A program made the translations under genes and the position numbers. A stretch of 64,000 nucleotides of DNA. Origin: Nitrososphaeraceae archaeon. GTDB taxonomy: Archaea; Thermoproteota; Nitrososphaeria; Nitrososphaerales; Nitrososphaeraceae. Location of the stretch: contig WHTU01000006.1 of the NCBI GenBank assembly GCA_009377575.1, positions 1-64,000 on the forward strand, written 5' to 3'. The notes under the pieces are model-generated. The model was not told the origin of the DNA. It did not search any database and saw only the letters and a program-made list of their open reading frames with translations. Every line of letters starts with the position of its first letter. Position 1 is the first letter of the stretch. This document shows, piece after piece, positions 1 through 64,000 of the stretch.

Positions 1-338
1 CAAGGATAAACAAGATCGGCCTTAGGATAAGAGAAGGATTGGGAAAGGTATTTTCTGACGCACATATTGATGTAGACATAACAGGGGTCGGTTCATTATT
101 TATGACTCATTTTCTCAACCAGAACATAAGAAAGATAAGCTCCGCGCTGGACGCTGGGTTATCTGACAAGGATTTGCTGAGAAAATACCATCTAGCCCTC
201 ATTGCAAAACACAACATATTCTTCCTTCCCGAAAAAATGGGTGCGATTTCTTCTGTTCACACGATGAAGGATGCTGAGCTTCTCATCGATGCGACACAGC
301 AAATTGTTCAATCCCATCTTCTTTCACAGCCGGAGTAG
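1..338 (+). CDS. hemL: glutamate-1-semialdehyde 2,1-aminomutase, C-terminal fragment (5' end outside window)
   Basis: C-terminal part of a class III PLP-dependent aminotransferase that makes 5-aminolevulinate from glutamate-1-semialdehyde for tetrapyrrole (heme, siroheme, B12) synthesis. The open frame runs in from the window edge (first full codon at base 3), so no start is present. The visible part carries the family's C-terminal pattern: a segment like LRIREGLGKVF, then ITGVGSLFMTHF (the TGVGS strand typical of GSAM) and a final helix after a VHT turn. The PLP lysine lies upstream and is not visible. A TTG within the frame could be mistaken for a start, but the matching sequence before it shows the gene is longer. 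The identification rests on about 110 residues, so another class III aminotransferase is possible but less likely. Confidence 0.8.
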   Translation, partial: RINKIGLRIREGLGKVFSDAHIDVDITGVGSLFMTHFLNQNIRKISSALDAGLSDKDLLRKYHLALIAKHNIFFLPEKMGAISSVHTMKDAELLIDATQQIVQSHLLSQPE

Positions 339-445
339 AGATTGTAATCAGTAAGAAATCTATTAAATCGTATAGATTAAGATACAAATTGATGGAATAT
401 GCCAATTCACTATGATTTACTTTAGATCTTGTTTTGTTTAGTCAA

Positions 446-454
446 ATTTTTATA
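446..454 (+). promoter_or_regulatory. TATA box for the 51-aa zinc protein
   Basis: A TTTTTATAC-like archaeal TATA element lies about 25 bp before the ATG at 476, the spacing expected for a leaderless transcript. Seen by eye only. Confidence 0.5.
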
Positions 455-475
455 CCTTGAAGACGAATAGTATAT

Positions 476-631
476 ATGGCTCTAATGACTGGCCAACAGC
501 AAGAAGACGAGGTTCACTTCAAATTGTGCGAAAGGTGCGGTAAGATAATGTTGATTTACGAGAGATGTGAGTGCTATAACGAGCTCTTAAGGGCTTCCAA
601 TAGGAATAAAGAACTCGCCAAACCGAACTAA
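476..631 (+). CDS. small zinc-binding protein (51 aa)
   Basis: Short ORF starting ATGGCTCTAATG and ending TAA. The 51-residue product contains CERCG near residues 18-22 and CEC near 31-33, a compact four-cysteine arrangement (C18, C21, C31, C33) that fits a single zinc knuckle or half zinc ribbon. The rest is charged, with no membrane segment. Support for a real gene is the TATA box at leaderless distance, the ATG start, and the cysteine spacing, which is unlikely by chance in so short a frame. Function unknown; small zinc proteins of this size in archaea often bind RNA or act as regulators, but nothing here specifies that. It stands alone between hemL and a gene-poor stretch. Confidence 0.6.
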   Translation: MALMTGQQQEDEVHFKLCERCGKIMLIYERCECYNELLRASNRNKELAKPN

Positions 632-1046
632 ATCTGACAAGCGTGTAAACACAAGGGGATTAGAAATTGCGTAGAGATAGTGTCTTTACAGAATACCAAA
701 GCTAACTTGATAGAGGCATTGCGTTCACGATCGATAGCGTGGGATTTTAGCGAAGGAATTTGGTTGATGACGGACATGCCAGTTATTTGTAGCCATATTG
801 CAAATTGATTACAATCTAATAACAAACTTCTTTGAATTACCAACTTCGATCTTTGAAGAAGGGAATGAATCCTGATGACAACTTCTACGTCGCCGTTCAT
901 CTTGAAAAGCATACCCAAGTTGTGTATGAGAATTGACGGTTGGGAAGAGAAAAATCCATGAGGATCCAGAGAGCATCTGACTAAATATGACATTTCCCAA
1001 TTGAAGAAATAAAAACAGCACAGCGGGGCACGTATGGCCCTGTAGC
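632..1046. other. 415-bp stretch without a supportable gene
   Basis: Two overlapping minus-strand frames (628-993 and 809-1054) cross this stretch, but neither shows protein-like composition or motifs. A 20-30 residue plus-strand frame around 864-930 looks protein-like (DDNFYVAVHL) but is too short to call. Could be a decayed gene or a regulatory spacer. Confidence 0.4.
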
Positions 1047-2117
1047 CTATTCAATGCTTCTGATATCTAAACTGAATTCAGGCGAACAATCCAAATCATC
1101 CCAGTCAAGATTATTCTTTGAGGGTATAATTTCGGACAAAGGATCATAACTGTCGAACTTCGTCCTAGCGATAACTGAAGCAATGAGATTCACGCTAACA
1201 TATCCAGGACTAGACATCATCAAATTCACATCGCTCAAATTGTCCTTTCTAAAGATTGTCTGTACTGTATTGACAAGACGATCCATTGCACCTACGGAAA
1301 TCCTGTCTCCGCCCATAACATACACTAGGGTACGTCTTACGGAATCTGCATCAGCACTATCCAGTAGCATTGCTAGCGAGTCCATCGCTGAAGATGAAAC
1401 TGAATCTCTATCAGGTCTCCCAATGCCCAACAAATTCAGGTCACCGTTGAATTCTGTTTGATACAGCGAAGAAATAGTGTCAAATATAGCTTGATTGGTG
1501 AGATCATAACACTGTGAAATTGTCAAATCAGGATTGTTGTCCAGAAGGGCATCATTGTCAATGACGACTACTGCACCAGCAGATTCTCGGATCCTTCGTA
1601 GTGAAATACCTGCATCAAAGATACGGCCTTTCTCAAACTTGAAAGGCATAATAACGAAAGAAATGACGTCAATATTGGCTGTTGCTGTCAATTGTTGCTG
1701 TGAATCAGATTTAGAAGATGCGCCGTCACTGGTTTGGTTTGAGGCGAACAGTCGATGATTCTTGATAATGTTACAAATTGTCGGACAAAGTGCGATACCT
1801 GCCTTTCCGGCCAAATTACCTATGATCAACACAGTGTTGTAGCCTGTTACCAAAGACTTTATTTTATCCACTGATGCTTGAGCGTAGAACCTTAATTTTC
1901 GGCCCGAAGGATTAACCCATGATTCGGTGTTTATCAAGACAGTAGGATATCCGCCCGTTTCGCACATCTCATCATCTGTAACTATCGAACATGAACACCT
2001 CAATTCCTTTGCAATCCTTGAGGCAAGTCGGCTTCCTACGCCGCCTACACCTAAAAGAAGTACAGGTTTTCTTATCTTCATCAAACTATCACTTGAAAGA
2101 TTTTCTAGCAGTCCCAC
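1047..2117 (-). CDS. divergent FtsZ/tubulin-superfamily protein
   Basis: 356-residue protein with the FtsZ fold order. An N-terminal glycine-rich loop LLGVGGVGSRLASRI (residues 21-35) matches the FtsZ GVGGAG loop. The T4 tubulin signature (GGGTGTG in true FtsZ) appears near 100-107 only as GNLAGKAG. Near 155-175 is FVIMPFKFEKGR, equivalent to the FtsZ TKPFxFEG strand, followed by VVVIDNDALL, the counterpart of the FtsZ IPNDRLL region. Thaumarchaeal FtsZ homologues are known to be divergent, and division in this group depends on Cdv proteins (established from Nitrosopumilus studies), so this is unlikely to be the main division GTPase. The degenerate phosphate loop suggests weak or no GTP hydrolysis (inference). 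The GTG at 2117 fits a leaderless transcript from the TATA box at 2134-2144; an ATG at 2081 is an alternative. Confidence 0.75.
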   Translation of the reverse strand: MGLLENLSSDSLMKIRKPVLLLGVGGVGSRLASRIAKELRCSCSIVTDDEMCETGGYPTVLINTESWVNPSGRKLRFYAQASVDKIKSLVTGYNTVLIIGNLAGKAGIALCPTICNIIKNHRLFASNQTSDGASSKSDSQQQLTATANIDVISFVIMPFKFEKGRIFDAGISLRRIRESAGAVVVIDNDALLDNNPDLTISQCYDLTNQAIFDTISSLYQTEFNGDLNLLGIGRPDRDSVSSSAMDSLAMLLDSADADSVRRTLVYVMGGDRISVGAMDRLVNTVQTIFRKDNLSDVNLMMSSPGYVSVNLIASVIARTKFDSYDPLSEIIPSKNNLDWDDLDCSPEFSLDIRSIE

Positions 2118-2133
2118 AGTCCCCTCAGAGGAG

Positions 2134-2144
2134 TATAATTTATA
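2134..2144 (-). promoter_or_regulatory. TATA box for the FtsZ-like gene
   Basis: TATAAATTATA (minus strand) centred about 22-25 bp before the GTG start at 2117; supports a leaderless start there. The element is nearly palindromic. Confidence 0.5.
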
Positions 2145-2237
2145 CTAGTTAAAAGTTACGATAAATCGTACTATACTTATGTTAGGCTTTGGCTCCCCTT
2201 TTGTCAGGATAAGCGCCTTTCCAACCACTATGCGTCT

Positions 2238-3689
2238 TCAACCAAGTTCGACTGCTTCTAATGCACGGGAGGTATAGTACTGTACCTGCACCATGATTTG
2301 ATCCCCCAGTTGTGGAGAACCATTAATAAAATCTCCTTTTCGAATGAAAATTGGTTTATACGCATAGTTTCTCCCTTGTACAAAATTTTGATTTACTTCG
2401 TCAATGACAATACTACCCTTCCATCCAATCCATTGCATGTTTCTCTCACGAGTTATCTTTGTGACAAGTTCGTGAACGCGAGCACTCCTATCCTTGGCAA
2501 CCTCAGTGGCCAATCTACCTTCCAACAAAGAAGCAGATGTCCCAGGCCTAGCACTATATCTAGAACAATTAACGATGTCAGGTTTACTTTCAGAAATTAG
2601 TTGTAAGCTATTCTCAAAATCCCTCTCACTCTCGCCTGGAAAGCCAACAATGATATCTGTCCCAATCGTAATATCAGGACACTTATCCCGAAAAGATTCC
2701 ACCACACCTTTGTACATTTTGACAGTATGGCCTCTTTTCATCGACCGCAAAATCCGTTCGCTGCCGCTCTGGACCGGGATGTGCAGGAATCGATAAATTC
2801 TGCGGGACTCTTCAAGAAGTGATATCAGTCTCCCCTTTAAAGGGCCCATATACATTGGGTTCATCATCCCAATCCTGATTCTGAAATCTCCCGCTATTGA
2901 TTCACATTTTCTTAATAATTCGATGATGTCAGTGCCTAAATCAAAGCCATAGCAGCCGTTATCAGTAGATGAAAGCCAGACCTCTCGGCAACCATCTCTA
3001 GTATCATTCTCTATAGCACGTAGAATATCTCCAATCCTATAACTTGTTATCTGCCCTTTAGCAAGTTTGGTCTGACAAAATGAACATTCACTCATACATC
3101 CGACACCTATCTGAATAATGCTAACAATCGGATTGATTCTCACTCTGGGAACGTTCAATTTTTCCCGCCCGTCTGTATCCTCCAATTCGATAGATTTTAT
3201 ACCTCTAATTGCTGCGTTCGCGCAGCTAACCGTCTTGGTTAGGGACCTAGGGCCTAATAACGAAGCGCCGCTGAAAAGTCTTTCAAGCTTTGCAGTTTCA
3301 GTTTTTGCCAGACACCCTGCAATTATAAGTGGCTTTCCAGTTGACGAAAGGGTCTTTATCCTGCTCAGCATTCTATGCTCAGTAGTATCTTTCACGGAAC
3401 AGGTAACAATTATGTTCAAGTCATGCTCTTCGTCTTCTTCGGCGATTTCAAACCCGCTTGTTGACAGGGCCCCAGCAATTGCCTGAGAATCTGCCACATT
3501 AGCCGAACAACCATATGCTTCTATCCAGACCTTGCGTGACGAAATACCGTTGAGGCTCTTGGAATCAGTAGAATCACCATAGTCATTGGAATCCATTTGA
3601 CTCTCTGACGAGGCAAGATGTAACTCTTTTTCTTTAGAATCTATGGAAATCTCACTTCTATCGTTTGAAAGCTCTAAAGTATTTGGCAT
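2238..3689 (-). CDS. MiaB-like tRNA methylthiotransferase (archaeal/CDKAL1 type)
   Basis: 483-residue radical-SAM methylthiotransferase, expected to add a 2-methylthio group to t6A37 of ANN-decoding tRNAs. The N-terminal UPF0004 domain begins WIEAYGCSANVADSQ and offers C61, C97 and C126 for the auxiliary 4Fe-4S cluster. The radical-SAM motif GCMSECSFC gives C198, C202 and C205. A TRAM RNA-binding domain fills roughly residues 420-483. The archaeal and eukaryotic e-MtaB/CDKAL1 branch is favoured by the GCSANVADSQ pattern. The first 50 residues are acidic, serine-rich and not part of the family; an internal ATG at residue 32 could be the real start. It fits with kae1 and bud32 (46-50 kb), which supply the t6A substrate. 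Confidence 0.88.
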   Translation of the reverse strand: MPNTLELSNDRSEISIDSKEKELHLASSESQMDSNDYGDSTDSKSLNGISSRKVWIEAYGCSANVADSQAIAGALSTSGFEIAEEDEEHDLNIIVTCSVKDTTEHRMLSRIKTLSSTGKPLIIAGCLAKTETAKLERLFSGASLLGPRSLTKTVSCANAAIRGIKSIELEDTDGREKLNVPRVRINPIVSIIQIGVGCMSECSFCQTKLAKGQITSYRIGDILRAIENDTRDGCREVWLSSTDNGCYGFDLGTDIIELLRKCESIAGDFRIRIGMMNPMYMGPLKGRLISLLEESRRIYRFLHIPVQSGSERILRSMKRGHTVKMYKGVVESFRDKCPDITIGTDIIVGFPGESERDFENSLQLISESKPDIVNCSRYSARPGTSASLLEGRLATEVAKDRSARVHELVTKITRERNMQWIGWKGSIVIDEVNQNFVQGRNYAYKPIFIRKGDFINGSPQLGDQIMVQVQYYTSRALEAVELG

Positions 3690-3757
3690 GTTGAACCCTA
3701 TCTTTCACCGTCATGGAACGCGCCTCAACTATCACATCGCAGACATAAATCTAGAGT

Positions 3758-4438
3758 TCACTCAAAGGATAACGAACGGATCATGTGCTCTACAACAGGC
3801 AGATTAAGCGAAAATTCTGACAAAGGAGCAATGTACGAGAATACGTACCTTGTTCCATCCTTTAGAGTCCAAATGTCCATAGCTTGGAGTGTAAATTGTT
3901 GGGAAGGATCTCCACTTCCATAGGTGTAAAGAACCTTTTGTGCTGTAACGTTACCTAGAGCTTGAGTAGCATTCTCCTTGAGATCAAATCTTGGATAATC
4001 GCTTGCTATCGTGATTAAACTCTTGGTCAACTGGTCCAGACTCTGGATTTCAGGCTGTGGAGCAGATGAGATACGCACTGTAGGCGGGAGCAGCTGCATC
4101 ATTTCGGATCTGCTAGCATTGAATTCCAGAATTCGGACATCATCAGCGAATTCTCTAATAATCGGGGACCAATCAATTGGATGCTCGATCTGTATACCTA
4201 ATTCAGGAGAGACATAAGTGGCGAATTCTGATTCGTTAACAGAACGTGGCTGTTGCTGAGATGTAATATTTTGAAGGTTAATGGTTTGTGTGGAATTATT
4301 GCTGCTATCGTTTTGTTGCTGTTGACCAAATGATTGCTGGACGCACAGAATTGGTAGACAAATAGCAGCAGATAAAAGAACCACAACGACAAAAGTCTTA
4401 ATTTTAGTTCTACTGGTTTTCATAATCTTATCCCCCAT
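3758..4438 (-). CDS. secreted PsbP-like protein
   Basis: 226-residue exported protein. A positive N-terminus (KTSRTKIK) is followed by a hydrophobic stretch (residues about 15-32) ending at a likely signal-peptidase site near SFGQ, then a Gln/Asn/Ser-rich linker. The mature domain starts YVSPELGIQIEHPIDW and ends VVEHMIRSLSFE, a pattern seen in PsbP/Mog1-fold proteins that are numerous in Nitrososphaeraceae; the family assignment is my inference. Several Asn-x-Ser/Thr sites suggest glycosylation outside the cell. A second ATG at 4423 has a G-rich stretch 6 nt upstream and may be the true start. Function unknown. Confidence 0.7.
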   Translation of the reverse strand: MGDKIMKTSRTKIKTFVVVVLLSAAICLPILCVQQSFGQQQQNDSSNNSTQTINLQNITSQQQPRSVNESEFATYVSPELGIQIEHPIDWSPIIREFADDVRILEFNASRSEMMQLLPPTVRISSAPQPEIQSLDQLTKSLITIASDYPRFDLKENATQALGNVTAQKVLYTYGSGDPSQQFTLQAMDIWTLKDGTRYVFSYIAPLSEFSLNLPVVEHMIRSLSFE

Positions 4439-4599
4439 AAGCAGCTGAGTTAATTCATGGATTATTTTAATTTTTGTTGAGCATCCCTTGTAGCCCTACT
4501 TAGATATCTTGGACTTTCTATCAGAACTTTCAATTCAAACAGTCGAAGTTATCCAGTAACCAGAATGGGACAAAAGTTGAAGAATAAAAATCAGGAGTC

Positions 4600-5115
4600 T
4601 TAATCAGCGGATTTTTTCTTTCGCGGAGATTTCTTCTTTGGTTTCTCGACCTTTTTTTGAACCGGTTCTTTTTTAATATCATCATCAGACTTGATTGCGG
4701 TCGCATCTTTGCCTTCTTGTTTCAGTGAATCACCAGGCTCAACTTGTTCTTTGGCGTCGCCTTCTTGTTTCTTTTTCGTTGATTTCTCCTCGGGCGTCTC
4801 TTCTTGCTTCAAGTCAAGATCTCCTGTTTGAGATTTTCGTTCTTTGAATTCTTCATAGAGTGAAACAACGACAGTATCAGTCTCGTCTTTAGTCATTCGA
4901 ACACGGATTCTTCTTGGGGGATTTCGTTTCCCTCGTTGCCATAAATATCTATTCAGGTACTGATCAATCTTTATGTCGTCAGTCTTCATGTGCCTTGTGG
5001 CGAACTCCCGTAATATCCTTACTACCCTGTTTGTTCGCTTATACTCTGGAGTAATCCAGGCTTTTCTGAAATTAACAGTATAGATGCTCTCTTCAGGAGC
5101 TTCATTTACAGACAT
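4600..5115 (-). CDS. rpl31e: 50S ribosomal protein L31e with a long charged tail
   Basis: Residues about 1-88 are a standard archaeal L31e: YTVNFRKAWITPEYKRTNRV near the start, then DQYLNRYLWQRG and PRRIRVRM. Archaeal L31e is normally about 80-100 residues, whereas this protein has 171. The extra 80 residues are almost only Lys, Glu, Asp, Gln and Ser and end in a KKKSPRKKKSAD block, likely disordered and reaching outward from the ribosome. The gene follows L39e by 24 bp, the usual archaeal L39e-L31e order, so the two are probably cotranscribed from the promoter at 5324-5334. Confidence 0.95.
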   Translation of the reverse strand: MSVNEAPEESIYTVNFRKAWITPEYKRTNRVVRILREFATRHMKTDDIKIDQYLNRYLWQRGKRNPPRRIRVRMTKDETDTVVVSLYEEFKERKSQTGDLDLKQEETPEEKSTKKKQEGDAKEQVEPGDSLKQEGKDATAIKSDDDIKKEPVQKKVEKPKKKSPRKKKSAD

Positions 5116-5139
5116 TAATCCTTCTCCGCACCTCTAGTA

Positions 5140-5298
5140 TCAACCGACATTAACATCAGTCCTTCGCCAGAGACGCCTCTTGGGATTTGTTCTAACATGT
5201 CTATGTGTACGAATGATAACCCATGCCGGTACAGGTCTATTCTGCCTTGTACGTTTTATTAACCTCTTTTTTCGTGAAGTGTTCTTTCTGGCGGCCAA
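5140..5298 (-). CDS. rpl39e: 50S ribosomal protein L39e
   Basis: 52-residue, extremely basic protein read from a TTG codon: [20 protein letters not shown], then [11 protein letters not shown] and [12 protein letters not shown]. The pattern of a KK-rich N-terminus, a PVPAWV core and a PKRRxWRR C-terminus is diagnostic for L39e, the smallest large-subunit protein, which lies along the peptide exit tunnel. Length matches the family (about 51). It directly precedes L31e on the same strand. A TATA element 26-36 bp upstream supports the non-ATG start as leaderless. Confidence 0.95.
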
Positions 5299-5323
5299 GC
5301 TATAGACCGTGGAGTATCTTCGC

Positions 5324-5334
5324 CTATTTTTAAG
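5324..5334 (-). promoter_or_regulatory. TATA box of the L39e-L31e operon
   Basis: CTTAAAAATAG on the minus strand, 26-36 bp before the TTG start of L39e. Confidence 0.5.
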
Positions 5335-5379
5335 TGTTAGTCCCTCACTTAAAGATAATACCTTCTTTACAACTGTGCC

Positions 5380-5421
5380 GATATGTGACTCTGCAGATAT
5401 CTGACTCTGCTGATATGTAAC
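5380..5421. repeat. 16-bp direct repeat, 2.6 copies
   Basis: GATATGTGACTCTGCA is followed directly by GATATCTGACTCTGCT (14 of 16 identical) and then by the partial copy GATATGTAAC. It lies 50-95 bp before the ATG of the beta-propeller gene and upstream of the divergent L39e operon, a position that would suit a repeated operator. Confidence 0.6.
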
Positions 5422-5473
5422 ATATTATTAAATTAGAACGTACTCTCTATTTCGAACTGAACAACACATCATT

Positions 5474-6604
5474 ATGCCCTTGCCATCAGATCTAAAATCA
5501 AGTGATTCGTGGACTTCCTTCAAAGGCAATAACCAGAGAACAGGTACATCCAGCTCTGCTTTTTTGCGCAAGCCGACCTTTAAAACTATGATAAAGTTAG
5601 GTCCCATACTATCATCACCGGTGTCAGACAATGAGTCAGTTTATGTTGGCACAATCACCGGTCGTATATATAGAATTGAAATAAGCAGTTCACTTATAAA
5701 ATGGCATATAAATACATCCAGTCAAATTGTTTCAACACCCTCGATCTACAAAGGCCGCCTGATAGTGGGAACCTTTTCAAATTGGGTCGGCGATGCAGCC
5801 GTTGACAATGGGCATAGTAACGTCTGTGCATTTGATGTTCAAGACGCATCCGAGATATGGAAGTTCAAGTTGCAAAAGGGAGTATTTTCGTCAATCTGTT
5901 CTATCCATGATGGTATTCATATTTTTGGGTGTTTAGACGGAAAGATTTATGCGCTAAACAACGATGGGGATGTCAGATGGCAGTTTACTACCGGCAGTGA
6001 GGTTTGGTCTTCACCCTCGTCTGATGGAAACAGGATTTTCGTGGGTTCAGATGATTGCATGTTATATGCATTGGACTTGGACGGCAATATGATCTGGAAA
6101 ACTGAACTTAACGGTAAGATCAGATCCTCCTCTCCTTGTCTATCAAATGATAATGATGATGATTGCGATGATCTGGGGTTTCCCTCTGTTTACATAGGAA
6201 CTCAGAGCGGCAACCTCTATCGAATAAACAAAGATAATGGTGCTATCCTTTGGTCTGCACATTTAGGATCTCCTTTGCTGTCCTCACCCTCCAAAATCCA
6301 AAAGCATATTTTGGTGGGAACCTCTGACGGTCACCTGCATTGTGTAAGGTCTACTAATGGTTCCTCAATCTGGAAGTATAAGACGGCGGGTAAGATATGG
6401 TCGTCACCCCTCCTCACAAGAGGCCTGAAAGTTTTCGTTGGATCGCTTGACTCACACATATACTACCTAGATATATTGTCAGGCCAGCTACTTTGGAAGT
6501 TCCCGACAATGGACATGATAGACTCATCGCCATGTCTTGCTGGTGGAATGCTGTTTGTGGGTTCTAGAGATGGATATTTGTACTTCTTTGACCAAGGAGA
6601 TTGA
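5474..6604 (+). CDS. PQQ-like beta-propeller repeat protein
   Basis: 376-residue protein made almost entirely of about 7-8 blades of the quinoprotein (PQQ-like/BamB) type. The recurrent pattern is SSPxxxxxxxxVGSxDGxLYALDxxxGxxxW, seen for example in VWSSPSSDGNRIFVGSDD, IWSSPLLTRGLKVFVGSLD and DSSPCLAGGMLFVGSRDG. No signal peptide or membrane helix is visible, so it is probably cytoplasmic or exported by another route. No catalytic dehydrogenase residues can be assigned; such propellers often act as scaffolds. It starts with ATG 9-10 bp after a purine-poor leader and has the 16-bp repeats upstream. The substrate or partner is not evident. Confidence 0.85.
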   Translation: MPLPSDLKSSDSWTSFKGNNQRTGTSSSAFLRKPTFKTMIKLGPILSSPVSDNESVYVGTITGRIYRIEISSSLIKWHINTSSQIVSTPSIYKGRLIVGTFSNWVGDAAVDNGHSNVCAFDVQDASEIWKFKLQKGVFSSICSIHDGIHIFGCLDGKIYALNNDGDVRWQFTTGSEVWSSPSSDGNRIFVGSDDCMLYALDLDGNMIWKTELNGKIRSSSPCLSNDNDDDCDDLGFPSVYIGTQSGNLYRINKDNGAILWSAHLGSPLLSSPSKIQKHILVGTSDGHLHCVRSTNGSSIWKYKTAGKIWSSPLLTRGLKVFVGSLDSHIYYLDILSGQLLWKFPTMDMIDSSPCLAGGMLFVGSRDGYLYFFDQGD

Positions 6605-6798
6605 TTTCGTACATAAGTTAAAGTCAATGTATCTAAGAGTCATTGATCGTGAAAATGTTCGGTTAATGTTTTCTTCATCAGTCCATCACTTAGCCCTCCA
6701 AATAACTCGTTATCTACTATTCGGTAAGATAGAAAACGATCAGTTGGTAACACCAGTAAAGATTAATTATCTGAGTCTGCTCCCAACAGCATAACGAT

Positions 6799-7887
6799 AT
6801 GAGCGATTGGGACCTACTTACGCCAGGCATAGGCCTTACTTCGATAGGAATAGTAGGAGTAGGAATCTCTCTTGCAGGTATAGCCAAGACTTTCATCGAC
6901 GGAATGCATGCAGTGTCTTTATTGACACTCTTCATTGGTTTGATCTTCCTTTCCGCTGGAATCTTTAAGGATGGATTTCCGAGAAGTTCAAGGTCCAAAT
7001 CAGCAACATTTATCACGTTAGGATTTCTGGTTACATTTGGCATTGCAGCGGCTGTAACTGTAAGCACCACTGTGCCTAGCATATTTGCCTACATAGGATT
7101 GATAATGGTAATAGCAATCCCTGCGACTGTGATAATAGTGGCATCTTACAAAGAGAGCCCGTATGTGAGGGCTATAAGTGTGATATTCATCGCCGCAGCA
7201 GTCGTTGGTGGAGGAACCTTTTACATTTTCGGTTTGGTTTCTCCAAAGGTGCCTTCTGAGCAAGATGCTGTACAAGGGCAACAGGGAGCAGGAAATACAC
7301 CCTCAACGAGCGAGAATCAATCAGTAGCGGAGGCTGGAACTTCAGGGAACGCCACTAACGCTACAGGATCTAGCTCTGGACCGATTGTAAGCGTAAGTAT
7401 TCCCTCTGGTGCCTCAGCGCAAGACAATCCCTCCTATGACCCCGCCGTCCTCAACATATCGAAAGGCGACTCGATTGAATGGACAAATAATGACAATGTT
7501 CCTCACACCGCGACTAGTTCTGTCGATGAGGGGCAGACTTTTGACTCTTCATTGATAATGACAGGCGATACATTCCTTCTTCAAACATCAAGTCTGAGTG
7601 AAGATAGGTATGATTACTTCTGCACCTTGCATCCGTTCATGAAAGGGAGCATCGCCTTTGAGGGGACCAACGATACATCAAATAGCAATCAGGCCAACTT
7701 GAATTCATCTACTGTTACAAATGTTTCATCTTCCAACGTCAGCTCGCAGCTAACGTTAGTGCAATATTGGGACGATTCTTTGGTCGATGAGGATTATACA
7801 CCTACGACCTCCATTACTAACTATACCATGTTGACATCAAATTTGTTGCCTACTCGTGCTAATCATCTTGGCTTTAATTTTTTCTGA
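6799..7887 (+). CDS. polytopic membrane protein with a C-terminal blue-copper (plastocyanin/amicyanin-like) domain
   Basis: 362 residues. Residues 1-150 contain about five hydrophobic helices (near 10-30, 38-57, 70-92, 95-117 and 123-147). A Ser/Thr/Asn/Gly linker with glycosylation sequons follows, and residues about 195-290 form a cupredoxin domain. Type-1 copper ligands are visible: H236 in NVPHTATS, then C275, H278 and M281 in YFCTLHPFMKGS, the CxxHxxM loop of amicyanin/pseudoazurin. The domain should lie outside the membrane and carry electrons. Ammonia-oxidising archaea use many small copper proteins in place of cytochrome c, and this one probably belongs to that pool (inference). After the domain comes a 70-residue tail with no recognisable fold. 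Confidence 0.88.
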   Translation: MSDWDLLTPGIGLTSIGIVGVGISLAGIAKTFIDGMHAVSLLTLFIGLIFLSAGIFKDGFPRSSRSKSATFITLGFLVTFGIAAAVTVSTTVPSIFAYIGLIMVIAIPATVIIVASYKESPYVRAISVIFIAAAVVGGGTFYIFGLVSPKVPSEQDAVQGQQGAGNTPSTSENQSVAEAGTSGNATNATGSSSGPIVSVSIPSGASAQDNPSYDPAVLNISKGDSIEWTNNDNVPHTATSSVDEGQTFDSSLIMTGDTFLLQTSSLSEDRYDYFCTLHPFMKGSIAFEGTNDTSNSNQANLNSSTVTNVSSSNVSSQLTLVQYWDDSLVDEDYTPTTSITNYTMLTSNLLPTRANHLGFNFF

Positions 7888-7923
7888 TTTGACTATTAGA
7901 GATCACTTCATTTTATTCGATCA

Positions 7924-8373
7924 TTGTACCTTTTGATAATCACTATTACCATTTCTCAAGAGCACCTTCGCAGACTCGAGACAATAGCAAAAGAGCGCTA
8001 CCCTGCTGAAGCGTGTGCTCTACTAGAAGGGAACACAAGATTTGTCGATAGCCAATCAAATGAGGTAGCCAGTGTCCGTGGTATTGTTCCTATGCGTAAC
8101 GCCGATGAGTCAGTTTATACTTTCAGAATCGATCCAAATGATCTAATAAGTGCATACAAAGAGATCAGCTCTCGGAAGCTGGAAGTGGTCGGTATATTTC
8201 ACTCACATTCCTCGGAAGCATTTCCTTCTTTAACTGACACGAAATATATGGAACTTAACCCTGTAGTCTGGCTAATTTATTCAACTTTGTCACACAGCTT
8301 TGCTGCCTATATTCTTGACAATATGATGATTAAGGTCAATCTAGAATCCTCCTCTCTGCATCACGCTTCATAA
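7924..8373 (+). CDS. JAMM/MPN+ domain metalloprotease-like protein
   Basis: 149 residues, TTG start. Matches the M67 JAB1/MPN+ family. The catalytic Glu is in PAEACALLEG (residue about 25), followed by a central VPMRNADES strand and the zinc motif GIFHSHSSEAFPSLTD with both His and the Asp. Family members remove ubiquitin-like or small sulfur-carrier proteins (deubiquitinases, CysM/CysO-type peptidases). The loop between the second His and the Asp has nine residues, where the JAMM consensus I know has ten; the rest of the site is intact. It stands 36 bp after the cupredoxin gene and is convergent with aspS. Confidence 0.82.
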   Translation: MYLLIITITISQEHLRRLETIAKERYPAEACALLEGNTRFVDSQSNEVASVRGIVPMRNADESVYTFRIDPNDLISAYKEISSRKLEVVGIFHSHSSEAFPSLTDTKYMELNPVVWLIYSTLSHSFAAYILDNMMIKVNLESSSLHHAS

Positions 8374-8390
8374 AAAAAGAATCCTATCTT

Positions 8391-9779
8391 CTAAGGTCTA
8401 AGCCTCTCTGCGTCTCTAGGATACAAAACTACTTCGCGAACGTTTTGGGAGTTTGTTAAAACCATCATAAGTCGATCAAAGCCTAATCCCCACCCTGAGT
8501 GAGGTGGCATCCCCCATTGAAATGCTTTCAAATGGTCCTCAAATCCTCCGGGATCTAGGCCCTGTTCGACGATCCTATTTTTCAACTTTTCGGGATCATG
8601 CTGTCTTCTGCCTCCTGAAACAAGTTCTAGGTATCCATACTGAAGATCAAAGGAACAAGATAGCTCTGGGTGTTTTTCTTTCTCATGGATGTAGAAAGGC
8701 TTGAGCTTCATAGGCCAATCCGTGATGAAATAAAATCCTTTGTGCAAATCACCAAGTTTTCGTAATGCAGTGTCAGAAAGGTCGTCGCCAAAGGACAAAG
8801 GTTCCCCGACGCCTTTTAATTCATTTATAGCCTTTTCATAGGTTACTTGCTCTATTTTCAATGCAAAGGTATCAGCTACAATATTATCTGAAATGCCAAA
8901 TATTTCCTCCATTCGATGGCCTATTTCGTCCGGGTTGGAGCTTGCGACAGTGTGAGGCTCCGCGATCTTCTCCCTAGTCAATTTTAGATCATCGGGGCAC
9001 TGCTGTAACAGATCATAGATTACTTTTCTCACTAGATCTGCAACAATTTTCATTACGTCGGTATAATCATGAAATGCTGCTTCCACGTCCACACTCGTGA
9101 ACTCGGCTAAATGCCTCACAGTATGAGATTTTTCTGCCCTGAAATATGGGCCTATTTCAAATACACGCTCCAAGCCTACCGTTAGCTGCTCTTTATATAG
9201 CTGTGGACTCTGGGCTAGATATGCATTTTTACCAAAATAATCGCATCGAAATAAATTCGCTCCGCCTTCCGTAGAAGTTCCAATGATCTTGGGGGTAGTT
9301 ACCTCTACGAATCGTCTCGACCTAAGGAAATTCCGTATTGACTGTAGCGCAGTAGAGCGTAGTCTAAATATCGCTGAAACCTTAGGGTTTCTCAGGTCTA
9401 AAGCTCTTGAATCAATTCTCTTATCCGTGGAGGATTCGACACGTCCTGTTGGATCTATGGGGAGAGGATGATTAGCCTTTGACAACAGGGAAATCTTGTT
9501 TGCCTTGATTTCAACTTCAACATTTTTTGCTTTACTTCTCTGAACTTTTCCCTCTACGAGAACGCAACTTTGTCTTGGGATCATCCTTATCTCACCCAAC
9601 AGATCGCCAGCGACTATTACCTGCATGATTCCTGTAAAATCTCTCATCGATACAAAGCCCAGTTTACCAATGTCTCGAACATCTTCAATCCACCCTGCTA
9701 TACAGATATCGCTGCCTACGAGATCGTTGCTTATACAGTCTGCAAAATGAGATCTACTGATGCTTATCTTCTCTGACAT
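8391..9779 (-). CDS. aspS: aspartyl-tRNA synthetase (archaeal type)
   Basis: 462-residue class IIb synthetase charging tRNA-Asp. N-terminal OB-fold anticodon-binding domain (about 1-130; AGWIEDVRDIGKLGFVSMRD), then the catalytic core with motif 2 FRAEKSHTVRHLAEF and motif 3 GWGLGFDRLMM. It ends in the family's YPRDAERLRP. The absence of the bacterial GAD insertion shows the archaeal/eukaryotic type. Many archaeal AspRS are non-discriminating and also charge tRNA-Asn, corrected later by an amidotransferase; the sequence read by eye does not settle which applies. The ATG at 9779 gives a normal N-terminus. The zinc/KH protein gene lies 19 bp upstream on the same strand, suggesting cotranscription. 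Confidence 0.95.
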   Translation of the reverse strand: MSEKISISRSHFADCISNDLVGSDICIAGWIEDVRDIGKLGFVSMRDFTGIMQVIVAGDLLGEIRMIPRQSCVLVEGKVQRSKAKNVEVEIKANKISLLSKANHPLPIDPTGRVESSTDKRIDSRALDLRNPKVSAIFRLRSTALQSIRNFLRSRRFVEVTTPKIIGTSTEGGANLFRCDYFGKNAYLAQSPQLYKEQLTVGLERVFEIGPYFRAEKSHTVRHLAEFTSVDVEAAFHDYTDVMKIVADLVRKVIYDLLQQCPDDLKLTREKIAEPHTVASSNPDEIGHRMEEIFGISDNIVADTFALKIEQVTYEKAINELKGVGEPLSFGDDLSDTALRKLGDLHKGFYFITDWPMKLKPFYIHEKEKHPELSCSFDLQYGYLELVSGGRRQHDPEKLKNRIVEQGLDPGGFEDHLKAFQWGMPPHSGWGLGFDRLMMVLTNSQNVREVVLYPRDAERLRP

Positions 9780-9798
9780 GCGTTAACCCCAAATTGTG

Positions 9799-10320
9799 TT
9801 AATTTGATTGCGTTTCAAATTCTACTATGAGTTCGATTTTCTTAACCGCTTTGGCAACTTTCCTGATTTTTTCAACATCAAGTGGCATACTTGACCTCTT
9901 CACAGATTCTTGATTTACAATTACCCTTGTCAACTTATTACCGTCAGGTAACCAGATTAAATTCATATTCAATACTCGGAGAGGGTAAAAGAGGTTTTCC
10001 ATGAATCTCCTATCTGTCCCCTCTGCTTCTACAAACCAAATATTGGCATTGAACTCACCTGCAAATTTTTGAACAATAGCAGGGTTACTTCTAATGGTAA
10101 TGATATCCGAAGTTCTTAGGAAGAGGATATAATCGTCATCGACCTTGTGAGAACCAACTAGTGTAAATTTGCTGATCTCTTGGTCCTTTTCGGCCAATTT
10201 TGCGAGTTTGATAGAAGAAAAGACGGCTGCGTGGTTTAGCTGACCTGAGGTTAACTTTGCATCGCACTTCGAACACAAGATGCCGGTCTTTGCATCAAAC
10301 AAGCAAATAGGGGTCTTCAA
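9799..10320 (-). CDS. zinc-ribbon plus KH-like RNA-binding protein
   Basis: 173 residues. The N-terminus PICLFDAKTGILCSKCDAKL has Cys at 5, 15 and 18, a likely partial zinc ribbon. The middle (about 60-115) alternates strands and helices like a KH module, and a second segment, FYPLRVLNMNLIWLPDGNKLT, resembles the second KH unit of archaeal NusA-like proteins. I recall related archaeal proteins annotated as KH-domain or NusA-like RNA-binding proteins. It sits directly before aspS with a 19-bp gap. A TATA element (TTATATAAC, near 10350) stands about 30 bp before its ATG. Exact role unknown; RNA binding is inferred from the fold impression, not from a clear GXXG loop. Confidence 0.6.
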   Translation of the reverse strand: MKTPICLFDAKTGILCSKCDAKLTSGQLNHAAVFSSIKLAKLAEKDQEISKFTLVGSHKVDDDYILFLRTSDIITIRSNPAIVQKFAGEFNANIWFVEAEGTDRRFMENLFYPLRVLNMNLIWLPDGNKLTRVIVNQESVKRSSMPLDVEKIRKVAKAVKKIELIVEFETQSN

Positions 10321-10662
10321 CAGAAACTTTGGTTAATTATCATTTCTGTTATATAACCTGTTGGCAACGTCTGTCCTGTTGGGGAACCTTTGAAGAAAAT
10401 TGGTGGGTTCCTTCTTAAAGATGCATACACAGTCAATCCCTTGTATTTTGTCGCGGATTTCACATCCTATTGCACTAGGTAATAATAATGATGCTTAACA
10501 CCCAACGACTCAAATACTGCTAGAGATAGAGGTAGCTATTCTTATTGCCCTAGCGCGACCTTTTTTTTTGAAAAAGAAAGAGGCATAGTTTCCGTTCCGC
10601 ACCGAATTAAAATATTAAGAAAAAATACGGTTCATATGACGCTGAACTCTGGTATCTAATGA
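10321..10662. other. 342-bp divergent intergenic region
   Basis: Separates the divergent KH-protein and ABC-ATPase genes. Visible: a minus-strand TATA near 10350, an inverted repeat GGAACC...GGTTCC with a 17-nt spacer at about 10383-10412, and a run of T at 10561-10569. No gene is supportable. Confidence 0.5.
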
Positions 10663-11670
10663 TTGTCGGAAGGTAGGCCTAAATCAAATCACTCGATGCG
10701 CGTTCTAGATACTAGATTGAAAGTAGAAAACCTTCGGGTTTACTATTTCACAAATCGAGGTAAGGTTAGAGCCGTCGATGACATTTCATTTGAGATAAAT
10801 GGAAATGAGTCGATTGGCATTGTAGGTGAGTCAGCCTCTGGGAAGAGTACTTTAGGGGCCGCAATCATACGTTCGGTAAATCCTCCCGGAAGAATAGTAC
10901 AAGGAAAAATAATTGTTAACGGAAAAAACGTTCTCGAGTTAACGGAGAGTTATTTTAATCGCGAAATTAGATGGAAAAAAATTGCCGTAGTATTCCAAGG
11001 TGCTATGAATAGCTTGGACCCCGTCTACAGAATCTCCGACCAGTTACAGGAGCTAATGCAAGAGCACAAGATTAAGGGAGATTTCGAACAATCAATCTAT
11101 CAAGCGCTGAAGGACGTTGGACTTGATAGGTCGGTTGCCAACAGATATCCTCATGAGCTAAGCGGTGGGATGAAACAACGTGTTGTTATAGCCATGGCGC
11201 TCCTGCTACAGCCTCTGCTCCTTATTGCAGACGAGCCTACTACGGCATTAGATGTACTTGTTCAGGCGCAGATAATGAATTTGCTGAAGAAACTCAAAGC
11301 TGAAAAAAATATGAATATTGTAATGATAACCCATGATATTTCTTTGATTTCTGAGATTGCCGACAAGATAGGGATTATGTATGCTGGACAGATTGTAGAA
11401 TTGTCCTCATCTTCTGAATTGCTCCTTAATCCAAAGCATCCATATACTCAAGCTTTGATTAAGGCTATACCTAAAATACATGCTAATTACAACAAAATAC
11501 ACTCTATCAAAGGAAATCCCCCTGACTTGGCGTCGGAATTGAAAGGGTGTAGATTTTACGAAAGATGTCCTCATGCGATGGACGTGTGTTTGCACGATCC
11601 ACCTCTATTCAAAATCAAAACCGGGTACGTAAAATGCTGGCTATATAAGGACTCTGATCCTGCAGAATAG
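10663..11670 (+). CDS. peptide/nickel-type ABC transporter ATP-binding protein (OppD/DppD family)
   Basis: 335-residue ABC ATPase that would energise import of peptides or metal chelates. Walker A GESASGKST (residues about 57-65), signature LSGGMKQRV, Walker B LLIADEPTTALD and the switch His in ITHDIS are all present, so it should hydrolyse ATP. The C-terminal oligopeptide-family extension carries CRFYERCPHAMDVC and KCW; in the DppD family such cysteines can hold a 4Fe-4S cluster. A stop codon lies directly before the TTG at 10663; the ATG at 10696 is the alternative start. No permease, OppF or binding protein is adjacent, which is unusual for this family, whose genes normally stand together. 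Confidence 0.88.
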   Translation: MSEGRPKSNHSMRVLDTRLKVENLRVYYFTNRGKVRAVDDISFEINGNESIGIVGESASGKSTLGAAIIRSVNPPGRIVQGKIIVNGKNVLELTESYFNREIRWKKIAVVFQGAMNSLDPVYRISDQLQELMQEHKIKGDFEQSIYQALKDVGLDRSVANRYPHELSGGMKQRVVIAMALLLQPLLLIADEPTTALDVLVQAQIMNLLKKLKAEKNMNIVMITHDISLISEIADKIGIMYAGQIVELSSSSELLLNPKHPYTQALIKAIPKIHANYNKIHSIKGNPPDLASELKGCRFYERCPHAMDVCLHDPPLFKIKTGYVKCWLYKDSDPAE

Positions 11671-11681
11671 AACAACTAGCC

Positions 11682-11927
11682 TTATTGATAGTCGTGGAGT
11701 CTCCTATCTCTATGTAACACTATCTTTTTGTCCAACAATGATTTGTGATTCCGAAGAATATGATCCTTCGCACAGACATCATGGATCACCCCAACGGAAC
11801 AGAATTCACAAGACGTTACAAAATCCATGACTTGAAAGCTTACTTTACAGACAGAACAAACATCGGTACCGGTCTCCATATCGGTCAACGGCTTGAGCCA
11901 TGGTTCTCGCCAAAGGACAAGGGTCAC
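11682..11927 (-). CDS. small zinc-binding protein with CxxC pairs (81 aa)
   Basis: Product has CSVC near residues 23-26 and CEFC near 39-42, followed by a GVIHDVC...H..RNH stretch, giving at least five Cys and three His in 45 residues. The spacing suggests a zinc-ribbon or B-box/RING-like cross-brace fold (inference). GTG start at 11927; an in-frame ATG at 11879 would give a 65-residue protein that keeps every Cys. It is convergent with the ABC ATPase. A plus-strand frame over the same bases shows no motif. I do not recognise a named family. Confidence 0.62.
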   Translation of the reverse strand: MTLVLWREPWLKPLTDMETGTDVCSVCKVSFQVMDFVTSCEFCSVGVIHDVCAKDHILRNHKSLLDKKIVLHRDRRLHDYQ

Positions 11928-12175
11928 TATGTTTTCTTGGTTTTCCGAATTTCCAATTTAAACTTGCCTAGTAGACCCGACCTGTCATACGCACAATAAA
12001 TACCGTTACCTATTTGTTTTGAGACTGAGCTGAATATTACGCTAGATACAATAGAATGAGAAATTCGCACTTTTGCTGTAGCATTCTACTTTTAAGCTCG
12101 AAGCGCACTCATTTAAATATGACATAAGAGATATTGCTTATTTGAGGACGCTCTCTGAAGGAGAAAAAAAGCAAT

Positions 12176-13423
12176 ATGTTGCAGAGTACGACCATAGATG
12201 TTGAAAAGATAAGGGAGGATTTTCCCATCCTTCAAAGAAGGCTAAAGGGAGGCCACAAGCTAATCTATCTCGACAACGCTGCCACTACGCAAAAGCCTAG
12301 AGCAGTAATTGATTCTATAAGCAATTATTACATGAATTATAATTCAAATATTCATAGAGCGGTACATCAATTAGCTGAGGAGGCAACATTTGCGTATGAA
12401 GAAGTTCGTCGGAGGGTTGCCAAGTTAATCAATGCAAAATCTGCAGACGAGATTATTTTTACTAGAAACGCAACTGAGTCGATAAATTTAGTAGCCAAGT
12501 GTTGGGCTCGCCAGCATCTAACTAAAATGAACAGAGTTCTCATAACCGAAATCGAGCACCACAGCAATATCGTACCTTGGCAGTTAGTGACTGGCGAAGT
12601 GGGAGCATCATTAGATTATTTGAATATAGGAGAGGAAGGACGTATCGACATTGAGGATTTTTCCCAAAAGGTTAATGACCCCGATTTAAAGTTGGTGTCA
12701 ATTTCTCAGATGTCTAACGTTTTAGGTACTATCCTGCCTGTGAAGAAAATGACGAAGCTTGCCCACGAGAAGAACGTGCCTATGATGATAGATGCCGCGC
12801 AGTCAGTGCCTCACATGAAAGTGGATGTGCAAGATCTTAACTGCGATTTTATGGCTTTCTCTGCTCACAAAATGCTTGGTCCCACTGGAGTTGGAATACT
12901 CTACGCTAAAAGGGAGATTCTTGAGGAGATGCCACCGTTCATTGGAGGTGGAGATATGATCAAGGAAGTCCACAAGCAGACAACTTCATTTAATGATCTG
13001 CCGTACAAATTTGAAGCTGGAACTCCTAACATTGCAGACGTAATAGGTTTTGGTGCGGCGATAGATTATCTCAATAAACTTGGTTTTGAGAATATCCGAG
13101 AACATGAGATGCAGATAACTGAATACGCATTGGAGAGAATGAACGAGCTTCAAGGTATCACGATATATGGCCCAAAGGTTACGAAGGAAAGAGGTGCAGT
13201 TATATCTTTCAATTTGGGCGACATTCATCCACATGACTTAGCTACCATCTTAAATGACTTCGGTATCGCGATGAGGTCAGGTCATCATTGTGCTCAGGTT
13301 CTTATGGAAAGGTTGGAAGTTTCTGCTACATCTAGGGTTAGCTTCTACGTTTATAACTCAAAAGATGAAGTTAATATATTGATTGATGCACTACAAAGCG
13401 CGCGGAGGTTGTTTGGACTCTGA
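12176..13423 (+). CDS. sufS: cysteine desulfurase SufS
   Basis: 415-residue class V PLP enzyme that takes sulfur from cysteine, leaving alanine, for Fe-S cluster assembly. Visible: YLDNAATTQKP near residue 31, EIEHHSN near 125-131, the DAAQSVPH segment near 206 that binds the pyridine ring, the PLP lysine K232 in SAHKMLGPTG, and the active-site loop RSGHHCAQ with catalytic C372. The short loop and overall length (about 405-415) are those of the SufS group rather than IscS/NifS. A GGAG ribosome-binding site precedes the ATG by about 13 bp. The scaffold gene sufU follows and overlaps its stop codon, so sulfur donor and acceptor are translationally coupled. Confidence 0.95.
   Translation: MLQSTTIDVEKIREDFPILQRRLKGGHKLIYLDNAATTQKPRAVIDSISNYYMNYNSNIHRAVHQLAEEATFAYEEVRRRVAKLINAKSADEIIFTRNATESINLVAKCWARQHLTKMNRVLITEIEHHSNIVPWQLVTGEVGASLDYLNIGEEGRIDIEDFSQKVNDPDLKLVSISQMSNVLGTILPVKKMTKLAHEKNVPMMIDAAQSVPHMKVDVQDLNCDFMAFSAHKMLGPTGVGILYAKREILEEMPPFIGGGDMIKEVHKQTTSFNDLPYKFEAGTPNIADVIGFGAAIDYLNKLGFENIREHEMQITEYALERMNELQGITIYGPKVTKERGAVISFNLGDIHPHDLATILNDFGIAMRSGHHCAQVLMERLEVSATSRVSFYVYNSKDEVNILIDALQSARRLFGL
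13404..13409 (+). promoter_or_regulatory. ribosome-binding site that decides the sufU start
   Basis: GGAGGT inside the last codons of sufS, 10 nt before a CTG codon that begins the conserved SufU N-terminus. No ATG, GTG or TTG lies in frame at a suitable distance, so this site supports initiation at CTG 13420. Confidence 0.65.
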
Positions 13424-13848
13424 GTGAGGATATCTACAGGGAAATAATACTTGACCATTATAGGAATCCAAGAAATAAGGGTAGGATTTCGGATGCGGAT
13501 GTAAGCTTTCATGATAGCAATCCTCTTTGCGGAGATGAAATTGATATTCATTTGAAAGTTGAAGATAACATCGTGAAGGACATCAAATTCGAAGGTAGAG
13601 GATGTGCAATAAGCCAGGCTAGTGCATCAATGCTAACCGAAATGGTGATGAACAAGTCGCTGACTTCAATTAAAGAACTAGATAAGGACGACATCCTCGA
13701 AAATATTGGCTTGTTGAACCTAGGACCTGCACGTATAAAGTGTGCGCTACTTTCTCTAAAGGTACTCAAGATGAGTATGGTAGAATATTATGCTTCAAAA
13801 GACCCTGAATCCGCCCAGGAGATCCGTGAGGGGTCTAGACTATATTAG
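13420..13848 (+). CDS. sufU: Fe-S scaffold / sulfur acceptor SufU (CTG start)
   Basis: 142-residue SufU/IscU-family protein. It begins SEDIYREIILDHYRNPRNKG, the family's N-terminal helix, and carries ligands C37 and D39 (PLCGDE), C62 (GRGCAISQASAS) and C108 (ARIKCALL). The lysine before the last Cys is SufU-like (IscU has His there), yet the C62-C108 spacing of 46 is close to IscU and lacks the roughly 20-residue insertion of Bacillus SufU. The first conventional start codon in frame is a TTG at 13552, which would remove the first ligands, so it cannot be right. The only workable start is CTG at 13420, whose TG forms part of the sufS stop (CTGA overlap), behind a GGAGGT site. A sequencing error at that base is possible. 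Confidence 0.9.
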   Translation: MSEDIYREIILDHYRNPRNKGRISDADVSFHDSNPLCGDEIDIHLKVEDNIVKDIKFEGRGCAISQASASMLTEMVMNKSLTSIKELDKDDILENIGLLNLGPARIKCALLSLKVLKMSMVEYYASKDPESAQEIREGSRLY

Positions 13849-14193
13849 TTGATGCAACACAAGGGTTCGGACCTAAAGCTTACTTGAATATATATTTCCA
13901 AATAAAGCAATAGATACTTACATGTACTTAGGAATAAGAGGCAATAGCATAGCATATTATCCAAGAAATCTTGTCACTTCAGCTTATCCCACCAGAAGCG
14001 CGTTCTGGTGATCCAATGAACCACGGTATAAAACAACTATCCGTTCGATTTACTCCTTTATAGAATTCATAGAATTGAGAAGATATGATTAGCAAATGAT
14101 TCTTTTTTTTAATTCCAGATTGAAGGATAGACTGGATTTTATCCTTCGAAAGAAAAAAATAGACTGGCCATACATCATCATTAATGTCATATT
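13849..14193. other. 345-bp stretch without a supportable gene
   Basis: AT-rich spacer between sufU and the PAP2 gene. A 75-codon minus-strand frame (13979-14206) overlaps the PAP2 start and shows no motif. Several AT-rich TATA-like sites are present but none is clearly placed. Confidence 0.5.
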
Positions 14194-14889
14194 TTGCATA
14201 TAGCACAGCTGTGGCCCACGTGGGTGCCCAAACTTAGATCTCCTCAATTCGTTATCATAATAACGCTTTTCTTCTTATTGACTGCATTAGTTGCAACAAA
14301 GGCGACTAGTAGTGTAGATTCTGCAATTAGTCTTTATGCGTCCAATATTCCACCAGGGTCGGATATGATATCCCTCTTGATCATAGGAGTCACGTCCCTT
14401 GGAGATGTAGTGACCCTTGTCATTATTTCCATAGTGCTCAGCATTATTAGAAGGACCAGAAAACAGGGACTCATTTTACTAATCACAATTCTCTTGACTG
14501 TTATACTTTTGACCTACATCAAGCCGATTGTGGCAAGAGACAACCCTGATTATCCATCTCCAATCATGTCTTCGAATGTCTCCAGAGGATTTGTGATAGA
14601 AGGGGATACTCTTTCTACACTGTCAAGAGATTATTCCTATCCGTCAAATCACGTTGCGATATCAACGGCGTTCGCCTTCATAGTTGGTTATGCTCTGAAT
14701 AAGAGATCGAGGATCTCTGGCTGGTTGATCTGGAGCTTCCCCTTTATTGTCGCATTAACTAGAATTTTATTAATTCAACATTATGTTACCGACGCTATTG
14801 GTGGCCTTCTCTTCGGCCTGATCGTATCGATTATCATGAGTAACGTTATGCATCTTGGAAGAGAAGTTTCAATTGTAAAATCCACATGA
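14194..14889 (+). CDS. PAP2-family membrane phosphatase
   Basis: 231-residue integral membrane protein with about six helices. The three PAP2 phosphatase motifs are present: KPIVARDNP (motif 1, KxxxxxxRP type, about residues 109-117), YPSNHVAIS (motif 2, PSGH type, about 149) and TRILLIQHYVTDAIGG (motif 3, SRxxxxxHxxxD type, about 188-203). Asn replaces Gly in motif 2, and Asn-Pro follows the motif 1 Arg with an Asp between; the catalytic His and Asp are kept. The likely substrate is a lipid phosphate or polyprenyl diphosphate at the membrane (family knowledge; not specified here). TTG start at 14194; the first 15 residues are polar and could be trimmed. Confidence 0.85.
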   Translation: MHIAQLWPTWVPKLRSPQFVIIITLFFLLTALVATKATSSVDSAISLYASNIPPGSDMISLLIIGVTSLGDVVTLVIISIVLSIIRRTRKQGLILLITILLTVILLTYIKPIVARDNPDYPSPIMSSNVSRGFVIEGDTLSTLSRDYSYPSNHVAISTAFAFIVGYALNKRSRISGWLIWSFPFIVALTRILLIQHYVTDAIGGLLFGLIVSIIMSNVMHLGREVSIVKST

Positions 14890-15099
14890 AGAGGCAATAA
14901 CAATAGAACTGCTTACAGAACGCATGATGGATTTCTTTGCATTCGCCGCAGCAGGACCTCTCATACTAAGCCGTATATTTGGTGGTAAGAGCAGCGAATT
15001 CCACCATTTACTGATTTCGAGATTACCTCATCAGATTTAATCCAACCATTTCGCTGGTTGATAAGGTTAAATAATTTGTGCCGCGCTTAAATTAACGAA

Positions 15100-15597
15100 T
15101 TGCAATCAGCCCTGCGGCAAGTAGGCGACTACATAATACGTCGCTGTCAAAGCGAGGATCTCAAGGATGTTATTGGGGTAAACCTAGCGACCTTGCCGGA
15201 ACATTATTCGGATTATTTCTTTGAATCCATTCTGAAGGAATTGCCCGAATCATTCGTTGTTGCTGAGTTGGATGGACGTGTAGTCGGATATATTATGTGC
15301 AAGATCGAGTTCGGTTTTTCAAACTTTAAGAAGCTGGGTTTCGTAAAGAAAGGGCACGTGGTTTCTGTTGGGGTGCTTGAAGAGAATAGAGGAAAGGGCG
15401 TCGGAAAAGCATTAATGCTAGAGGGAATCAACGGGGTGATAAGCCGGAGAGGCGACGAAACATATCTTGAGGTCCGCGTTAGCAATGGGAGTGCCGTTAA
15501 CATGTATGAAAAACTAGGATTCTTTAAAAAATCCAGGCTAAAATCTTACTATCGTGACGGGGAGGATGCCTTTCTGATGGCATTAGAATTGGACTGA
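15100..15597 (+). CDS. GNAT N-acetyltransferase (RimI/Naa10-like)
   Basis: 165-residue acetyltransferase. The acetyl-CoA pyrophosphate loop is ENRGKGVGKAL (residues about 99-109, R/QxxGxG/A type), preceded by the VVSVGVLEE strand and followed by the YLEVRVSNGSAVNMYEKLGF region typical of RimI and archaeal N-terminal acetyltransferases. A likely role is N-terminal acetylation of proteins; archaeal members accept many N-termini (family knowledge). It starts at TTG 15100 with a preceding stop in the gap. A small membrane-protein gene follows 28 bp downstream. Confidence 0.85.
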   Translation: MQSALRQVGDYIIRRCQSEDLKDVIGVNLATLPEHYSDYFFESILKELPESFVVAELDGRVVGYIMCKIEFGFSNFKKLGFVKKGHVVSVGVLEENRGKGVGKALMLEGINGVISRRGDETYLEVRVSNGSAVNMYEKLGFFKKSRLKSYYRDGEDAFLMALELD

Positions 15598-15625
15598 ACC
15601 CAATGAAAAGTAAATTAAGCCCTGA

Positions 15626-15877
15626 GTGAGCGACGTCATAGGTATAAAAGAGTTGTCGAGTTCACATCGATTAGGAGTACTTATTTTATTGTTCTCTTTG
15701 ATAGGATTTATTTTATATACATATCTTTTGCTTTTATCAAGTTATGATATTTTGGTGCTCAAGCTCACGCTACTCTTTTTTGTTGCAGCAATAGTAGGTG
15801 TCATAGCTTGGATGGGATACACTATGGCAACTGCAGTCTCACTAGAAGGTACGGAAGGAGAAAAAAAAGACATGTAA
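15626..15877 (+). CDS. small two-helix membrane protein (83 aa)
   Basis: GTG start. After a polar 15-residue N-terminus come two hydrophobic helices (about 17-40 and 45-70) and a short charged C-terminus ending EGEKKDM, which would lie in the cytoplasm with the N-terminus. No family recognised. It is 28 bp behind the GNAT gene and convergent with trm5. The clean two-helix pattern and the fitting start argue for a real gene. Confidence 0.65.
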   Translation: MSDVIGIKELSSSHRLGVLILLFSLIGFILYTYLLLLSSYDILVLKLTLLFFVAAIVGVIAWMGYTMATAVSLEGTEGEKKDM

Positions 15878-15889
15878 GGCTACTGAAAA

Positions 15890-16744
15890 CTATCTAGTTC
15901 CCTTTTTGATTAGGACGTCTGAAACCAATTGATAAAAGCGTGGCCCTACTTCCCTTACTACATGTAAGAACTGTATATCGTGGGAGTATTCGCGAAAGGC
16001 GTCCTCGGTCTCAGACCTACCGTTCTCTACGGCTGATTTTTTTGAGTCTGCTCTTACATGTTGGAAATAATGAATCATGCCCTGCTCTTCTTTCAAACAT
16101 GCTACCGCATCACATACAAAGTATTTTGCCTTTTCAGGAAGCGGCATTAAAACTCTATTGGACTTTCCATTAATGTGAGATTTTATAACCTCTTTTGCAT
16201 CTCCACAAAAACTCTCAATTTTTTCTTCCATTTTATTCAATCTAGAATTGTATATTGACAGTTCGTGAGCAGCTCGGTTAATATCCACGTTATAGACCTT
16301 TTTGACATTTCGGTATTTGCAGATGATTATTGAAAATGTTCCTACACCGGCGAACATGTTAGTGACAACTTCATCTTCAAAAGCGAGGTTTGCAATCCTG
16401 GACCTTTCGGTAGAAAGCCTAGGCGAAAAATAAGTTTGTTCGACATCGACCTTAAATCGGCAGCCATATTCCTTGTAGAGGGTTATCGGACTATCATCAC
16501 CTGCAATTAACTCCAGTTTCCTCGTTCTGTGATCTCCAATTACCGGAGAAGTTTGCATATAGACCGATCTGGCTGATTTGATATTGTTCAAAATAGCGTT
16601 TGCTATCACCTGCTTTCTATCAACTAAAGTCTCTGGTATTTTCAAGATGACAATACTGCCGATAACATCAAAAGAGGAAGTAAGCTTGGAAACCTCAGAT
16701 TCTTCAAGTATATTCCCCAATAATCTTTTCAGAAACGTAGACAT
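15890..16744 (-). CDS. trm5: tRNA (guanine37-N1)-methyltransferase Trm5
   Basis: 284-residue class I SAM methyltransferase making m1G37, needed for reading-frame maintenance and the first step towards wyosine. Visible: a D2-type domain (SFDVIGSIVILKIPETL), the segment EYGCRFKVDVEQTYFSPRLSTER, the SAM-binding NMFAGVGTFSI, the acidic VYNVDIN motif and the NRVLMPLPEKA motif equivalent to the Trm5 NLP(x) site. It lacks the longer D1 domain of Trm5b/c, closest to the Trm5a or short type by length. Works upstream of Taw1 (52.8 kb): m1G37 is Taw1's substrate. Confidence 0.92.
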   Translation of the reverse strand: MSTFLKRLLGNILEESEVSKLTSSFDVIGSIVILKIPETLVDRKQVIANAILNNIKSARSVYMQTSPVIGDHRTRKLELIAGDDSPITLYKEYGCRFKVDVEQTYFSPRLSTERSRIANLAFEDEVVTNMFAGVGTFSIIICKYRNVKKVYNVDINRAAHELSIYNSRLNKMEEKIESFCGDAKEVIKSHINGKSNRVLMPLPEKAKYFVCDAVACLKEEQGMIHYFQHVRADSKKSAVENGRSETEDAFREYSHDIQFLHVVREVGPRFYQLVSDVLIKKGTR

Positions 16745-16778
16745 GAACCGTTTACATTATCAGTAACATTAAGGGCTA

Positions 16779-18584
16779 CTATTCACTATAATAGTAATTA
16801 CCACTATCTTTCTGACTCCGATCTAGCCGACTCCCTTCCTTATTAACTCGTGGGCGTCCTGTTTCTACATCTCTCCTATAGGTAATGCTAAGTGACTTTA
16901 GAAATTCGTTCATACCTACTTCCTTAGCAAGAGGCTCACTTGCATGGCCTCTTGAGCCGGGCACACCCTGAAAAATAACCAGACTGTCTGAGACTAGGTC
17001 TATAAGTTGGACATCATGGTCAACCACCATTGCCGACTTGCCATATGCTCTAACGAACCTCTGCAAAAATTTAGCTAATGCAATCCTGTCTTCTACATCT
17101 AGGAATGCGGATGGCTCATCAAGAGCGTAAATATCAGCTGGTCTCATGAGTGAAGCTGCGACCGCAATCTTTTGAAGTTCTCCCCCACTGAGATGTTGGA
17201 TACTCTTATCATATAGCTTTTTTATTCCTAGGGGTAATACTATCTGCTCTTCTATCTGTGAGCCCTCAATCGCGTTACCGTATGAAGCAGCAAGTACAGA
17301 TCTCACGTCCCCTTCATATTCCTGGCTCAAGTACTGTGGCTTGTAAGAGATCTTGACATCGGTATGGATGGATCCTGAATCAGGTTTCTCTATGCCGGAA
17401 ATCATTTTCATAAACGTTGTCTTTCCCAATGCATTTGCTCCTACCAGACCTATTATCTCCCCTTTTCTAAGAGATCCATTTGCAACACTCAACTTAAAAG
17501 CCGAATGAAATGACTTGCTCAAGTTAGAATAGCTAGTTACGGCAACATCCAAAAGCAAATCTTGAACGGAGCTAGTCTTGTCAAACTTGTAAGATTTTTC
17601 CCTGAATCTCACATTTTCATTTGGAAGGTACCCCTCAAGAAAGTTGTTTATGCCAATTTTCGTGCTTCGAAGGGAAGAAGTAATGCCATATGCCCCAGGC
17701 TCACCATACAGAACATGAACGTTATCTGACAAATAGTCAAGAAGAGTTAGATCGTGCTCGACCACCATCACGCTTTTACCTTCTCCTGCTAGCTCTTGGA
17801 TAACCCTAGAAACGCTCAATCTCTGATAAACATCATTATATGAAGAAGGCTCGTCAAAAAAGTAGTAATCTGCCTCTTTGGAAATGGCAATCATCACAGC
17901 GAGTCGCTGCAACTCGCCACCACTCAGTTCGTCGACATTTCGGCTCAGTATACTCTCTAAGCCGAGTCGTGGAATTAGCCCGTCAGAGACCTTTCGTTCA
18001 TCATATTTATCGATAAGGTCGCGTACTTTCCCTTTGAACGCCTTCGGTATCAAGTAAACCAACTGAGGTTTGATAGATGATCTAATTTCACCTGATGCAA
18101 GCTTTTCAAAATGAACCTTCATTTCTGTTCCTTGAAAGTTTCCCATTACCTCGCTCCATGTAGGTTCTGACTCATATTTGCCAAAGTTGGGTCTAAGATT
18201 GCCCGACAAAATATTTACAATAGTTGACTTCCCCATACCATTTCTACCTAACAAGCCCACTACCGAGCCCTTCTTCAAGGTGGGGATCCTATAAAGTCTA
18301 AAAGAGTTTACTCCGTATTGGTGTATTTTTTCATGACCCAGCTCGCTTGCTAAATTAACAATCACAATTGCATCAAAAGGGCACTTCTTTATGCAAATAC
18401 CGCAGCCTGTACAAAGGTCCTCTGAAATAAGCGCCTTCCCATCTGAAGGCCTCTGAATGATGCACTCCCCGCCGGTTTTGTTTACAGGGCAATATACTAT
18501 GCATTCCAAACCGCATTTTCTAGGTTGACATAGTTCCTGATCCAAGACTGCAACTCTGTGAGTATTCTGTGTCTTATCGCCCAA
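16779..18584 (-). CDS. rli1: ribosome recycling ATPase ABCE1/Rli1
   Basis: 601-residue ABCE-family protein that splits 70S ribosomes after termination together with aRF1 or Pelota. The N-terminal ferredoxin-like domain holds eight cysteines (CQPRKCGLECIVYC and LCTGCGICIKKC) for two 4Fe-4S clusters. Two nucleotide-binding domains follow: NBD1 with Walker A GRNGMGKST and signature LSGGELQR; NBD2 with GANALGKTT and LSGGELQK. Both have Walker B with DEPS and switch His residues (VVEHDLT, VVDHDVQ). It ends with a 35-residue polar tail (TYRRDVETGRPRVN on) longer than usual. Transcribed on its own, divergent from the 5S rRNA gene. Confidence 0.97.
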   Translation of the reverse strand: MGDKTQNTHRVAVLDQELCQPRKCGLECIVYCPVNKTGGECIIQRPSDGKALISEDLCTGCGICIKKCPFDAIVIVNLASELGHEKIHQYGVNSFRLYRIPTLKKGSVVGLLGRNGMGKSTIVNILSGNLRPNFGKYESEPTWSEVMGNFQGTEMKVHFEKLASGEIRSSIKPQLVYLIPKAFKGKVRDLIDKYDERKVSDGLIPRLGLESILSRNVDELSGGELQRLAVMIAISKEADYYFFDEPSSYNDVYQRLSVSRVIQELAGEGKSVMVVEHDLTLLDYLSDNVHVLYGEPGAYGITSSLRSTKIGINNFLEGYLPNENVRFREKSYKFDKTSSVQDLLLDVAVTSYSNLSKSFHSAFKLSVANGSLRKGEIIGLVGANALGKTTFMKMISGIEKPDSGSIHTDVKISYKPQYLSQEYEGDVRSVLAASYGNAIEGSQIEEQIVLPLGIKKLYDKSIQHLSGGELQKIAVAASLMRPADIYALDEPSAFLDVEDRIALAKFLQRFVRAYGKSAMVVDHDVQLIDLVSDSLVIFQGVPGSRGHASEPLAKEVGMNEFLKSLSITYRRDVETGRPRVNKEGSRLDRSQKDSGNYYYSE

Positions 18585-18833
18585 TTTTGACTGCCCTTCT
18601 GGTTCTACTTAATGTATTATATGCCTTGTGACCAAGTATATCGTAATTCACTCATAAACCTAAACCGATTCGTCCGTCACTAATAAATTGATTAACCACT
18701 CATTCAATCGCAGTTCAGTCCGTAGAACGGGCCAGTATTAAACCCTGCACGTCCTATAATTCTCTAACAAGGAACAGAGACGCAACTCTATGACAATAGG
18801 AACGTTAAATTTACCCTTCCGCAAGGCTAATGC

Positions 18834-18951
18834 TAAGCCGGCCATAGCGAAAGGGAGCGACCCGGACCCATTCCGAACCCGGAAGTCAAACCTATCGTTG
18901 CTGCTGAATACTGACCTGCGTGAGCGGTTGGGAAACAGCAGTGCTGGCGTT
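18834..18951 (+). rRNA. rrf: 5S ribosomal RNA
   Basis: Contains the conserved archaeal 5S core: GGCCATAGCG near the 5' end, then ACCCGGACCCATTCCGAACC and CGGAAGTCAA, and the loop-E/helix IV region ending GGGAAACAGC. Helix I pairs GCCGGC (18837-18842) with GCTGGC (18943-18948). Length about 118, normal for 5S. Ends are estimated to within a few bases. It stands apart from 16S and 23S, as is common in Thaumarchaeota. A 70-codon frame across it is an artefact. Confidence 0.92.
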
Positions 18952-18998
18952 CTAATTAGATCTTCTAGGCTGGAGCATCTAGTATCCTTGCTAAAAGA

Positions 18999-19574
18999 TT
19001 AGATTTCTGTTGGCTCGCCAAGGTGAACGAGTTTTAGGAGATCCTTGATATTATTTCCGATCTGGCTTATCAATGGATAGACCGATATCAGACCTATGGG
19101 CTCCCAGACTTGAGTCTGAATTATACAGCAGAAATCAGCAGCTCTAACGAACAATTTTGCAAATTCCTCTCCAGCGGGTATATTAGAGATACACTCGGAA
19201 ATGGAATCGTCTTTTGCAAGATAGTGAGATAATAGCCCTCCTGTCCACCCCAGAGACACTACTTTTCCACTCCTGAACATAAATTGGGGATAGCATGACA
19301 CGAGTTCGTGAGCGTTTCGGTCTGAATCAATAATGGATAGGTTTCGTAATAGACAAAAAATGTCAAAGAAAGGACCCATTCTCATTACCTCCTCTATTCC
19401 GATGTAATCAATGGATGAGTCGTCAACCTTAACAAATCCATCTCGATTGCAGAGCCAGCGCTCGTAATAGGGTCTTAAAGTTTCATCGACGTCGCAAGCC
19501 AAAGTTCCTCTTCTACAGCGTACTCCTGTATGTGATAAGCCATCAATTAGCGAATCTATCTGAAAAATTGGCAT
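18999..19574 (-). CDS. conserved-looking protein of unknown function (191 aa)
   Basis: Soluble protein with ATG start, no signal peptide and no clear motif. Cysteines at about 20, 27 and 42 (VRCRRGTLACDVDE...RWLCNRDGF) and further single cysteines do not form an obvious metal site. Composition is ordinary (mixed helix and strand), and the frame is clean over its length, so I accept it as a gene. It lies between the 5S rRNA (convergent) and pepA (same strand, 160 bp). I do not recognise the family. Confidence 0.6.
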   Translation of the reverse strand: MPIFQIDSLIDGLSHTGVRCRRGTLACDVDETLRPYYERWLCNRDGFVKVDDSSIDYIGIEEVMRMGPFFDIFCLLRNLSIIDSDRNAHELVSCYPQFMFRSGKVVSLGWTGGLLSHYLAKDDSISECISNIPAGEEFAKLFVRAADFCCIIQTQVWEPIGLISVYPLISQIGNNIKDLLKLVHLGEPTEI

Positions 19575-19733
19575 GCAGGATCACCATTCAGAGACATTAT
19601 GTATTCCAGACACCCATATATCCTGACAGGAGCTATCATAGCCGATCCAATTTCTGGTTAAGCTAGTTCCGCATTCATGCCGTTCCTTATAAGGAGTAAC
19701 TAAATGTTAAGCCACATATCTTTCAACGTGCTT

Positions 19734-21254
19734 TCATCGTGACCCTGATTCGGCTATGACCAATCTAATTAGTGAGCGAATACCGAAGCCTGTTGCCCCC
19801 TTTGGATTGTAACTTTTGTCCCATGTTCCTTCCTGAGTCCATGCCGTTCCCGCTATATCAAGATGTATCCATGGAGTTTCATTTACAAAGTTGGAAAGGA
19901 AGATTGCCGCTGTAATTGATCCTCCAGCACGACCACCGATGTTTTTTATATCGGCAAATTTGCTCCTAATCTGCTCATTAAATTCAGTGTAGAGCGGAAG
20001 TTGCCAGAATTTTTCATTGGTTTTTTCACTGATTAGCCTTAGCTTATTGAACAATTCAGGACTATTGCTGAGTGCCCCTGCAATATTGGAACCAAGCGCT
20101 ACAATACATGCTCCAGTCAATGTTGCCAAATCAATAATTGAATTGGGGTTGTACTTTTCTATTCCGTACGCGATACTATCAGCCAATATAAGCCTCCCTT
20201 CAGCATCAGTATTAATCACTTCTACGGTCTTTCCATTATACATCCTCACTATATCTCCTGGCCTATAAGAAGAACTTGAAGGCATATTTTCGACGCACGG
20301 GACAATTCCTATCACGTTTGCTTTCACCTCAAGATTTGCCAGACCACTCATTATGGCAATAACATCACATCCGCCAGATTTGTCAAATTTCATTTCGTCC
20401 ATTCGATCCGATGGTTTAATGGATATTCCGCCTGTATCAAATGTGACTGCCTTCCCTACAAACAGATATGGTCCCGCTATACTACTATTCTCGTTTCCTT
20501 TATATTCTATAATGACAAGTTTAGGAGGCTTGTTGCTTCCCATGCCCACTGCTACAATACCATTTAGGCCGAGAGATTCCATCTCGTAACGTTCTATTAT
20601 ACGTGTTGAGATCCGCTGGTGTTTTGAAGATAGGTCTAATGCAACACGAGCCAAGTATTCTGGTGAACATTCATTCGGTGGCAGATTTGCTAGATCTCTT
20701 CCGAAGTTAACCGCGTCAACTATTATCCTCGTGGTATCTAACACGCTCTGCCATTCCTCTCGATTTCCATCCACGAGTAGGCTGATTGTCAATAGTGATG
20801 AACTGTAAGAGGATTCACCGTTTTTTTGTGACTGGTACTGATCGAATTTATAAAGCGATAAGCATGTCCCTTCACAAATTGCTTCTGTCAAAACCTTAGT
20901 TAATTGGGTAAAAGGTTTGATGCTATATTCAGTAACGTTAATCTCCATTGCTTTCGCAGAGGCCTTTCCTGCAAGGACTCTAACTTTTTCATTGTCAAGA
21001 CTTGCCCTTTGCCCTAACCCTAATAGCATGATTCTCTGTATTGGACCTGTGAAGCAATGGACGATGCAGATACTCCCAAATGATCCAGTATGTTCCTTTT
21101 CTTTGATTACTCGATCCACCAATTCGACAGTCATTGAGTTAATCCCATCCAATTGATTTCTTATACCCTCAACTTCGTCCTCGAATACGCCTAAAACCAA
21201 TAGCGGGGTTCGTTTAGTACTAGCAGGAATCTGCTCTGCAACAACTTTAACCAT
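19734..21254 (-). CDS. pepA: leucyl aminopeptidase (M17)
   Basis: 506-residue cytosolic dinuclear-metal aminopeptidase releasing N-terminal residues from peptides. The N-terminal macro-like domain spans about 1-165; the catalytic domain contains VGKAVTFDTGGISIKP (metal-binding Asp), MKFDKSGGCDVIA, and the M17 signature NTDAEGRLILAD (residues about 340-351). The catalytic Lys lies in the FDTGGISIKPS segment and the Arg in EGR. Length matches the family (about 480-510). It starts at ATG 21254, divergent from the pentose-phosphate operon. Confidence 0.96.
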   Translation of the reverse strand: MVKVVAEQIPASTKRTPLLVLGVFEDEVEGIRNQLDGINSMTVELVDRVIKEKEHTGSFGSICIVHCFTGPIQRIMLLGLGQRASLDNEKVRVLAGKASAKAMEINVTEYSIKPFTQLTKVLTEAICEGTCLSLYKFDQYQSQKNGESSYSSSLLTISLLVDGNREEWQSVLDTTRIIVDAVNFGRDLANLPPNECSPEYLARVALDLSSKHQRISTRIIERYEMESLGLNGIVAVGMGSNKPPKLVIIEYKGNENSSIAGPYLFVGKAVTFDTGGISIKPSDRMDEMKFDKSGGCDVIAIMSGLANLEVKANVIGIVPCVENMPSSSSYRPGDIVRMYNGKTVEVINTDAEGRLILADSIAYGIEKYNPNSIIDLATLTGACIVALGSNIAGALSNSPELFNKLRLISEKTNEKFWQLPLYTEFNEQIRSKFADIKNIGGRAGGSITAAIFLSNFVNETPWIHLDIAGTAWTQEGTWDKSYNPKGATGFGIRSLIRLVIAESGSR

Positions 21255-21441
21255 GATGTGCTCATTATTAGGACTTTATTTTAAGGTATATCGTACATCT
21301 AGTCCTAAATTTGCAGGGAAAGCCGGTAACGAGTGACCACTCTTTAACGATGACTGGAATAACCCTAATGTTTTTATTTTCGATCACTTCGCAATCTTAT
21401 TGGACAAGAATTGGCGCGTTGCTCGGAGATTGGGGTTTAAT

Positions 21442-23082
21442 ATGACACTAAAAATGCGGTATTTAGACCTCAAGACAAAGATCCGAGCTGTCAGGATGCT
21501 CGCAATAGAAGGGATCGCCGAAGCTGGTTCGGGTCATCCTGGGGCTTCGTTTTCGGCCGCCGAAATAATGGGCGCGCTTTACTTTAGGAAATTAGTACAT
21601 AATCAAAAAGATCCTTTCTGGAAGGGGAGAGACTATTTCATTAATTCTAAAGGTCATTCCGCACCTGGTTTTTATGCTACGTTAGCCGTATCCGGCTATT
21701 TCCCAGTCATGGAGATCAAATCTCTCCGGGGGTTTGGGTCTAGGCTACAAGGTCATCCAGTACGTTATTCTGAGGAGCAAAGCAAGTGGAGTGTACCTGG
21801 CATCGAGTATTCTGGAGGTTCAGAAGGGATAGGGCTATCCGTTTCTGTAGGTCTTGCGTTGGCTAACCGTCTGGATGGAAATGCAAATCATATATTTACT
21901 TTGATTGGAGATGGAGAATCAAATGAAGGTCAGGTTTGGGAAGCCGCAATGTCGGCGTCCAAATTTGGATTGGATAATTTGACTGCAATACTGGATCGGA
22001 ACAGGATTCAGCAAGATGGATTCACTGAAGACATAATGCCACTCGATCCTGTCCGTGACAAGTGGGTTGCTTTCAATTGGAACGTGATTGAAATAGATGG
22101 ACATAGGGTTGAGCAGGTGATAGATGCAGTTAACAAGTCGTTGGCAGTGAAGGACAAGCCTACGATCATTATAGCCAATACTATCAAAGGCTATGGCATC
22201 AAACATATGACTAATAATCCCCAGTGGCATGGCAAGGCTCCGCCTAGGAAGCAGACACCCATACTACTGGAAGAACTTGACTGCGAGTTTCTAATTGCTC
22301 CTTCCATCATAGCTGGGGGAAAGGAGAATTACGAGGAGAAGATAAGAATGGCCGAGAGGGGGGGAGCAGACATGATCCATTTGGATGTCATGGATGGACG
22401 ATTTGTTCCTAATCATACTTTTCTGGCAGACACTATCCATAAATTAAGAAAAATTACCTCGATGCCATTTGATGCACATCTGATGATAGAAAATCCCGCA
22501 ACTGTGGTCGATGAATACATATCAGCCCGGTGCGATATAATTACGGTCCACGCCGAGGCGTGTTCGCAATCCGAATTTGCAGAAATCAATAGGAAGCTTA
22601 TTTCAAACGGGATTAGTCCAGGGATCGCAATTAATCCGGACACGTCACTACCTGACTGGATATGGGATTACCTGAATTCGATAGACGTCATAAACATATT
22701 GTCAGTGAATCCGGGATTCCCCGGACAGAAATTTATACCGAAGGTGCTTCCAAAGATGATCAATGCAGTGAAGGAGCTCAGAGGAAATGGGTATAAAGGC
22801 TATGTTGAAGCGGATGGTGGAATAGATTCGATAACCCTCCCCCAGGTTTATGAGGCTGGAGCTAGAATTCTTGTTACAGGCAATGCGGTCTATGGGACTA
22901 CAGACATTCAAGGGGCGATACTGCAATTGAAGCACACAGCAAATGTAGTGTTAGAAAAAAAGCTTCTCGATTTATCGACTAGCATTGGGATACGGAATGA
23001 TTGGCTTAAGACACGTAAACATATATTGATTCCATTTGCAAACGAATTGGACATAGAGGAAGAAATTCATGCTCTTAAGTAG
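21442..23082 (+). CDS. fusion: transketolase N-terminal subunit + ribulose-phosphate 3-epimerase
   Basis: One continuous frame encodes two enzymes. In the longest reading (from TTG 21400) residues 20-285 are the thiamine-diphosphate-binding half of transketolase, with GSGHPGASFS, NSKGHSAPG and the ThDP motif GDGESNEGQVWEA (170-182). Residues 294-515 are a complete ribulose-phosphate 3-epimerase barrel: HLDVMDGRFVPN (327-338), DAHLMIENP, SVNPGFPGQKF and VEADGGID, with the expected His and Asp catalytic and metal ligands. About 40 further residues form a tail. The ATG at 21442 is preferred as start because residues before it are not part of the family. It overlaps the C-terminal transketolase subunit gene by 14 bp. 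Together they make xylulose 5-phosphate available and transfer its two-carbon unit. Confidence 0.92.
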   Translation: MTLKMRYLDLKTKIRAVRMLAIEGIAEAGSGHPGASFSAAEIMGALYFRKLVHNQKDPFWKGRDYFINSKGHSAPGFYATLAVSGYFPVMEIKSLRGFGSRLQGHPVRYSEEQSKWSVPGIEYSGGSEGIGLSVSVGLALANRLDGNANHIFTLIGDGESNEGQVWEAAMSASKFGLDNLTAILDRNRIQQDGFTEDIMPLDPVRDKWVAFNWNVIEIDGHRVEQVIDAVNKSLAVKDKPTIIIANTIKGYGIKHMTNNPQWHGKAPPRKQTPILLEELDCEFLIAPSIIAGGKENYEEKIRMAERGGADMIHLDVMDGRFVPNHTFLADTIHKLRKITSMPFDAHLMIENPATVVDEYISARCDIITVHAEACSQSEFAEINRKLISNGISPGIAINPDTSLPDWIWDYLNSIDVINILSVNPGFPGQKFIPKVLPKMINAVKELRGNGYKGYVEADGGIDSITLPQVYEAGARILVTGNAVYGTTDIQGAILQLKHTANVVLEKKLLDLSTSIGIRNDWLKTRKHILIPFANELDIEEEIHALK

Positions 23083-24043
23083 GGAACAGACAAGGCTTGA
23101 TATGAGGAGTGCGTACGGGGATAGTCTCGTTGAGGCTGGGCTAAAATATCCCCAGGTAGTTTGTGTTGGGGCAGATACCACTGATTCGCTTAAAATAAGG
23201 AACTTTGGGAATAAATTCCCTGAAAGATTTTTTAACTTGGGAATAGCAGAAGCGAATCTAGTCTCCGTAGCCGCTGGCCTAGCCATGGCAGGGAAGATCG
23301 CTTTTGCAAGCACATATGCGGCATTCCTTCCGGGAAGATGCCTCGACCAAATTCGGAATGCAATATGCTTTCCTAACCTGGATGTGAAACTTGTTGTCTC
23401 TCACGCTGGATTGACCGTCGGTCCAGACGGTGCATCTCATCAACAAATTGAAGATCTTGCAACGATGCGAGCAATTCCAAATATGAAGGTCATGGTACCT
23501 TCCGATGCCATTTCAGCCAAGAAGATTGTCCATACATCTGTCCATACCAGAGGACCTGTCTATGTGAGACTTGCACGCCCTCCTAGTGAGGTCTTGTACG
23601 ATGACACCATCCCAACTGAATTCGGTCTAGGCAAGGGAAATCTTCTCCGTGAAGGTGACGACGCAACCTTAGTTGGATGTGGGTTAATGGTCTCCACTTC
23701 GTTGAAAGCAGCAGAGATTTTAAGAGAGAAGTACGCATTGAACTGTCGGGTAATTGATATGTTTACTGTAAAACCTATTGATGATGAATTGCTTGAGAAG
23801 GCCGCCAGAGACACTGGTTTGTTAGTCTCCGTGGAGGAACATAATATCTTTGGAGGTCTTGGAGGTGCAGTTGCTGAATCTGCTTCTGCTCACTATCCCG
23901 TACCAGTTGAAAGGATTGGCGTTTCGGATGTTTTCGGTGAATCAGCAAGAGACGAAGAATTAGAATTGCTCCTGGACGTCTATGGATTGAGTCCTGCAAA
24001 AGTGGCAAAAAGGGTCGCTAGAGCGGCGGAAAAGAGGAAATGA
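23069..24043 (+). CDS. transketolase C-terminal subunit
   Basis: 324 residues covering the pyrimidine-binding and C-terminal domains of a split transketolase. Visible: the catalytic Glu in FFNLGIAEANLVSVAAGLA (residues about 53-70), the SHAGLTVGPDGASHQ loop, and a C-terminal Rossmann-like domain with VSVEEHNIFGGLGGAVAE. It must pair with the N-terminal half carried by the upstream fusion. The start overlaps that gene by 14 bp, giving translational coupling and fixed stoichiometry. Such split transketolases are usual in archaea. Confidence 0.94.
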   Translation: MLLSREQTRLDMRSAYGDSLVEAGLKYPQVVCVGADTTDSLKIRNFGNKFPERFFNLGIAEANLVSVAAGLAMAGKIAFASTYAAFLPGRCLDQIRNAICFPNLDVKLVVSHAGLTVGPDGASHQQIEDLATMRAIPNMKVMVPSDAISAKKIVHTSVHTRGPVYVRLARPPSEVLYDDTIPTEFGLGKGNLLREGDDATLVGCGLMVSTSLKAAEILREKYALNCRVIDMFTVKPIDDELLEKAARDTGLLVSVEEHNIFGGLGGAVAESASAHYPVPVERIGVSDVFGESARDEELELLLDVYGLSPAKVAKRVARAAEKRK

Positions 24044-24050
24044 AGAGTAG

Positions 24051-24716
24051 ATGAAGATTTTTTTAGACACTGCCAATTTAGAATCCATAAAAAAGTACAA
24101 TGATATGGGTGTTTTGGATGGAATTACTACAAATCCAACGCTTCTATCAAAGGAACAGGGTTCACCTGAAGAGATAATGAGGGCAATCGTGAGTATGGTG
24201 AGAGGCGATGTAAGCCTAGAGGTGATAGGAACAGAATCAGCACAAATAATTGAAGAGGCTCACCACCTAAAAAAATATGGGCAGAATGTCGTAGTAAAAA
24301 TTCCAATGATCCCTGAAGGTTTGAAGGCCTTAACGACACTTTCCAGCGAAGGAATCTCTACGAATGTCACGCTAGTGTTTTCAGCTAATCAAGCATTGTT
24401 AGCTGCTAAAGCTGGAGCCACGTATGTGAGTCCGTTCATTGGCAGACTTGACGATATCGGACACAACGGAATGTCAATTGTGAAAAGTATAGTAAGCATA
24501 TTTAGAAACTATCAGTTTAAGACCCAGGTTCTGGTGGCGAGCATACGTCATCCTGACCATGTAGTCCAGGCTGCTGAAATTGGGGCTGATGTAGTAACCC
24601 TTCCACCTGATATCCTTGGCAAGTTGATGAGACATCCTCTCACAGACAAAGGACTGGAGGCATTTCTTTCTGATTGGGAAAGGATTGGGAACGAATCTCC
24701 AAAGTTGCGAAAATAG
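24051..24716 (+). CDS. tal: transaldolase (short, FSA/TalC type)
   Basis: 221-residue class I aldolase barrel. It begins MKIFLDTANLESIK with GITTNPTLL (the D and N of the active site) and has the Schiff-base lysine in VVKIPM (about residue 84) and the TLVFSANQALLAAKAG and VSPFIGRLDD phosphate-binding segments. Length is that of short transaldolase/fructose-6-phosphate aldolase. The operon with transketolase and ribulose-phosphate epimerase favours transaldolase. It follows the transketolase subunit by 7 bp. Completes a non-oxidative pentose-phosphate set for ribose synthesis, only an isomerase being absent here. Confidence 0.94.
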   Translation: MKIFLDTANLESIKKYNDMGVLDGITTNPTLLSKEQGSPEEIMRAIVSMVRGDVSLEVIGTESAQIIEEAHHLKKYGQNVVVKIPMIPEGLKALTTLSSEGISTNVTLVFSANQALLAAKAGATYVSPFIGRLDDIGHNGMSIVKSIVSIFRNYQFKTQVLVASIRHPDHVVQAAEIGADVVTLPPDILGKLMRHPLTDKGLEAFLSDWERIGNESPKLRK

Positions 24717-24775
24717 TTCGGCGGCTATAAGATACGTCTAGACATGCATCAAATCACAACAGTTGTGCTAAAGAC

Positions 24776-26398
24776 TCAGCTTTTCAGTAATCCAATTACT
24801 TTTTTTGGAATATCTTCTAATTTACTCACGGCCAGGCTCCTTTCGTATTCCAGGTATCTCAGATTTTGACCGATTGATATAGCTTCATCTAAATTTCTTC
24901 CCAAACCAAGAGCGACCATGTGAGTGCCAATTTTCCGAAAGGATAATACCATATGACGTACTGCATCTGTGTCAGAAGGTTCACCATCGGTTAGGGTGAA
25001 AAAGATTTCAGGTTTGAAAGACCTTACCATTGGTTCGAGCAAACCATAGATCTCCGCAAGGGGCGTTCCTCCACTTGCCCTTATCTGAGCCAGCCTCTTT
25101 GTACAAATTGAAGACCACCTGTAATTTGGCGGTTTTATTAACCAACATTTCACTTGTTTACCATCAGTACTAAAGGCATAAACAGCGAATCTTACGCCTA
25201 AGAAGGAAAGGGCTTCGCAAAGAGCGTTAGTTACTTGTTTGTATTTCAGTTCGACCTCCTGTATGCTACTGGAATGGTCAAGAAGTATCATTACTCTAGT
25301 CTTAATAGTAAGCTTCAAATCGACAATGAATGGTGTAGGTATAAATTCGATGAATGCTTCTGAATCGAACTCGTCTCCGAATCGATCATGTCTTTCAATC
25401 CAGCCTGTACGCCACTCTTTGAATTTTGCCTTTGTCTTGTGGATAAGGTTAGTGTCGTAAACTTCACTCTCGTTAACATCCAGCCGATGTGGGATGCTGA
25501 TTCCCATATTTTCCAAATTCTCGTACCCTTCATTCTCATGTCTCTTGCTCTCTCGAACTAATGTTTCATACTCAGGAAGTATATCTGTGCCATCGACTAT
25601 CGCGTCGACGCTCTTTTCAATATTCTTCTCTGCAGTTCGCCTCTTCCTGACTATCTTTTCAATCTGTCGAGATAATTCCGATTCACTCATAGAAATTCCA
25701 AACCTCGAACGTATGGTTGAAAAAGGGATTAAGACCAAGGGATCGACTTGCAAGATCTTTATTATTCGGGGGACCTGTTCTTCTATCCACCTTGTCTGAT
25801 ACTGAGAGGCAAGGGCTTCCTGCACTACCGACGTAGCCAATTCGACCGCTTTGGCCACTTTATCATGTTCGGACGAGAAAAGCTCTCCTTTTATATACCC
25901 AGTCAAAAACAATTGGCCGAAGCCCTCGAGTAGCTTTTGGACACCGTACAAGGAATTTAGGAGAGGTCGATTTAGCCAGGATATTCCTTCGTCAAAGATG
26001 ATTTCATCCATCATCCCCTTCCAATCATCAAGGCCTATCGATTCAATTCGCTTCTTTTCGAGTGCATTAAACACGAACCCGAATGCATGATCGTAACTAA
26101 GTACTTTAGTCGAGTATTTTAATCTCATAGACTCGTACCACAAAGACACACGCCACTGGCGATACTTTTGAAATCGATTTCCAGCATATCCACGAAGATG
26201 AGGCAGTGCAATCTGGTTCTTATCAGGACTCGTCTTTGGATTTGCTTCTTCGGTGAATGTTACAAGCGATTTGGGTTTGTCAGACCATCTGCGTGACAGA
26301 AATGTAGCTATTTCTACTAGAACATCGTCCCTGACGGTTAAACCCTCTAAGGTAGAGCTGTGGGTCACGTTAAGTTTATTGTACTTGTATTCGGACAC
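24776..26398 (-). CDS. VWA-domain protein paired with a MoxR/CbbQ-type ATPase
   Basis: 540 residues. The first 350 are mostly helical, with several Trp/Tyr-rich segments and no known motif. The C-terminal von Willebrand A domain (about 365-540) has an intact metal-ion-dependent adhesion site: DHSSS (D374, S376, S378) and TLTDGEPSD near 472. This architecture, helical front and VWA at the end, is that of NorD/CbbO partners of NorQ/CbbQ ATPases, which remodel metalloenzymes or Rubisco. GTG start at 26398, 18 bp after the ATPase stop. No Rubisco or nitric oxide reductase gene is nearby, so the client is unknown. Confidence 0.85.
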   Translation of the reverse strand: MSEYKYNKLNVTHSSTLEGLTVRDDVLVEIATFLSRRWSDKPKSLVTFTEEANPKTSPDKNQIALPHLRGYAGNRFQKYRQWRVSLWYESMRLKYSTKVLSYDHAFGFVFNALEKKRIESIGLDDWKGMMDEIIFDEGISWLNRPLLNSLYGVQKLLEGFGQLFLTGYIKGELFSSEHDKVAKAVELATSVVQEALASQYQTRWIEEQVPRIIKILQVDPLVLIPFSTIRSRFGISMSESELSRQIEKIVRKRRTAEKNIEKSVDAIVDGTDILPEYETLVRESKRHENEGYENLENMGISIPHRLDVNESEVYDTNLIHKTKAKFKEWRTGWIERHDRFGDEFDSEAFIEFIPTPFIVDLKLTIKTRVMILLDHSSSIQEVELKYKQVTNALCEALSFLGVRFAVYAFSTDGKQVKCWLIKPPNYRWSSICTKRLAQIRASGGTPLAEIYGLLEPMVRSFKPEIFFTLTDGEPSDTDAVRHMVLSFRKIGTHMVALGLGRNLDEAISIGQNLRYLEYERSLAVSKLEDIPKKVIGLLKS

Positions 26399-26416
26399 AA
26401 CTAATCAAAAACCTAT

Positions 26417-27226
26417 CTAGTTTCCAAACATAGAGGTAATCATATCCATTACCTTTCGATACTCTACATCGCCCCATTGACCGTAGACATTTGCAAAGAC
26501 TAATTGTGCTGCATACTTCGCTTCACTTCCCGATTTTATAAGTTTGGAGAAGGCAATAGTCTCCCTCATACTAGGGCTATAGTAAAGCTCCTCAACAGCG
26601 GCAGCCTCACGAAGCTTGTTGGCAAGTTTGACACCGATGCTCACGGATGCCAACGCAGAGTCCTCTATCGAAGTATGTCTTCTTATTATATCTACTTCTA
26701 CTTCTTCTGGAGGGTATTCCAACCTGAGACGAACAGGAAATCTGCTGAGTAATTGCGGGGGAAGTTCCTTGGTTCCTACGTGGGATAACGGGTTGATTGT
26801 GGCGATAACGGTCCACCCTTTGGATGCAGTGATTGTTTGACCTTCGGATTCCTTTAACACGACTTGCCTCCTATCATCTAGAGCCTCATCCAGTCGCAAA
26901 AGCACGTCTGCCTCAGCAGCGTTCAGCTCGTCGAGGTACAGCAGTCCTCCAAGCTTCATGGATTCCACCAGAATTCCATCTACAAATCCCACCTCTCCAT
27001 TTTCAAGAGTCTTAGTTCCTACGAGATGGGACTCTCTAGTTCTAAGGCTAAAATTAACGGGATATAATGTTCTCCCAATCTCTGCGCCAAATGCTTTCAC
27101 TAATGTCGTCTTGCCAGTTCCTTTCGGTCCAATAATCATGGCAAATAGTCCAATATCATAGGCTTTTCTTAGAACGGGCAATGCGCCATTCCAATCTAAA
27201 TACAGAGGTGATGATGGTAGGCTCAA
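26417..27226 (-). CDS. MoxR/CbbQ-like AAA+ ATPase
   Basis: 269-residue AAA+ ATPase. Walker A GPKGTGKTT (33-41), Walker B LLYLDELN (D99, E100), sensor 1 in VIATINPLSHVG and the arginine-finger region ELPPQLLSRFPVRL. Compact size and the DELNAAEADVLLRLDEALDDRR stretch fit the CbbQ/NirQ/NorQ/GvpN branch. Such hexamers act with a VWA partner to insert cofactors or reactivate enzymes (family knowledge). The start is TTG at 27226; TATA-like sequences on the minus strand at 27264-27280 suggest it has its own promoter with the downstream VWA gene. Confidence 0.88.
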   Translation of the reverse strand: MSLPSSPLYLDWNGALPVLRKAYDIGLFAMIIGPKGTGKTTLVKAFGAEIGRTLYPVNFSLRTRESHLVGTKTLENGEVGFVDGILVESMKLGGLLYLDELNAAEADVLLRLDEALDDRRQVVLKESEGQTITASKGWTVIATINPLSHVGTKELPPQLLSRFPVRLRLEYPPEEVEVDIIRRHTSIEDSALASVSIGVKLANKLREAAAVEELYYSPSMRETIAFSKLIKSGSEAKYAAQLVFANVYGQWGDVEYRKVMDMITSMFGN

Positions 27227-27263
27227 TGATAAACACTGATAACTTTGATTCTGATTTGTAGGC

Positions 27264-27280
27264 TTAAAAAGGTATATAAC
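27264..27280 (-). promoter_or_regulatory. TATA-like promoter of the second AAA+/VWA pair
   Basis: Minus-strand TTATATACC followed by TTTTTAAG lies 38-54 bp before the TTG of the MoxR-like gene, inside the 65-bp gap after the first VWA gene. Suggests that the two pairs can be transcribed separately. Confidence 0.4.
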
Positions 27281-27291
27281 AACTTGCGAAG

Positions 27292-28668
27292 TTAGGCACG
27301 CAGAATAGCCCGCTTGTTCCTTATGAAGTCACTAAGTAGGGCCGCCTCCAAAGCCTCAGGACTCGCATAATAAGATCTTCCCTTCACTCTTCTTTCCATT
27401 TCGTTAACAAAACCTAGTAACGAATCCTCTTCACTAATCATTAGAGTGTCGATGTATATCCCTTTCTTAAGGCACTTCTCTGCCTCAATAATAGTTTGCT
27501 CAGCAATGTAGCTATCGACCTGCCTGTAGCGATAACACAGATACACTAGATTTCCAGCTGAAACATCAAGTCTCAAATCATATTCAGCCCGAACGCTATC
27601 CAAGCTCAAAGCATCAGGTTTGTAAAAATGCGAGTATGGCCTGATTTTCAAGATTTTTTCTTGTTGCTTCACGTCATCCATAAAGCAAGCGCTGGGGTGA
27701 CCATCTGTCACGAGAATAATCCGCTTGTTTGCTGAACCGTCATTAAGCAATATTCTCGTTGATAGCCTAAAGGCTGCTTGATAGTTGGTGTAATGCAAGA
27801 AATCCGAGCCGGCATCAAAAGTCTTTAGATATGGTATATCGGAAATTTTCACACGGGACGCGAGCGAGCCGAAGCCCACGATGTAAACAGAATCATTTGG
27901 AAAGAATTTTTTGTTAAGCATTACCAGGCTCCACAGAGCCTTCTTTGCTGCTTCAATCCGACTCAAATCCCCAAACATTCTAGAGTATTTCATAGTCGAG
28001 CTCAAGTCGATGCAATATACCACGCTGGCTCGAACATCTTGCAAGGTTTCATATTCTTCCAAATCTTCCGTTTTCATTTGCACTGGAATCTCTATTCTGC
28101 CAAACTCCTTTTGCACTCTGAGAACGGAATTAAGTAGCGATAATGGTATATTGACCAGCCGTATATCGTTTCCATCTTCATATTTACGAGTGGTATCTAG
28201 TATGACAGATCCAGTGCCTAGTGTTTTTGTGCCATGCCCCCCTGCTTCTCCGAGCTTCAGCGCCTTCATTACGTCATCAAGGATCATATTGCCAATCCTA
28301 TAAAATCCTCTAGAAGTGAGCCACTTCTCATCATTTTTTAAATAGCCTTCATGAAGAAGCATTCGAAGGATGGGAGAAGGGAACCTCAGAGCGCGGGCGT
28401 TCTCTTCCTCTCTGCTATTGTTATTTGTATCTTGCCTATGTGTGGAATCCTCGCCGATACTCTCTTGCTCTAAAAGATTCTTTATTATTCGATCTAATTC
28501 TTGAAGGTTGGGTCTATTTTCCCGTAGTGCTTCTCTTCCAACTATACTCAACAAGAGATCGATACCTGGTTTAGGCGAACTTCCAAAATTTTTGGAAAAT
28601 TTGGATTTTCTAGATTCATCTCTAGAATAGGCGAGCTGAAAAAGGTAACTTTTTTCAGGATTATTCAT
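27292..28668 (-). CDS. VWA-domain protein paired with a Mg-chelatase-like AAA+ ATPase
   Basis: About 458 residues. The N-terminal part is charged and Asn/Glu-rich, with a winged-helix-like stretch (LRMLLHEGYLKND, then LTSRGFYRIG). The VWA domain starts near residue 212: YCIDLSSTMKYS has the DxSxT metal site, and LVTDGHPSACF supplies the second Asp. A longer frame opens at 28725, but that start lies deep inside the upstream ATPase gene; the ATG at 28668 overlaps its stop by 8 bp (ATGAATAA) and is preferred. Resembles BchD/ChlD-type partners. It differs from the other VWA protein in architecture, so the two are not a recent duplication. Confidence 0.85.
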   Translation of the reverse strand: MNNPEKSYLFQLAYSRDESRKSKFSKNFGSSPKPGIDLLLSIVGREALRENRPNLQELDRIIKNLLEQESIGEDSTHRQDTNNNSREEENARALRFPSPILRMLLHEGYLKNDEKWLTSRGFYRIGNMILDDVMKALKLGEAGGHGTKTLGTGSVILDTTRKYEDGNDIRLVNIPLSLLNSVLRVQKEFGRIEIPVQMKTEDLEEYETLQDVRASVVYCIDLSSTMKYSRMFGDLSRIEAAKKALWSLVMLNKKFFPNDSVYIVGFGSLASRVKISDIPYLKTFDAGSDFLHYTNYQAAFRLSTRILLNDGSANKRIILVTDGHPSACFMDDVKQQEKILKIRPYSHFYKPDALSLDSVRAEYDLRLDVSAGNLVYLCYRYRQVDSYIAEQTIIEAEKCLKKGIYIDTLMISEEDSLLGFVNEMERRVKGRSYYASPEALEAALLSDFIRNKRAILRA

Positions 28669-30259
28669 TTGAATCTTGTAATCCATATTCACTTTGGCTC
28701 TTCTTTTCGAGTACAGCCGGTTCAATCCATGTTAATCCTTCTAGTACTAGTTCAGTAACCGAGGCCATGAGTTCTCCATCCAATTTAGGGGGAATCGAAA
28801 TGAAATGGACGTTTATGTCACGTCTACTTAGCTCTTCTACCAACTCTTGCTGCTCCTTTAATATCCGATCGACAATCTTGATTACTATTTGCTCTAGATG
28901 TGATGACTTTCTAAGTTGAACTTGATAGTCAAGCGCTGAAGAGGGATCAATACCTAACATTTTTTGTGACACGAGAAATCTGTTGTTTTCCGAAAAATCC
29001 CTACGCACGAGTTGAAGTTCATTTAAATCAATGGAATCCAAATACGCCACTGAAACCTTTTTCAATACCTCATCGATAAGCTTCCTTAACAGCTTCGATC
29101 TCGATTCAAAGTTGTCGTCTATTTCGGAAAGTTCAAACTTTACGGCTTGATATATGCTGTCAAAATCACAAAACCTAGGGACACTAATCACCGCATTGAA
29201 AATTGATCTGCATCTTTCCGATTCACTTATCAGTAACTCCATCGAGTGCACGCCCATCCTAACGCTTACCCCTTTCTCTTGATTTATCTCATCTCTAGAT
29301 CTCGCAAGTTGCACTATTGAAGCTACTGTTCTGAGAATAAAAACTGGTACAAAAGCCTGTGATGAAGTTAATCCCCTTGTCTCCTGTGATATAATCATGA
29401 TCTCGTCTTCCAACCTAACCGGATAATGTGTCTTAATATGACTTCTTAGACGATCGGACAGAGGTTCAATAATTCTTCCCGAATGGGTATAATCAGTCGG
29501 GTTAGCTGTTGCAAAAATGCTAACGTCAGGTCTAAACGTAATCGGGTACGATCCTGTAGTGAATTTTCCTTCCTGCAGTACGCTAAGTAGCGCTACCTGT
29601 TTTCTTGGATCGAGTACTGGTAGCTCATCTATGCACAACATTCCGTGGTTTGCTTGAAGAAGATAACCCGGGGTGTATGATTCGATGTCGTAAATTTCAA
29701 TACCCTTCTTCGCGATCTTCATCGCATCTATTTGACCAACTAAATCTTTAACAGAGACATCAGGAGTGGCTAGAAAATATCGATAGCGATCAAATCCCTC
29801 CACCCATTTTATGCGCGTATCTAACTTGTTATTTCTTATTGAATTCTCGCATGCAGTTGAGACAGTAAAATCAGGACTCGTTCTTTGGATCTCTTCATCG
29901 GATAGCATTGCTGCAAGACTCTCTTCTGCGATACTTGTTGGAATATCGTGCATTAGCGAGCCTTCAACAACCGGGATAGGAGAAAGTAGGTGTTTTGCAA
30001 CACATTCGGCAATTCGAGTCTTAGCTTGGCCAATTTCCCCAATGAGCAGGATGTCGTGTCCAGCTAATATAGCACGAATCAATGCCGGGAGAACGTCTAA
30101 TTCGTAACCAATTATCCCTGGAAAAGGTGTAATGCCACTCCTTAATCTTGCAACAAGATTTCGCCTTATTTGGTCCTGAACAGAAACAAATTTGTAATTG
30201 ATTTCTAACAGATCTTTCAACTTGGTTAACTGCTTAAAGTTATCGGGTAATCCAGCCAT
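28661..30259 (-). CDS. Mg-chelatase ChlI-like AAA+ ATPase
   Basis: About 532 residues (564 if read from TTG 30355). N-terminal AAA+ core with Walker A GEIGQAKT (about 74-81 from the ATG), Walker B MLCIDELPVLD (D211, E212), sensor 1 in FATANPTDYTHSGRI and the arginine finger in PLSDRLRSHI. The GxxGQAKTR Walker A and the helix-2 insertion place it near the ChlI/BchI and sigma-54-activator-like clade. A long helical C-terminus (about 300-532) lacks known motifs. A TATA box on the minus strand at 30361-30370 would put the transcript start near 30340, inside the longer frame, favouring the ATG at 30259. Translationally coupled to the next VWA gene. Confidence 0.86.
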   Translation of the reverse strand: MAGLPDNFKQLTKLKDLLEINYKFVSVQDQIRRNLVARLRSGITPFPGIIGYELDVLPALIRAILAGHDILLIGEIGQAKTRIAECVAKHLLSPIPVVEGSLMHDIPTSIAEESLAAMLSDEEIQRTSPDFTVSTACENSIRNNKLDTRIKWVEGFDRYRYFLATPDVSVKDLVGQIDAMKIAKKGIEIYDIESYTPGYLLQANHGMLCIDELPVLDPRKQVALLSVLQEGKFTTGSYPITFRPDVSIFATANPTDYTHSGRIIEPLSDRLRSHIKTHYPVRLEDEIMIISQETRGLTSSQAFVPVFILRTVASIVQLARSRDEINQEKGVSVRMGVHSMELLISESERCRSIFNAVISVPRFCDFDSIYQAVKFELSEIDDNFESRSKLLRKLIDEVLKKVSVAYLDSIDLNELQLVRRDFSENNRFLVSQKMLGIDPSSALDYQVQLRKSSHLEQIVIKIVDRILKEQQELVEELSRRDINVHFISIPPKLDGELMASVTELVLEGLTWIEPAVLEKKSQSEYGLQDSNE

Positions 30260-30360
30260 GATCTCACTGTAATTAGGCTCTGAAGTGTATGAACGATGGA
30301 CAAGTTTTCTTGTTTTCTCGTGAGGGTCCAATTCGATCTGCGAAATCAGATACAATTGGG

Positions 30361-30370
30361 TTGTATATAA
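30361..30370 (-). promoter_or_regulatory. TATA box upstream of the AAA+/VWA operon
   Basis: Minus-strand TTATATACAA. With the usual 25-nt distance it places initiation near 30340, downstream of the TTG at 30355, which argues for the shorter ATPase. Confidence 0.4.
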
Positions 30371-30513
30371 GAGACGCAGAAGGCAGAAGGAGAGTAAAAT
30401 TGATCTTGTAAGGGGTTCTACGTACCTAATTTGTGACCAATATCAATAAAGAATCGTATCCGAGTTGAATGTGAGACCGTAGCCTATTTCTAATTCACAG
30501 CCAAAAACGATCG

Positions 30514-30639
30514 ATGTACTTGGTTGTGAAACGTAAATTATTGGCTGTGGATCCTGAGCCACCTAACTATTGGCAGAGACCTACCGCAACTTTGAAGGTC
30601 ATTGGGTTTCGAAGACGACTTCGAGTCAATAAAAGATAG
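30514..30639 (+). CDS. possible small basic protein (41 aa), doubtful
   Basis: ATG to TAG, product MYLVVKRKLLAVDPEPPNYW followed by a basic tail with RRRLRVNKR. Composition is protein-like and strongly basic, but there is no clear ribosome-binding site or TATA box and no family I recognise. Might be a chance ORF in the long spacer. Confidence 0.22.
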   Translation: MYLVVKRKLLAVDPEPPNYWQRPTATLKVIGFRRRLRVNKR

Positions 30640-30970
30640 AAGAAAACTCTCGTAGGCCTTCCAGAGTTAAAATTTCGTGTTGACATCCAATTTACGTTAA
30701 TGGGAAAAGAATAAGGTTCTGGTACAGAATCCTAATGCGATAGAAACCCCAAACAATTAGACCTTTTGGAGCAAATCAAATATCGAAAAGGACTCCTTAT
30801 TGTGAAGGGTAATTAACTTTGCCAGAATTCAATGTAAGGACACCCCTAGTCCGAGCTCTGGTGTAGAACAATCCCGGGTCCTTGATATTCTGATTCTTTC
30901 TTGGAACACCCTATTGATGGTCAACGAAGGGAAGATAATCTTGAAGTGCGTTCACAAAATCTTAGCATGA

Positions 30971-30980
30971 TTTTTATTTA
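30971..30980 (+). promoter_or_regulatory. TATA box of the S13-S4 operon
   Basis: TTTTTATTTA 23-32 bp before the GTG start of S13; consistent with a nearly leaderless transcript. Confidence 0.5.
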
Positions 30981-31002
30981 GGAACGAATACGGATTGAGT
31001 GC

Positions 31003-31479
31003 GTGTCAACTAGCGAATATAAATATATACTTAGAATTGCGGGAAAGGATATAGATGGCAGCAAAAAATCAATTGTTGCACTTAGTAGCATCAGAGGGTT
31101 GGGATATAACTACTCTCAAGTATTATTACAATCGCTTAACATTAGTCCATCGACAAGAGTAGGCTATCTTACCGAAAGTGAAATACAAGAGATTGAGGAC
31201 GCGGTGAAAAATCCATCAAAAATTAAAATGCCTTCGTGGTATCTAAATCGAAGGGCAGATATGGATACTGGTTCTGATACTCATCTTATAACATCTGATC
31301 TAGAATTTGCCATCACTAATGACATAAATAGGGAGAAAACCGTCATGAGCTGGCGTGGCTATAGACACATGTTTGGGTTGAGAGTGAGAGGACAACACAC
31401 GAGAACAACAGGAAGAAGAGGAAGCGCTGTCGGCGTCAAGAAGAGTGGTAGGGTAGCTCCAACCTCCGCTTCGAAATGA
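31003..31479 (+). CDS. rps13: 30S ribosomal protein S13 (uS13)
   Basis: 158 residues, GTG start. Archaeal uS13: EYKYILRIAGKDIDGSKKS at the front, the GLGYNYSQVLLQ helix, VGYLTESEIQEIE, then the C-terminal tail WRGYRHMFGLRVRGQHTRTT-type sequence that reaches the decoding and P-site region of the small-subunit head. Normal archaeal length (about 148-160). S4 follows 25 bp downstream. In many archaea S11 and RNA polymerase subunit D come next; here the cluster ends after S4. Confidence 0.97.
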   Translation: MSTSEYKYILRIAGKDIDGSKKSIVALSSIRGLGYNYSQVLLQSLNISPSTRVGYLTESEIQEIEDAVKNPSKIKMPSWYLNRRADMDTGSDTHLITSDLEFAITNDINREKTVMSWRGYRHMFGLRVRGQHTRTTGRRGSAVGVKKSGRVAPTSASK

Positions 31480-31504
31480 CAAAATATGTGGGGATGGTTG
31501 AGTA

Positions 31505-32017
31505 ATGGGAGATCCTCGAAAATCAAGGAAGACTTATAGCAGGCCCCGAAAAATTTGGACATCCGATCAGCTGAGCGCAGAGCTGTATGTCATTGGATCT
31601 TATGGACTCCGAAATAAGCGTGAATTATGGAAAGCTCAGACCGAAGTAGCTGGGTTTAGAAACCAAGCGAGGGCTCTACTCGCGTTACCAGCTGAAGATA
31701 GACATCAACAGGAGATTAAGCTTCTCAAATACCTTAGCAGGCTTGGTCTGACAGATGAAAGGGCCTCATTAGATGATATTTTGAACCTAAAAATTGAGCA
31801 TTTATTGGAAAGGAGACTTCAGACTATGATCATGAGAAAGATAGATACTAAGTCACCATATACAGCGAGACAGATGGTCGTTCATGGACATGTATCAATA
31901 GGAGATAGGTTTGTCAACTTGCCTGGGCACATAGTCAGGAAAGAGGAGGAAAATATGCTCCTTGTGCATTTGGAACTCTCGAAATCATCAGCATCAGTTC
32001 CAAACGTGGAGAAATAA
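31505..32017 (+). CDS. rps4: 30S ribosomal protein S4 (uS4)
   Basis: 170-residue archaeal uS4, a primary 16S rRNA binder of the small-subunit body. MGDPRKSRKTYSRPRKIW at the start, ELYVIGSYGLRNKRELW, and an S4 domain at about 105-160 (RLQTMIMRK...QMVVHGHVSIGDRFVN). Starts ATG 25 bp after S13 and shares its promoter. The C-terminus is slightly shorter than in many archaea (about 180) but complete in its domains. Confidence 0.97.
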   Translation: MGDPRKSRKTYSRPRKIWTSDQLSAELYVIGSYGLRNKRELWKAQTEVAGFRNQARALLALPAEDRHQQEIKLLKYLSRLGLTDERASLDDILNLKIEHLLERRLQTMIMRKIDTKSPYTARQMVVHGHVSIGDRFVNLPGHIVRKEEENMLLVHLELSKSSASVPNVEK

Positions 32018-32046
32018 GAATTAAGTCCAGGCAATACTGCACCGAA

Positions 32047-33006
32047 TTATTTGGAAATCTCTTTGATTATGTCAACGTGGTCGATTTTCCCATCAGCGTT
32101 CATATCAAAACCTTGCACGACAATTGCCCACTCATGTCCATCAGAATAATTTCTTAAAATTTGGCTTGCAAAATTTGTAAGTCCCAAGACTGCAGATTTG
32201 GTACCGATAGACCTTACCCCTGCCACGATGATTACTGTATTTTTTTCATCATAAGGATTTCGTATTTTAGCAATCAGGCCGTGATTGTCCATATTATACA
32301 GCTCTCCTGTCTCTGCAGCTAGGCCAGACCAAAAGTTTGACTCATTGAACCTGATTGGAAGGTATTTGTTGAATTCTGCCGTAACGATGTTTGTCCCTGG
32401 CCCCCCTATACTCACTATATTGCGACCATTAATGGCTCGCTCTGCCCTCGCGTCAGAATCAAGTTTTACAATGAATTCGTCAGAGATATTGCACAAGTTC
32501 CCTAGTGAAAATGCCAGCTGGATGGCATAATGCCCATCCCTTGCTGACGATTTGTAGGGACCGTGCGGATCAGGAGCGCCTACAACCATGAGTCCGTTGA
32601 ACAAATTATCCGTTATGAATTCCTTAAAGAAGACTATATTACTTGAGTCCTGACGATTGTTATTGGCTAGAATACTAAATGGAGCCTCTCCCCAATCCAT
32701 TTCTAAACCGTATGAAGGGTTGACCGTTTTAAATAGGCGAGCAGTCCCTCCTCGGATTGTTTTGGTTCCAGACTGCTGAATAGCTCCGATACGCAGTAGT
32801 CTTTGCATGTAGTAATATGCACTTTGCTCGTAAATCCTGAGCTCCCTTGCTACTTGGGCAGTATATTTTGGTTCGGATGAAAGCAATTGCATAATCTTCC
32901 AGGCGACCGGATTAGAAAGGACGCTCATGTAGCTGACATCCTTATAAACGGTTATCGGTTTGGATAACATCTTGTCGCCTGCACTGTAAAGTAGAGTCTT
33001 CTCCAA
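32047..33006 (-). CDS. winged-helix regulator fused to an S-layer-like domain ending in an EF-hand loop
   Basis: 319 residues. Residues about 25-95 form an ArsR-type winged helix: VLSNPVAWKIMQLLSSEPKY, ELRIYEQSAYYYMQRL (recognition helix) and the wing GGTARLFKT. Residues about 115-290 resemble the outer domain of archaeal S-layer proteins, with LMVVGAPDPHG, NIVSIGGPGTNIV and NTVIIVAGVRSIGT; this similarity is by eye and is inference. The last 19 residues contain a perfect EF-hand loop, DMNADGKIDHVD (D301, N303, D305, D309, D312), suggesting calcium binding. No signal peptide, so it is intracellular. A TATA box at 33025-33039 gives a leaderless ATG. A calcium- or ligand-responsive transcription factor is plausible. 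Confidence 0.75.
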   Translation of the reverse strand: MEKTLLYSAGDKMLSKPITVYKDVSYMSVLSNPVAWKIMQLLSSEPKYTAQVARELRIYEQSAYYYMQRLLRIGAIQQSGTKTIRGGTARLFKTVNPSYGLEMDWGEAPFSILANNNRQDSSNIVFFKEFITDNLFNGLMVVGAPDPHGPYKSSARDGHYAIQLAFSLGNLCNISDEFIVKLDSDARAERAINGRNIVSIGGPGTNIVTAEFNKYLPIRFNESNFWSGLAAETGELYNMDNHGLIAKIRNPYDEKNTVIIVAGVRSIGTKSAVLGLTNFASQILRNYSDGHEWAIVVQGFDMNADGKIDHVDIIKEISK

Positions 33007-33024
33007 CGACTGACGTGGGCCAAG

Positions 33025-33039
33025 ATTATATATAAATTA
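33025..33039 (-). promoter_or_regulatory. TATA box of the winged-helix/S-layer-like gene
   Basis: Minus-strand TAATTTATATATAAT, centred about 26 bp before the ATG at 33006. Confidence 0.55.
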
Positions 33040-33153
33040 TGACAGGTACAAAAAAAATTTGGCCTCCGTCTGAACGTGTTAGCGCATGGCTTATTCTATG
33101 AAGATGATTTTACACTAAATGTGTCAATATAACGGTCATTTCGTCTATTTGGC

Positions 33154-33162
33154 TATTTTTAA
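33154..33162 (+). promoter_or_regulatory. TATA box of glmS
   Basis: TATTTTTAA about 25-34 bp before the GTG at 33188; excludes the far upstream ATG at 33119 as start. Confidence 0.5.
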
Positions 33163-33187
33163 TTATGTTATTAAAATAACTATGCGT

Positions 33188-34954
33188 GTGTGTTCAATTA
33201 TCGGGTACAAAGGTGAATCTCTCGCTGCTCCTCTTCTAGTGACCTGCTTACAGAAAATGGAGTACCGGGGCTACGACAGTGTAGGAATCGGAACCATTAA
33301 TGATGGCAAGGTAAGTGTCAGGAAAGGGGTAGGGAGGGTCGAAGATGTGGATTCAACTTTACTCTTGAGAATATTGCCCGGCAGAATTGGAATAGGTCAT
33401 ACAAGATGGGCAACACATGGAAGGGTCACAGAAGCTAATGCCCATCCCCATACGTCTTGTAACGGAGAGATCGCAGTTGTACATAATGGAATAATTCAGA
33501 ACTACTCTCAGCTAAAATCACAGCTCTTGATGAAAGGTCATGTTTTCAAGAGCGAAACTGATAGTGAAGTTATTGCTCACCTGCTTGAAGATGATTATAA
33601 AGAGACTGGCGATCTTAGGGGAGCGATCTCGAATACTTCTAAAAAATTGGCTGGCGCGTTTTCCTTCATAGCTGCGTTTAGTGATGGAACTATCGCTGGA
33701 GCTAGATTCGACGAACCTCTCATTGTCGGAATTTCAAAGGATGGGTATTATATTAGCAGCGACGTTGTAGGATTTTTGAATTACACAGACAGAGCTATTT
33801 TTCTAGATAATCGAGATATCGTCATTCTAAAGGGCTCTGGAATGGAAATGATAACTTTCGATGGTGCACCTGTCGTAAGACCAGTAACACAGGTTGCTTG
33901 GGAGTTTGGAGGTATAGACAAAGGAACTTATGCTCATTTCACCATCAAAGAAATTAATGAGCAGGTAGAGACCATTGTTAAATCCGGAAGGGGTCAAGAA
34001 AGCAAGATCGAGGAAGTTAGTGAGATGCTGAAATTGGCTCCGTTTATCTACTTTACTGGAAGCGGGACCAGCTATCACTGTGCATTAGTGGCAAAAAATC
34101 TTCTTGCAAAGTATGGAAAAAGAAAGTCTGATGCCATTGTGTCAAGCGAATTCCAATACCTAGTGAACGATATTGAGCGTGACTCTGTAATTGTGGCCAT
34201 TTCGCAGAGCGGAGAAACGGCAGATGTTCTGGAGGTTATAAAGAAAGCGAAGACACTGGGTTCAAAGATCATCTCTATAGTGAATGTTCCGACTTCGTCC
34301 TTGGCACGTTTGAGTGACGTATCTATTCACATGAACTGTGGGCCAGAGATAGGAGTAGCAGCAACAAAGAGTTTTACTTCACAATTGACTATACTTTATG
34401 CCATAGTAGATAGTTTGTCTGGAGGAGTCATCGGATTGGAGGACCAGAAATATAAATTGCAAAACGCAGTGAAAGAATTAGTCGAAAGACAGAGGCTGAT
34501 TGAGCAGATTGCTGAGGAAATTAAGGATGTTAAAGACATTTATGTATTGGGGAGATCTATTCATTATCCAATAGCGCTTGAAGGAGCTCTGAAGATTAAG
34601 GAATTGAGCTACGTTCATGCGGAAGGAATTCCGGCTGGCGAGCTTAAACACGGACCGCTTGCGCTCATTGATAGAAATAGCTGCATTCTGGTTTTGAATC
34701 CAAATGATTCTACATTTGATGATGTTAAGGCCAACGCTCACGAAATAAAGGCAAGAGGTGCGTCGCTGATTGGTATCGGAAATTCACCGAGTGATGTCTA
34801 TGACCGATTTATAACAATTCCAGAGATGGATGAAGTTTTTTATCCTCTCTTGGAGGTGATACCGTTTCAGATGATAGCATATTACCTAGCACTTGAGAAG
34901 GATGCCAACCCAGATTATCCTCGAAACCTCGCCAAATCAGTAACTGTCAAGTAG
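33188..34954 (+). CDS. glmS: glutamine-fructose-6-phosphate aminotransferase (isomerizing)
   Basis: 588 residues. Converts fructose 6-phosphate and glutamine to glucosamine 6-phosphate for surface glycans and UDP-GlcNAc. The N-terminal Ntn glutaminase needs Cys at residue 2; reading from GTG 33188 gives M-CSIIGYKG, so processing exposes the Cys. ATG 33182 (two codons earlier) and ATG 33119 would bury it. Further glutaminase marks: EYRGYDSVG, GHTRWATHG, NAHPHTSCNG and VVHNGII. Two SIS isomerase domains follow, with GSGTSYHCALVAKN, SQSGETADVLE and the C-terminal YPRNLAKSVTVK. Length matches the family. Expressed from a leaderless promoter at 33154-33162. Confidence 0.96.
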   Translation: MCSIIGYKGESLAAPLLVTCLQKMEYRGYDSVGIGTINDGKVSVRKGVGRVEDVDSTLLLRILPGRIGIGHTRWATHGRVTEANAHPHTSCNGEIAVVHNGIIQNYSQLKSQLLMKGHVFKSETDSEVIAHLLEDDYKETGDLRGAISNTSKKLAGAFSFIAAFSDGTIAGARFDEPLIVGISKDGYYISSDVVGFLNYTDRAIFLDNRDIVILKGSGMEMITFDGAPVVRPVTQVAWEFGGIDKGTYAHFTIKEINEQVETIVKSGRGQESKIEEVSEMLKLAPFIYFTGSGTSYHCALVAKNLLAKYGKRKSDAIVSSEFQYLVNDIERDSVIVAISQSGETADVLEVIKKAKTLGSKIISIVNVPTSSLARLSDVSIHMNCGPEIGVAATKSFTSQLTILYAIVDSLSGGVIGLEDQKYKLQNAVKELVERQRLIEQIAEEIKDVKDIYVLGRSIHYPIALEGALKIKELSYVHAEGIPAGELKHGPLALIDRNSCILVLNPNDSTFDDVKANAHEIKARGASLIGIGNSPSDVYDRFITIPEMDEVFYPLLEVIPFQMIAYYLALEKDANPDYPRNLAKSVTVK

Positions 34955-35026
34955 GAATGATAGAAATAGGAATCTTCAATCAACTTAGCTTTAAATACAG
35001 ATGCAACAATTGACGCCTATAGGACC

Positions 35027-36475
35027 ATGTCCTCCGTTGATAGAGATTACGATATAATAGTTGCTGGTGGGGGGTTGTCTGGCATGATAGCTGCGTGCTC
35101 GGCTGCCCACTACTCAACACAGACGCTAAGAATCTTGGTGGTAGACAGAAATGATTTAGAATCTTTGGGTAGAAAAACACTGACAGGTTGGATTTGTGGT
35201 GACGCAGTCGGTAAGAAGCCTGTCGACTACATGAATAAGAATATAAATATCAGTTGGCAGTATCCTGAAATTGAGCATCCAGTAAGAGGAGTTGTTGCTT
35301 ATTCACCCGATCATGAAACGAAAATCTCCTTTGATGGAGAGGGATATATTTTAAACAGAAAGTTGCTGCCGCAGAAGCAAGCCAGCGACGCCGTATCAAG
35401 AGGAGTTGATCTGAGAGGGAACATTGTGCTCAGAAATCTTGTTACTGATGGGAATATGGTAATTGGAGTTGAAGGCGACGACCTGAAAGAGAGAGTCCCG
35501 TTCAGGAAGACCTCTTCAGTGGTTATCGATTGTACAGGAGTGACCTCGGTCCTGAGAACCAACTTGGCGGTTAATTCCTACATTCAGAGAAAGATAGATA
35601 GAGATGATTTAGAGGCAACGGGCAGATACATATGTACATTTGATGTTGGCATCGATGACAAAACATATTTTGACCCAGAATATTGCATAATCCATTTAGA
35701 CCAAGACATTGCTCCTGGTGGTTATGCATGGGTATTCCCTAAGGGAAGTTCAAAGGCAAATATCGGCTTGGGAGTCCAGCAAAAAGCATTAGATCAAAGA
35801 AATAAGAAAAGCGAGAATAAAGTCAATCTCAAGGCTTTGATAGACAATTATTTGAATTCAAATCCCGCCGTTCACAACCCTAGATTATCAGATGATGATC
35901 ATGATAGCGGGAATTCGTGGGGCACCTGGCAGGTCTCAGTGCGCAGACAGAATGATTGCATGGTGGCAAGTGGGTATCTGCTGGTAGGAGATTCCGCTTG
36001 GATGCCAAAACCCTTAGATGCGGGGGGAATCGGTCCTGCGATTATCGCAGCTACTCTAGCAGGAAAACATGCTGTGAATGCCATACAACGAGGAGATGTA
36101 TCTGAGGCTGGGCTATGGGAGTATAATAAGGACTTTATGGATGAATACGGGTACAAGACGGCTGGCCTTGAGGTGTTTAGACGTATGTTACAAGGGCTTT
36201 CAAATGATCAGATTAATTATGGGATGAAGCATTTTATTTCAAGGTTCGATGTAGAGAAAATAACTAACGGCGAACATCCAGAGTTTGGACTCGTCGGTAA
36301 AATGGGAATCGTGTTTGCAAGCGTGATGAACCAAAAGCTGGCGTCTTCTTTGAAGAGGACAGCAGAAGTAAATGCGTTGCTTGTCAAACATTATAATGAC
36401 TATCCCAGTAATCCAGACGGCTTTACCGAGTGGCAAAATGACCTGATGAGGATCATGGAAAATCCGCTAAAATGA
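35027..36475 (+). CDS. FAD-dependent geranylgeranyl reductase-family protein
   Basis: 482 residues. N-terminal dinucleotide-binding motif DIIVAGGGLSGMIAA with VVDRN ending the second strand, a TGWICGDAVG loop, the superfamily's YAWVFPKGSSKANIGLG motif (Y-x-W-x-F-P, about 240-258), and the FAD-binding DSAWMPKPLDAGGIGPA near 330. Geranylgeranyl reductases saturate the isoprenoid chains of archaeal lipids or of quinones. A second, shorter member lies at 39447-40646, so the two probably have different substrates, for example lipids and menaquinone (inference). Starts ATG 72 bp after glmS. Confidence 0.88.
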   Translation: MSSVDRDYDIIVAGGGLSGMIAACSAAHYSTQTLRILVVDRNDLESLGRKTLTGWICGDAVGKKPVDYMNKNINISWQYPEIEHPVRGVVAYSPDHETKISFDGEGYILNRKLLPQKQASDAVSRGVDLRGNIVLRNLVTDGNMVIGVEGDDLKERVPFRKTSSVVIDCTGVTSVLRTNLAVNSYIQRKIDRDDLEATGRYICTFDVGIDDKTYFDPEYCIIHLDQDIAPGGYAWVFPKGSSKANIGLGVQQKALDQRNKKSENKVNLKALIDNYLNSNPAVHNPRLSDDDHDSGNSWGTWQVSVRRQNDCMVASGYLLVGDSAWMPKPLDAGGIGPAIIAATLAGKHAVNAIQRGDVSEAGLWEYNKDFMDEYGYKTAGLEVFRRMLQGLSNDQINYGMKHFISRFDVEKITNGEHPEFGLVGKMGIVFASVMNQKLASSLKRTAEVNALLVKHYNDYPSNPDGFTEWQNDLMRIMENPLK

Positions 36476-36530
36476 TTTGATGTCTATTGGATCTGTGATC
36501 AAAGAGATCTGTAGCTGAAAATGCGTATTT

Positions 36531-37169
36531 TTACTTTACAGATCCAAATCGCTTCTCCAGGATATCCATTTTTTTGATGAGCAAGTTCCTACTCGATTCC
36601 TCCGTGAGCGATGATCTCACATTTTCGATCAGTAGCTTGGCTACGTCTAACTTCCTTCTGATGCCTGGAACGATGTTGTCGTAAACTGAAAATGGATAAA
36701 TTGAACTGTATAGATCTTCCATCAAAGCAAATAAGCCCAATGCATCAGTAGTCCGTTCTGACCGCAAGTTGTCATAAATCATTCGCTTTATTTCACCTAT
36801 AGAGTCTAATAGACCCAGAAGGTACGACGAGGTTGAAACATTGAGTTCCTCGATCCCAGCAAGGTGGGTCTTTTCATATACGCATTTAAGTTGGTATGCC
36901 TCGACTAACTCTTGCTCAGCATTCAAAAGATATCGTTCAAGGTCACCTTTGACGTGTGTCCTGAGAGAACATAAATCTGCTTGAGCTTCATCAAGGAGTT
37001 TGGCGGCTTCCTCGCATCTCCCTCGATGTAATGCCATAATAGATTTGCTGCAATTTATGATCATGCCCCTTGTCCCTTTGATAAGGGTTTCCCGTCTGTG
37101 CTCGACATCATCAAGCTCTGATGAGATCTTTTTTAATGTAACCTTCACATTCTCAACTGTCATGGTCAT
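36531..37169 (-). CDS. translin-family protein
   Basis: 212 residues, entirely helical. Matches the archaeal translin family (COG2178): SSELDDVEHRRETLIKGTRGMI, AKLLDEAQADLCSL, EQELVEAYQLKCVYE, YLLGLLDSIGEIKRMIYDNLR and GLFALMEDLYSSIYPF. The glutamates in LVEAYQL and LLDSIGEI helices are positions where family members can hold nuclease metal ions. Family members bind single-stranded nucleic acids; the cellular job in archaea is not established. Divergent from UPF0147 with an 81-bp gap. Confidence 0.85.
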   Translation of the reverse strand: MTMTVENVKVTLKKISSELDDVEHRRETLIKGTRGMIINCSKSIMALHRGRCEEAAKLLDEAQADLCSLRTHVKGDLERYLLNAEQELVEAYQLKCVYEKTHLAGIEELNVSTSSYLLGLLDSIGEIKRMIYDNLRSERTTDALGLFALMEDLYSSIYPFSVYDNIVPGIRRKLDVAKLLIENVRSSLTEESSRNLLIKKMDILEKRFGSVK

Positions 37170-37250
37170 TATTTTTTAGTATAGGTTAAACAGCCTAATA
37201 ATTCCTTACGGACTAAAGCAAATAATGGGGAACATTTTATTAGCCTGTAT

Positions 37251-37541
37251 ATGAGCGCACGTAAAAAAGAAGAGAAGGAAAAAGTTAACCACGAAAAACT
37301 GTCAAAAGCCATCTCGACTTTGGATACAATAATTAAGAATAGAGATATACAGAGGAATACTAGAAATCTCGTAAAAGACGTTTTAACAACGTTGAAAGAA
37401 GAAAAATCTGGTACTATCACAGTTAGGGCAGCTAATGCACTTAGTATGCTTGACGGCCTGACTCAAAATAGACAGATGGAATCTCATATAAGGACAATGC
37501 TCTGGCAAGTGGTCTCTACCTTGGAAAGCATCAGAGAATGA
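37251..37541 (+). CDS. UPF0147 family protein
   Basis: 96 residues, ATG start. Matches the archaeal UPF0147 family: a lysine/glutamate-rich front, then IRNxxRNLVKDVLTTLK-type and SGTITVRAANALSMLDGLTQ segments and a last helix LWQVVSTLESIRE. All-helical, no cofactor motif, function unknown in all archaea. A TTTTATTA TATA-like element lies about 20 bp before the ATG. The heme O synthase gene follows 70 bp downstream. Confidence 0.88.
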   Translation: MSARKKEEKEKVNHEKLSKAISTLDTIIKNRDIQRNTRNLVKDVLTTLKEEKSGTITVRAANALSMLDGLTQNRQMESHIRTMLWQVVSTLESIRE

Positions 37542-37611
37542 ACTAACAAAGGATTGCCGAGAGACCAGGAAGTCCTATGCTGGGGCCATTTCGAGTAGGC
37601 GAATGAGTTAA

Positions 37612-38538
37612 ATGGTAGAATGGGTGAGAGCTCACCTAAGGTTCAAAAATGTGGCTGTAAGAGAGTATGTGGAAGTATCAAAACCCAGGATTGTAGTAGT
37701 TCTAATTATTACGGCAATAACCTCAATGCTGGCGGCGAGCAGATTCGATAATACTCCGGAGGTGGGTTGGGATATTTCAATGTGGAATCTCTTGTTCTTG
37801 ATCATCTCTGGTACCTTAGCATCAGCGGGCTCTAGTGCTTTGAACCACTATTACGACAGAGATATTGACAAGGTCATGCAACGAACATCTAAAAGGCCGA
37901 TTCCTTCAGGTAGATTACCGCCTCAAAGGGTGCTATTTTACGGACTTCTGCTTTGTATGGTTTCTGTTGTTCTCGCGATCTTGACATTAAATTTGGTGTC
38001 AGCAGGAATGATCGCTCTGGGAATATTCATTTATGTAGTCATTTATACAATTTGGCTCAAGCGGAACAATCCATCAAATATAGTAATTGGCGGTTTTGCA
38101 GGAAGTGCTGCTTCAATGGCAGGGTGGTCTGCTGCGACAGGTTCTATAGATCTGTTAGGATTTCTGGTAGGATTATTGGTATTTTTATGGACACCCGCAC
38201 ACTTTTGGTGTTTGGCCATCAAGGCTCGGGAAGAATATCTTACCGTAAATGTTCCAATGCTGCCTGTGTTGATTGGAAACCAGAAAACGGCAACATATAT
38301 TTTTTACAATACTGCACTGTTATTACCTTACTCTTTATCTCTCTATTTCTTTGGACTTGGAGTATTGTATACAGTTATAGCATCTATTGCTGGTTCGCTG
38401 ATGCTAATTTATCACTATAAACTGGTGAAAGAGCCAACCCCTGATTTCGCTTGGAAAGCTTACAAGGTCACTGCACCCTATTTAGTGGTAATATTTGTAG
38501 GTATTGCTTTGGATGCGCTCTTCTATGTGAGGTTCTGA
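37612..38538 (+). CDS. ctaB: protoheme IX farnesyltransferase (heme O synthase)
   Basis: 308-residue UbiA-superfamily prenyltransferase with about nine membrane helices. It adds a farnesyl-type chain to heme b, giving heme O for terminal oxidases. The signature NHYYDRDIDKVMQRT (about residues 82-96) followed by KRPIPSGRL is diagnostic for CtaB/CyoE; the second Asp-rich region is around the KAREEYLTVNVPMLPVLIG loop (about 200-218). Starts ATG 37612; the first 25 residues are basic and cytoplasmic. No CtaA-like gene is in the window. Confidence 0.94.
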   Translation: MVEWVRAHLRFKNVAVREYVEVSKPRIVVVLIITAITSMLAASRFDNTPEVGWDISMWNLLFLIISGTLASAGSSALNHYYDRDIDKVMQRTSKRPIPSGRLPPQRVLFYGLLLCMVSVVLAILTLNLVSAGMIALGIFIYVVIYTIWLKRNNPSNIVIGGFAGSAASMAGWSAATGSIDLLGFLVGLLVFLWTPAHFWCLAIKAREEYLTVNVPMLPVLIGNQKTATYIFYNTALLLPYSLSLYFFGLGVLYTVIASIAGSLMLIYHYKLVKEPTPDFAWKAYKVTAPYLVVIFVGIALDALFYVRF

Positions 38539-38935
38539 TTCACAAACAATTCGCATCCAAAGACGCCCGAATTTGAACACTGATATCTTTTCTTTTTCGT
38601 CGCTTGGCTTGCTATCCTCCCTAATACTATGCTTCAAATTCATTACGCCTGATTAGTTGACTTGTTGGTGCAAAGCCATTTTGAAAACGTATATTCCAGG
38701 TTGGCTTGTCGTCTCGAATAAAGCTATCTTAGTAAGGTCGGAGATATGCAAAACTGAAACTATCCGCTGTCTCGTTCTTGGGAAATAAGCTTACCCTCGC
38801 TAGTCCAACTCAATTTGAGGCATCTGCATTTTTGTGAGCTCTGCCGGAGATTTGATTCCGGGTCCGCTTCGATTTATTTTGATGGATTCCTAGTCAATAC
38901 GCTGGTTTAATATGGGGGATTACTGAATGCAGGAT
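38539..38935. other. 397-bp stretch without a supportable gene
   Basis: Convergent spacer between ctaB and aEF1-beta. A CCGGA/TCCGG hairpin with an 8-nt loop is at about 38849-38866. It resembles a T-arm but no tRNA can be folded around it. No ORF of interest. Confidence 0.5.
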
Positions 38936-39217
38936 TTACTTTATCTGTACCGATCTTCTGCTCATGGCCACTACCTCAAATTGTCCAACGCCATGAGTAC
39001 TCTCAAGAAAATGCTCCAGTTTATCCATCTGGCCCTCGCTATCATCCATGATGAAATCAATCAAAAGTGAGAATAATCCGAAGGCAACTGGCTCTTTAGT
39101 GACAGAATTCAATTCCATTCCCGACGGAATAGTATCTGAAAGCATTTTGGAAACTTCGTCTAGATTTGTTTCTGCATCGGAGGGCAAAATCTTAACACGG
39201 ACAACTAGTCTCGACAT
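38936..39217 (-). CDS. ef1b: translation elongation factor 1-beta
   Basis: 93 residues, the usual archaeal length. Nucleotide exchange factor for aEF1-alpha. RLVVRVKILPSDAETNLDEV at the start, VAFGLFSLLIDFIMDD in the core, and VGQFEVVAMSR near the end. It follows a zinc-ribbon gene by 6 bp, a pairing conserved across archaea, so the two are cotranscribed. Confidence 0.95.
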   Translation of the reverse strand: MSRLVVRVKILPSDAETNLDEVSKMLSDTIPSGMELNSVTKEPVAFGLFSLLIDFIMDDSEGQMDKLEHFLESTHGVGQFEVVAMSRRSVQIK

Positions 39218-39223
39218 TTCTAA

Positions 39224-39403
39224 TCAAGGTCCTTCGAATCCGCATCCTACGCACTTGTATATCCTTGCGAATTCTCTACAGCTCTCGCATCTCCAAACTA
39301 GTACATAACCACAACTGGGGCAATAAAACTTAACGCACTCATCATTTGGCATAATGGGGCGACCACATGATGTGCATACGGGCAATTGTAATGAAGTTGG
39401 CAT
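39224..39403 (-). CDS. small zinc-ribbon protein (59 aa), partner gene of aEF1-beta
   Basis: ATG start, TGA stop. Eight cysteines in four CxxC pairs: CTSC (10-13), CPSC (28-31), CESC (39-42) and CVGC (51-54), with a central YCPSCGYVLVWRCESC. Matches the archaeal DUF1610/HVO_2753-type two-zinc protein usually found next to aEF1-beta. Predicted to bind RNA or ribosome-associated factors. The gene is short and overlooked by length-based gene finding. Confidence 0.9.
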   Translation of the reverse strand: MPTSLQLPVCTSCGRPIMPNDECVKFYCPSCGYVLVWRCESCREFARIYKCVGCGFEGP

Positions 39404-39446
39404 TGATATTCTCTAGTATGGTTTCACCACGGGATTTATACCTTGC

Positions 39447-40646
39447 TCATTGTGCCTTCCTTAATTTGCTTTCAAGTAGACCCTTAACTATCCTGGAGGT
39501 AGACTTTGCATTAAGAATCAATGAAAGAGGAGCTGAATGAAAGTCGAATTCCGCGTTCTGAGAGATTCGCGATAAAGTTGATTGGGAGACGGTGGAAAAT
39601 ATTTCATCAAGAGCCTTGTTATCCAAGTGTTCGAATACCTTCCGAGCCAGCATCAACTTTTTGAATTCGAACCCAAATAGGGAGTGCCATTCGTTAGGGT
39701 AATTGCCGAGAAACGAGTCATCTCCTGCCTCAATCGCGTTTACGATTGCCCTGCCAGCAAGAAGACCTCCCATTCCTGAACTTAAAATGCCCCCTGCAGT
39801 TGTTGGCTTTGTTTGGCCAGCAGCATCCCCGACGATCAAGGACCTATGTCCGTCGATAAAATTTCTTATAGGTCCAGATATGTAAATAGGAGCATATATC
39901 TTTCTGGATATCGAATATGACGAACCTTTCGATTCAAGAAACGAATTAATGGAATTTACTATATTGATGTCTTTACCTGCTACACCTATTTTCGCCTTGT
40001 TCTCTCCTAACGGAATTATCCAAGCGAAAAAACCTGGATATTTGTCTGAATCAAAGTACAGCTCAACGGTATCAGGGTCGATCCAAGGGGCGAATACTTC
40101 GTACTGTCCTGACGGCAATATTCCAGTTCGATGCCTACTTATCAGCGATGACAAGCCTCTGGCATCCACAAAATACTTGCAGTACACTGTTCCTTCCACG
40201 GTGTGTACACCGAAAGTGTAACCATCTTCGAAGTTATTATCTCGTGTTTCGCCTGGCTTGGGACCAACCGAGACGGTCTTCATAGAACACATCGTTGCTA
40301 TTTCGACGCCAAGCTTCTGAGCTTGAAAAGCGATTTGCTTATCCAATTCCCTCCTATCGATGGCTACCACATCCTGGAGTCGTGCATCAACTACAAAAGA
40401 AGCGGATTTCGAATAAATTTTGGCTCGAGTAATATAGTTTCTAAATGACCTGGACGAAGGGACTATACCTAGCTTTCGTAACCCGCTAAGGCTCACTAAA
40501 CCTCCGCAGTGTTCAGGAGTGCCGATTTCGTGGTCAGCTTCGATGACCTTAACTGAAATCGACGACCTTGAACCTATTTCTCGAGCTGTCAATAGTCCTG
40601 AAAGACTTCCTCCTACTACTACTACGTCATACTTGGTTCGGTTCAA
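39447..40646 (-). CDS. geranylgeranyl reductase (archaeal lipid saturation)
   Basis: 399-residue FAD enzyme. DVVVVGGSLSGLLTAREIG (about 6-24) binds the ADP part of FAD; the EHCGGLVSLSGL loop with Cys (about 47) is characteristic of archaeal digeranylgeranylglycerophospholipid reductases; GDAAGQTKPTTAGGI (about 273-287) closes the FAD site. The superfamily's YxWxFP motif is modified here to FFAWIIPLGENKAKIGVAG. Length fits the lipid reductase better than the larger paralogue at 35027-36475. Divergent from pth2. Confidence 0.9.
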   Translation of the reverse strand: MNRTKYDVVVVGGSLSGLLTAREIGSRSSISVKVIEADHEIGTPEHCGGLVSLSGLRKLGIVPSSRSFRNYITRAKIYSKSASFVVDARLQDVVAIDRRELDKQIAFQAQKLGVEIATMCSMKTVSVGPKPGETRDNNFEDGYTFGVHTVEGTVYCKYFVDARGLSSLISRHRTGILPSGQYEVFAPWIDPDTVELYFDSDKYPGFFAWIIPLGENKAKIGVAGKDINIVNSINSFLESKGSSYSISRKIYAPIYISGPIRNFIDGHRSLIVGDAAGQTKPTTAGGILSSGMGGLLAGRAIVNAIEAGDDSFLGNYPNEWHSLFGFEFKKLMLARKVFEHLDNKALDEIFSTVSQSTLSRISQNAEFDFHSAPLSLILNAKSTSRIVKGLLESKLRKAQ

Positions 40647-40705
40647 TACCTCGTATTGGAAATAAATATCTCGATTTATTAATCAAGCTAAGGTCGTACG
40701 AATAA

Positions 40706-41059
40706 TTGGAATTTAAACAGGTAATAGTAGTAAGAAAGGAGCTTCGAATGGGCATCGGGAAGCTATCTGCCCAAGTTGCTCATGCAGCTGTGTCTGGAGC
40801 AGAGCAAGTAATGACGAGCAATCCTGCATGGTTTATGAAATGGTTCAACTCCGGTCAGGCAAAAATCGTTGTCAAAGTTCATTCTCTTGAGGATCTACAC
40901 AACATTAAGAGGAAGGCACAAATTTCAGGTCTTCCAGTGGTTCAGGTACAAGATAGCGGATTAACTCAAATCCCCACCGGAACCATAACATGCCTGGGAA
41001 TCGGACCAGCACCATCGACAATGATTGATAGAATAACAAAGGACTTGAAACTATTATAG
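40706..41059 (+). CDS. pth2: peptidyl-tRNA hydrolase (Pth2)
   Basis: 117 residues, TTG start. Releases tRNA from stalled peptidyl-tRNAs. Pth2 marks: FKQVIVVRKELRMGIGKLSAQVAHAAV (catalytic His in the AQVAHA turn), KIVVKVHSLEDL, VQDSGLTQIPTGTITCLGIGP with the DAGxTQ-like loop (Gly to Ser-Gly shift aside). Typical length. Confidence 0.96.
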   Translation: MEFKQVIVVRKELRMGIGKLSAQVAHAAVSGAEQVMTSNPAWFMKWFNSGQAKIVVKVHSLEDLHNIKRKAQISGLPVVQVQDSGLTQIPTGTITCLGIGPAPSTMIDRITKDLKLL

Positions 41060-41231
41060 GAAGGATATCCCCGGATACAATGATTTGGATCGAAATTGTT
41101 ACTCATCCAATGAAGCATGATCCACCTGTATATCCTGTGTATCATGACCTAAGATGATCTACATGACTCAGATAGTAATTGTCGTATGTTTTTTTTTGTT
41201 GTTTGGAAGATGCGAACGCATAATATTAAGA

Positions 41232-41726
41232 TTACATATCGGCTAATTTTCTAATTCGCGTTATCCATGATGAATCGTCATCATTCTCGATATTCCATCT
41301 GTTATTTTCAGGTAGATACTTTCCTCGTCCGCTGTGATCAAAGGCATTGTGAATTTTGTTTTTCTCAGCTGTCTTATTAATAGAATTTTTGTCACCGCTC
41401 GTAGAACTTGACATCTTATTGACTGACTCACCCGAATTGGATGAGCCTTCAATAGATAATGAATCAGATGTTTTTACCCTTAATTCCTCGTAGTCAGGGG
41501 TAGGAGTCGCATCTATTTGGTTGAAGCTTGTGCGAACATCAAAATGTGGGCCTAAACGGTTTGCAGGAGAATCTGAAAAACTCTCTTTAAGCAATTCCAT
41601 TTTGCCTGTCAATTGGCCCTTTCCAAATTCAGAAAAACCATGCTCCTGGAGGAATGGCATGTATTTCATCATTATACTGAAATCTACAAGTCTCTTACTC
41701 ACTTCTTCTGACGTGAAAGCGCTCAT
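41232..41726 (-). CDS. unknown protein with a short folded front and disordered rear (164 aa)
   Basis: ATG start. Residues 1-50 look helical and folded (EEVSKRLVDFSIMMKYMPFLQEHGF); residues 55-150 are Ser/Asn/Asp/Lys-rich and probably disordered, ending in a Trp-containing ITRIRKLADM helix. No domain recognised. The N-terminal part has protein-like periodicity, which is why I accept the frame. Isolated between two spacers. Confidence 0.6.
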   Translation of the reverse strand: MSAFTSEEVSKRLVDFSIMMKYMPFLQEHGFSEFGKGQLTGKMELLKESFSDSPANRLGPHFDVRTSFNQIDATPTPDYEELRVKTSDSLSIEGSSNSGESVNKMSSSTSGDKNSINKTAEKNKIHNAFDHSGRGKYLPENNRWNIENDDDSSWITRIRKLADM

Positions 41727-42116
41727 TAAACTATGAGCCTATGCAGCAACTTAAATATCCTAAAGTTCATTGTAGTTGTTAAGCAGAAGCAATAAAGCTG
41801 ATACCGTTCCATATTGCCACCTGAATTACGGTTCGGAAACGACTTGGGGTTTTGGTTATCCTCCTCGTGATATAGACAGCCCTCTTTCTAAGATAGACTA
41901 CTAACAGTGGCGCAAGACAAGGGAAACTAATTCACTTGCTGCAGAAAAAATTTTGTATCTAATAATTGTTTGAAATTCAGAAAATAAGAGCACAAACAGC
42001 AAATATTTCGTCATTTCGCAGGAAAAACCAGACCATGCACGCCGTTTTACCGCGCAGTGTCAACAGGCATCTTCGATGGATTTATTAACATGACACCGTG
42101 CTAGTCAGTAGAATCC
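41727..42116. other. 390-bp stretch without a supportable gene
   Basis: Divergent spacer. The right end holds a TTTATTAAC TATA-like element near 42078 for the fumarase/aspartase gene. Nothing else recognised. Confidence 0.5.
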
Positions 42117-43514
42117 ATGTCTACCTTTCGAATTGACAAGGACTCTTTGGGAGAGCTTAAAGTCCCTTATGATGCCTACTATGGCCCGTTTACCGTAAGA
42201 GCTAGCAATCAATATAGTATTACTGGGCAAAGATCACATCCAGATCTAATTAGAGCATATGCAATGATCAAGAAGTGTGCGGCTCTCTCCAATTGTGAAC
42301 TAGGAACTCTTCCAATACAAATTTCTAATGCAATAGAAAAGGCTTGCGACAAGTTACTTTCAGGTGAGTTCTTAGATCAGATAATCATTGAGCCAATTAA
42401 TTCAGGTGCCGGAACAGCCTTTAATATGAATATCAATGAGGTGATCGCTAATATAGCGCTAGTAATGATTGGTGAGGAAAAGGGGAACTACGAGATAATT
42501 AATCCCAATGATCATGTGAACATGTCTCAGTCAAGTAACGACACTTTCCCCACCGCTATGCATCTGGCTATACTACTGGGTCTGAAAAATTTTCTGCAGG
42601 CGATCGAAGGCTTAATCAAATCCCTAAAGGACAAGAGTGTAGAATTCAGGGACGCGATGAAGATCGGGAGAACGCATCTGATGGATGCATTACCTATCAC
42701 GCTTGGGGATGAATTTAGCGGGTATCATTATTCAATTGAAATTGCAAGACAGAAGATAGTGCAAGCGACAGAAAACCTGTACGCTGTTGCCTTGGGAGGT
42801 ACCGCTGTGGGGAGTGGTGCAAATTCACCGCCTGGTTACCGTGAAGTATCAATCCGCCATCTTAGAGACATATCTCAGTTGAATATAACATCCTCTGAAA
42901 ATCTTTACTTCGCACTCCAGAGTCGATTTGACGTCACATGTTATTCCTCGTCAATCAGAAACCTCGCGGTAGAACTAATCAAGCTAGCGAATGATCTCAG
43001 GCTCATGGCGTCAGGACCTACCGCCGGCCTCGCGGAAATAGTAATTCCAGCAGTGCATGCAGGTTCTTCAATAATGCCAGGCAAAATTAACCCATCTTTA
43101 GCAGAATGTCTCAACATGATTTGCTTTAATGTTATTGGAAATGATGTGGCCGTAGCGATGGCATCACAAGCGGGTCAATTTGAGTTGAATGTAATGCTTC
43201 CAGGGATGCTAAAATGGATTCTAGAATCTATGGATATGCTTACGAACTTTCTACCAGTATTTACAGCTAATTTTCTGAGCGGGATTCAAGCAAATGTAGA
43301 TAAGCTTTCTGGATATGTCTATAGGAGCCCTGTACTTGTGACAGTTCTAAACCCTTACATAGGCTATGTGAAGGCTTCCGAAATTTACAAAAAAGCTTTG
43401 GAAACTAACAGAAATGTCAGGGACATAGTAGTAGAAGAAGGTTTAATGAATGCGGATGACGTAGAAAAAGTGTTTTCACGTTCAAATCTGATGGGAAAAA
43501 CAGAGAAAGTATAG
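42117..43514 (+). CDS. class II fumarase / aspartate ammonia-lyase family enzyme
   Basis: 465-residue member of the fumarase/aspartase superfamily. Motifs: SGAGTAFNMNINEVI (about 96-110), HVNMSQSSNDTFPTAMH (133-149), GRTHLMDALP with catalytic-region His187, LGGTAVGSG and the signature GSSIMPGKINPS with S317/S318 as catalytic serine. The SSNDTFPTAMH block and MPGKxNP favour fumarase over aspartase, but the conserved SGPR before the signature loop reads SGPT here, and no residue I can see settles the substrate. Fumarase would serve the citric-acid-type reactions; aspartase would release ammonia. Monocistronic. Confidence 0.82.
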   Translation: MSTFRIDKDSLGELKVPYDAYYGPFTVRASNQYSITGQRSHPDLIRAYAMIKKCAALSNCELGTLPIQISNAIEKACDKLLSGEFLDQIIIEPINSGAGTAFNMNINEVIANIALVMIGEEKGNYEIINPNDHVNMSQSSNDTFPTAMHLAILLGLKNFLQAIEGLIKSLKDKSVEFRDAMKIGRTHLMDALPITLGDEFSGYHYSIEIARQKIVQATENLYAVALGGTAVGSGANSPPGYREVSIRHLRDISQLNITSSENLYFALQSRFDVTCYSSSIRNLAVELIKLANDLRLMASGPTAGLAEIVIPAVHAGSSIMPGKINPSLAECLNMICFNVIGNDVAVAMASQAGQFELNVMLPGMLKWILESMDMLTNFLPVFTANFLSGIQANVDKLSGYVYRSPVLVTVLNPYIGYVKASEIYKKALETNRNVRDIVVEEGLMNADDVEKVFSRSNLMGKTEKV

Positions 43515-43565
43515 TTGCCTATCAAAGTTATGGGTGTCACACGAAGTAGGAGGTAGCGTCGGTCT

Positions 43566-43850
43566 TCATCTCGAAGTTATCGTGTTTGTTATTTCTACGA
43601 CTTCGTTTAAGCCATTATATATTTGTAAAAATTTCTTACCCTTATCTGTAATCTTATATTTTCTTTGATTGTCCAGAAACTCAATCAGGCCATTTACCAA
43701 TAAAAGAGTTAAATAATCTTTAAGATGGTGATACGACAAAAAGGACCGGTACATGATCTTTTTTTGAGATGCACCACTTTCATCTGACGAGTTCCGGAGA
43801 ATGAGCGCAATAATTTCTAGCCTATTTCTATGCTTCATCAATTGGATCAC
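43566..43850 (-). CDS. winged-helix transcriptional regulator (94 aa)
   Basis: Single winged-helix domain: RLEIIALILRNSSDE, a recognition region KKIMYRSFLSYHHLKDYLTLLLVNGL, and the wing FLDNQRKYKITDKGKKFL. This matches small archaeal regulators of the COG3432 kind that act as dimers. Start at the ATG giving MIQLMKHRNRLE; a second ATG four codons later is possible. Convergent with the fumarase/aspartase gene. Confidence 0.82.
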   Translation of the reverse strand: MIQLMKHRNRLEIIALILRNSSDESGASQKKIMYRSFLSYHHLKDYLTLLLVNGLIEFLDNQRKYKITDKGKKFLQIYNGLNEVVEITNTITSR

Positions 43851-44206
43851 GCCATCACCTAGAATAAAAGAGGCGCGACTGAGTATTATGGTATTGTTTT
43901 ATTTAGATTAATGCAAATGTTTTCTTCTACTGATTCTAATTAACAAAGGTTTGATATCAAGTTACTGGTATAAACGCTTTGCCATTGATGTCTTAAATCT
44001 TGCAAGCTGCACAAGGAAGCTTTGCGGGTGCACCAGTTCGCGAGTTAATCAAGTTGCTGAGCAACATAGTATTCACTCACGTGCGATCTCGAAGATTCAC
44101 TGCTTGGCGATATCCAGGTACAACTTGACATCTCTTCCTATTTCCATTTCACTGTGATTATTTGAATTTGCTTTAGTTTTATTAACTAAGTCAATGTATT
44201 ACAATT
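43851..44206. other. 356-bp stretch without a supportable gene
   Basis: A 68-codon plus-strand frame (43951-44157) shows no protein-like pattern. A short inverted repeat GTTGC-TGA-GCAAC is at about 44053-44065. A TTTTATTAA TATA-like element near 44178 serves the next gene. Confidence 0.5.
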
Positions 44207-44716
44207 ATGGGCGGGAAGCTAAATGACATTCGAGAGACTTCTTCGAATGCGATACAGATAATTCGAGATCTCAAAAATCCCGAAGTGCATGAATCTCTGA
44301 ATAGAGTGAAGGATATCGCAGCCACCGTAAAGGAGATAGTCGAATCCTTCAAGGATCCTTCCATGGTCAAAAACATTGAGAATTTCAGACTTACATTAGA
44401 GTCGATTGAAAAGATTTCTACAAAAATAGATAGCTTACGTTCTGACACTCAGAACTCAGGCATAATGGATGAAATCTCTAGTACTATAAAGGCCTGTAGG
44501 CTTGCGTTAGATACTCTTAATAACGAAGGGAGTACCAAGGATTTGGTCACTGAATCGAAAAATTTGATTTCAGAAATTAGTTCGATGGTTCTAGAGATAA
44601 AGCATCTTTTGCGTACCATTGGTGGAAATACAGACGGAAATTCGAATATTGCGGGAATAGTAGACAATGTTAAAGATATTCGCAATTATGCAAAATCCGT
44701 TCGTGAGGATTTATAG
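44207..44716 (+). CDS. helical coiled-coil protein of unknown function (169 aa)
   Basis: ATG start with a TATA-like element about 28 bp upstream. Almost wholly heptad-like: IRDLKNPEVHESLNRVKDIA, VKEIVESFKDPSMVKNIENF, ESIEKISTKIDSL and a C-terminal IVDNVKDIRNYAKSV. Two repeats of the type LKNPEVHESLNR / FKDPSMVKNIEN suggest an internal duplication of about 40 residues. No signal peptide or membrane helix. It may bind the membrane or a partner filament; nothing specifies a role. Confidence 0.68.
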   Translation: MGGKLNDIRETSSNAIQIIRDLKNPEVHESLNRVKDIAATVKEIVESFKDPSMVKNIENFRLTLESIEKISTKIDSLRSDTQNSGIMDEISSTIKACRLALDTLNNEGSTKDLVTESKNLISEISSMVLEIKHLLRTIGGNTDGNSNIAGIVDNVKDIRNYAKSVREDL

Positions 44717-44800
44717 AAGAATATTGAATGAAGTTTCTCGAATGTAAGGCAATTACTAGTATTGCTGCAGATTAAATTTGGAGAGAAATAGCTTCAATCC

Positions 44801-45175
44801 CTATGTCTCACGGAAGGCGATAAGAGTTCGATTTATAATAGACTCGAGGCCGACGTACCTCATTAGAATCATGGAAATCTCTTGCAGGGGATCACTTCCT
44901 TTAAACCCTTCATCAAACTTGAGTTCAATTTCACCTTTGCTTGATTTTAGATACACCGTTATCAGCGAATAAAATCCCTTACCCTTGTCAAATCTCTCCC
45001 TGTAAAGTCTGAGTTCAACTCTTTCGATGGACACATTGTCTACTGATAATGAACCTCCATCTAATAACACCACCTTGCCTAATGGTGCATTCGATATTCT
45101 GAACCTTTCAACATCGGTCTTGATGTCCAGACTAATCACTGGTACTCCAAGAACCTTATCCATTCTGGAAACCAA
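44801..45175 (-). CDS. unknown protein overlapping the PurF-like gene (124 aa)
   Basis: Begins in the last 40 bp of the upstream PurF-like gene, with an ATG at 45163 as a likelier start than 45175. Strand-rich: VPVISLDIKTDVERF, GKVVLLDGGSLSVDNVSIERVELRLY and SLITVYLKSSKGEIELKFDEG, then a helical end. The overlap implies translational coupling and a shared function with the PurF-like protein. No family recognised. Confidence 0.7.
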   Translation of the reverse strand: MVSRMDKVLGVPVISLDIKTDVERFRISNAPLGKVVLLDGGSLSVDNVSIERVELRLYRERFDKGKGFYSLITVYLKSSKGEIELKFDEGFKGSDPLQEISMILMRYVGLESIINRTLIAFRET

Positions 45176-46509
45176 AGGTTCCCTTCCGCTATGCCTATCC
45201 CCCTGGCTAATGAAGTGGGAGAATTGTAATAGACCTGATTTGCACCTATTTCATGGCTTATCATGATATTGATTTCATCGATTGATGATACTTTTCCAAC
45301 ATATTTGTTTGCGACAAGATCCCGGCTTTGTGTGTAGAGTCCAACCTGTCTACCATCAATAGTTGGTGGATAGCTAACAACGGCGATGATCTCCCTTGCT
45401 CCCGATTTCCGCAGGTAATGGATTGTTTCTTTGACGGTACCCCCAGTCTGAATGGTACCCTGGATTGTTCCAATACTCTTATTGGAGACCAAATTCTCCA
45501 CAACGAATTTCAATGATTTACTTGTAGTGAGTAGCTTGTACTTGCTTACCTCCTCTGAAAAGTCGATCATGTGATCCGAATCATCATATCGATCCTTTAT
45601 GACACCCTCACCTATTTCAAACATTTTATGATTTTTTTGATATTCCAAACTAAACCCCAAGCCCATCGGTCTTGTGTAGTCGGGTTCAGCAAATGCAGAT
45701 TCGATCTGGAACCTCCCAGAAAGAAATTTCGACTGCTCTCTGCCAATATTTTTCCTTATTTCATAAATACTCTTGCCGTTTACGATCGACGCCACATTTG
45801 ATTCCCTAATAAACTCGAAAGGATCTACTACCATATTTGGTGATTGTTGCGTTGACAATGTGATGGGCCCAGATCTTCTGTCCAGCTTCAATAGTTCCCC
45901 AGGAGCTACGTCTCTAAATGTGAGATCGACCAACGAAATCCGCAAGGAATTTTCTGACGCAATCACATGTAGGGTATCATCTTTGTTACTTCCTAATACA
46001 AGAGGCTTAAAGCCCGTGCTATTTCTATATGCGTAAATGTTACCATCTATCCTTACAAGCATATTTCCTCTCAAATGGCGATCCAAAAAGTCGGTAGCCT
46101 TCATAGGATCACGATTTCTGGTCAGAAGTATCTTGAAAATGCAATAGATTTGATATAACGGGTCACTATCTCTTGCCCCACCTATCATAGGGTGTAGATA
46201 TAGTTTCTCGGTATCCACTAAGAATCCATCCAAGGCAATTTGACTGTATCTAAATCCACTTGATTCTGGCCTCCGCTTAGAGAGAAATCCAATTCCATCA
46301 AATCCGGTGAGTTTACCATCGCTTACAATTTTGACAATCCTTTCTTCGTAAGGCAAAGGGCCATCACCTTCAACACTGTTTTTGCCGACCATTATCTTCC
46401 AGTAAGCCTTGCCTCGGTGCTGGAGCATTCGCATACAGTGGGCCAGAATGTAGGCAACATTTCTTGCTCTTTTAATTTCAGCGTCTGAAACTGCGACAAT
46501 TCCGGCCAA
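45136..46509 (-). CDS. PurF-like protein lacking the catalytic cysteine (probable pseudoenzyme)
   Basis: 457 residues with the amidophosphoribosyltransferase layout. The N-terminus reads MAGIVAVSD where active PurF has MCGI, so the glutaminase nucleophile Cys is Ala. LQHRGKAYWKIMVG matches the LQHRGQESAGI helix; RGNMLVRIDGNIYAYRNSTG followed by FKPLVLG matches the FRDPxGIRPLVLG strand; FEFIRESNVASIVNGKSIYE matches the FEFIYFARPDS...Y region. The PRPP loop (VDDSIVRGTT) is replaced by IQGTIQTGGTVKETI, without the two acidic residues. Neither half-reaction should proceed. It may regulate true PurF or have a new binding role (inference). Coupled to the 124-aa gene downstream. Confidence 0.78.
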   Translation of the reverse strand: MAGIVAVSDAEIKRARNVAYILAHCMRMLQHRGKAYWKIMVGKNSVEGDGPLPYEERIVKIVSDGKLTGFDGIGFLSKRRPESSGFRYSQIALDGFLVDTEKLYLHPMIGGARDSDPLYQIYCIFKILLTRNRDPMKATDFLDRHLRGNMLVRIDGNIYAYRNSTGFKPLVLGSNKDDTLHVIASENSLRISLVDLTFRDVAPGELLKLDRRSGPITLSTQQSPNMVVDPFEFIRESNVASIVNGKSIYEIRKNIGREQSKFLSGRFQIESAFAEPDYTRPMGLGFSLEYQKNHKMFEIGEGVIKDRYDDSDHMIDFSEEVSKYKLLTTSKSLKFVVENLVSNKSIGTIQGTIQTGGTVKETIHYLRKSGAREIIAVVSYPPTIDGRQVGLYTQSRDLVANKYVGKVSSIDEINIMISHEIGANQVYYNSPTSLARGIGIAEGNLWFPEWIRFLEYQ

Positions 46510-46662
46510 ACCAGATTCTCTCCTAAAATGCTACATAAAATCTTAGTAGGTATTTAAGGTTAGTGCCAAAGCTACATCCGTTAGCTCAAGGCTTAGGTTG
46601 TTTGGTTTCCCTATTACACGAAGTATGTCTATATATAATAATACTTTAACATCAGGACATAA

Positions 46663-47865
46663 TTGTTAATCGGGATTATAGGAAAATCAAACGTAGGCAA
46701 GTCAACGTTCTTTAATGCTGCTACAAGCCTAGGAGTTCAAACTGCTAACTTTCCATTTACAACAATAGAACCGAATATTGGTATAGGACATATAAGGACA
46801 CCCTGCGTATGCACAGAGTTCCACGTAAAGGATAATCCCTTACATTCGATATGTATAGACGGTAACAGATATATCCCTATCAGAATTCTGGATGTAGCAG
46901 GGCTCGTCCCAGGTGCTCACAGTGGTAGGGGGCTAGGAAACCAATTTCTGGATAGCGCAAGAGAGGCAGATGCTCTAGTGCATGTTGTGGATGTTGCTGG
47001 AAGTACTGATTTAGAAGGCCGCGCAGTTAACCCAGGGACTGGCGATCCAATACAGGATGCAGATTTCGTTTTAGAAGAATTCGATCTATGGTTGGTTACA
47101 AATTTGAAAAAGAATTTAGAAAAGGCTTCACGAGACTTGCAGGGTACCCCAGAAAAGATATCAAAGGTGTTATCGAGACAGCTTTCTGGATTGTCAATAA
47201 AAGAAAGTCAGATAATTACTTCATTAATCGAAGCCGGACTTGATGGAAAGAAGTTATCTTCCTGGTCTGCTTCTGATTTGTTGATGTTCTGTCGAACATT
47301 AAGGAAAATGGCAAAACCGATGATAGTTGCTGCTAACAAGGCAGATTTCGGGCCTGCTGAATCGAACTTACAAAAACTTAAGAGTCTTGACACTGAAGTA
47401 ATCCCCTGCATCTCCGAGGCAGAAGTAATGCTAAAACTTGGATCAAAAAATGGGCTGCTAAGGTATCGTCCTGGAGACAGTTCGTTTGATATTAATCCAA
47501 AAGTATTACTTCGGGAGGAACAAAAGAAAGCATTGGAGAAGGTTCAGGCTGTGCTCACTAAATATGGTTCAACAGGTGTTCAGCAGATTTTAAATAGGGT
47601 ATGCTTCGGATTGCTGGGGATGATCGTTGTCTATCCTGTTGAAGACGAAAACAGATTAATTGATAAAAAGGGAAATGTCCTTCCTGATGCTTATCTGTTA
47701 CCAAAAGACTCTACTGCGAAAGATCTCGCCGAAAGAGTGCATGAACAATTAGGTAAAGGTTTCCTTTACGCTGTTGACGCGAGATCTAAACAGAGAGTGG
47801 GAGCAGAGTACAAGTTGAAGGACAGAGACGTAATCAAAATAGTCTCGACGACAAGTAGAAGATAG
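46663..47865 (+). CDS. OBG/YchF-family GTPase
   Basis: 400-residue translation-associated NTPase. G1 GIIGKSNVGKST (4-15), switch region TANFPFTTIEPN, G3 ILDVAGLVPGAHSGRGLGNQFL (D-x-A-G) and the G4-like NKAD (AANKADF, about 222). A C-terminal TGS domain (about 315-400) includes LPKDSTAKDLAERVHEQLG and RVGAEYKLKDRDVIKI. TTG start; no better one. The archaeal branch of this family is distinct from bacterial YchF. It precedes kae1 by 15 bp, probably one transcript. Confidence 0.92.
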   Translation: MLIGIIGKSNVGKSTFFNAATSLGVQTANFPFTTIEPNIGIGHIRTPCVCTEFHVKDNPLHSICIDGNRYIPIRILDVAGLVPGAHSGRGLGNQFLDSAREADALVHVVDVAGSTDLEGRAVNPGTGDPIQDADFVLEEFDLWLVTNLKKNLEKASRDLQGTPEKISKVLSRQLSGLSIKESQIITSLIEAGLDGKKLSSWSASDLLMFCRTLRKMAKPMIVAANKADFGPAESNLQKLKSLDTEVIPCISEAEVMLKLGSKNGLLRYRPGDSSFDINPKVLLREEQKKALEKVQAVLTKYGSTGVQQILNRVCFGLLGMIVVYPVEDENRLIDKKGNVLPDAYLLPKDSTAKDLAERVHEQLGKGFLYAVDARSKQRVGAEYKLKDRDVIKIVSTTSRR

Positions 47866-47880
47866 GAGTTAAAGACGCCC

Positions 47881-48891
47881 TTGTTGGCTTTAGGGATAGA
47901 AAGTACAGCTCACACTTTCGGGTGTGCCGTTGCAGAGATGAAAGAAAAGAGGAATGGAACCTTTACGATTTTGTCAGATGTAAGGTCATCTTATAAGCCT
48001 CCTGAAGGCTCTGGGATACACCCAAGAGATGCGTCCAGACATCACGCGAGTGTATGCCACAGGATGTTGAAACAAGCAATAACGCTTTCATCCCTAAAGA
48101 TGGAAAGTATAGATATCATAGGTTATTCAGCAGGTCCTGGACTGGGACCATGTTTAAGGATAGGAGCTGTTTTAGCTCGCCTCCTGTCCACTTACTATAG
48201 AAAACCATTAGTACCTGTCAATCATGCCCTAGCGCACATTGAACTAGGTGCTCAATTGACCGGTGCAAGAAATCCTTTGGTGATACTTGTTTCAGGCGGG
48301 CACACGATGATTCTCTTGTATTTAAACAAGAGATGGCGGATATTCGGAGAAACCTTGGACATTACCATAGGTCAGCTATTTGACCAATTTGGCAGGTCGT
48401 TAGGATTTTCATCTCCGTGTGGGTCGACAATTGAAAAATTAGCAAATGAATCTAAAAGAGAGTATTCGTGGATACCCTACACGATCAAAGGAAATGATGT
48501 TTCATTCAGTGGTTTGCTTACATCCGCATTAAAACGTCCTAAGGGTGAAAAATCTGATATCGGCAATACGTGTTACTCTTTGCAAGAAACCGCTTTTGCA
48601 ATATTGGCTGAAGCTACAGAGAGAGCTATTGCATTCACGAACAAAGAAGAGGTAGTGGTGGTGGGAGGAGTAGCTGCTAACAGACGTCTGGCAGATATGT
48701 TAAGTCATGTTTGCTCAAGACACGGGAGCAAGCTACATATCTGTCCAACCCGCTATGCGGGAGACAACGGCGTCCAAATTGCATTAACAAGTCTTATTGA
48801 TCATTCACATTCGAAAGTAAGTATTGCCCCGGAAAATGGGTTTATTGATCAATCTTGGAGGCTAGACTCTGTGAATGTATCTTGGAGATAG
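47881..48891 (+). CDS. kae1: tRNA N6-threonylcarbamoyltransferase Kae1
   Basis: 336-residue catalytic subunit of the KEOPS complex; transfers threonylcarbamoyl from TC-AMP to A37 of tRNAs. LALGIESTAHTFGCAV (ATP-binding ASKHA fold), metal ligands H115 and H119 in VNHALAHIELG, VSGGHTM, GGVAANRRLADML and the Asp of AGDNGVQIA. TTG start at 47881. Bud32 is encoded 350 bp further on the same strand, separated by an antisense GRAM-domain gene; in some archaea the two are fused. Confidence 0.96.
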   Translation: MLALGIESTAHTFGCAVAEMKEKRNGTFTILSDVRSSYKPPEGSGIHPRDASRHHASVCHRMLKQAITLSSLKMESIDIIGYSAGPGLGPCLRIGAVLARLLSTYYRKPLVPVNHALAHIELGAQLTGARNPLVILVSGGHTMILLYLNKRWRIFGETLDITIGQLFDQFGRSLGFSSPCGSTIEKLANESKREYSWIPYTIKGNDVSFSGLLTSALKRPKGEKSDIGNTCYSLQETAFAILAEATERAIAFTNKEEVVVVGGVAANRRLADMLSHVCSRHGSKLHICPTRYAGDNGVQIALTSLIDHSHSKVSIAPENGFIDQSWRLDSVNVSWR

Positions 48892-48902
48892 CCAATACCA
48901 AT

Positions 48903-49232
48903 TCAAGTAGGTTTGGATTTGTTAACTTGGGTCATTATTTCCTTAGCCCAATGGCCGGTATTTAAGACGCCGAACTTGTAAGACCGATCACTTAATTCCA
49001 CTACGACCTTTGCTATTATAAAGCCCTCAGACTTTGATGCTGAAATCTTCTCCAGTGGAATGTCAAGCAGTACTTCCTCTGTCTTCTTGCTTAAGGTCGT
49101 CATTCTGCCTTCTGTCTTTTCGAAAATGAGCCGTTGATTGGTCAACGTCAATATTCCATTCTTCAATTTGTCCTCTGCACAGTCTTCCTGTATGATCAGC
49201 CTCTCTCCTGGTCTAGGTTCAGCCTCACTCAC
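48903..49232 (-). CDS. GRAM/PH-like domain protein (109 aa)
   Basis: One PH/GRAM-type barrel: PGERLIIQEDCAEDKLKNG, LTLTNQRLIFEKTEGRM (the typical LTNxRLIF strand), then strands VLLDIPLEKISASKSEG and KVVVELSDRSYKFGV, and a closing helix. Such domains bind lipids or proteins. It lies between kae1 and bud32 on the opposite strand; its ATG is only 6 bp from the bud32 ATG. Confidence 0.82.
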   Translation of the reverse strand: MSEAEPRPGERLIIQEDCAEDKLKNGILTLTNQRLIFEKTEGRMTTLSKKTEEVLLDIPLEKISASKSEGFIIAKVVVELSDRSYKFGVLNTGHWAKEIMTQVNKSKPT

Positions 49233-49238
49233 ACTTTT

Positions 49239-49919
49239 ATGATGTTGCTCCGATCTATATTACCATTGTCGAATAGGCTTCCAGTCTTAATCAAGAAAGG
49301 ATCTGAGGCAGATCTTTTCCTAATTGATTGGTATGACAAGCAAGCAATATCAAAACTGAGAACAAAGAGAACTTATCGCCATCCTGTCCTAGACAGGGAG
49401 CTAAGATATAGAAGAACAATTCATGAGGCAGAGATGGTCTCGAAGGCAAAAGAGGCTGGGATAAGGTCTCCATACCTATATTTCTTGGATACAGAGCGCA
49501 ACGAAATAATCATGGAGTACATCGAAGGTGTAAATTTGAAGACTGTCCTTTCAGCTGACCTAGCATTAGAATTAGGAGAATGTATAGCAAAACTTCATTT
49601 CAAAAACATAATACACGGAGATGTAACTACTTCTAATTTTATTCTGGAAAGACTCTCACGTCAAAATAATACGAGACTCGCCATAATAGATTTTGGTCTT
49701 TCTTTTTACTCTCAAAGATTAGAAGACATGGCGTCGGATGTACGTATGCTCAAGGAGGTTCTAAACAGCGTGCACCATGAACTTTTCGATCAAGCCTTCT
49801 CCAATTTCGTTAAGGCGTATTCGTCATTCAGTCCCTATGAGAGAGGGAAAAAGGTCTTGCGGAAGGTCAACGAGATAGAACGCAGGGGAAGATATTCACG
49901 TATTGCTGATTCTTATTAG
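49239..49919 (+). CDS. bud32: KEOPS kinase/ATPase Bud32
   Basis: About 226 residues. Small RIO-like kinase that activates Kae1. KKGSEADLFLIDW binds ATP phosphate; LRTKRTYRHPVLDRELRYRR is the Bud32 family block; EYIEG hinge; HGDVTTSNFIL catalytic loop; IDFGLS metal site; RRGRYSRIAD is the conserved basic C-terminus. A longer frame opens at 49134 but runs through the divergent GRAM gene; the ATG at 49239 (or 49242) is preferred. It forms the KEOPS pair with kae1 upstream. Confidence 0.93.
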   Translation: MMLLRSILPLSNRLPVLIKKGSEADLFLIDWYDKQAISKLRTKRTYRHPVLDRELRYRRTIHEAEMVSKAKEAGIRSPYLYFLDTERNEIIMEYIEGVNLKTVLSADLALELGECIAKLHFKNIIHGDVTTSNFILERLSRQNNTRLAIIDFGLSFYSQRLEDMASDVRMLKEVLNSVHHELFDQAFSNFVKAYSSFSPYERGKKVLRKVNEIERRGRYSRIADSY

Positions 49920-49997
49920 TGCCTTCTTAACATAGCATATGAATGCTGGCATTGGAATAATAATGACCATTAATTGATTCGTATATAGAATTTCAAT

Positions 49998-50588
49998 ATG
50001 GTGCAGTTGAAAAATAAGGATCTCTATTTTGTAAGTTCGAATCCCAACAAGTTTCGAGAGATTGAGCCTATACTGCGACAATATGGAATAGTTTCTCAAC
50101 TTATCAAGATGTCAATCCAGGAAATTCAATCCGAATCTGTACATCGAATAGCAGAGGACAAATCCACTTACGCATTTAAACATCTCCTAAGGCCAGTCGT
50201 TATTGAAGATGATGGATTCTACATAAGTTCATTAAATGGTTTCCCAGGACAATATTCCTCATTCGTTTACAAAACCCTGGGAAATCAAGGAATATTGAAA
50301 TTAATGCTTAATAAAGTAAATCGAAGAGCATATTTCCTTTCAGTGATTGCATATAACGATGGTCATACCCTTAAGATGTTTTCAGGCAAGACGCAAGGGA
50401 TGTTAAGCAAAGCAGCTGCTGAGGGTGGCTGGGGCTTTGATCCCATTTTTCTTCCTAAAAACACCAATAAGACTTACGCGGAGCTGGGCCGATTAAATAG
50501 AAAGTCATTCTACTCTCATCGTCGCAAGTCTATAGAGAAATTTTCAAAATGGTACATAACGAAACGCCTTCAGTCTGGAAATCGTTGA
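49998..50588 (+). CDS. non-canonical purine NTP pyrophosphatase (RdgB/HAM1 family)
   Basis: 196 residues. Removes dITP, ITP and XTP from the nucleotide pool. YFVSSNPNKFREIEPIL (the SxNxxKxxE start), VVIEDDGFYISSLNGFPGQYSSF (DDSGLxV-like, with Glu-Asp-Asp), and GGWGFDPIFLPKNTNKTYAEL near the end, which is the xGWGFDPIF signature. Typical length. ATG start. Confidence 0.95.
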   Translation: MVQLKNKDLYFVSSNPNKFREIEPILRQYGIVSQLIKMSIQEIQSESVHRIAEDKSTYAFKHLLRPVVIEDDGFYISSLNGFPGQYSSFVYKTLGNQGILKLMLNKVNRRAYFLSVIAYNDGHTLKMFSGKTQGMLSKAAAEGGWGFDPIFLPKNTNKTYAELGRLNRKSFYSHRRKSIEKFSKWYITKRLQSGNR

Positions 50589-50681
50589 TTAAGGGAAAGC
50601 CTGATGGCCACCTGAGATCTTGAATATGAACCACTTTATGGGTGGTTTCCTAGTAATGCCAGAAGTATTGCCCAAATAGGA

Positions 50682-52622
50682 CTAGTTATCATCGTCGTCA
50701 TCATTGTCACTGTTGTCGTTATTTTGAGAGTCATTCGATTCATTGTCCTCAAGATCTTCGGGAATATCATTTATGATAATGTTCACCTCGTCAGACGAGA
50801 CTTTTCCACTATCGGTTGACGCAATAAACTTGAAAGTTAATTTGGAATCCTTATTTACCTCTGGCGCATGGAAGATTATTTGTTGTGAATTCTGTTGTCC
50901 TAAGGCTACTTTCACATCTCCACCGACCTGTCTCCATTCGTATGACAGCCCTTGGTTAGTATTTGTAGAGGTAGAATCACCTTTGAGAATAACCTCCATA
51001 CCTTCGTTTACAATCTGATCAACTCCGGCCATGGCATCCATTGAAGTGCCATTCACAGATCCGTTCTCGGACGAGCTGGTAGCATCTGTTTTTTGCGGTT
51101 GGTTCTTAAACTGCGTAGAAATGGCGTCAAGTGTTCTAGGGGACACTAAGACATTAGAATTAGATTGGTCAGGTATTTTTATATTCGTAGGGAGACTTCC
51201 AACAGGCGGTTCCGAAACTGTCTGATTCTGTGAATTTGGTGGAGAATTAGCTTTTGATTCGGTGTTGACGACGTCACTGACCAAGACATGAACCATTCCA
51301 TTATTACTCTTACCGTGCGTGTCTGAAACCGAAATTTCAAATTCAAGCGAGGTATCTTCAGACACAGTAGGGGCCTTAAACTTCAGAATCGGCATATTGA
51401 GACCCTCAAGGAACTCAATTGGATGACTCGTCAGTTGTCTCCAAACATTTGATGCGATTGGCCCGTCGTGGGAATAACTTTGAGTTGCGTTGAGTATCAC
51501 TAACGAACCTTCTTCAACCTCACTGTTATTATTTTCAACTTTAATTACAGGAGACAAATCTTGGACTGGAGTATCAAGGACAGATTTATCTCTACTTCCA
51601 TCAAATGTAACCCTAGGAGACGGAGTAGGAAATATGAGAGGAATATCGTCGTCCCCTTCACTCCTGGATTCTTGCTGTTGGACAATTTCCCCTGAAGGAG
51701 GATCGGGTAGTCCGTTAGACTGATTATCGACGGGCGCAAGCGAGCCAGATAAAGATAGGTTCTCGTGAGGTGGGATTATTACGGAGCTTGAAGTTACGTT
51801 GTCCAAAGCAGAACTTGAGTTGGTTGCATTAGGTATTATTACGGAATCATCAACGGGAGAAGGATCAGACGAGGAGGACGCTTGGCTCTCATGGGGAGGG
51901 ATTATCACCGGTCCTGACGTTAAACTCCTAACGACTTCATCCTTCTTTACTACCTCAGGTTGATTGTCAAGATCTGATGAGATCAATTTGCTTCCAACGA
52001 TTTCACTGATGTTGGTCGGAGAGATATCTTCCCTTGTAGAAGGTGAATTCAATACTTTAGTTATCGGAGATGAATTCGTTTCATTTTCATTTTCTGATGA
52101 GGTCAATTTGCTTCCAACGATTTCACTGATGTTGGTCGGAGAGATATCTTCCCTTGTAGAAGGTGAATTCAATACTTTAGTTATCGGAGATGAACTCGTT
52201 TCATCTATGCCTGTAAAGTTTACAGAGTGATACTTACTTATTTGATCATTATTGTCGTCTGAACAAAGCAGCCTGGCAGTTAACTTGTTTTCACCAACAT
52301 TCAAATGCAAATTGGAGTTGAATAGCCGTTCCCAAGCTGAGAAATCATCCGTTCCGTTTTGTCCCCTCGAAGAAGCTTTGACATAAGGGGTAACCCCATT
52401 AAGAAGAAGCGACACATCGCAGTTGTTTGTAGAATTGTCCGTAGAAACTCCTTCAACTGTGAAATTTTGGGTATTTACGGGCATCTCTTGTTCCTTGGTG
52501 GGAGACAAAATCTTCACCCCATGGGGATTGTAAAGCTGTGAATAGGAATCCCCTGTGCTACAAAAAGCGGCTAAAAGGAATAAGCTCAAAGTTATAAGTG
52601 CGATAGTTTTGCAGTCTTTCAA
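50682..52622 (-). CDS. large secreted surface protein with PKD/REJ-like domains and an internal repeat
   Basis: 646 residues. A signal peptide (LITLSLFLLAAFCSTGDSYS) leads to an N-terminal domain (30-125), then low-complexity Ser/Asn/Pro stretches with a duplicated 40-residue unit beginning SSPITKVLNSPSTREDISPT. Two PKD/REJ-like immunoglobulin-type domains follow, one around 352-450 (EGSLVILNATQSYSHDGPI) and one around 525-630 (EGMEVILKGDSTST). The end is an Asp/Asn-rich tail with no visible membrane anchor. Many Asn-x-Ser/Thr sites suggest heavy glycosylation. Probably a cell-surface adhesin or envelope component. Confidence 0.78.
   Translation of the reverse strand: MKDCKTIALITLSLFLLAAFCSTGDSYSQLYNPHGVKILSPTKEQEMPVNTQNFTVEGVSTDNSTNNCDVSLLLNGVTPYVKASSRGQNGTDDFSAWERLFNSNLHLNVGENKLTARLLCSDDNNDQISKYHSVNFTGIDETSSSPITKVLNSPSTREDISPTNISEIVGSKLTSSENENETNSSPITKVLNSPSTREDISPTNISEIVGSKLISSDLDNQPEVVKKDEVVRSLTSGPVIIPPHESQASSSSDPSPVDDSVIIPNATNSSSALDNVTSSSVIIPPHENLSLSGSLAPVDNQSNGLPDPPSGEIVQQQESRSEGDDDIPLIFPTPSPRVTFDGSRDKSVLDTPVQDLSPVIKVENNNSEVEEGSLVILNATQSYSHDGPIASNVWRQLTSHPIEFLEGLNMPILKFKAPTVSEDTSLEFEISVSDTHGKSNNGMVHVLVSDVVNTESKANSPPNSQNQTVSEPPVGSLPTNIKIPDQSNSNVLVSPRTLDAISTQFKNQPQKTDATSSSENGSVNGTSMDAMAGVDQIVNEGMEVILKGDSTSTNTNQGLSYEWRQVGGDVKVALGQQNSQQIIFHAPEVNKDSKLTFKFIASTDSGKVSSDEVNIIINDIPEDLEDNESNDSQNNDNSDNDDDDDN
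51973..52204. repeat. tandem duplication with a 120-bp period
   Basis: Two copies in the surface-protein gene, about 51973-52084 and 52093-52204, differ at only a handful of bases (for example TGAATTCG/TGAACTCG). The period of 120 bp is exactly 40 codons and keeps the frame. Confidence 0.9.
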
Positions 52623-52807
52623 TTAGCGGACCTTACTAGCAATTTAGAGGGGCGTATAAAAAAATTAGATGTAATCGGATTTAGGCAGAGAACAAAAATA
52701 ACTTGACTATTTCGTGTCGCTGTCCAATTGGTGATGATTATTCTTTATGATCACGCGTGAGTAAAGAGGAGCCATTCTGTTAATTTAATCTTGGTTCTCT
52801 CGTAATC

Positions 52808-53866
52808 TCATGCAGTACATCCTTGATGTAAATACGACGAGATGAACCTATCAGTATGCCTGTTCTTGTTCTGCAAAACGACTATTCTAGAAATTTCACT
52901 CTCATCCATCACGTTGAATCCTGGAAGTTTTTCGCAAAGTTGTGCCGAGAATCTCCTAACCTCTTCCATTTCAAGCATATTTTGTCTCTCTAATCGCTGA
53001 GTTGACATGCCTACATGCATGTATGATTTTATTTCGATAAAATGGGGGTTCGCTCTAGGTATTAGACCACAAAACTGAACTATTGTTTCATAATTGAAAT
53101 TATGGCTTCTAACGAGAGTAATTCTAATTACAGTTCTCGTTTCACACCTAGAAAGAAACTGCAAACTCTTTAGCCATCTTTCCCATGCGTCTGGATGCCT
53201 TGGTCTATTTATCCTAGCAAAGCTAAGCCTGTTCGTCGCATTCGTAGACAAGTATAATTGGGTTGGAAGGGATTTTTCTTCTGCTAATCGATCTAACATT
53301 TGAGGTTCTTGTCCATTAGTAACTAAAAATATCGATTTAGTCATTGGTAATTTCTTTAGATATCTGATTAGTGCGGGTAATTTTGGGTACATGGTAGGCT
53401 CACCTGAAAGTGAGATTGCATAGTGTTGGGGAAATAAGGATTCATCAAGCTTGCCCTTATCGTACTTCTTATGACCATAAAACCCAGTCAAAAGCCTTCT
53501 TCTTTCTTGGAGAAGATTTTCTACGATAGCGTCTGGCTCGTCCACTAAGTTTTCAGGCATCATGAGAGTATCATAGAATTCAGTAGGTCTCCAGCAATAG
53601 ACACAGCGATTTTCGCAATTTAGTGCTGTTGGAGTCATTTCCATGCACCGATGGGTCGAGATGCCGTAAAATTTACGTTTGTAACAATCTCCTTCGTGTG
53701 CAAAAGATTTCTTGGTCCAGTGACAAAGATCTACAGCTGAATGGTTATATACCCCATACTTTGCGTTTAGTAGTTTAGATCTCGCATTTGAATCGATCTG
53801 GATTAGATTGTTATCTGAATTGTGGGAAGTGTACTCTCCTGAGCAGCTCATGCTAGGTGCGATCAA
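52808..53866 (-). CDS. taw1: 4-demethylwyosine synthase (radical SAM, TYW1/Taw1)
   Basis: 352 residues. Uses pyruvate and SAM to turn m1G37 of tRNA-Phe into 4-demethylwyosine. Radical-SAM cluster: C84, C88 and C91 in NCENRCVYCW. Second cluster: C48, C61 and C74, each 13 residues apart, as in archaeal Taw1. Further conserved: CMEMTPTALNC, FYDTLMMP, SLSGEPTMYPKLP and VTNGQEP. It depends on Trm5 (15.9 kb). Two in-frame ATG codons near the start leave a five-residue uncertainty. Confidence 0.95.
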   Translation of the reverse strand: MIAPSMSCSGEYTSHNSDNNLIQIDSNARSKLLNAKYGVYNHSAVDLCHWTKKSFAHEGDCYKRKFYGISTHRCMEMTPTALNCENRCVYCWRPTEFYDTLMMPENLVDEPDAIVENLLQERRRLLTGFYGHKKYDKGKLDESLFPQHYAISLSGEPTMYPKLPALIRYLKKLPMTKSIFLVTNGQEPQMLDRLAEEKSLPTQLYLSTNATNRLSFARINRPRHPDAWERWLKSLQFLSRCETRTVIRITLVRSHNFNYETIVQFCGLIPRANPHFIEIKSYMHVGMSTQRLERQNMLEMEEVRRFSAQLCEKLPGFNVMDESEISRIVVLQNKNRHTDRFISSYLHQGCTA

Positions 53867-54133
53867 GACTATGCATCGAGATTTAAGTCTTTAAGTCGAA
53901 GACACAGATCCCGAAAATCAACTCTGAAGCACATTTCTTATCACACTTTTTAGTTTGCCCTGACAAATTGGGACTGCGAGTGATTTTATTTAATTTTCAA
54001 TATTTACGGAAAAAACCGTCATCGCATAAATCATTCACCATACATGTGGATAACATGTTCTTTCGGATTTTGCCCGCCGGAGCCGAAGCTAAGGAACAAT
54101 CGAATATTGTTATCAGATATTTCTATCTAGAAA

Positions 54134-54143
54134 TTATATATAG
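54134..54143 (+). promoter_or_regulatory. TATA box of tRNA-His
   Basis: TTATATATAG 27-36 bp before the tRNA 5' end. The rest of the 300-bp spacer 53867-54169 holds no gene I can support. Confidence 0.55.
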
Positions 54144-54169
54144 CACCATAATTGCACTTGATATAAAGT

Positions 54170-54274
54170 GGCCTTCGTAGTATAGCCTGGTCAGTATAAG
54201 CGGCTGTGGACTAAATACGATAAATGCTTTGAGACAGACACCGCTTGAGGAGGGTTCAAATCCCTCCGAAGGCC
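54170..54274 (+). tRNA. tRNA-His (GTG), with a 30-nt intron
   Basis: Acceptor GCCTTCG/CGAAGGC with the encoded extra G at -1 facing C73, the identity pair of tRNA-His. D arm GTAT/GTAT with an AGCCTGGTCA loop, anticodon stem AGCGG/CCGCT, loop CTGTGG-A with anticodon GTG at 54206-54208, variable loop TGAG, T arm GAGGG-TTCAAAT-CCCTC. CCA is not encoded. The anticodon loop is interrupted after position 37 by the intron at 54210-54239. Confidence 0.93.
54210..54239 (+). other. tRNA intron with bulge-helix-bulge
   Basis: Canonical 37/38 position. The central four-pair helix is CTGT (54204-54207) with ACAG (54234-54237), flanked by three-base bulges GGA and ACA; cutting after the second base of each bulge gives exact excision. 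Substrate for the archaeal tRNA splicing endonuclease. Confidence 0.88.
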
Positions 54275-54341
54275 CCTTGTACATCGTACCTTCCCTATCT
54301 AACATGTCACACTTTAATCACATCAGGTAATTGTCTTAGAC

Positions 54342-54674
54342 TCACAAACCATTGACCGGATTGGGCTCTATCAAAATCCATCCATAGTGGTATTCATCAT
54401 GAACGTACCTCACCTCTCTTAAATTAGATCTTATTTCTCTTCTCTTCAAGGCCAAAAGTAATCCAGACCGGAGAGATGCCCCCCATTTCCTTGCGAGTGA
54501 GTCATCCTCATCTCCTCTCGGCAGAAGTATTCTTACACTAAAGCCGTCCATGGAAATATTTTTTTCAATAAAATCTACCAATTGAGTCACAATGCTAGTT
54601 ACGTCTAGGCCGCTGCTGACCTTAAATGTCTTAGAAACCTGGAGCGTCCGATAAAAATCAGGATTTGTTGTCAT
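54342..54674 (-). CDS. unknown small protein (110 aa)
   Basis: ATG start with a clean frame. Mixed composition: YRTLQVSKTFKVSSGLDVTS, DFIEKNISMDGFSVRILLPRG, then a Lys/Arg-rich helix KWGASLRSGLLLALKRREIRS and a last strand HYGWILIEPNPV. Alpha-beta character, no Cys, no signal peptide. No family recognised. Confidence 0.62.
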   Translation of the reverse strand: MTTNPDFYRTLQVSKTFKVSSGLDVTSIVTQLVDFIEKNISMDGFSVRILLPRGDEDDSLARKWGASLRSGLLLALKRREIRSNLREVRYVHDEYHYGWILIEPNPVNGL

Positions 54675-55220
54675 AATTATGCCCTTATAAAATGAGCGCT
54701 AGGAACTAAATCACTATTATTCTGCAGGCTGTTCATATCAGTGATTAGACACACACTTTTTTTGGATCTGGGTTTGATTAAAAGTTTTCAAGCATACAAC
54801 GGACCTCAACTAAGGAGTTGTGCTTAGATCGGAAGCAAGAAATTCTTTAGGTTTAACGGGAATAGTCTCGGTTGATCATTAGCTTCGCTAGGTTTTCTGA
54901 CAAATTATTGATCAAGCACGTTCATTGTTAAATCTCCCCACGTCTGTTAACTACGTACATTTGCCATAACCAAGGAAATTTTATAAAACAATACTCATTG
55001 TGCAGGTAAATTATGACCACCATTTTTATGCCCAAAGCACTAAAAAATTTCGAGGAAAGTTCGAAATATTATGACTCTAACAATAGGATATCAGCCTGAA
55101 CACCACCATTTATTTCATTTTCCTCAGTACCTAATGAGTAGCCCATCAATAGCATAGATGCAAGAATATTGGAATAGATGAAAATCAAGCAATGGAAAAA
55201 AGTAGGAAATTTTAATGGAA
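54675..55220. other. 546-bp stretch without a supportable gene
   Basis: AT-rich spacer between the 110-aa gene and tRNA-Met. A TATA-like ATTTTATAAAAC near 54980 precedes a 28-codon frame (ATGACCACCATTTTT, about 55014) that I do not accept as a gene. It could equally start a non-coding RNA. Confidence 0.4.
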
Positions 55221-55295
55221 TGCCGGAGGCGGGACTTGAGCCCGCGACCTTTCGATTATGAGTCGAACGCTCTGACCAAGCTGAGCTACCCCGGC
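55221..55295 (-). tRNA. tRNA-Met (CAT), elongator type
   Basis: 75-nt cloverleaf: acceptor GCCGGGG/CTCCGGC, D arm GCTC/GAGC, anticodon stem TTCGA/TCGAA with loop CTCATAA (anticodon CAT), variable AGGTC, T arm GCGGG-CTCAAGT-CCCGC, A73. Initiator tRNA is excluded because the anticodon stem lacks the three G:C pairs. The GCCGGGG acceptor matches archaeal elongator Met; a modified tRNA-Ile2 also has CAT and cannot be fully excluded. No intron, CCA not encoded. Confidence 0.9.
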
Positions 55296-55537
55296 AAGCT
55301 CAGCGTTGCGTTCAGCAATTGATGGCCTACTCTAATAAAGATATCTCCCCATGGTTAATGGGCACTATCCCTTCCTCCAAAAGACCATAGGTCAAGCATT
55401 TGAAAAGTAACCTAGAAATCGGAAATACATGGATCTATTTGATACGCTCCTTCAATATTACGATAGAGAATAATTAAGTGGAGACAGGCTATGTCAGCCT
55501 AGCTGGGGGATAGCATATAATCGGTAGATCCACCTAT

Positions 55538-56050
55538 CTAGGTCTCATTATCCTTACTAAATAAAATGGCCTCGGGGTTTATGATACATACTGGGGTACC
55601 CTGTAAGGCCGAGTCTTCAGCTGCGGTTGTAGTAAGTTGTTCTCTTTCAAAAAGATCGTCCCTCGAAATGATCCCAAGAACAGATGAATTTGAGCTAACA
55701 ACAATCTGGCGAATAGCGTGTTTATCCATTATAGATAAGGCTTCCTGCACGGTGGCAGCAGGGTCCACCGCTATTATAGGAGTAGTCATGATTTCTTCAA
55801 GCCTCACTTTAGAGGGGTTCTTCCCTTGACTCAATACCTTGAACAGGATATCTGTTTTAGTTACAATTCCTACTGCTTCGCCTCCTCTTGAAAGCAGAAC
55901 GCACTTTGTTTGTCTTTCCTTCATCAATCTTATGGCCATATCAGCAGGATCATCGTAGTTAACCATTGCAACATTTGAATCAGCGAGTTTTCTAGCAGGT
56001 GACATTAGCAAAAATGACATGCTCGTGGGTTCTGCTGAAAATTCATTCAT
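55538..56050 (-). CDS. tandem CBS-domain protein (170 aa)
   Basis: Two CBS motifs forming one Bateman module: residues about 24-75 (DPADMAIRLMKERQTKCVLL, then GIVTKTDIL) and 88-140 (TPIIAVDPAATVQEALSIMD, then GIISRDDLFERE). Such modules bind adenine nucleotides or SAM and regulate partners. No catalytic domain attached; the target is unknown. A 30-residue C-terminal extension ends SKDNET. Confidence 0.88.
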   Translation of the reverse strand: MNEFSAEPTSMSFLLMSPARKLADSNVAMVNYDDPADMAIRLMKERQTKCVLLSRGGEAVGIVTKTDILFKVLSQGKNPSKVRLEEIMTTPIIAVDPAATVQEALSIMDKHAIRQIVVSSNSSVLGIISRDDLFEREQLTTTAAEDSALQGTPVCIINPEAILFSKDNET

Positions 56051-56242
56051 GTTCTATAATAAGAGATCAAATATTTATACTTGGTGAAAGATTTTATCAA
56101 TGTACGTACCAGTAGACTAAATTATCTGCAATTTGCAGTTACAGTTCATGACCAGAATTCTCTTCATGCTTTCATTTTCGTCCTGAAATATTTGAGTTTG
56201 ACAATATCAAGCATTTGGATGAAATGACATGTTGTGAACTGT

Positions 56243-58003
56243 TTATTTTTTAGCCAAACTCTCTTCTTGAATTACGGTCTCAGACTCCTGGTAGCCCAAT
56301 TCCTCAACTTCAGGAAGAAATTGTTGCAGCTCGACATTAGAATATGTCTCAACCCATCTAAACTTGCGTTGTAAAGTTGAGGTAAATACCCTTTTCCAAT
56401 CAAGTTCTACATGGCTCATCCATGATTTCAAGACTCTAGGGTCAATATAGTTTCGAAGTGACGTCCCAAGGTTATAATCACGAGTTTCTTTTTGCAGTCG
56501 TAGCGTTATTTGGATTTTTTCCAATCTGTCCATCATTTTCTTCTTATGTAAATCTGTTTTCCATTTATGAGAGGCGATATCGTTCTCAATTTTTCTAATA
56601 GCCTCTTGTTTTTTTTCCACAGAATTTTGAAACCTTTCAAGGGCCTGTTTGCTAGCAGGGTTGTTTACATCAATTCCCTTCTTATGGTTACACGTAACTG
56701 CCGCTACAAGATTTGCGGACTTGGCCACATATATTTTCTCCATCTCAGATGACCTTTTATTTACTGATATTGGAGGACGAGCTAGCGCCTCTTTTACAAT
56801 TTGGGTAGCAATGTAAGTTCGGAAAACCTTTGCAGTCAGGCCGGGAACATTCTTTTTATCGACGGTTCTAAGAAATGAGTTTACCTTTGCTGAAGTTATA
56901 CCATCGAAAATCTGTTCATTAGGTTTCTTATCCTTCATAAACAATTCCATGTTTATATATAGTGCTTCTGTGTCTCGAGAACTTATTTCCAAGCTTTTTT
57001 GCCATGGGACACTATCTTTTCCGAGAAAATTGAACTCTATACTCTTGATTCCTTGATGAACTGGAAATCGGATATGCTCCACCCTTAAAGTTGACGCGCC
57101 TACAGTATCTGCTTCATCAGGATCCTTTTCATCCCCCACTCTCATTGCGAGCTTGTTAATCAAGTAACAGACGGTTGATATTTTCTTTTGCCTCAAATCT
57201 TTTGAATTAATCATTTTGTTCACTATTTTCTCGTGAACTTTGTTGATATGCTTCCCAAGTATGTTAGCCCTGTCGTACTTTTCTTTGTCGCTGTTCTGAC
57301 GTAGTGTAGATGAATCATGAAGCCACATATACTTTCTTTTGCCCGTCAAATTTTCTATCCACGTTGCTAGCCAGGTGGACGTATGATCATTAACAATTGC
57401 CTTCCAGTTTCCTTCGGGTACTTCAGCGTTTTCTCCTAGATTCAGAATCACATCTTGGGGTAGTACTCTGGGTTTCCAGCGTCCTCGTAACGGATGTTGG
57501 CCTCTTCCCATGAACAGGCCTGGTGGTTCCACCAACCAATTCGCTATTTCAACCGTTACACCGTCAACGGTTGCCAAACCATAGATCGATCGAAGCCGTT
57601 CCCGTTCATTTTTCTTGGATTGAGAAATAAGCCTTTTCTCATCTCTGGGTAGATTTCTAATCCGCTCTTTCTCTACTTCCTTGAGCCTATTTTCTTCATC
57701 TACAAGACGATAGGCATTCGCCAGATCCAATTCAGAGATTTTCTTAACTGACCCAAACCTAGGAGGGAGGACGCTTCGGAGATCAATCAGGAAATTTGAT
57801 TCGAACACGTTGTCCCTGACATAATGAGTATCCTTCTTTTTGGCCCAGGCATAAATCAGTTCTTCTTGGTCAGCGTTCAATGAGTATTCTTCTCCGACAA
57901 TACTAATACTGATGCCTCTGGGTTTGTATTCTGGAGGAAATGCAATTCCATTATGCTGCAATGTCTGCCATTTCAAGCGGCCCAACTTGAATTGCGTCTC
58001 CAT
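56243..58003 (-). CDS. DNA topoisomerase IB (eukaryotic type)
   Basis: 586-residue type IB topoisomerase, a hallmark of Thaumarchaeota among archaea. The N-terminal core domain begins with KWQTLQHNGIAFPPEY. Catalytic residues: Arg in KLAMRVGDEKD (about 290), Arg/Lys in the LGKDSVPW and RTYIA regions (His equivalent in VTCNHKK), and the nucleophile Tyr519 in GTSLRNYIDPRVLKSW. A charged coiled-coil linker (about 440-500) separates core and C-terminal domain as in the human enzyme. The region after the Tyr is 67 residues, about 25 longer than human. Relaxes supercoils of both signs via a 3'-phosphotyrosine. Confidence 0.96.
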   Translation of the reverse strand: METQFKLGRLKWQTLQHNGIAFPPEYKPRGISISIVGEEYSLNADQEELIYAWAKKKDTHYVRDNVFESNFLIDLRSVLPPRFGSVKKISELDLANAYRLVDEENRLKEVEKERIRNLPRDEKRLISQSKKNERERLRSIYGLATVDGVTVEIANWLVEPPGLFMGRGQHPLRGRWKPRVLPQDVILNLGENAEVPEGNWKAIVNDHTSTWLATWIENLTGKRKYMWLHDSSTLRQNSDKEKYDRANILGKHINKVHEKIVNKMINSKDLRQKKISTVCYLINKLAMRVGDEKDPDEADTVGASTLRVEHIRFPVHQGIKSIEFNFLGKDSVPWQKSLEISSRDTEALYINMELFMKDKKPNEQIFDGITSAKVNSFLRTVDKKNVPGLTAKVFRTYIATQIVKEALARPPISVNKRSSEMEKIYVAKSANLVAAVTCNHKKGIDVNNPASKQALERFQNSVEKKQEAIRKIENDIASHKWKTDLHKKKMMDRLEKIQITLRLQKETRDYNLGTSLRNYIDPRVLKSWMSHVELDWKRVFTSTLQRKFRWVETYSNVELQQFLPEVEELGYQESETVIQEESLAKK

Positions 58004-58164
58004 CTGCTTTCCTAAAGGTTTCTATATCACTCTTAAACGTTACCGATCTTAACCGAAGCATAAGCAAATTCAGAAGCTATGAGTCGATCCTAAGTAATTT
58101 GGAAATGAAGGTCGAGCGAGGTCAACAGTTAGATTAAAGTATAATCACACACAACGATTGGATA

Positions 58165-58401
58165 ATGCCAAGAGCTTTTGTATTGCTGAATGCTGAATTA
58201 GGATATGAAGGTCCGTTGGCCGAAGAAATGAAAAAGCTACCAGGGGTTAGAGAAGCCTATGCGATCTATGGAGTATATGATATTATGTTAAAGGTAGAAG
58301 CGGATTCAATGGAAGGACTAAAGGACTTCATTAGCTTGAAAATCAGACGTATGAATGGAGTTAAATCCACCCTTACCATGCTGATTATGGAAAAAAACTA
58401 G
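58165..58401 (+). CDS. stand-alone Lrp/AsnC effector-binding (RAM) domain
   Basis: 78 residues, ATG start. One ferredoxin-like RAM domain: AFVLLNAELGYEGPLAEEMK, GVREAYAIYGVYDIMLKVEAD, and MNGVKSTLTMLIM. No DNA-binding helix. Such free RAM proteins form oligomers, bind amino acids and may modulate full-length Lrp proteins (family knowledge). Convergent with cofH. Confidence 0.88.
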   Translation: MPRAFVLLNAELGYEGPLAEEMKKLPGVREAYAIYGVYDIMLKVEADSMEGLKDFISLKIRRMNGVKSTLTMLIMEKN

Positions 58402-58407
58402 TCACAC

Positions 58408-59667
58408 CTAATTATGCCGCAAAGAATGTCTATACCTGTACTTGTCAAGCTTGATAAGCTCTCTGTACGACCCAAAATCATTGGGGTTTACTTGATCAAG
58501 TCCTGTCTGACCTTCCTCTTCGGCTCCAGAGTACATTTGCAATATCTCGTATAGTGTAGTGCGCTGAGCAGGAATCCGTCCTAAACCCTTAACTTGGGTT
58601 CTTATTTCCCGTGGTCTCATGATTTGACCATGATTTGAACCGGCGGCTGTTGATATACTTTCATTGATCAGTGTACCACCAAAATCGTTTGCGCCAGCAC
58701 ACAAAAGAAATTGGGACATTTTTGAACCCTCTTTCACCCAAGAAACCTGGATATTCTTCACATAGTTATGAAGCATCAACCTAGACACAGAGTACATTTT
58801 TACAATATCTGTTGCTCCAGCTCCTGCTTCTCGCATGTTTTTTAAAGTATTGCGGCTATGCATAGGTGCTTCTTGGTATACGAAGCTGAGAGGAACAAAC
58901 TCTGTAATACCATGAGTTTCCTTCTGGATCTTACGTAATATACCGATGTGTTTGGCCTTTTGGAGATTGGACTCTATATGCCCATACATTATAGTAGAGG
59001 TAGTTGGAATATTCAAACCATGGGCCGTCTTTATCACGTCTATCCAATCATTAACAGATATACGACCTGGAGATATTAGGTCTCTAACTTCTTGATCTAG
59101 TATTTCTGCGGATGTTCCCGGGAGACTCCCTACACCAGATTCTTTAAGCCAGGATAAGAAATCCTTAACACTAGTGTTGCTCATTCTGGCTCCGTACAAT
59201 ACTTCTTCTGGAGAGAACCCATGAATATGAATATCTGGTATCGCATGCTTGATTGCTTTACAGATATCCGGATAGAGAGAGCCGTCCATATTTGGGGGCA
59301 GACCTGCCTGTATACAAATCTCGGTGGCACCCAACCGATGAGCCTCTACAGCTCGTCGAACAACTTCCTCGACCGGCAAAAAGTAACCTTCTTCTTGTCT
59401 AAAATCACGACTAAATGCGCAAAAGCCACACTTCTTAATGCACACATTAGTGAAGTTCACGTTTCTGTTGATGACATATGTGACAACATTCCCACATGCT
59501 CTTCTTCGCAATTCGTCACCGACCGAAATCAATAGGTTCATTTCGATACCGCTTGTATCGAACAATTCCACTGCCTGGTCGACAGTTATTTCCTTTTCAT
59601 CAATTGCTAAATTCAGAGCTTCCGAGACAAGAGGGTCAACCGTCTTGAGGATGCTTTCTATATTCAA
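58408..59667 (-). CDS. cofH: FO synthase subunit 2 (CofH)
   Basis: 419 residues. Radical-SAM enzyme that, with CofG, builds the deazaflavin FO from tyrosine and a pyrimidine intermediate (F420 pathway). Radical-SAM cysteines in CIKKCGFCAF (CxxxCxxC), ICIQAGLPPNMDGS and HGFSPEEVLYGA typical of CofH. It starts with ATG, overlapping the cofG stop by 4 bp, so the subunits are coupled. Confidence 0.95.
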   Translation of the reverse strand: MNIESILKTVDPLVSEALNLAIDEKEITVDQAVELFDTSGIEMNLLISVGDELRRRACGNVVTYVINRNVNFTNVCIKKCGFCAFSRDFRQEEGYFLPVEEVVRRAVEAHRLGATEICIQAGLPPNMDGSLYPDICKAIKHAIPDIHIHGFSPEEVLYGARMSNTSVKDFLSWLKESGVGSLPGTSAEILDQEVRDLISPGRISVNDWIDVIKTAHGLNIPTTSTIMYGHIESNLQKAKHIGILRKIQKETHGITEFVPLSFVYQEAPMHSRNTLKNMREAGAGATDIVKMYSVSRLMLHNYVKNIQVSWVKEGSKMSQFLLCAGANDFGGTLINESISTAAGSNHGQIMRPREIRTQVKGLGRIPAQRTTLYEILQMYSGAEEEGQTGLDQVNPNDFGSYRELIKLDKYRYRHSLRHN

Positions 59668-60890
59668 ATCAGGTATGACTCCTTCACTAAACCTTCGTCG
59701 TTTGCTAGTGCCTCAATTGAAGGCCGAACACTTTGAGAAATATACGATCGACCATTCTTCAAAAACTCTGGATACACAGGCAATCGCGCCTTTAACTGTA
59801 ATCCCTTCCTCGAAGTCACTTGGTTTACATAGTCTATAGGAGGCCAAGGGTGTTCCGGATTAACATAATCGATGGTAACAGGTGATATTCCCCCCCAATC
59901 ATTAATACCCACGTCAATATAATCCTCTAGCCTCTCATTGAGATTTGGAGGCACTTGGATGTTCATAGTGGGCATCAAAATTCTGGCTAGTGCTACTGCT
60001 CGCATGAAATAATCCTTAGTAGGGGCTGGATAATTAGACATTGCTGTTCCATTCTTAGGTGAAAAGTTTTGCATTATCACTTCTTGTATATGCCCAAAAG
60101 ATTCATGTAATGATTTAATAAGAATCAGTGATTCAACGATTTCCTCGGGAGTCTCGCCGATACCTACAAGTAGTCCAGTCGTAGTCGGGATATTTAGTTC
60201 ACCACATGAAGCCAGAGACTTTATTCTTACTCTAGGATGTTTGCTTGGTGCCCTTTCATGTGGCATCCCTTTACCTGATAATCTAGTACTTGAAGATTCC
60301 AACATCAGTCCCATGCTAGCATTAGTTTCCCTAAGAGTGTATAACTCTTGTTTAGTGAGGCTTCCCGCATTAGTGTGAGGCAACAACCCTGTTTTCTTGA
60401 TAATCATCTCACATATCTCACTAACATATTCAGCCAAGGTAGAGAATCCCTTTTCTCGAAGCCAATTTCGTACCTCTTTATAACGAATTTCTGGTCTTTC
60501 CCCCGTAACAATTAATGCCTCAGTACATCTCAGTCGCTTGGCTACCTCTACTATGGTTAAGACTTTATCGGGATCGAGCATTGAAATCGTCGTATCTCCA
60601 GGCTCCTTTTTGTAAGTGCAGTAAGTGCATGTATCTCGACACAGATTCACTAGATTGACAAAAACTTTTCGAGAATAGGTCAAAATTGAAGGCCTAAATT
60701 TATTGCGTAGATATGAAGAGCACTCAATTAATTGTTCCAACCTAGCATCGTAGAATAACGAGAGAGCCTGCTCACGATTAAGAGGGCAAGAAGAATGCTT
60801 TATCTCCTCCATTATCTTACCTACACTCTCCAGATCGTTATCACATCGCATCAATGCATCGTTATCTGTTACACCTTGACTAATAAACAC
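59664..60890 (-). CDS. cofG: FO synthase subunit 1 (CofG)
   Basis: About 408 residues. Radical-SAM partner of CofH. FVNLVNLCRDTCTYCTYKKEPG carries the CxxxCxxC cluster; AEYVSEICEMIIKKTGLLPH and NEHPWPP-like GGISPVTIDYVNPEHPWPP match CofG. The frame extends to 60974, inside the glycosyltransferase gene, but the GTG at 60890 lies behind a GGAG ribosome-binding site (about 60900) and 14 bp after the upstream stop; it is preferred. Confidence 0.94.
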   Translation of the reverse strand: MFISQGVTDNDALMRCDNDLESVGKIMEEIKHSSCPLNREQALSLFYDARLEQLIECSSYLRNKFRPSILTYSRKVFVNLVNLCRDTCTYCTYKKEPGDTTISMLDPDKVLTIVEVAKRLRCTEALIVTGERPEIRYKEVRNWLREKGFSTLAEYVSEICEMIIKKTGLLPHTNAGSLTKQELYTLRETNASMGLMLESSSTRLSGKGMPHERAPSKHPRVRIKSLASCGELNIPTTTGLLVGIGETPEEIVESLILIKSLHESFGHIQEVIMQNFSPKNGTAMSNYPAPTKDYFMRAVALARILMPTMNIQVPPNLNERLEDYIDVGINDWGGISPVTIDYVNPEHPWPPIDYVNQVTSRKGLQLKARLPVYPEFLKNGRSYISQSVRPSIEALANDEGLVKESYLI

Positions 60891-60906
60891 TATTCTTAAC
60901 TCCGTT

Positions 60907-62094
60907 CTACATGTACGTTCTTCCCTTCCAGGTGAATGATTGAGGTTTGTGGACTTTAAGTAGGGAAATAACAAAAGACAACGTTATAACGGTCGCCCCT
61001 ATCGGTGAACCGAGAGCCAACTGCTTTCTATTCTTAATTGATTGAGATAGGATAAGGACAGTTATCGCGATAATAATGCACACAGTAATAAATGCCTCGC
61101 CTGCAAGTAACATGCTCAGAAAGCTGAATCCACCTTGATAAATAAAGTATATTCCTGCTGGCAGAGCAATGAATGGAGATAGCATTAAGAATGCAATGGC
61201 AATCACCATAAGAACTGTTTTTTTTCCTTGTTCTCTATGCATAGGAATTAAGAGTCGCAACAACCCATTCCATAAACCTTGTCTGTCTCTCGCCCACATA
61301 GCACCAACGCAATTTTCTCCTCTAAACATTTTCATTTTGATCCCTCTTTTTTTTACAAGTGAGCCAATTGCGCCATCTTCAATTATTTCAGTGCACACTT
61401 CCCTGTGAGTTCCAATAGACTCATATTGGCCTCGAAGAATAGCAAAGAAACTTCCAAAAAAATACCCCAACTTGTTTGCAGAATCATTTACCTTCAGAGG
61501 AGAAAACTTGGTCTGTAAAAAGACGGATAGGAGAGGTAATGTGATGCCAGTTAGAAAATCATCGGACATTAGCTTTGGAATAGCCGTAATCGCAGAGAGC
61601 TTCTCGCGAAGTATATGATTCACTGCTAAGGTAACAGTCTGTTTAGAGTGAACAGTATCTGCATCAGTAAAGATGAGAATGTCTCCCACTGATTCACTAT
61701 AGCCAAAAAAGCAGGGCCAGTTTTTCCCGACCCAACCGGCTGGACTCTGACCAGCCTCGATCACGCGAAGTCTATGGTCTGCCAAAGCTAATTTCTTCAT
61801 AGTTAGGAGGGTACCATCTGTGGATCCATCATCTATAGATATTATCTCAAGGTTATGATAATCCTGAGCAAGTAGGCTTTCTAAGCACCTACCTATGTAT
61901 TTTTCTTCGTTCAAGGCGGGTACAATAATGCTTACGCGAGGTGTGAGATTAGGATCTAGCATACTTACCTCCTCAAGTTTCGGCGAATATTTCAATGACC
62001 TCCTGGTATACACTAACAAGCGGGCCCAGGTGAGTAGGATGGCGCACATAATAAATACGGGGACGTAGAGCACTAATGATTCAATGGGTAACAT
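60907..62094 (-). CDS. membrane glycosyltransferase, GT2 (HpnB-like)
   Basis: 395 residues. An N-terminal membrane helix (about 5-27), a GT2 catalytic domain (about 52-290) with VSIIVPALNEEKYIGRCLESLL, DDGSTDGT and the FTDADTVH metal site, then three or four helices (about 295-385). The overall layout resembles HpnB/hopene-associated and carotenoid-type glycosyltransferases. Acceptor may be a membrane lipid; archaea lack hopanoids, so that label is only structural. Start at ATG; cofG follows 14 bp later, one operon. Confidence 0.85.
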   Translation of the reverse strand: MLPIESLVLYVPVFIMCAILLTWARLLVYTRRSLKYSPKLEEVSMLDPNLTPRVSIIVPALNEEKYIGRCLESLLAQDYHNLEIISIDDGSTDGTLLTMKKLALADHRLRVIEAGQSPAGWVGKNWPCFFGYSESVGDILIFTDADTVHSKQTVTLAVNHILREKLSAITAIPKLMSDDFLTGITLPLLSVFLQTKFSPLKVNDSANKLGYFFGSFFAILRGQYESIGTHREVCTEIIEDGAIGSLVKKRGIKMKMFRGENCVGAMWARDRQGLWNGLLRLLIPMHREQGKKTVLMVIAIAFLMLSPFIALPAGIYFIYQGGFSFLSMLLAGEAFITVCIIIAITVLILSQSIKNRKQLALGSPIGATVITLSFVISLLKVHKPQSFTWKGRTYM

Positions 62095-62337
62095 ATCTAC
62101 TAATATTTGGGCTGTGAATATAGACGTATTCTCTGATTAGGTAGCAGCGCTCACACAAATTAAAACCTAGACCATTTCGTGTGGAATTTGTATGGTTCTC
62201 TTTTGTCCAATATTTAAATTTCCTAATTGCAAGATGATCAGATTGATACTGTCAAATGTGGCCTAGCTGGCCCGAACAAAGAGTAATAATCTGTAGAAAA
62301 TCAAGTAAACCATGTTCATACTGTCTTTTGAACTTTT

Positions 62338-62997
62338 CTAAACCATATCTCTGATATACTCAATTAGCTTCAAAGCATCTCTCTCTTTCAAACTCTTCCT
62401 ATTGTCAACAATATAAGCCTCGAAGCGTCTTGCTTTATCATCCAACTTTGGAAATCTCTTGATGGTTTCTTCTACAATATTTTGGTATGTTCGAAATGGA
62501 AAATAAATATTCTTAGCGACCTTAGTGATGGCATATTTGGTTTCCTTATCGATAACCCCTTTCCTCAATGATAGGTATAGGTTATACCGAATATCCACCA
62601 TGGCTTCAGATTGGAGTTGGTACAAGTCTTGGGAAAACGTTACAGCCACTTCGTCGTCCGCATCTAGTTTCCCGTACTTAAACAGCTCGAATATTTTTCC
62701 GATACCAATCATACCGAATTTCTCCAGTTCAACAGCCCGCAGAGCCCCGATGCTTGATGATCCAATTACGATAGTATTGTTTCTGACTATCAACTGATAG
62801 ACTTCTATAGGTGTGGGCGGATAATCAAGCAAGAAATATCCATCAATTAATCCTACCACAGTCTCTCTGTCGTCCAACGACATAATCAACCTGATTAAAT
62901 CTCCTTTTTTCGCTGGAGGTCGGTAGTCAGCCTCTAACACATTTCGTGCCTTTTCAGTATCTAAACTAGGACCAACAAAAACAATTGCGTTTTTCAT
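62338..62997 (-). CDS. TfuA-like protein
   Basis: 219 residues from ATG 62997 (a longer frame to 63099 runs inside ycaO). Matches the TfuA family: NAIVFVGPSLDTEKARNVL, YRPPAKKGDLIRL, GLIDGYFLLDYPPTPIEVYQL and GSSSIGALRAVELEKFGMIG. TfuA proteins act with YcaO enzymes to make backbone thioamides, supplying sulfur (known for methyl-coenzyme M reductase and thioviridamide-type peptides). The start overlaps the ycaO stop by 4 bp (ATGA), which supports a functional pair. Confidence 0.92.
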   Translation of the reverse strand: MKNAIVFVGPSLDTEKARNVLEADYRPPAKKGDLIRLIMSLDDRETVVGLIDGYFLLDYPPTPIEVYQLIVRNNTIVIGSSSIGALRAVELEKFGMIGIGKIFELFKYGKLDADDEVAVTFSQDLYQLQSEAMVDIRYNLYLSLRKGVIDKETKYAITKVAKNIYFPFRTYQNIVEETIKRFPKLDDKARRFEAYIVDNRKSLKERDALKLIEYIRDMV

Positions 62998-64000
62998 ATC
63001 TTGAAATAATCCCTCGCCCTTTGACCTACTACAGATTTTGTGAACTTGAATGTTTCCATACCTGGCACGATGGCCCGTACTACAGGAACTCCTATCCACG
63101 GTACGGTTAAATCCACTACAATGGCTTTCTTTAATCCTACGGCTTTAAGCTGGCGGAGGATCAACCTTATATCATCTAGTATGTTTTCATTGTAGGAGCT
63201 ATCTACCTCCGAGAGACAGATCTTTCGTTCTGAACTCACGAATTGCCACGACCTCTTATCCTCTGAATTTTCACCTACGTAATTAATTTTGCGAAGATCG
63301 TCTCGAGAACCTTGAATATTGGCCGCGCGAGTCTGTGCAAGTTCGGTAATTGCCCTTACCAAGGCAATCCTGGCATCTGGGTGTGTACCCGTTCCTTCAG
63401 CAAGGTAACCATAATTTTGAGTCAGCCACTCAACGCTTGCAGCATTGAATGTGGGTATTCCCACATTACTAGTGATGTCCTTGACTATCAAGGATATATT
63501 TGCGGCCTTAAACCTACTCACTAAATTCTTCGCCGATTGATTGATGGTATCTTCTAGATCGAGCATAGGAAATAAGTTTGGTTCATCAACCATAACATCC
63601 GAAGTAATTTCGTTGATCGGGTACCCATTCTCCTTAAACTTGTTTGTTAAGAGCTTTATTAGATGATATGGAAAGGCGCTCGAACGTAAGTCTGCTAAAC
63701 TAGACGCATCTCGCTCAACAACTTCGCACAAAGCATGACATACTGCTTCTTCCATGACATTTCCCGACGCAAGTCCATTTGTATGAGAGAAAGAGAACGG
63801 ATTGACAGCCATACCGTCTTGAGTGTATCTAAACAACACCAAAGCGGCAGGTACTAAAATTTGTTCGTATGAGACAAGATCAAAGCCCTGAATGTAATCC
63901 ATTATCAAATCATCCTTATATTGAACAGAGAGGGGTTCGCAAATCTCATCCGCACTAAGGATATTATATTTTTTTGACAGCTCAAAATATGAACCTCTGA
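62994..64000 (-). CDS. YcaO-domain protein, partial (5' end outside window)
   Basis: At least 335 residues; the frame stays open to the window edge beyond the apparent TTG at 63908, reading GSYFELSKKYNILSADEIC upstream. YcaO ATP-binding features: ASGNVMEEAVCHALCEVVERD (Glu-rich helix), SVEWLTQ and GTGTHPDARIALVRAITELAQTRA, then VDLTVPWIGVPVVRAIVPGME at the end. YcaO enzymes activate peptide amides by phosphorylation for cyclisation or thioamidation. The TfuA partner points to thioamide formation; the substrate protein in ammonia oxidisers, which lack methyl-coenzyme M reductase, is unknown. Confidence 0.93.
   Translation of the reverse strand, partial: RGSYFELSKKYNILSADEICEPLSVQYKDDLIMDYIQGFDLVSYEQILVPAALVLFRYTQDGMAVNPFSFSHTNGLASGNVMEEAVCHALCEVVERDASSLADLRSSAFPYHLIKLLTNKFKENGYPINEITSDVMVDEPNLFPMLDLEDTINQSAKNLVSRFKAANISLIVKDITSNVGIPTFNAASVEWLTQNYGYLAEGTGTHPDARIALVRAITELAQTRAANIQGSRDDLRKINYVGENSEDKRSWQFVSSERKICLSEVDSSYNENILDDIRLILRQLKAVGLKKAIVVDLTVPWIGVPVVRAIVPGMETFKFTKSVVGQRARDYFKI

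Follow-up and report, generated by a model that had tools for sequence, protein, structure and literature searches.

Two independent AAA+ ATPase/VWA gene pairs of ammonia-oxidising archaea, one related in sequence to NorQ/NorD and neither a known chelatase

The 64,000-nucleotide stretch of Nitrososphaeraceae DNA analysed here (contig WHTU01000006.1, positions 1 to 64,000; hereafter the window) carries four real, intact and conserved genes that form two independent AAA+ ATPase/VWA systems and not one. Both pairs keep intact motifs, each is obligate in joining its ATPase to its own VWA partner, and each has its own family, distribution and synteny. Pair 1 (AAA1 and VWA1) and pair 2 (MoxR2 and VWA2) would act, with a probability that we put at about 0.7, as two independent machines for VWA-mediated, ATP-driven remodelling of client proteins.

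Archaeal ammonia oxidisers (AOA) dominate many soils and the ocean, and we know of no established route by which they assemble AMO and the further copper enzymes of this pathway; the literature search found no description of one. A NorQ/NorD-type machine that is close to a genomic signature of AOA and narrowly distributed elsewhere is a concrete candidate for this assembly step. The discriminating cases are two genomes that appear to have lost it, G047 and G019, and an AMO-free carrier, Candidatus Methanomethylicota. A literature search outside subscription papers found neither pair described in AOA, the one MoxR/VWA pair on record being linked to pili, and the text on the copper-limitation transcriptome of N. 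viennensis names no MoxR/VWA pair. What is new is pair 2 as a variant of the MoxR/VWA type and pair 1 as a member of an existing, uncharacterised kind. The analysis also sets pair 1 apart as an unrelated system and removes its interpretation as a chelatase.

Organization and conservation of the locus

A check of the open reading frames in the window returns four intact ORFs on the minus strand at the coordinates that an earlier note on this DNA had given (Table 1), and the ORFs and their conserved motifs together confirm its observation of two distinct, intact AAA+/VWA pairs on the same strand. For AAA1, a TTG codon at 30331 matches the N-termini of orthologues better than the start of the ORF as read. 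VWA1 has start candidates at 28668, 28686 and 28725, and the 8-bp overlap of AAA1 and VWA1 that had been described holds if VWA1 begins at the ATG at 28668. The TTATATA box between the pairs could give pair 2 a promoter of its own; across the whole window the same word occurs 15 times, about as often as the 14 expected by chance. The neighbours of the pairs in the window are transketolase/ribulose-phosphate 3-epimerase (RPE), transaldolase, rpS13, rpS4 and glmS, and no client gene is adjacent, as the earlier note had remarked.

Table 1. Features of the two AAA+/VWA pairs in the window
Feature	Coordinates	Strand	Description
AAA1	28661..30355	-	AAA+ ATPase resembling chelatases; the ORF encodes 564 aa
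VWA1	27292..28725	-	Helical N-terminal region, then C-terminal VWA domain
Inter-pair gap, 65 bp	27227..27291	-	TTATATA box at 27279-27273
MoxR2	26417..27226	-	NorQ/CbbQ/midasin-type AAA+ ATPase, 269 aa
VWA2	24776..26398	-	NorD-like partner, C-terminal VWA domain

In alignments of 26 orthologous sequences for pair 2 and 18 for pair 1, the catalytic and metal-site residues of both pairs are invariant or nearly so, and the pairs are therefore not chance ORFs. The Walker A and B motifs, sensor 1 and the arginines of MoxR2 are invariant in all 26 sequences, and among AOA the protein retains GPKGTGKT, LDE and ATINP as well as R162 and R221. VWA2 consists of an alpha-helical N-terminal domain, a finger segment at residues ~314-346 and a VWA domain with the MIDAS motif DHSSS..T..D, of which D374, S376, S378, T445 and D471 are retained in AOA orthologues. 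VWA1, with the MIDAS motif DLSST..T..TDG, likewise retains D240, S242, T244 and T340-D341. AAA1 keeps its Walker A motif, with G106, G109, K112 and T113 invariant, and also D243-E244. The motifs quoted in the earlier note are real and mostly invariant in AOA, with the exception of AAA1 position 107, where the glutamate of the window (E107) is usually Gln in orthologues.

Both ATPases match AAA+ families in Pfam and NCBIfam and both partners match VWA families in Pfam, with all four proteins far under every NCBIfam equivalog cut-off; the set is not an already named four-gene system. The VWA domain is C-terminal in both pairs (~233-476 in VWA1 and ~367-540 in VWA2), the AlphaFold model of VWA1 showing the fold from residue 233 to the end, and the ATPase gene precedes the VWA gene in both. 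The claim that the pairs differ in domain order is thus mistaken. The conclusion once drawn from it, that they are not a simple duplication, is nonetheless right for another reason, namely that sequence comparison places pair 1 and pair 2 in different families.

Pair 2 as a relative of NorQ and NorD

Pair 2 is related to NorQ/NorD of bacteria but has diverged from it. With the summed repeats of midasin set aside, the best match of MoxR2 among PDB sequences is NorQ, aligned over its full length (9qhd, E 4e-25), which bears out the MoxR/NorQ-like nature proposed for the pair in the earlier note. In a tblastn search of plasmids, a Labrenzia NorQ (31%, E 1e-34) ranks first for coverage and identity; it lies in a genuine norCBQDEF operon adjoining nitrite reductase, in the order cytochrome c, NorB-like subunit I, NorQ, VWA, NorE-like and NorF. 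Foldseek matches of VWA2 are headed by NorD VWA structures (E 7e-8 to 2e-7), followed by the human midasin MIDAS domain, and in sequence VWA2 resembles NorD weakly (E 2e-6 in a set of 12 proteins). The NorD finger, which reaches into the pore of NorQ and cannot be dispensed with when iron is inserted (PMC13036017), aligns in sequence with the conserved VWA2 segment KxFxxxRxGxxxxxxxxGDxxD, where model confidence is partly low.

The two systems have in common a small single-domain MoxR ATPase with a VWA gene directly downstream, an arrangement found in 26 of 26 sampled loci as adjacency of MoxR2 and VWA2, and a C-terminal VWA domain with a MIDAS and a finger ahead of its first strand. They differ in an ATPase identity of only ~31%, in the N-terminal part of the VWA protein and in the helix-2-insert motif of NorQ, GRxLL/IxxxxT, which is absent from MoxR2, where GTKT[LI] or a variant replaces GRYLL; because this ATPase-side motif is not conserved, pair 2 is not classified as NorQD. 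Furthermore, no nor genes lie beside any sampled AOA or Methanomethylicota copy. In a search of a named collection, of which the best 80 of 250 loci were considered, pair 2 is restricted to AOA and one Methanomethylicota lineage, and more distant carriers are possible.

By analogy, pair 2 very probably works like NorQD, which inserts FeB into NorB, a member of the heme-copper superfamily (PMC9976466). MoxR2 would assemble into an AAA+ ring and VWA2 would dock via its C-terminus with its finger pushed into the MoxR2 pore, ring and finger insertion both being modelled on the homologous NorQD. The metal site of VWA2 would then grip the client protein, and ATP hydrolysis would twist it, resulting in maturation or reactivation. 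Maturation could plausibly occur by metal insertion, again as in NorQD; a metal-free client is possible as well, because MoxR2 also resembles the AAA domains of midasin. Pair 1 would remodel a different client.

Family of pair 1

Homology assigns pair 1 to an uncharacterised bacterial pair of the Thermomicrobium/Actinomycetota type, of which it would represent an archaeal branch. AAA1 is 35% identical over 414 aa to TRD_RS11480 of Thermomicrobium roseum and VWA1 is 30% identical over 360 aa to TRD_RS11485, and the corresponding values for the adjacent Tsukamurella pair EL451_RS20575/RS20570 are 32% and 22%. The ATPase and VWA homologues are adjacent in these bacteria and arranged in the same order as in pair 1. 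Beyond the homologous cores, the N-terminus of AOA VWA1 is shorter and the neighbourhood is different, and in comparison with the Thermomicrobium homologue the archaeal VWA1 has an insert of ~60 aa in its VWA domain, the alignment reaching the last residues. The Tsukamurella pair adjoins purN-purH, the setting of mycobacterial Rv0958/Rv0959 also; this context and a common annotation make the two mycobacterial genes candidate members of the family. The fold matches of VWA1 are generic VWA domains, and weaker relatives of the AAA1 ATPase are present in members of the order that do not oxidise ammonia.

Distribution and inheritance

Among 151 genomes of the order to which the window belongs, amoA (PF12942) is present in 75, all within four families. 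The MoxR2 orthologue, defined by an E value below 1e-90, occurs in 70 genomes, comprising 69 of the 75 with amoA and one draft from a genus whose other sampled genomes carry amoA. The remaining 75 genomes lack it, their best match being a paralogue at ~33%. In two of the six amoA-positive genomes without MoxR2, the end of a contig carries VWA2 in one case and a fragment of it in the other, and two more are 67% and 87% complete. The other two are G047 (96% complete), with no trace of pair 2, and G019 (84% complete), with a VWA2 fragment containing four stops on a long contig; in these two the absence of pair 2 looks real.

A phylum-wide profile search finds MoxR2 orthologues beyond the order in just two genomes, both from a single family: Candidatus Methanomethylicota WYZ-LMO11 and Bin S31. 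In both, VWA2 adjoins MoxR2, with identities of ~28-32% for VWA2 and 60-65% for MoxR2, and neither amoA nor COX1 is present. The Methanomethylicota copies form one clade in the MoxR2 tree, in which saturated outgroup branches blur its placement relative to the AOA families.

AAA1 is present in all genomes of families f1, f2 (Nitrosocaldus-type) and f3 and in 10 of the 33 genomes of f9 (Nitrosopumilaceae-type). The other 23 Nitrosopumilaceae-type genomes have pair 2 and lack pair 1, and two AOA genomes have pair 1 but no intact pair 2; because each occurs without the other, the pairs are independent. Both are vertically inherited and have been in AOA since their common ancestor. The co-occurrence check suggested in the earlier note thus reveals pairs that are co-inherited yet separable.

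Gene neighbourhood

In 14 of 18 loci, spread over all four AOA families, pair 1 and rpS13-rpS4 point away from each other. Transaldolase/transketolase genes are next to pair 2 in most loci of f1 and near it in two f9 genomes (G402 and G422); in f2, transaldolase directly adjoins pair 1 and pair 2 is found elsewhere. The order found in the window, transketolase, transaldolase / pair 2 / pair 1 / rpS13-rpS4, is probably ancestral and would have been broken by separate relocations. As the back-to-back order has been broken repeatedly, the pairs do not need each other. In 30 of 33 Nitrosopumilaceae-type genomes, pair 2 shares a contig with amoA, at a distance of 9.6-34 kb and mostly ~10 kb, a linkage that is absent in the other AOA families.

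Candidate clients

For pair 2, maturation of an AOA metalloenzyme other than AMO, e.g., at the CuB site of the aa3 oxidase or in a carbon-fixation enzyme, is unlikely. It is consistent with the action of NorQD on NorB, since the aa3 oxidase belongs to the same superfamily, and with the presence of COX1 in 12 of 12 AOA tested, but G047 and G019 encode COX1 and no intact pair 2, and conversely G210 and G222 have pair 2 and lack COX1.

A role of pair 2 as a dedicated machine for AMO maturation, by copper insertion or complex assembly, is distinctly unlikely. MoxR2 is almost perfectly confined to amoA-positive genomes and the closest known system, NorQD, matures a membrane metalloenzyme; the AOA families are related, however, and the co-occurrence may therefore stem from one origin. 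The linkage to amoA is weak support for such a client, because it is confined to one family and the intervening genes are housekeeping ones (rpS15, DHH, serS, rpS3Ae and geranylgeranyl reductase). G047 and G019 also count against this client, as they carry amoA with no pair 2 or with a VWA2 pseudogene only, while the methanogen-related Methanomethylicota have pair 2 without amoA. A wider version, in which pair 2 would be dedicated to assembling, or inserting metal into, a signature copper enzyme of ammonia oxidisers, likeliest AMO, with the amoA-positive non-carriers using a substitute and the Methanomethylicota copy being re-used, is likewise quite improbable. The distribution of pair 2 hints at AMO or a further enzyme of ammonia oxidation, but there are exceptions both ways. 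Neither AMO nor heme-copper oxidase is a good fit as the only client of pair 2, and as obligate clients both are weakened by these counter-examples. The copper or iron enzyme that the earlier note found attractive as a client is possible in general terms, with these counter-examples against AMO and heme-copper oxidase.

Action of one or both pairs on ribosomes or translation complexes in the manner of midasin, or on a metal-free client, also has a low probability. Midasin (Rea1/MDN1) combines AAA domains of the MoxR2 clade with a C-terminal MIDAS/VWA domain, whose fold is matched by VWA2, and MoxR2 matches its AAA domains at ~50 bits at best. NorQ, at 81 bits, nevertheless exceeds any single midasin domain, and midasin is a giant fusion of six AAA domains. 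The position of pair 1 beside rpS13-rpS4, and of pair 2 near rpS3Ae, serS and rpS15 in one family, points in the same direction as the midasin likeness, but ribosomal gene neighbours are common for conserved archaeal blocks and pair 1 is dispensable in most Nitrosopumilaceae.

The reading of pair 1 as a Mg- or Co-chelatase I/D pair is extremely improbable: AAA1 is weakly similar to BchD/BchI and mycobacterial Rv0958 carries a magnesium chelatase annotation, but the CobN/ChlH catalytic subunit (PF02514) is found in 0 of 36 genomes, including 25 AOA, with five control genomes positive, and the AAA1 scores of 32.5 bits for BchD-ChlD and 19 for TIGR02442 fall far short of the respective cut-offs, 499.55 and 779.45. 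The closest relatives of pair 1 are the pair of Thermomicrobium and Actinomycetota. Since no sampled genome has CobN/ChlH, neither pair is a tetrapyrrole chelatase; the TIGR02442 matches are all below cut-off, and the reading is refuted for known chelatases, such that a new, unrelated catalytic subunit would be required. The remodelling of separate clients by two machines is the reading retained here.

Paralogous systems and neighbouring genes

Several other roles were considered and rejected. Regulation of type IV pili is the province of a different, paralogous MoxR/VWA pair of Thaumarchaeota (arCOG00441/arCOG02900; PMC4858521), which occurs in many of the genomes with pair 2. Its MoxR is just 31% identical and it adjoins pilin and T2SSF genes, and pair 2 lies outside the pilus locus. 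In AOA, a second MoxR/VWA pair matching these arCOGs is seen near pilin/T2SSF genes at L130:7519-10082 and L131:4142-6963. PADLOC gave merely marginal matches to generic AAA+ models, arguing against a defence system, and RavA is not among the sequence matches. An HExxH metallopeptidase in the N-terminal domain of VWA2 was also dismissed, as the motif occurs in one Methanomethylicota copy only, the second having HQxxH and the AOA copies no such motif.

A decayed VWA2 with four in-frame stops is found at L212:3663-4331 in an amoA-positive genome without MoxR2, where the loss of pair 2 is likely recent. In Methanomethylicota (L125:9534-12142 and L126:1706-4308), pair 2 has genes for thioredoxin and for an ArsP-type permease as neighbours, and downstream lies a radical SAM gene. 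The Nitrosopumilaceae-type loci L061-L073 and L094 share a conserved block that comes after the amo cluster, comprises genes for small membrane proteins, rpS15, DHH, serS, rpS3Ae and geranylgeranyl reductase, and ends in MoxR2-VWA2. A geranylgeranyl-reductase-like gene is present near pair 1 in the window (35027-36475), and its orthologue in the Nitrosopumilaceae-type family is the gene immediately upstream of MoxR2. At 21400-23082 of the window, a fusion joins the N-terminal half of transketolase to ribulose-phosphate 3-epimerase (matched by Pfam at 26-280 and 299-498), and at L082, a Nitrosocaldus-type locus, each half shows up as an ORF of its own.
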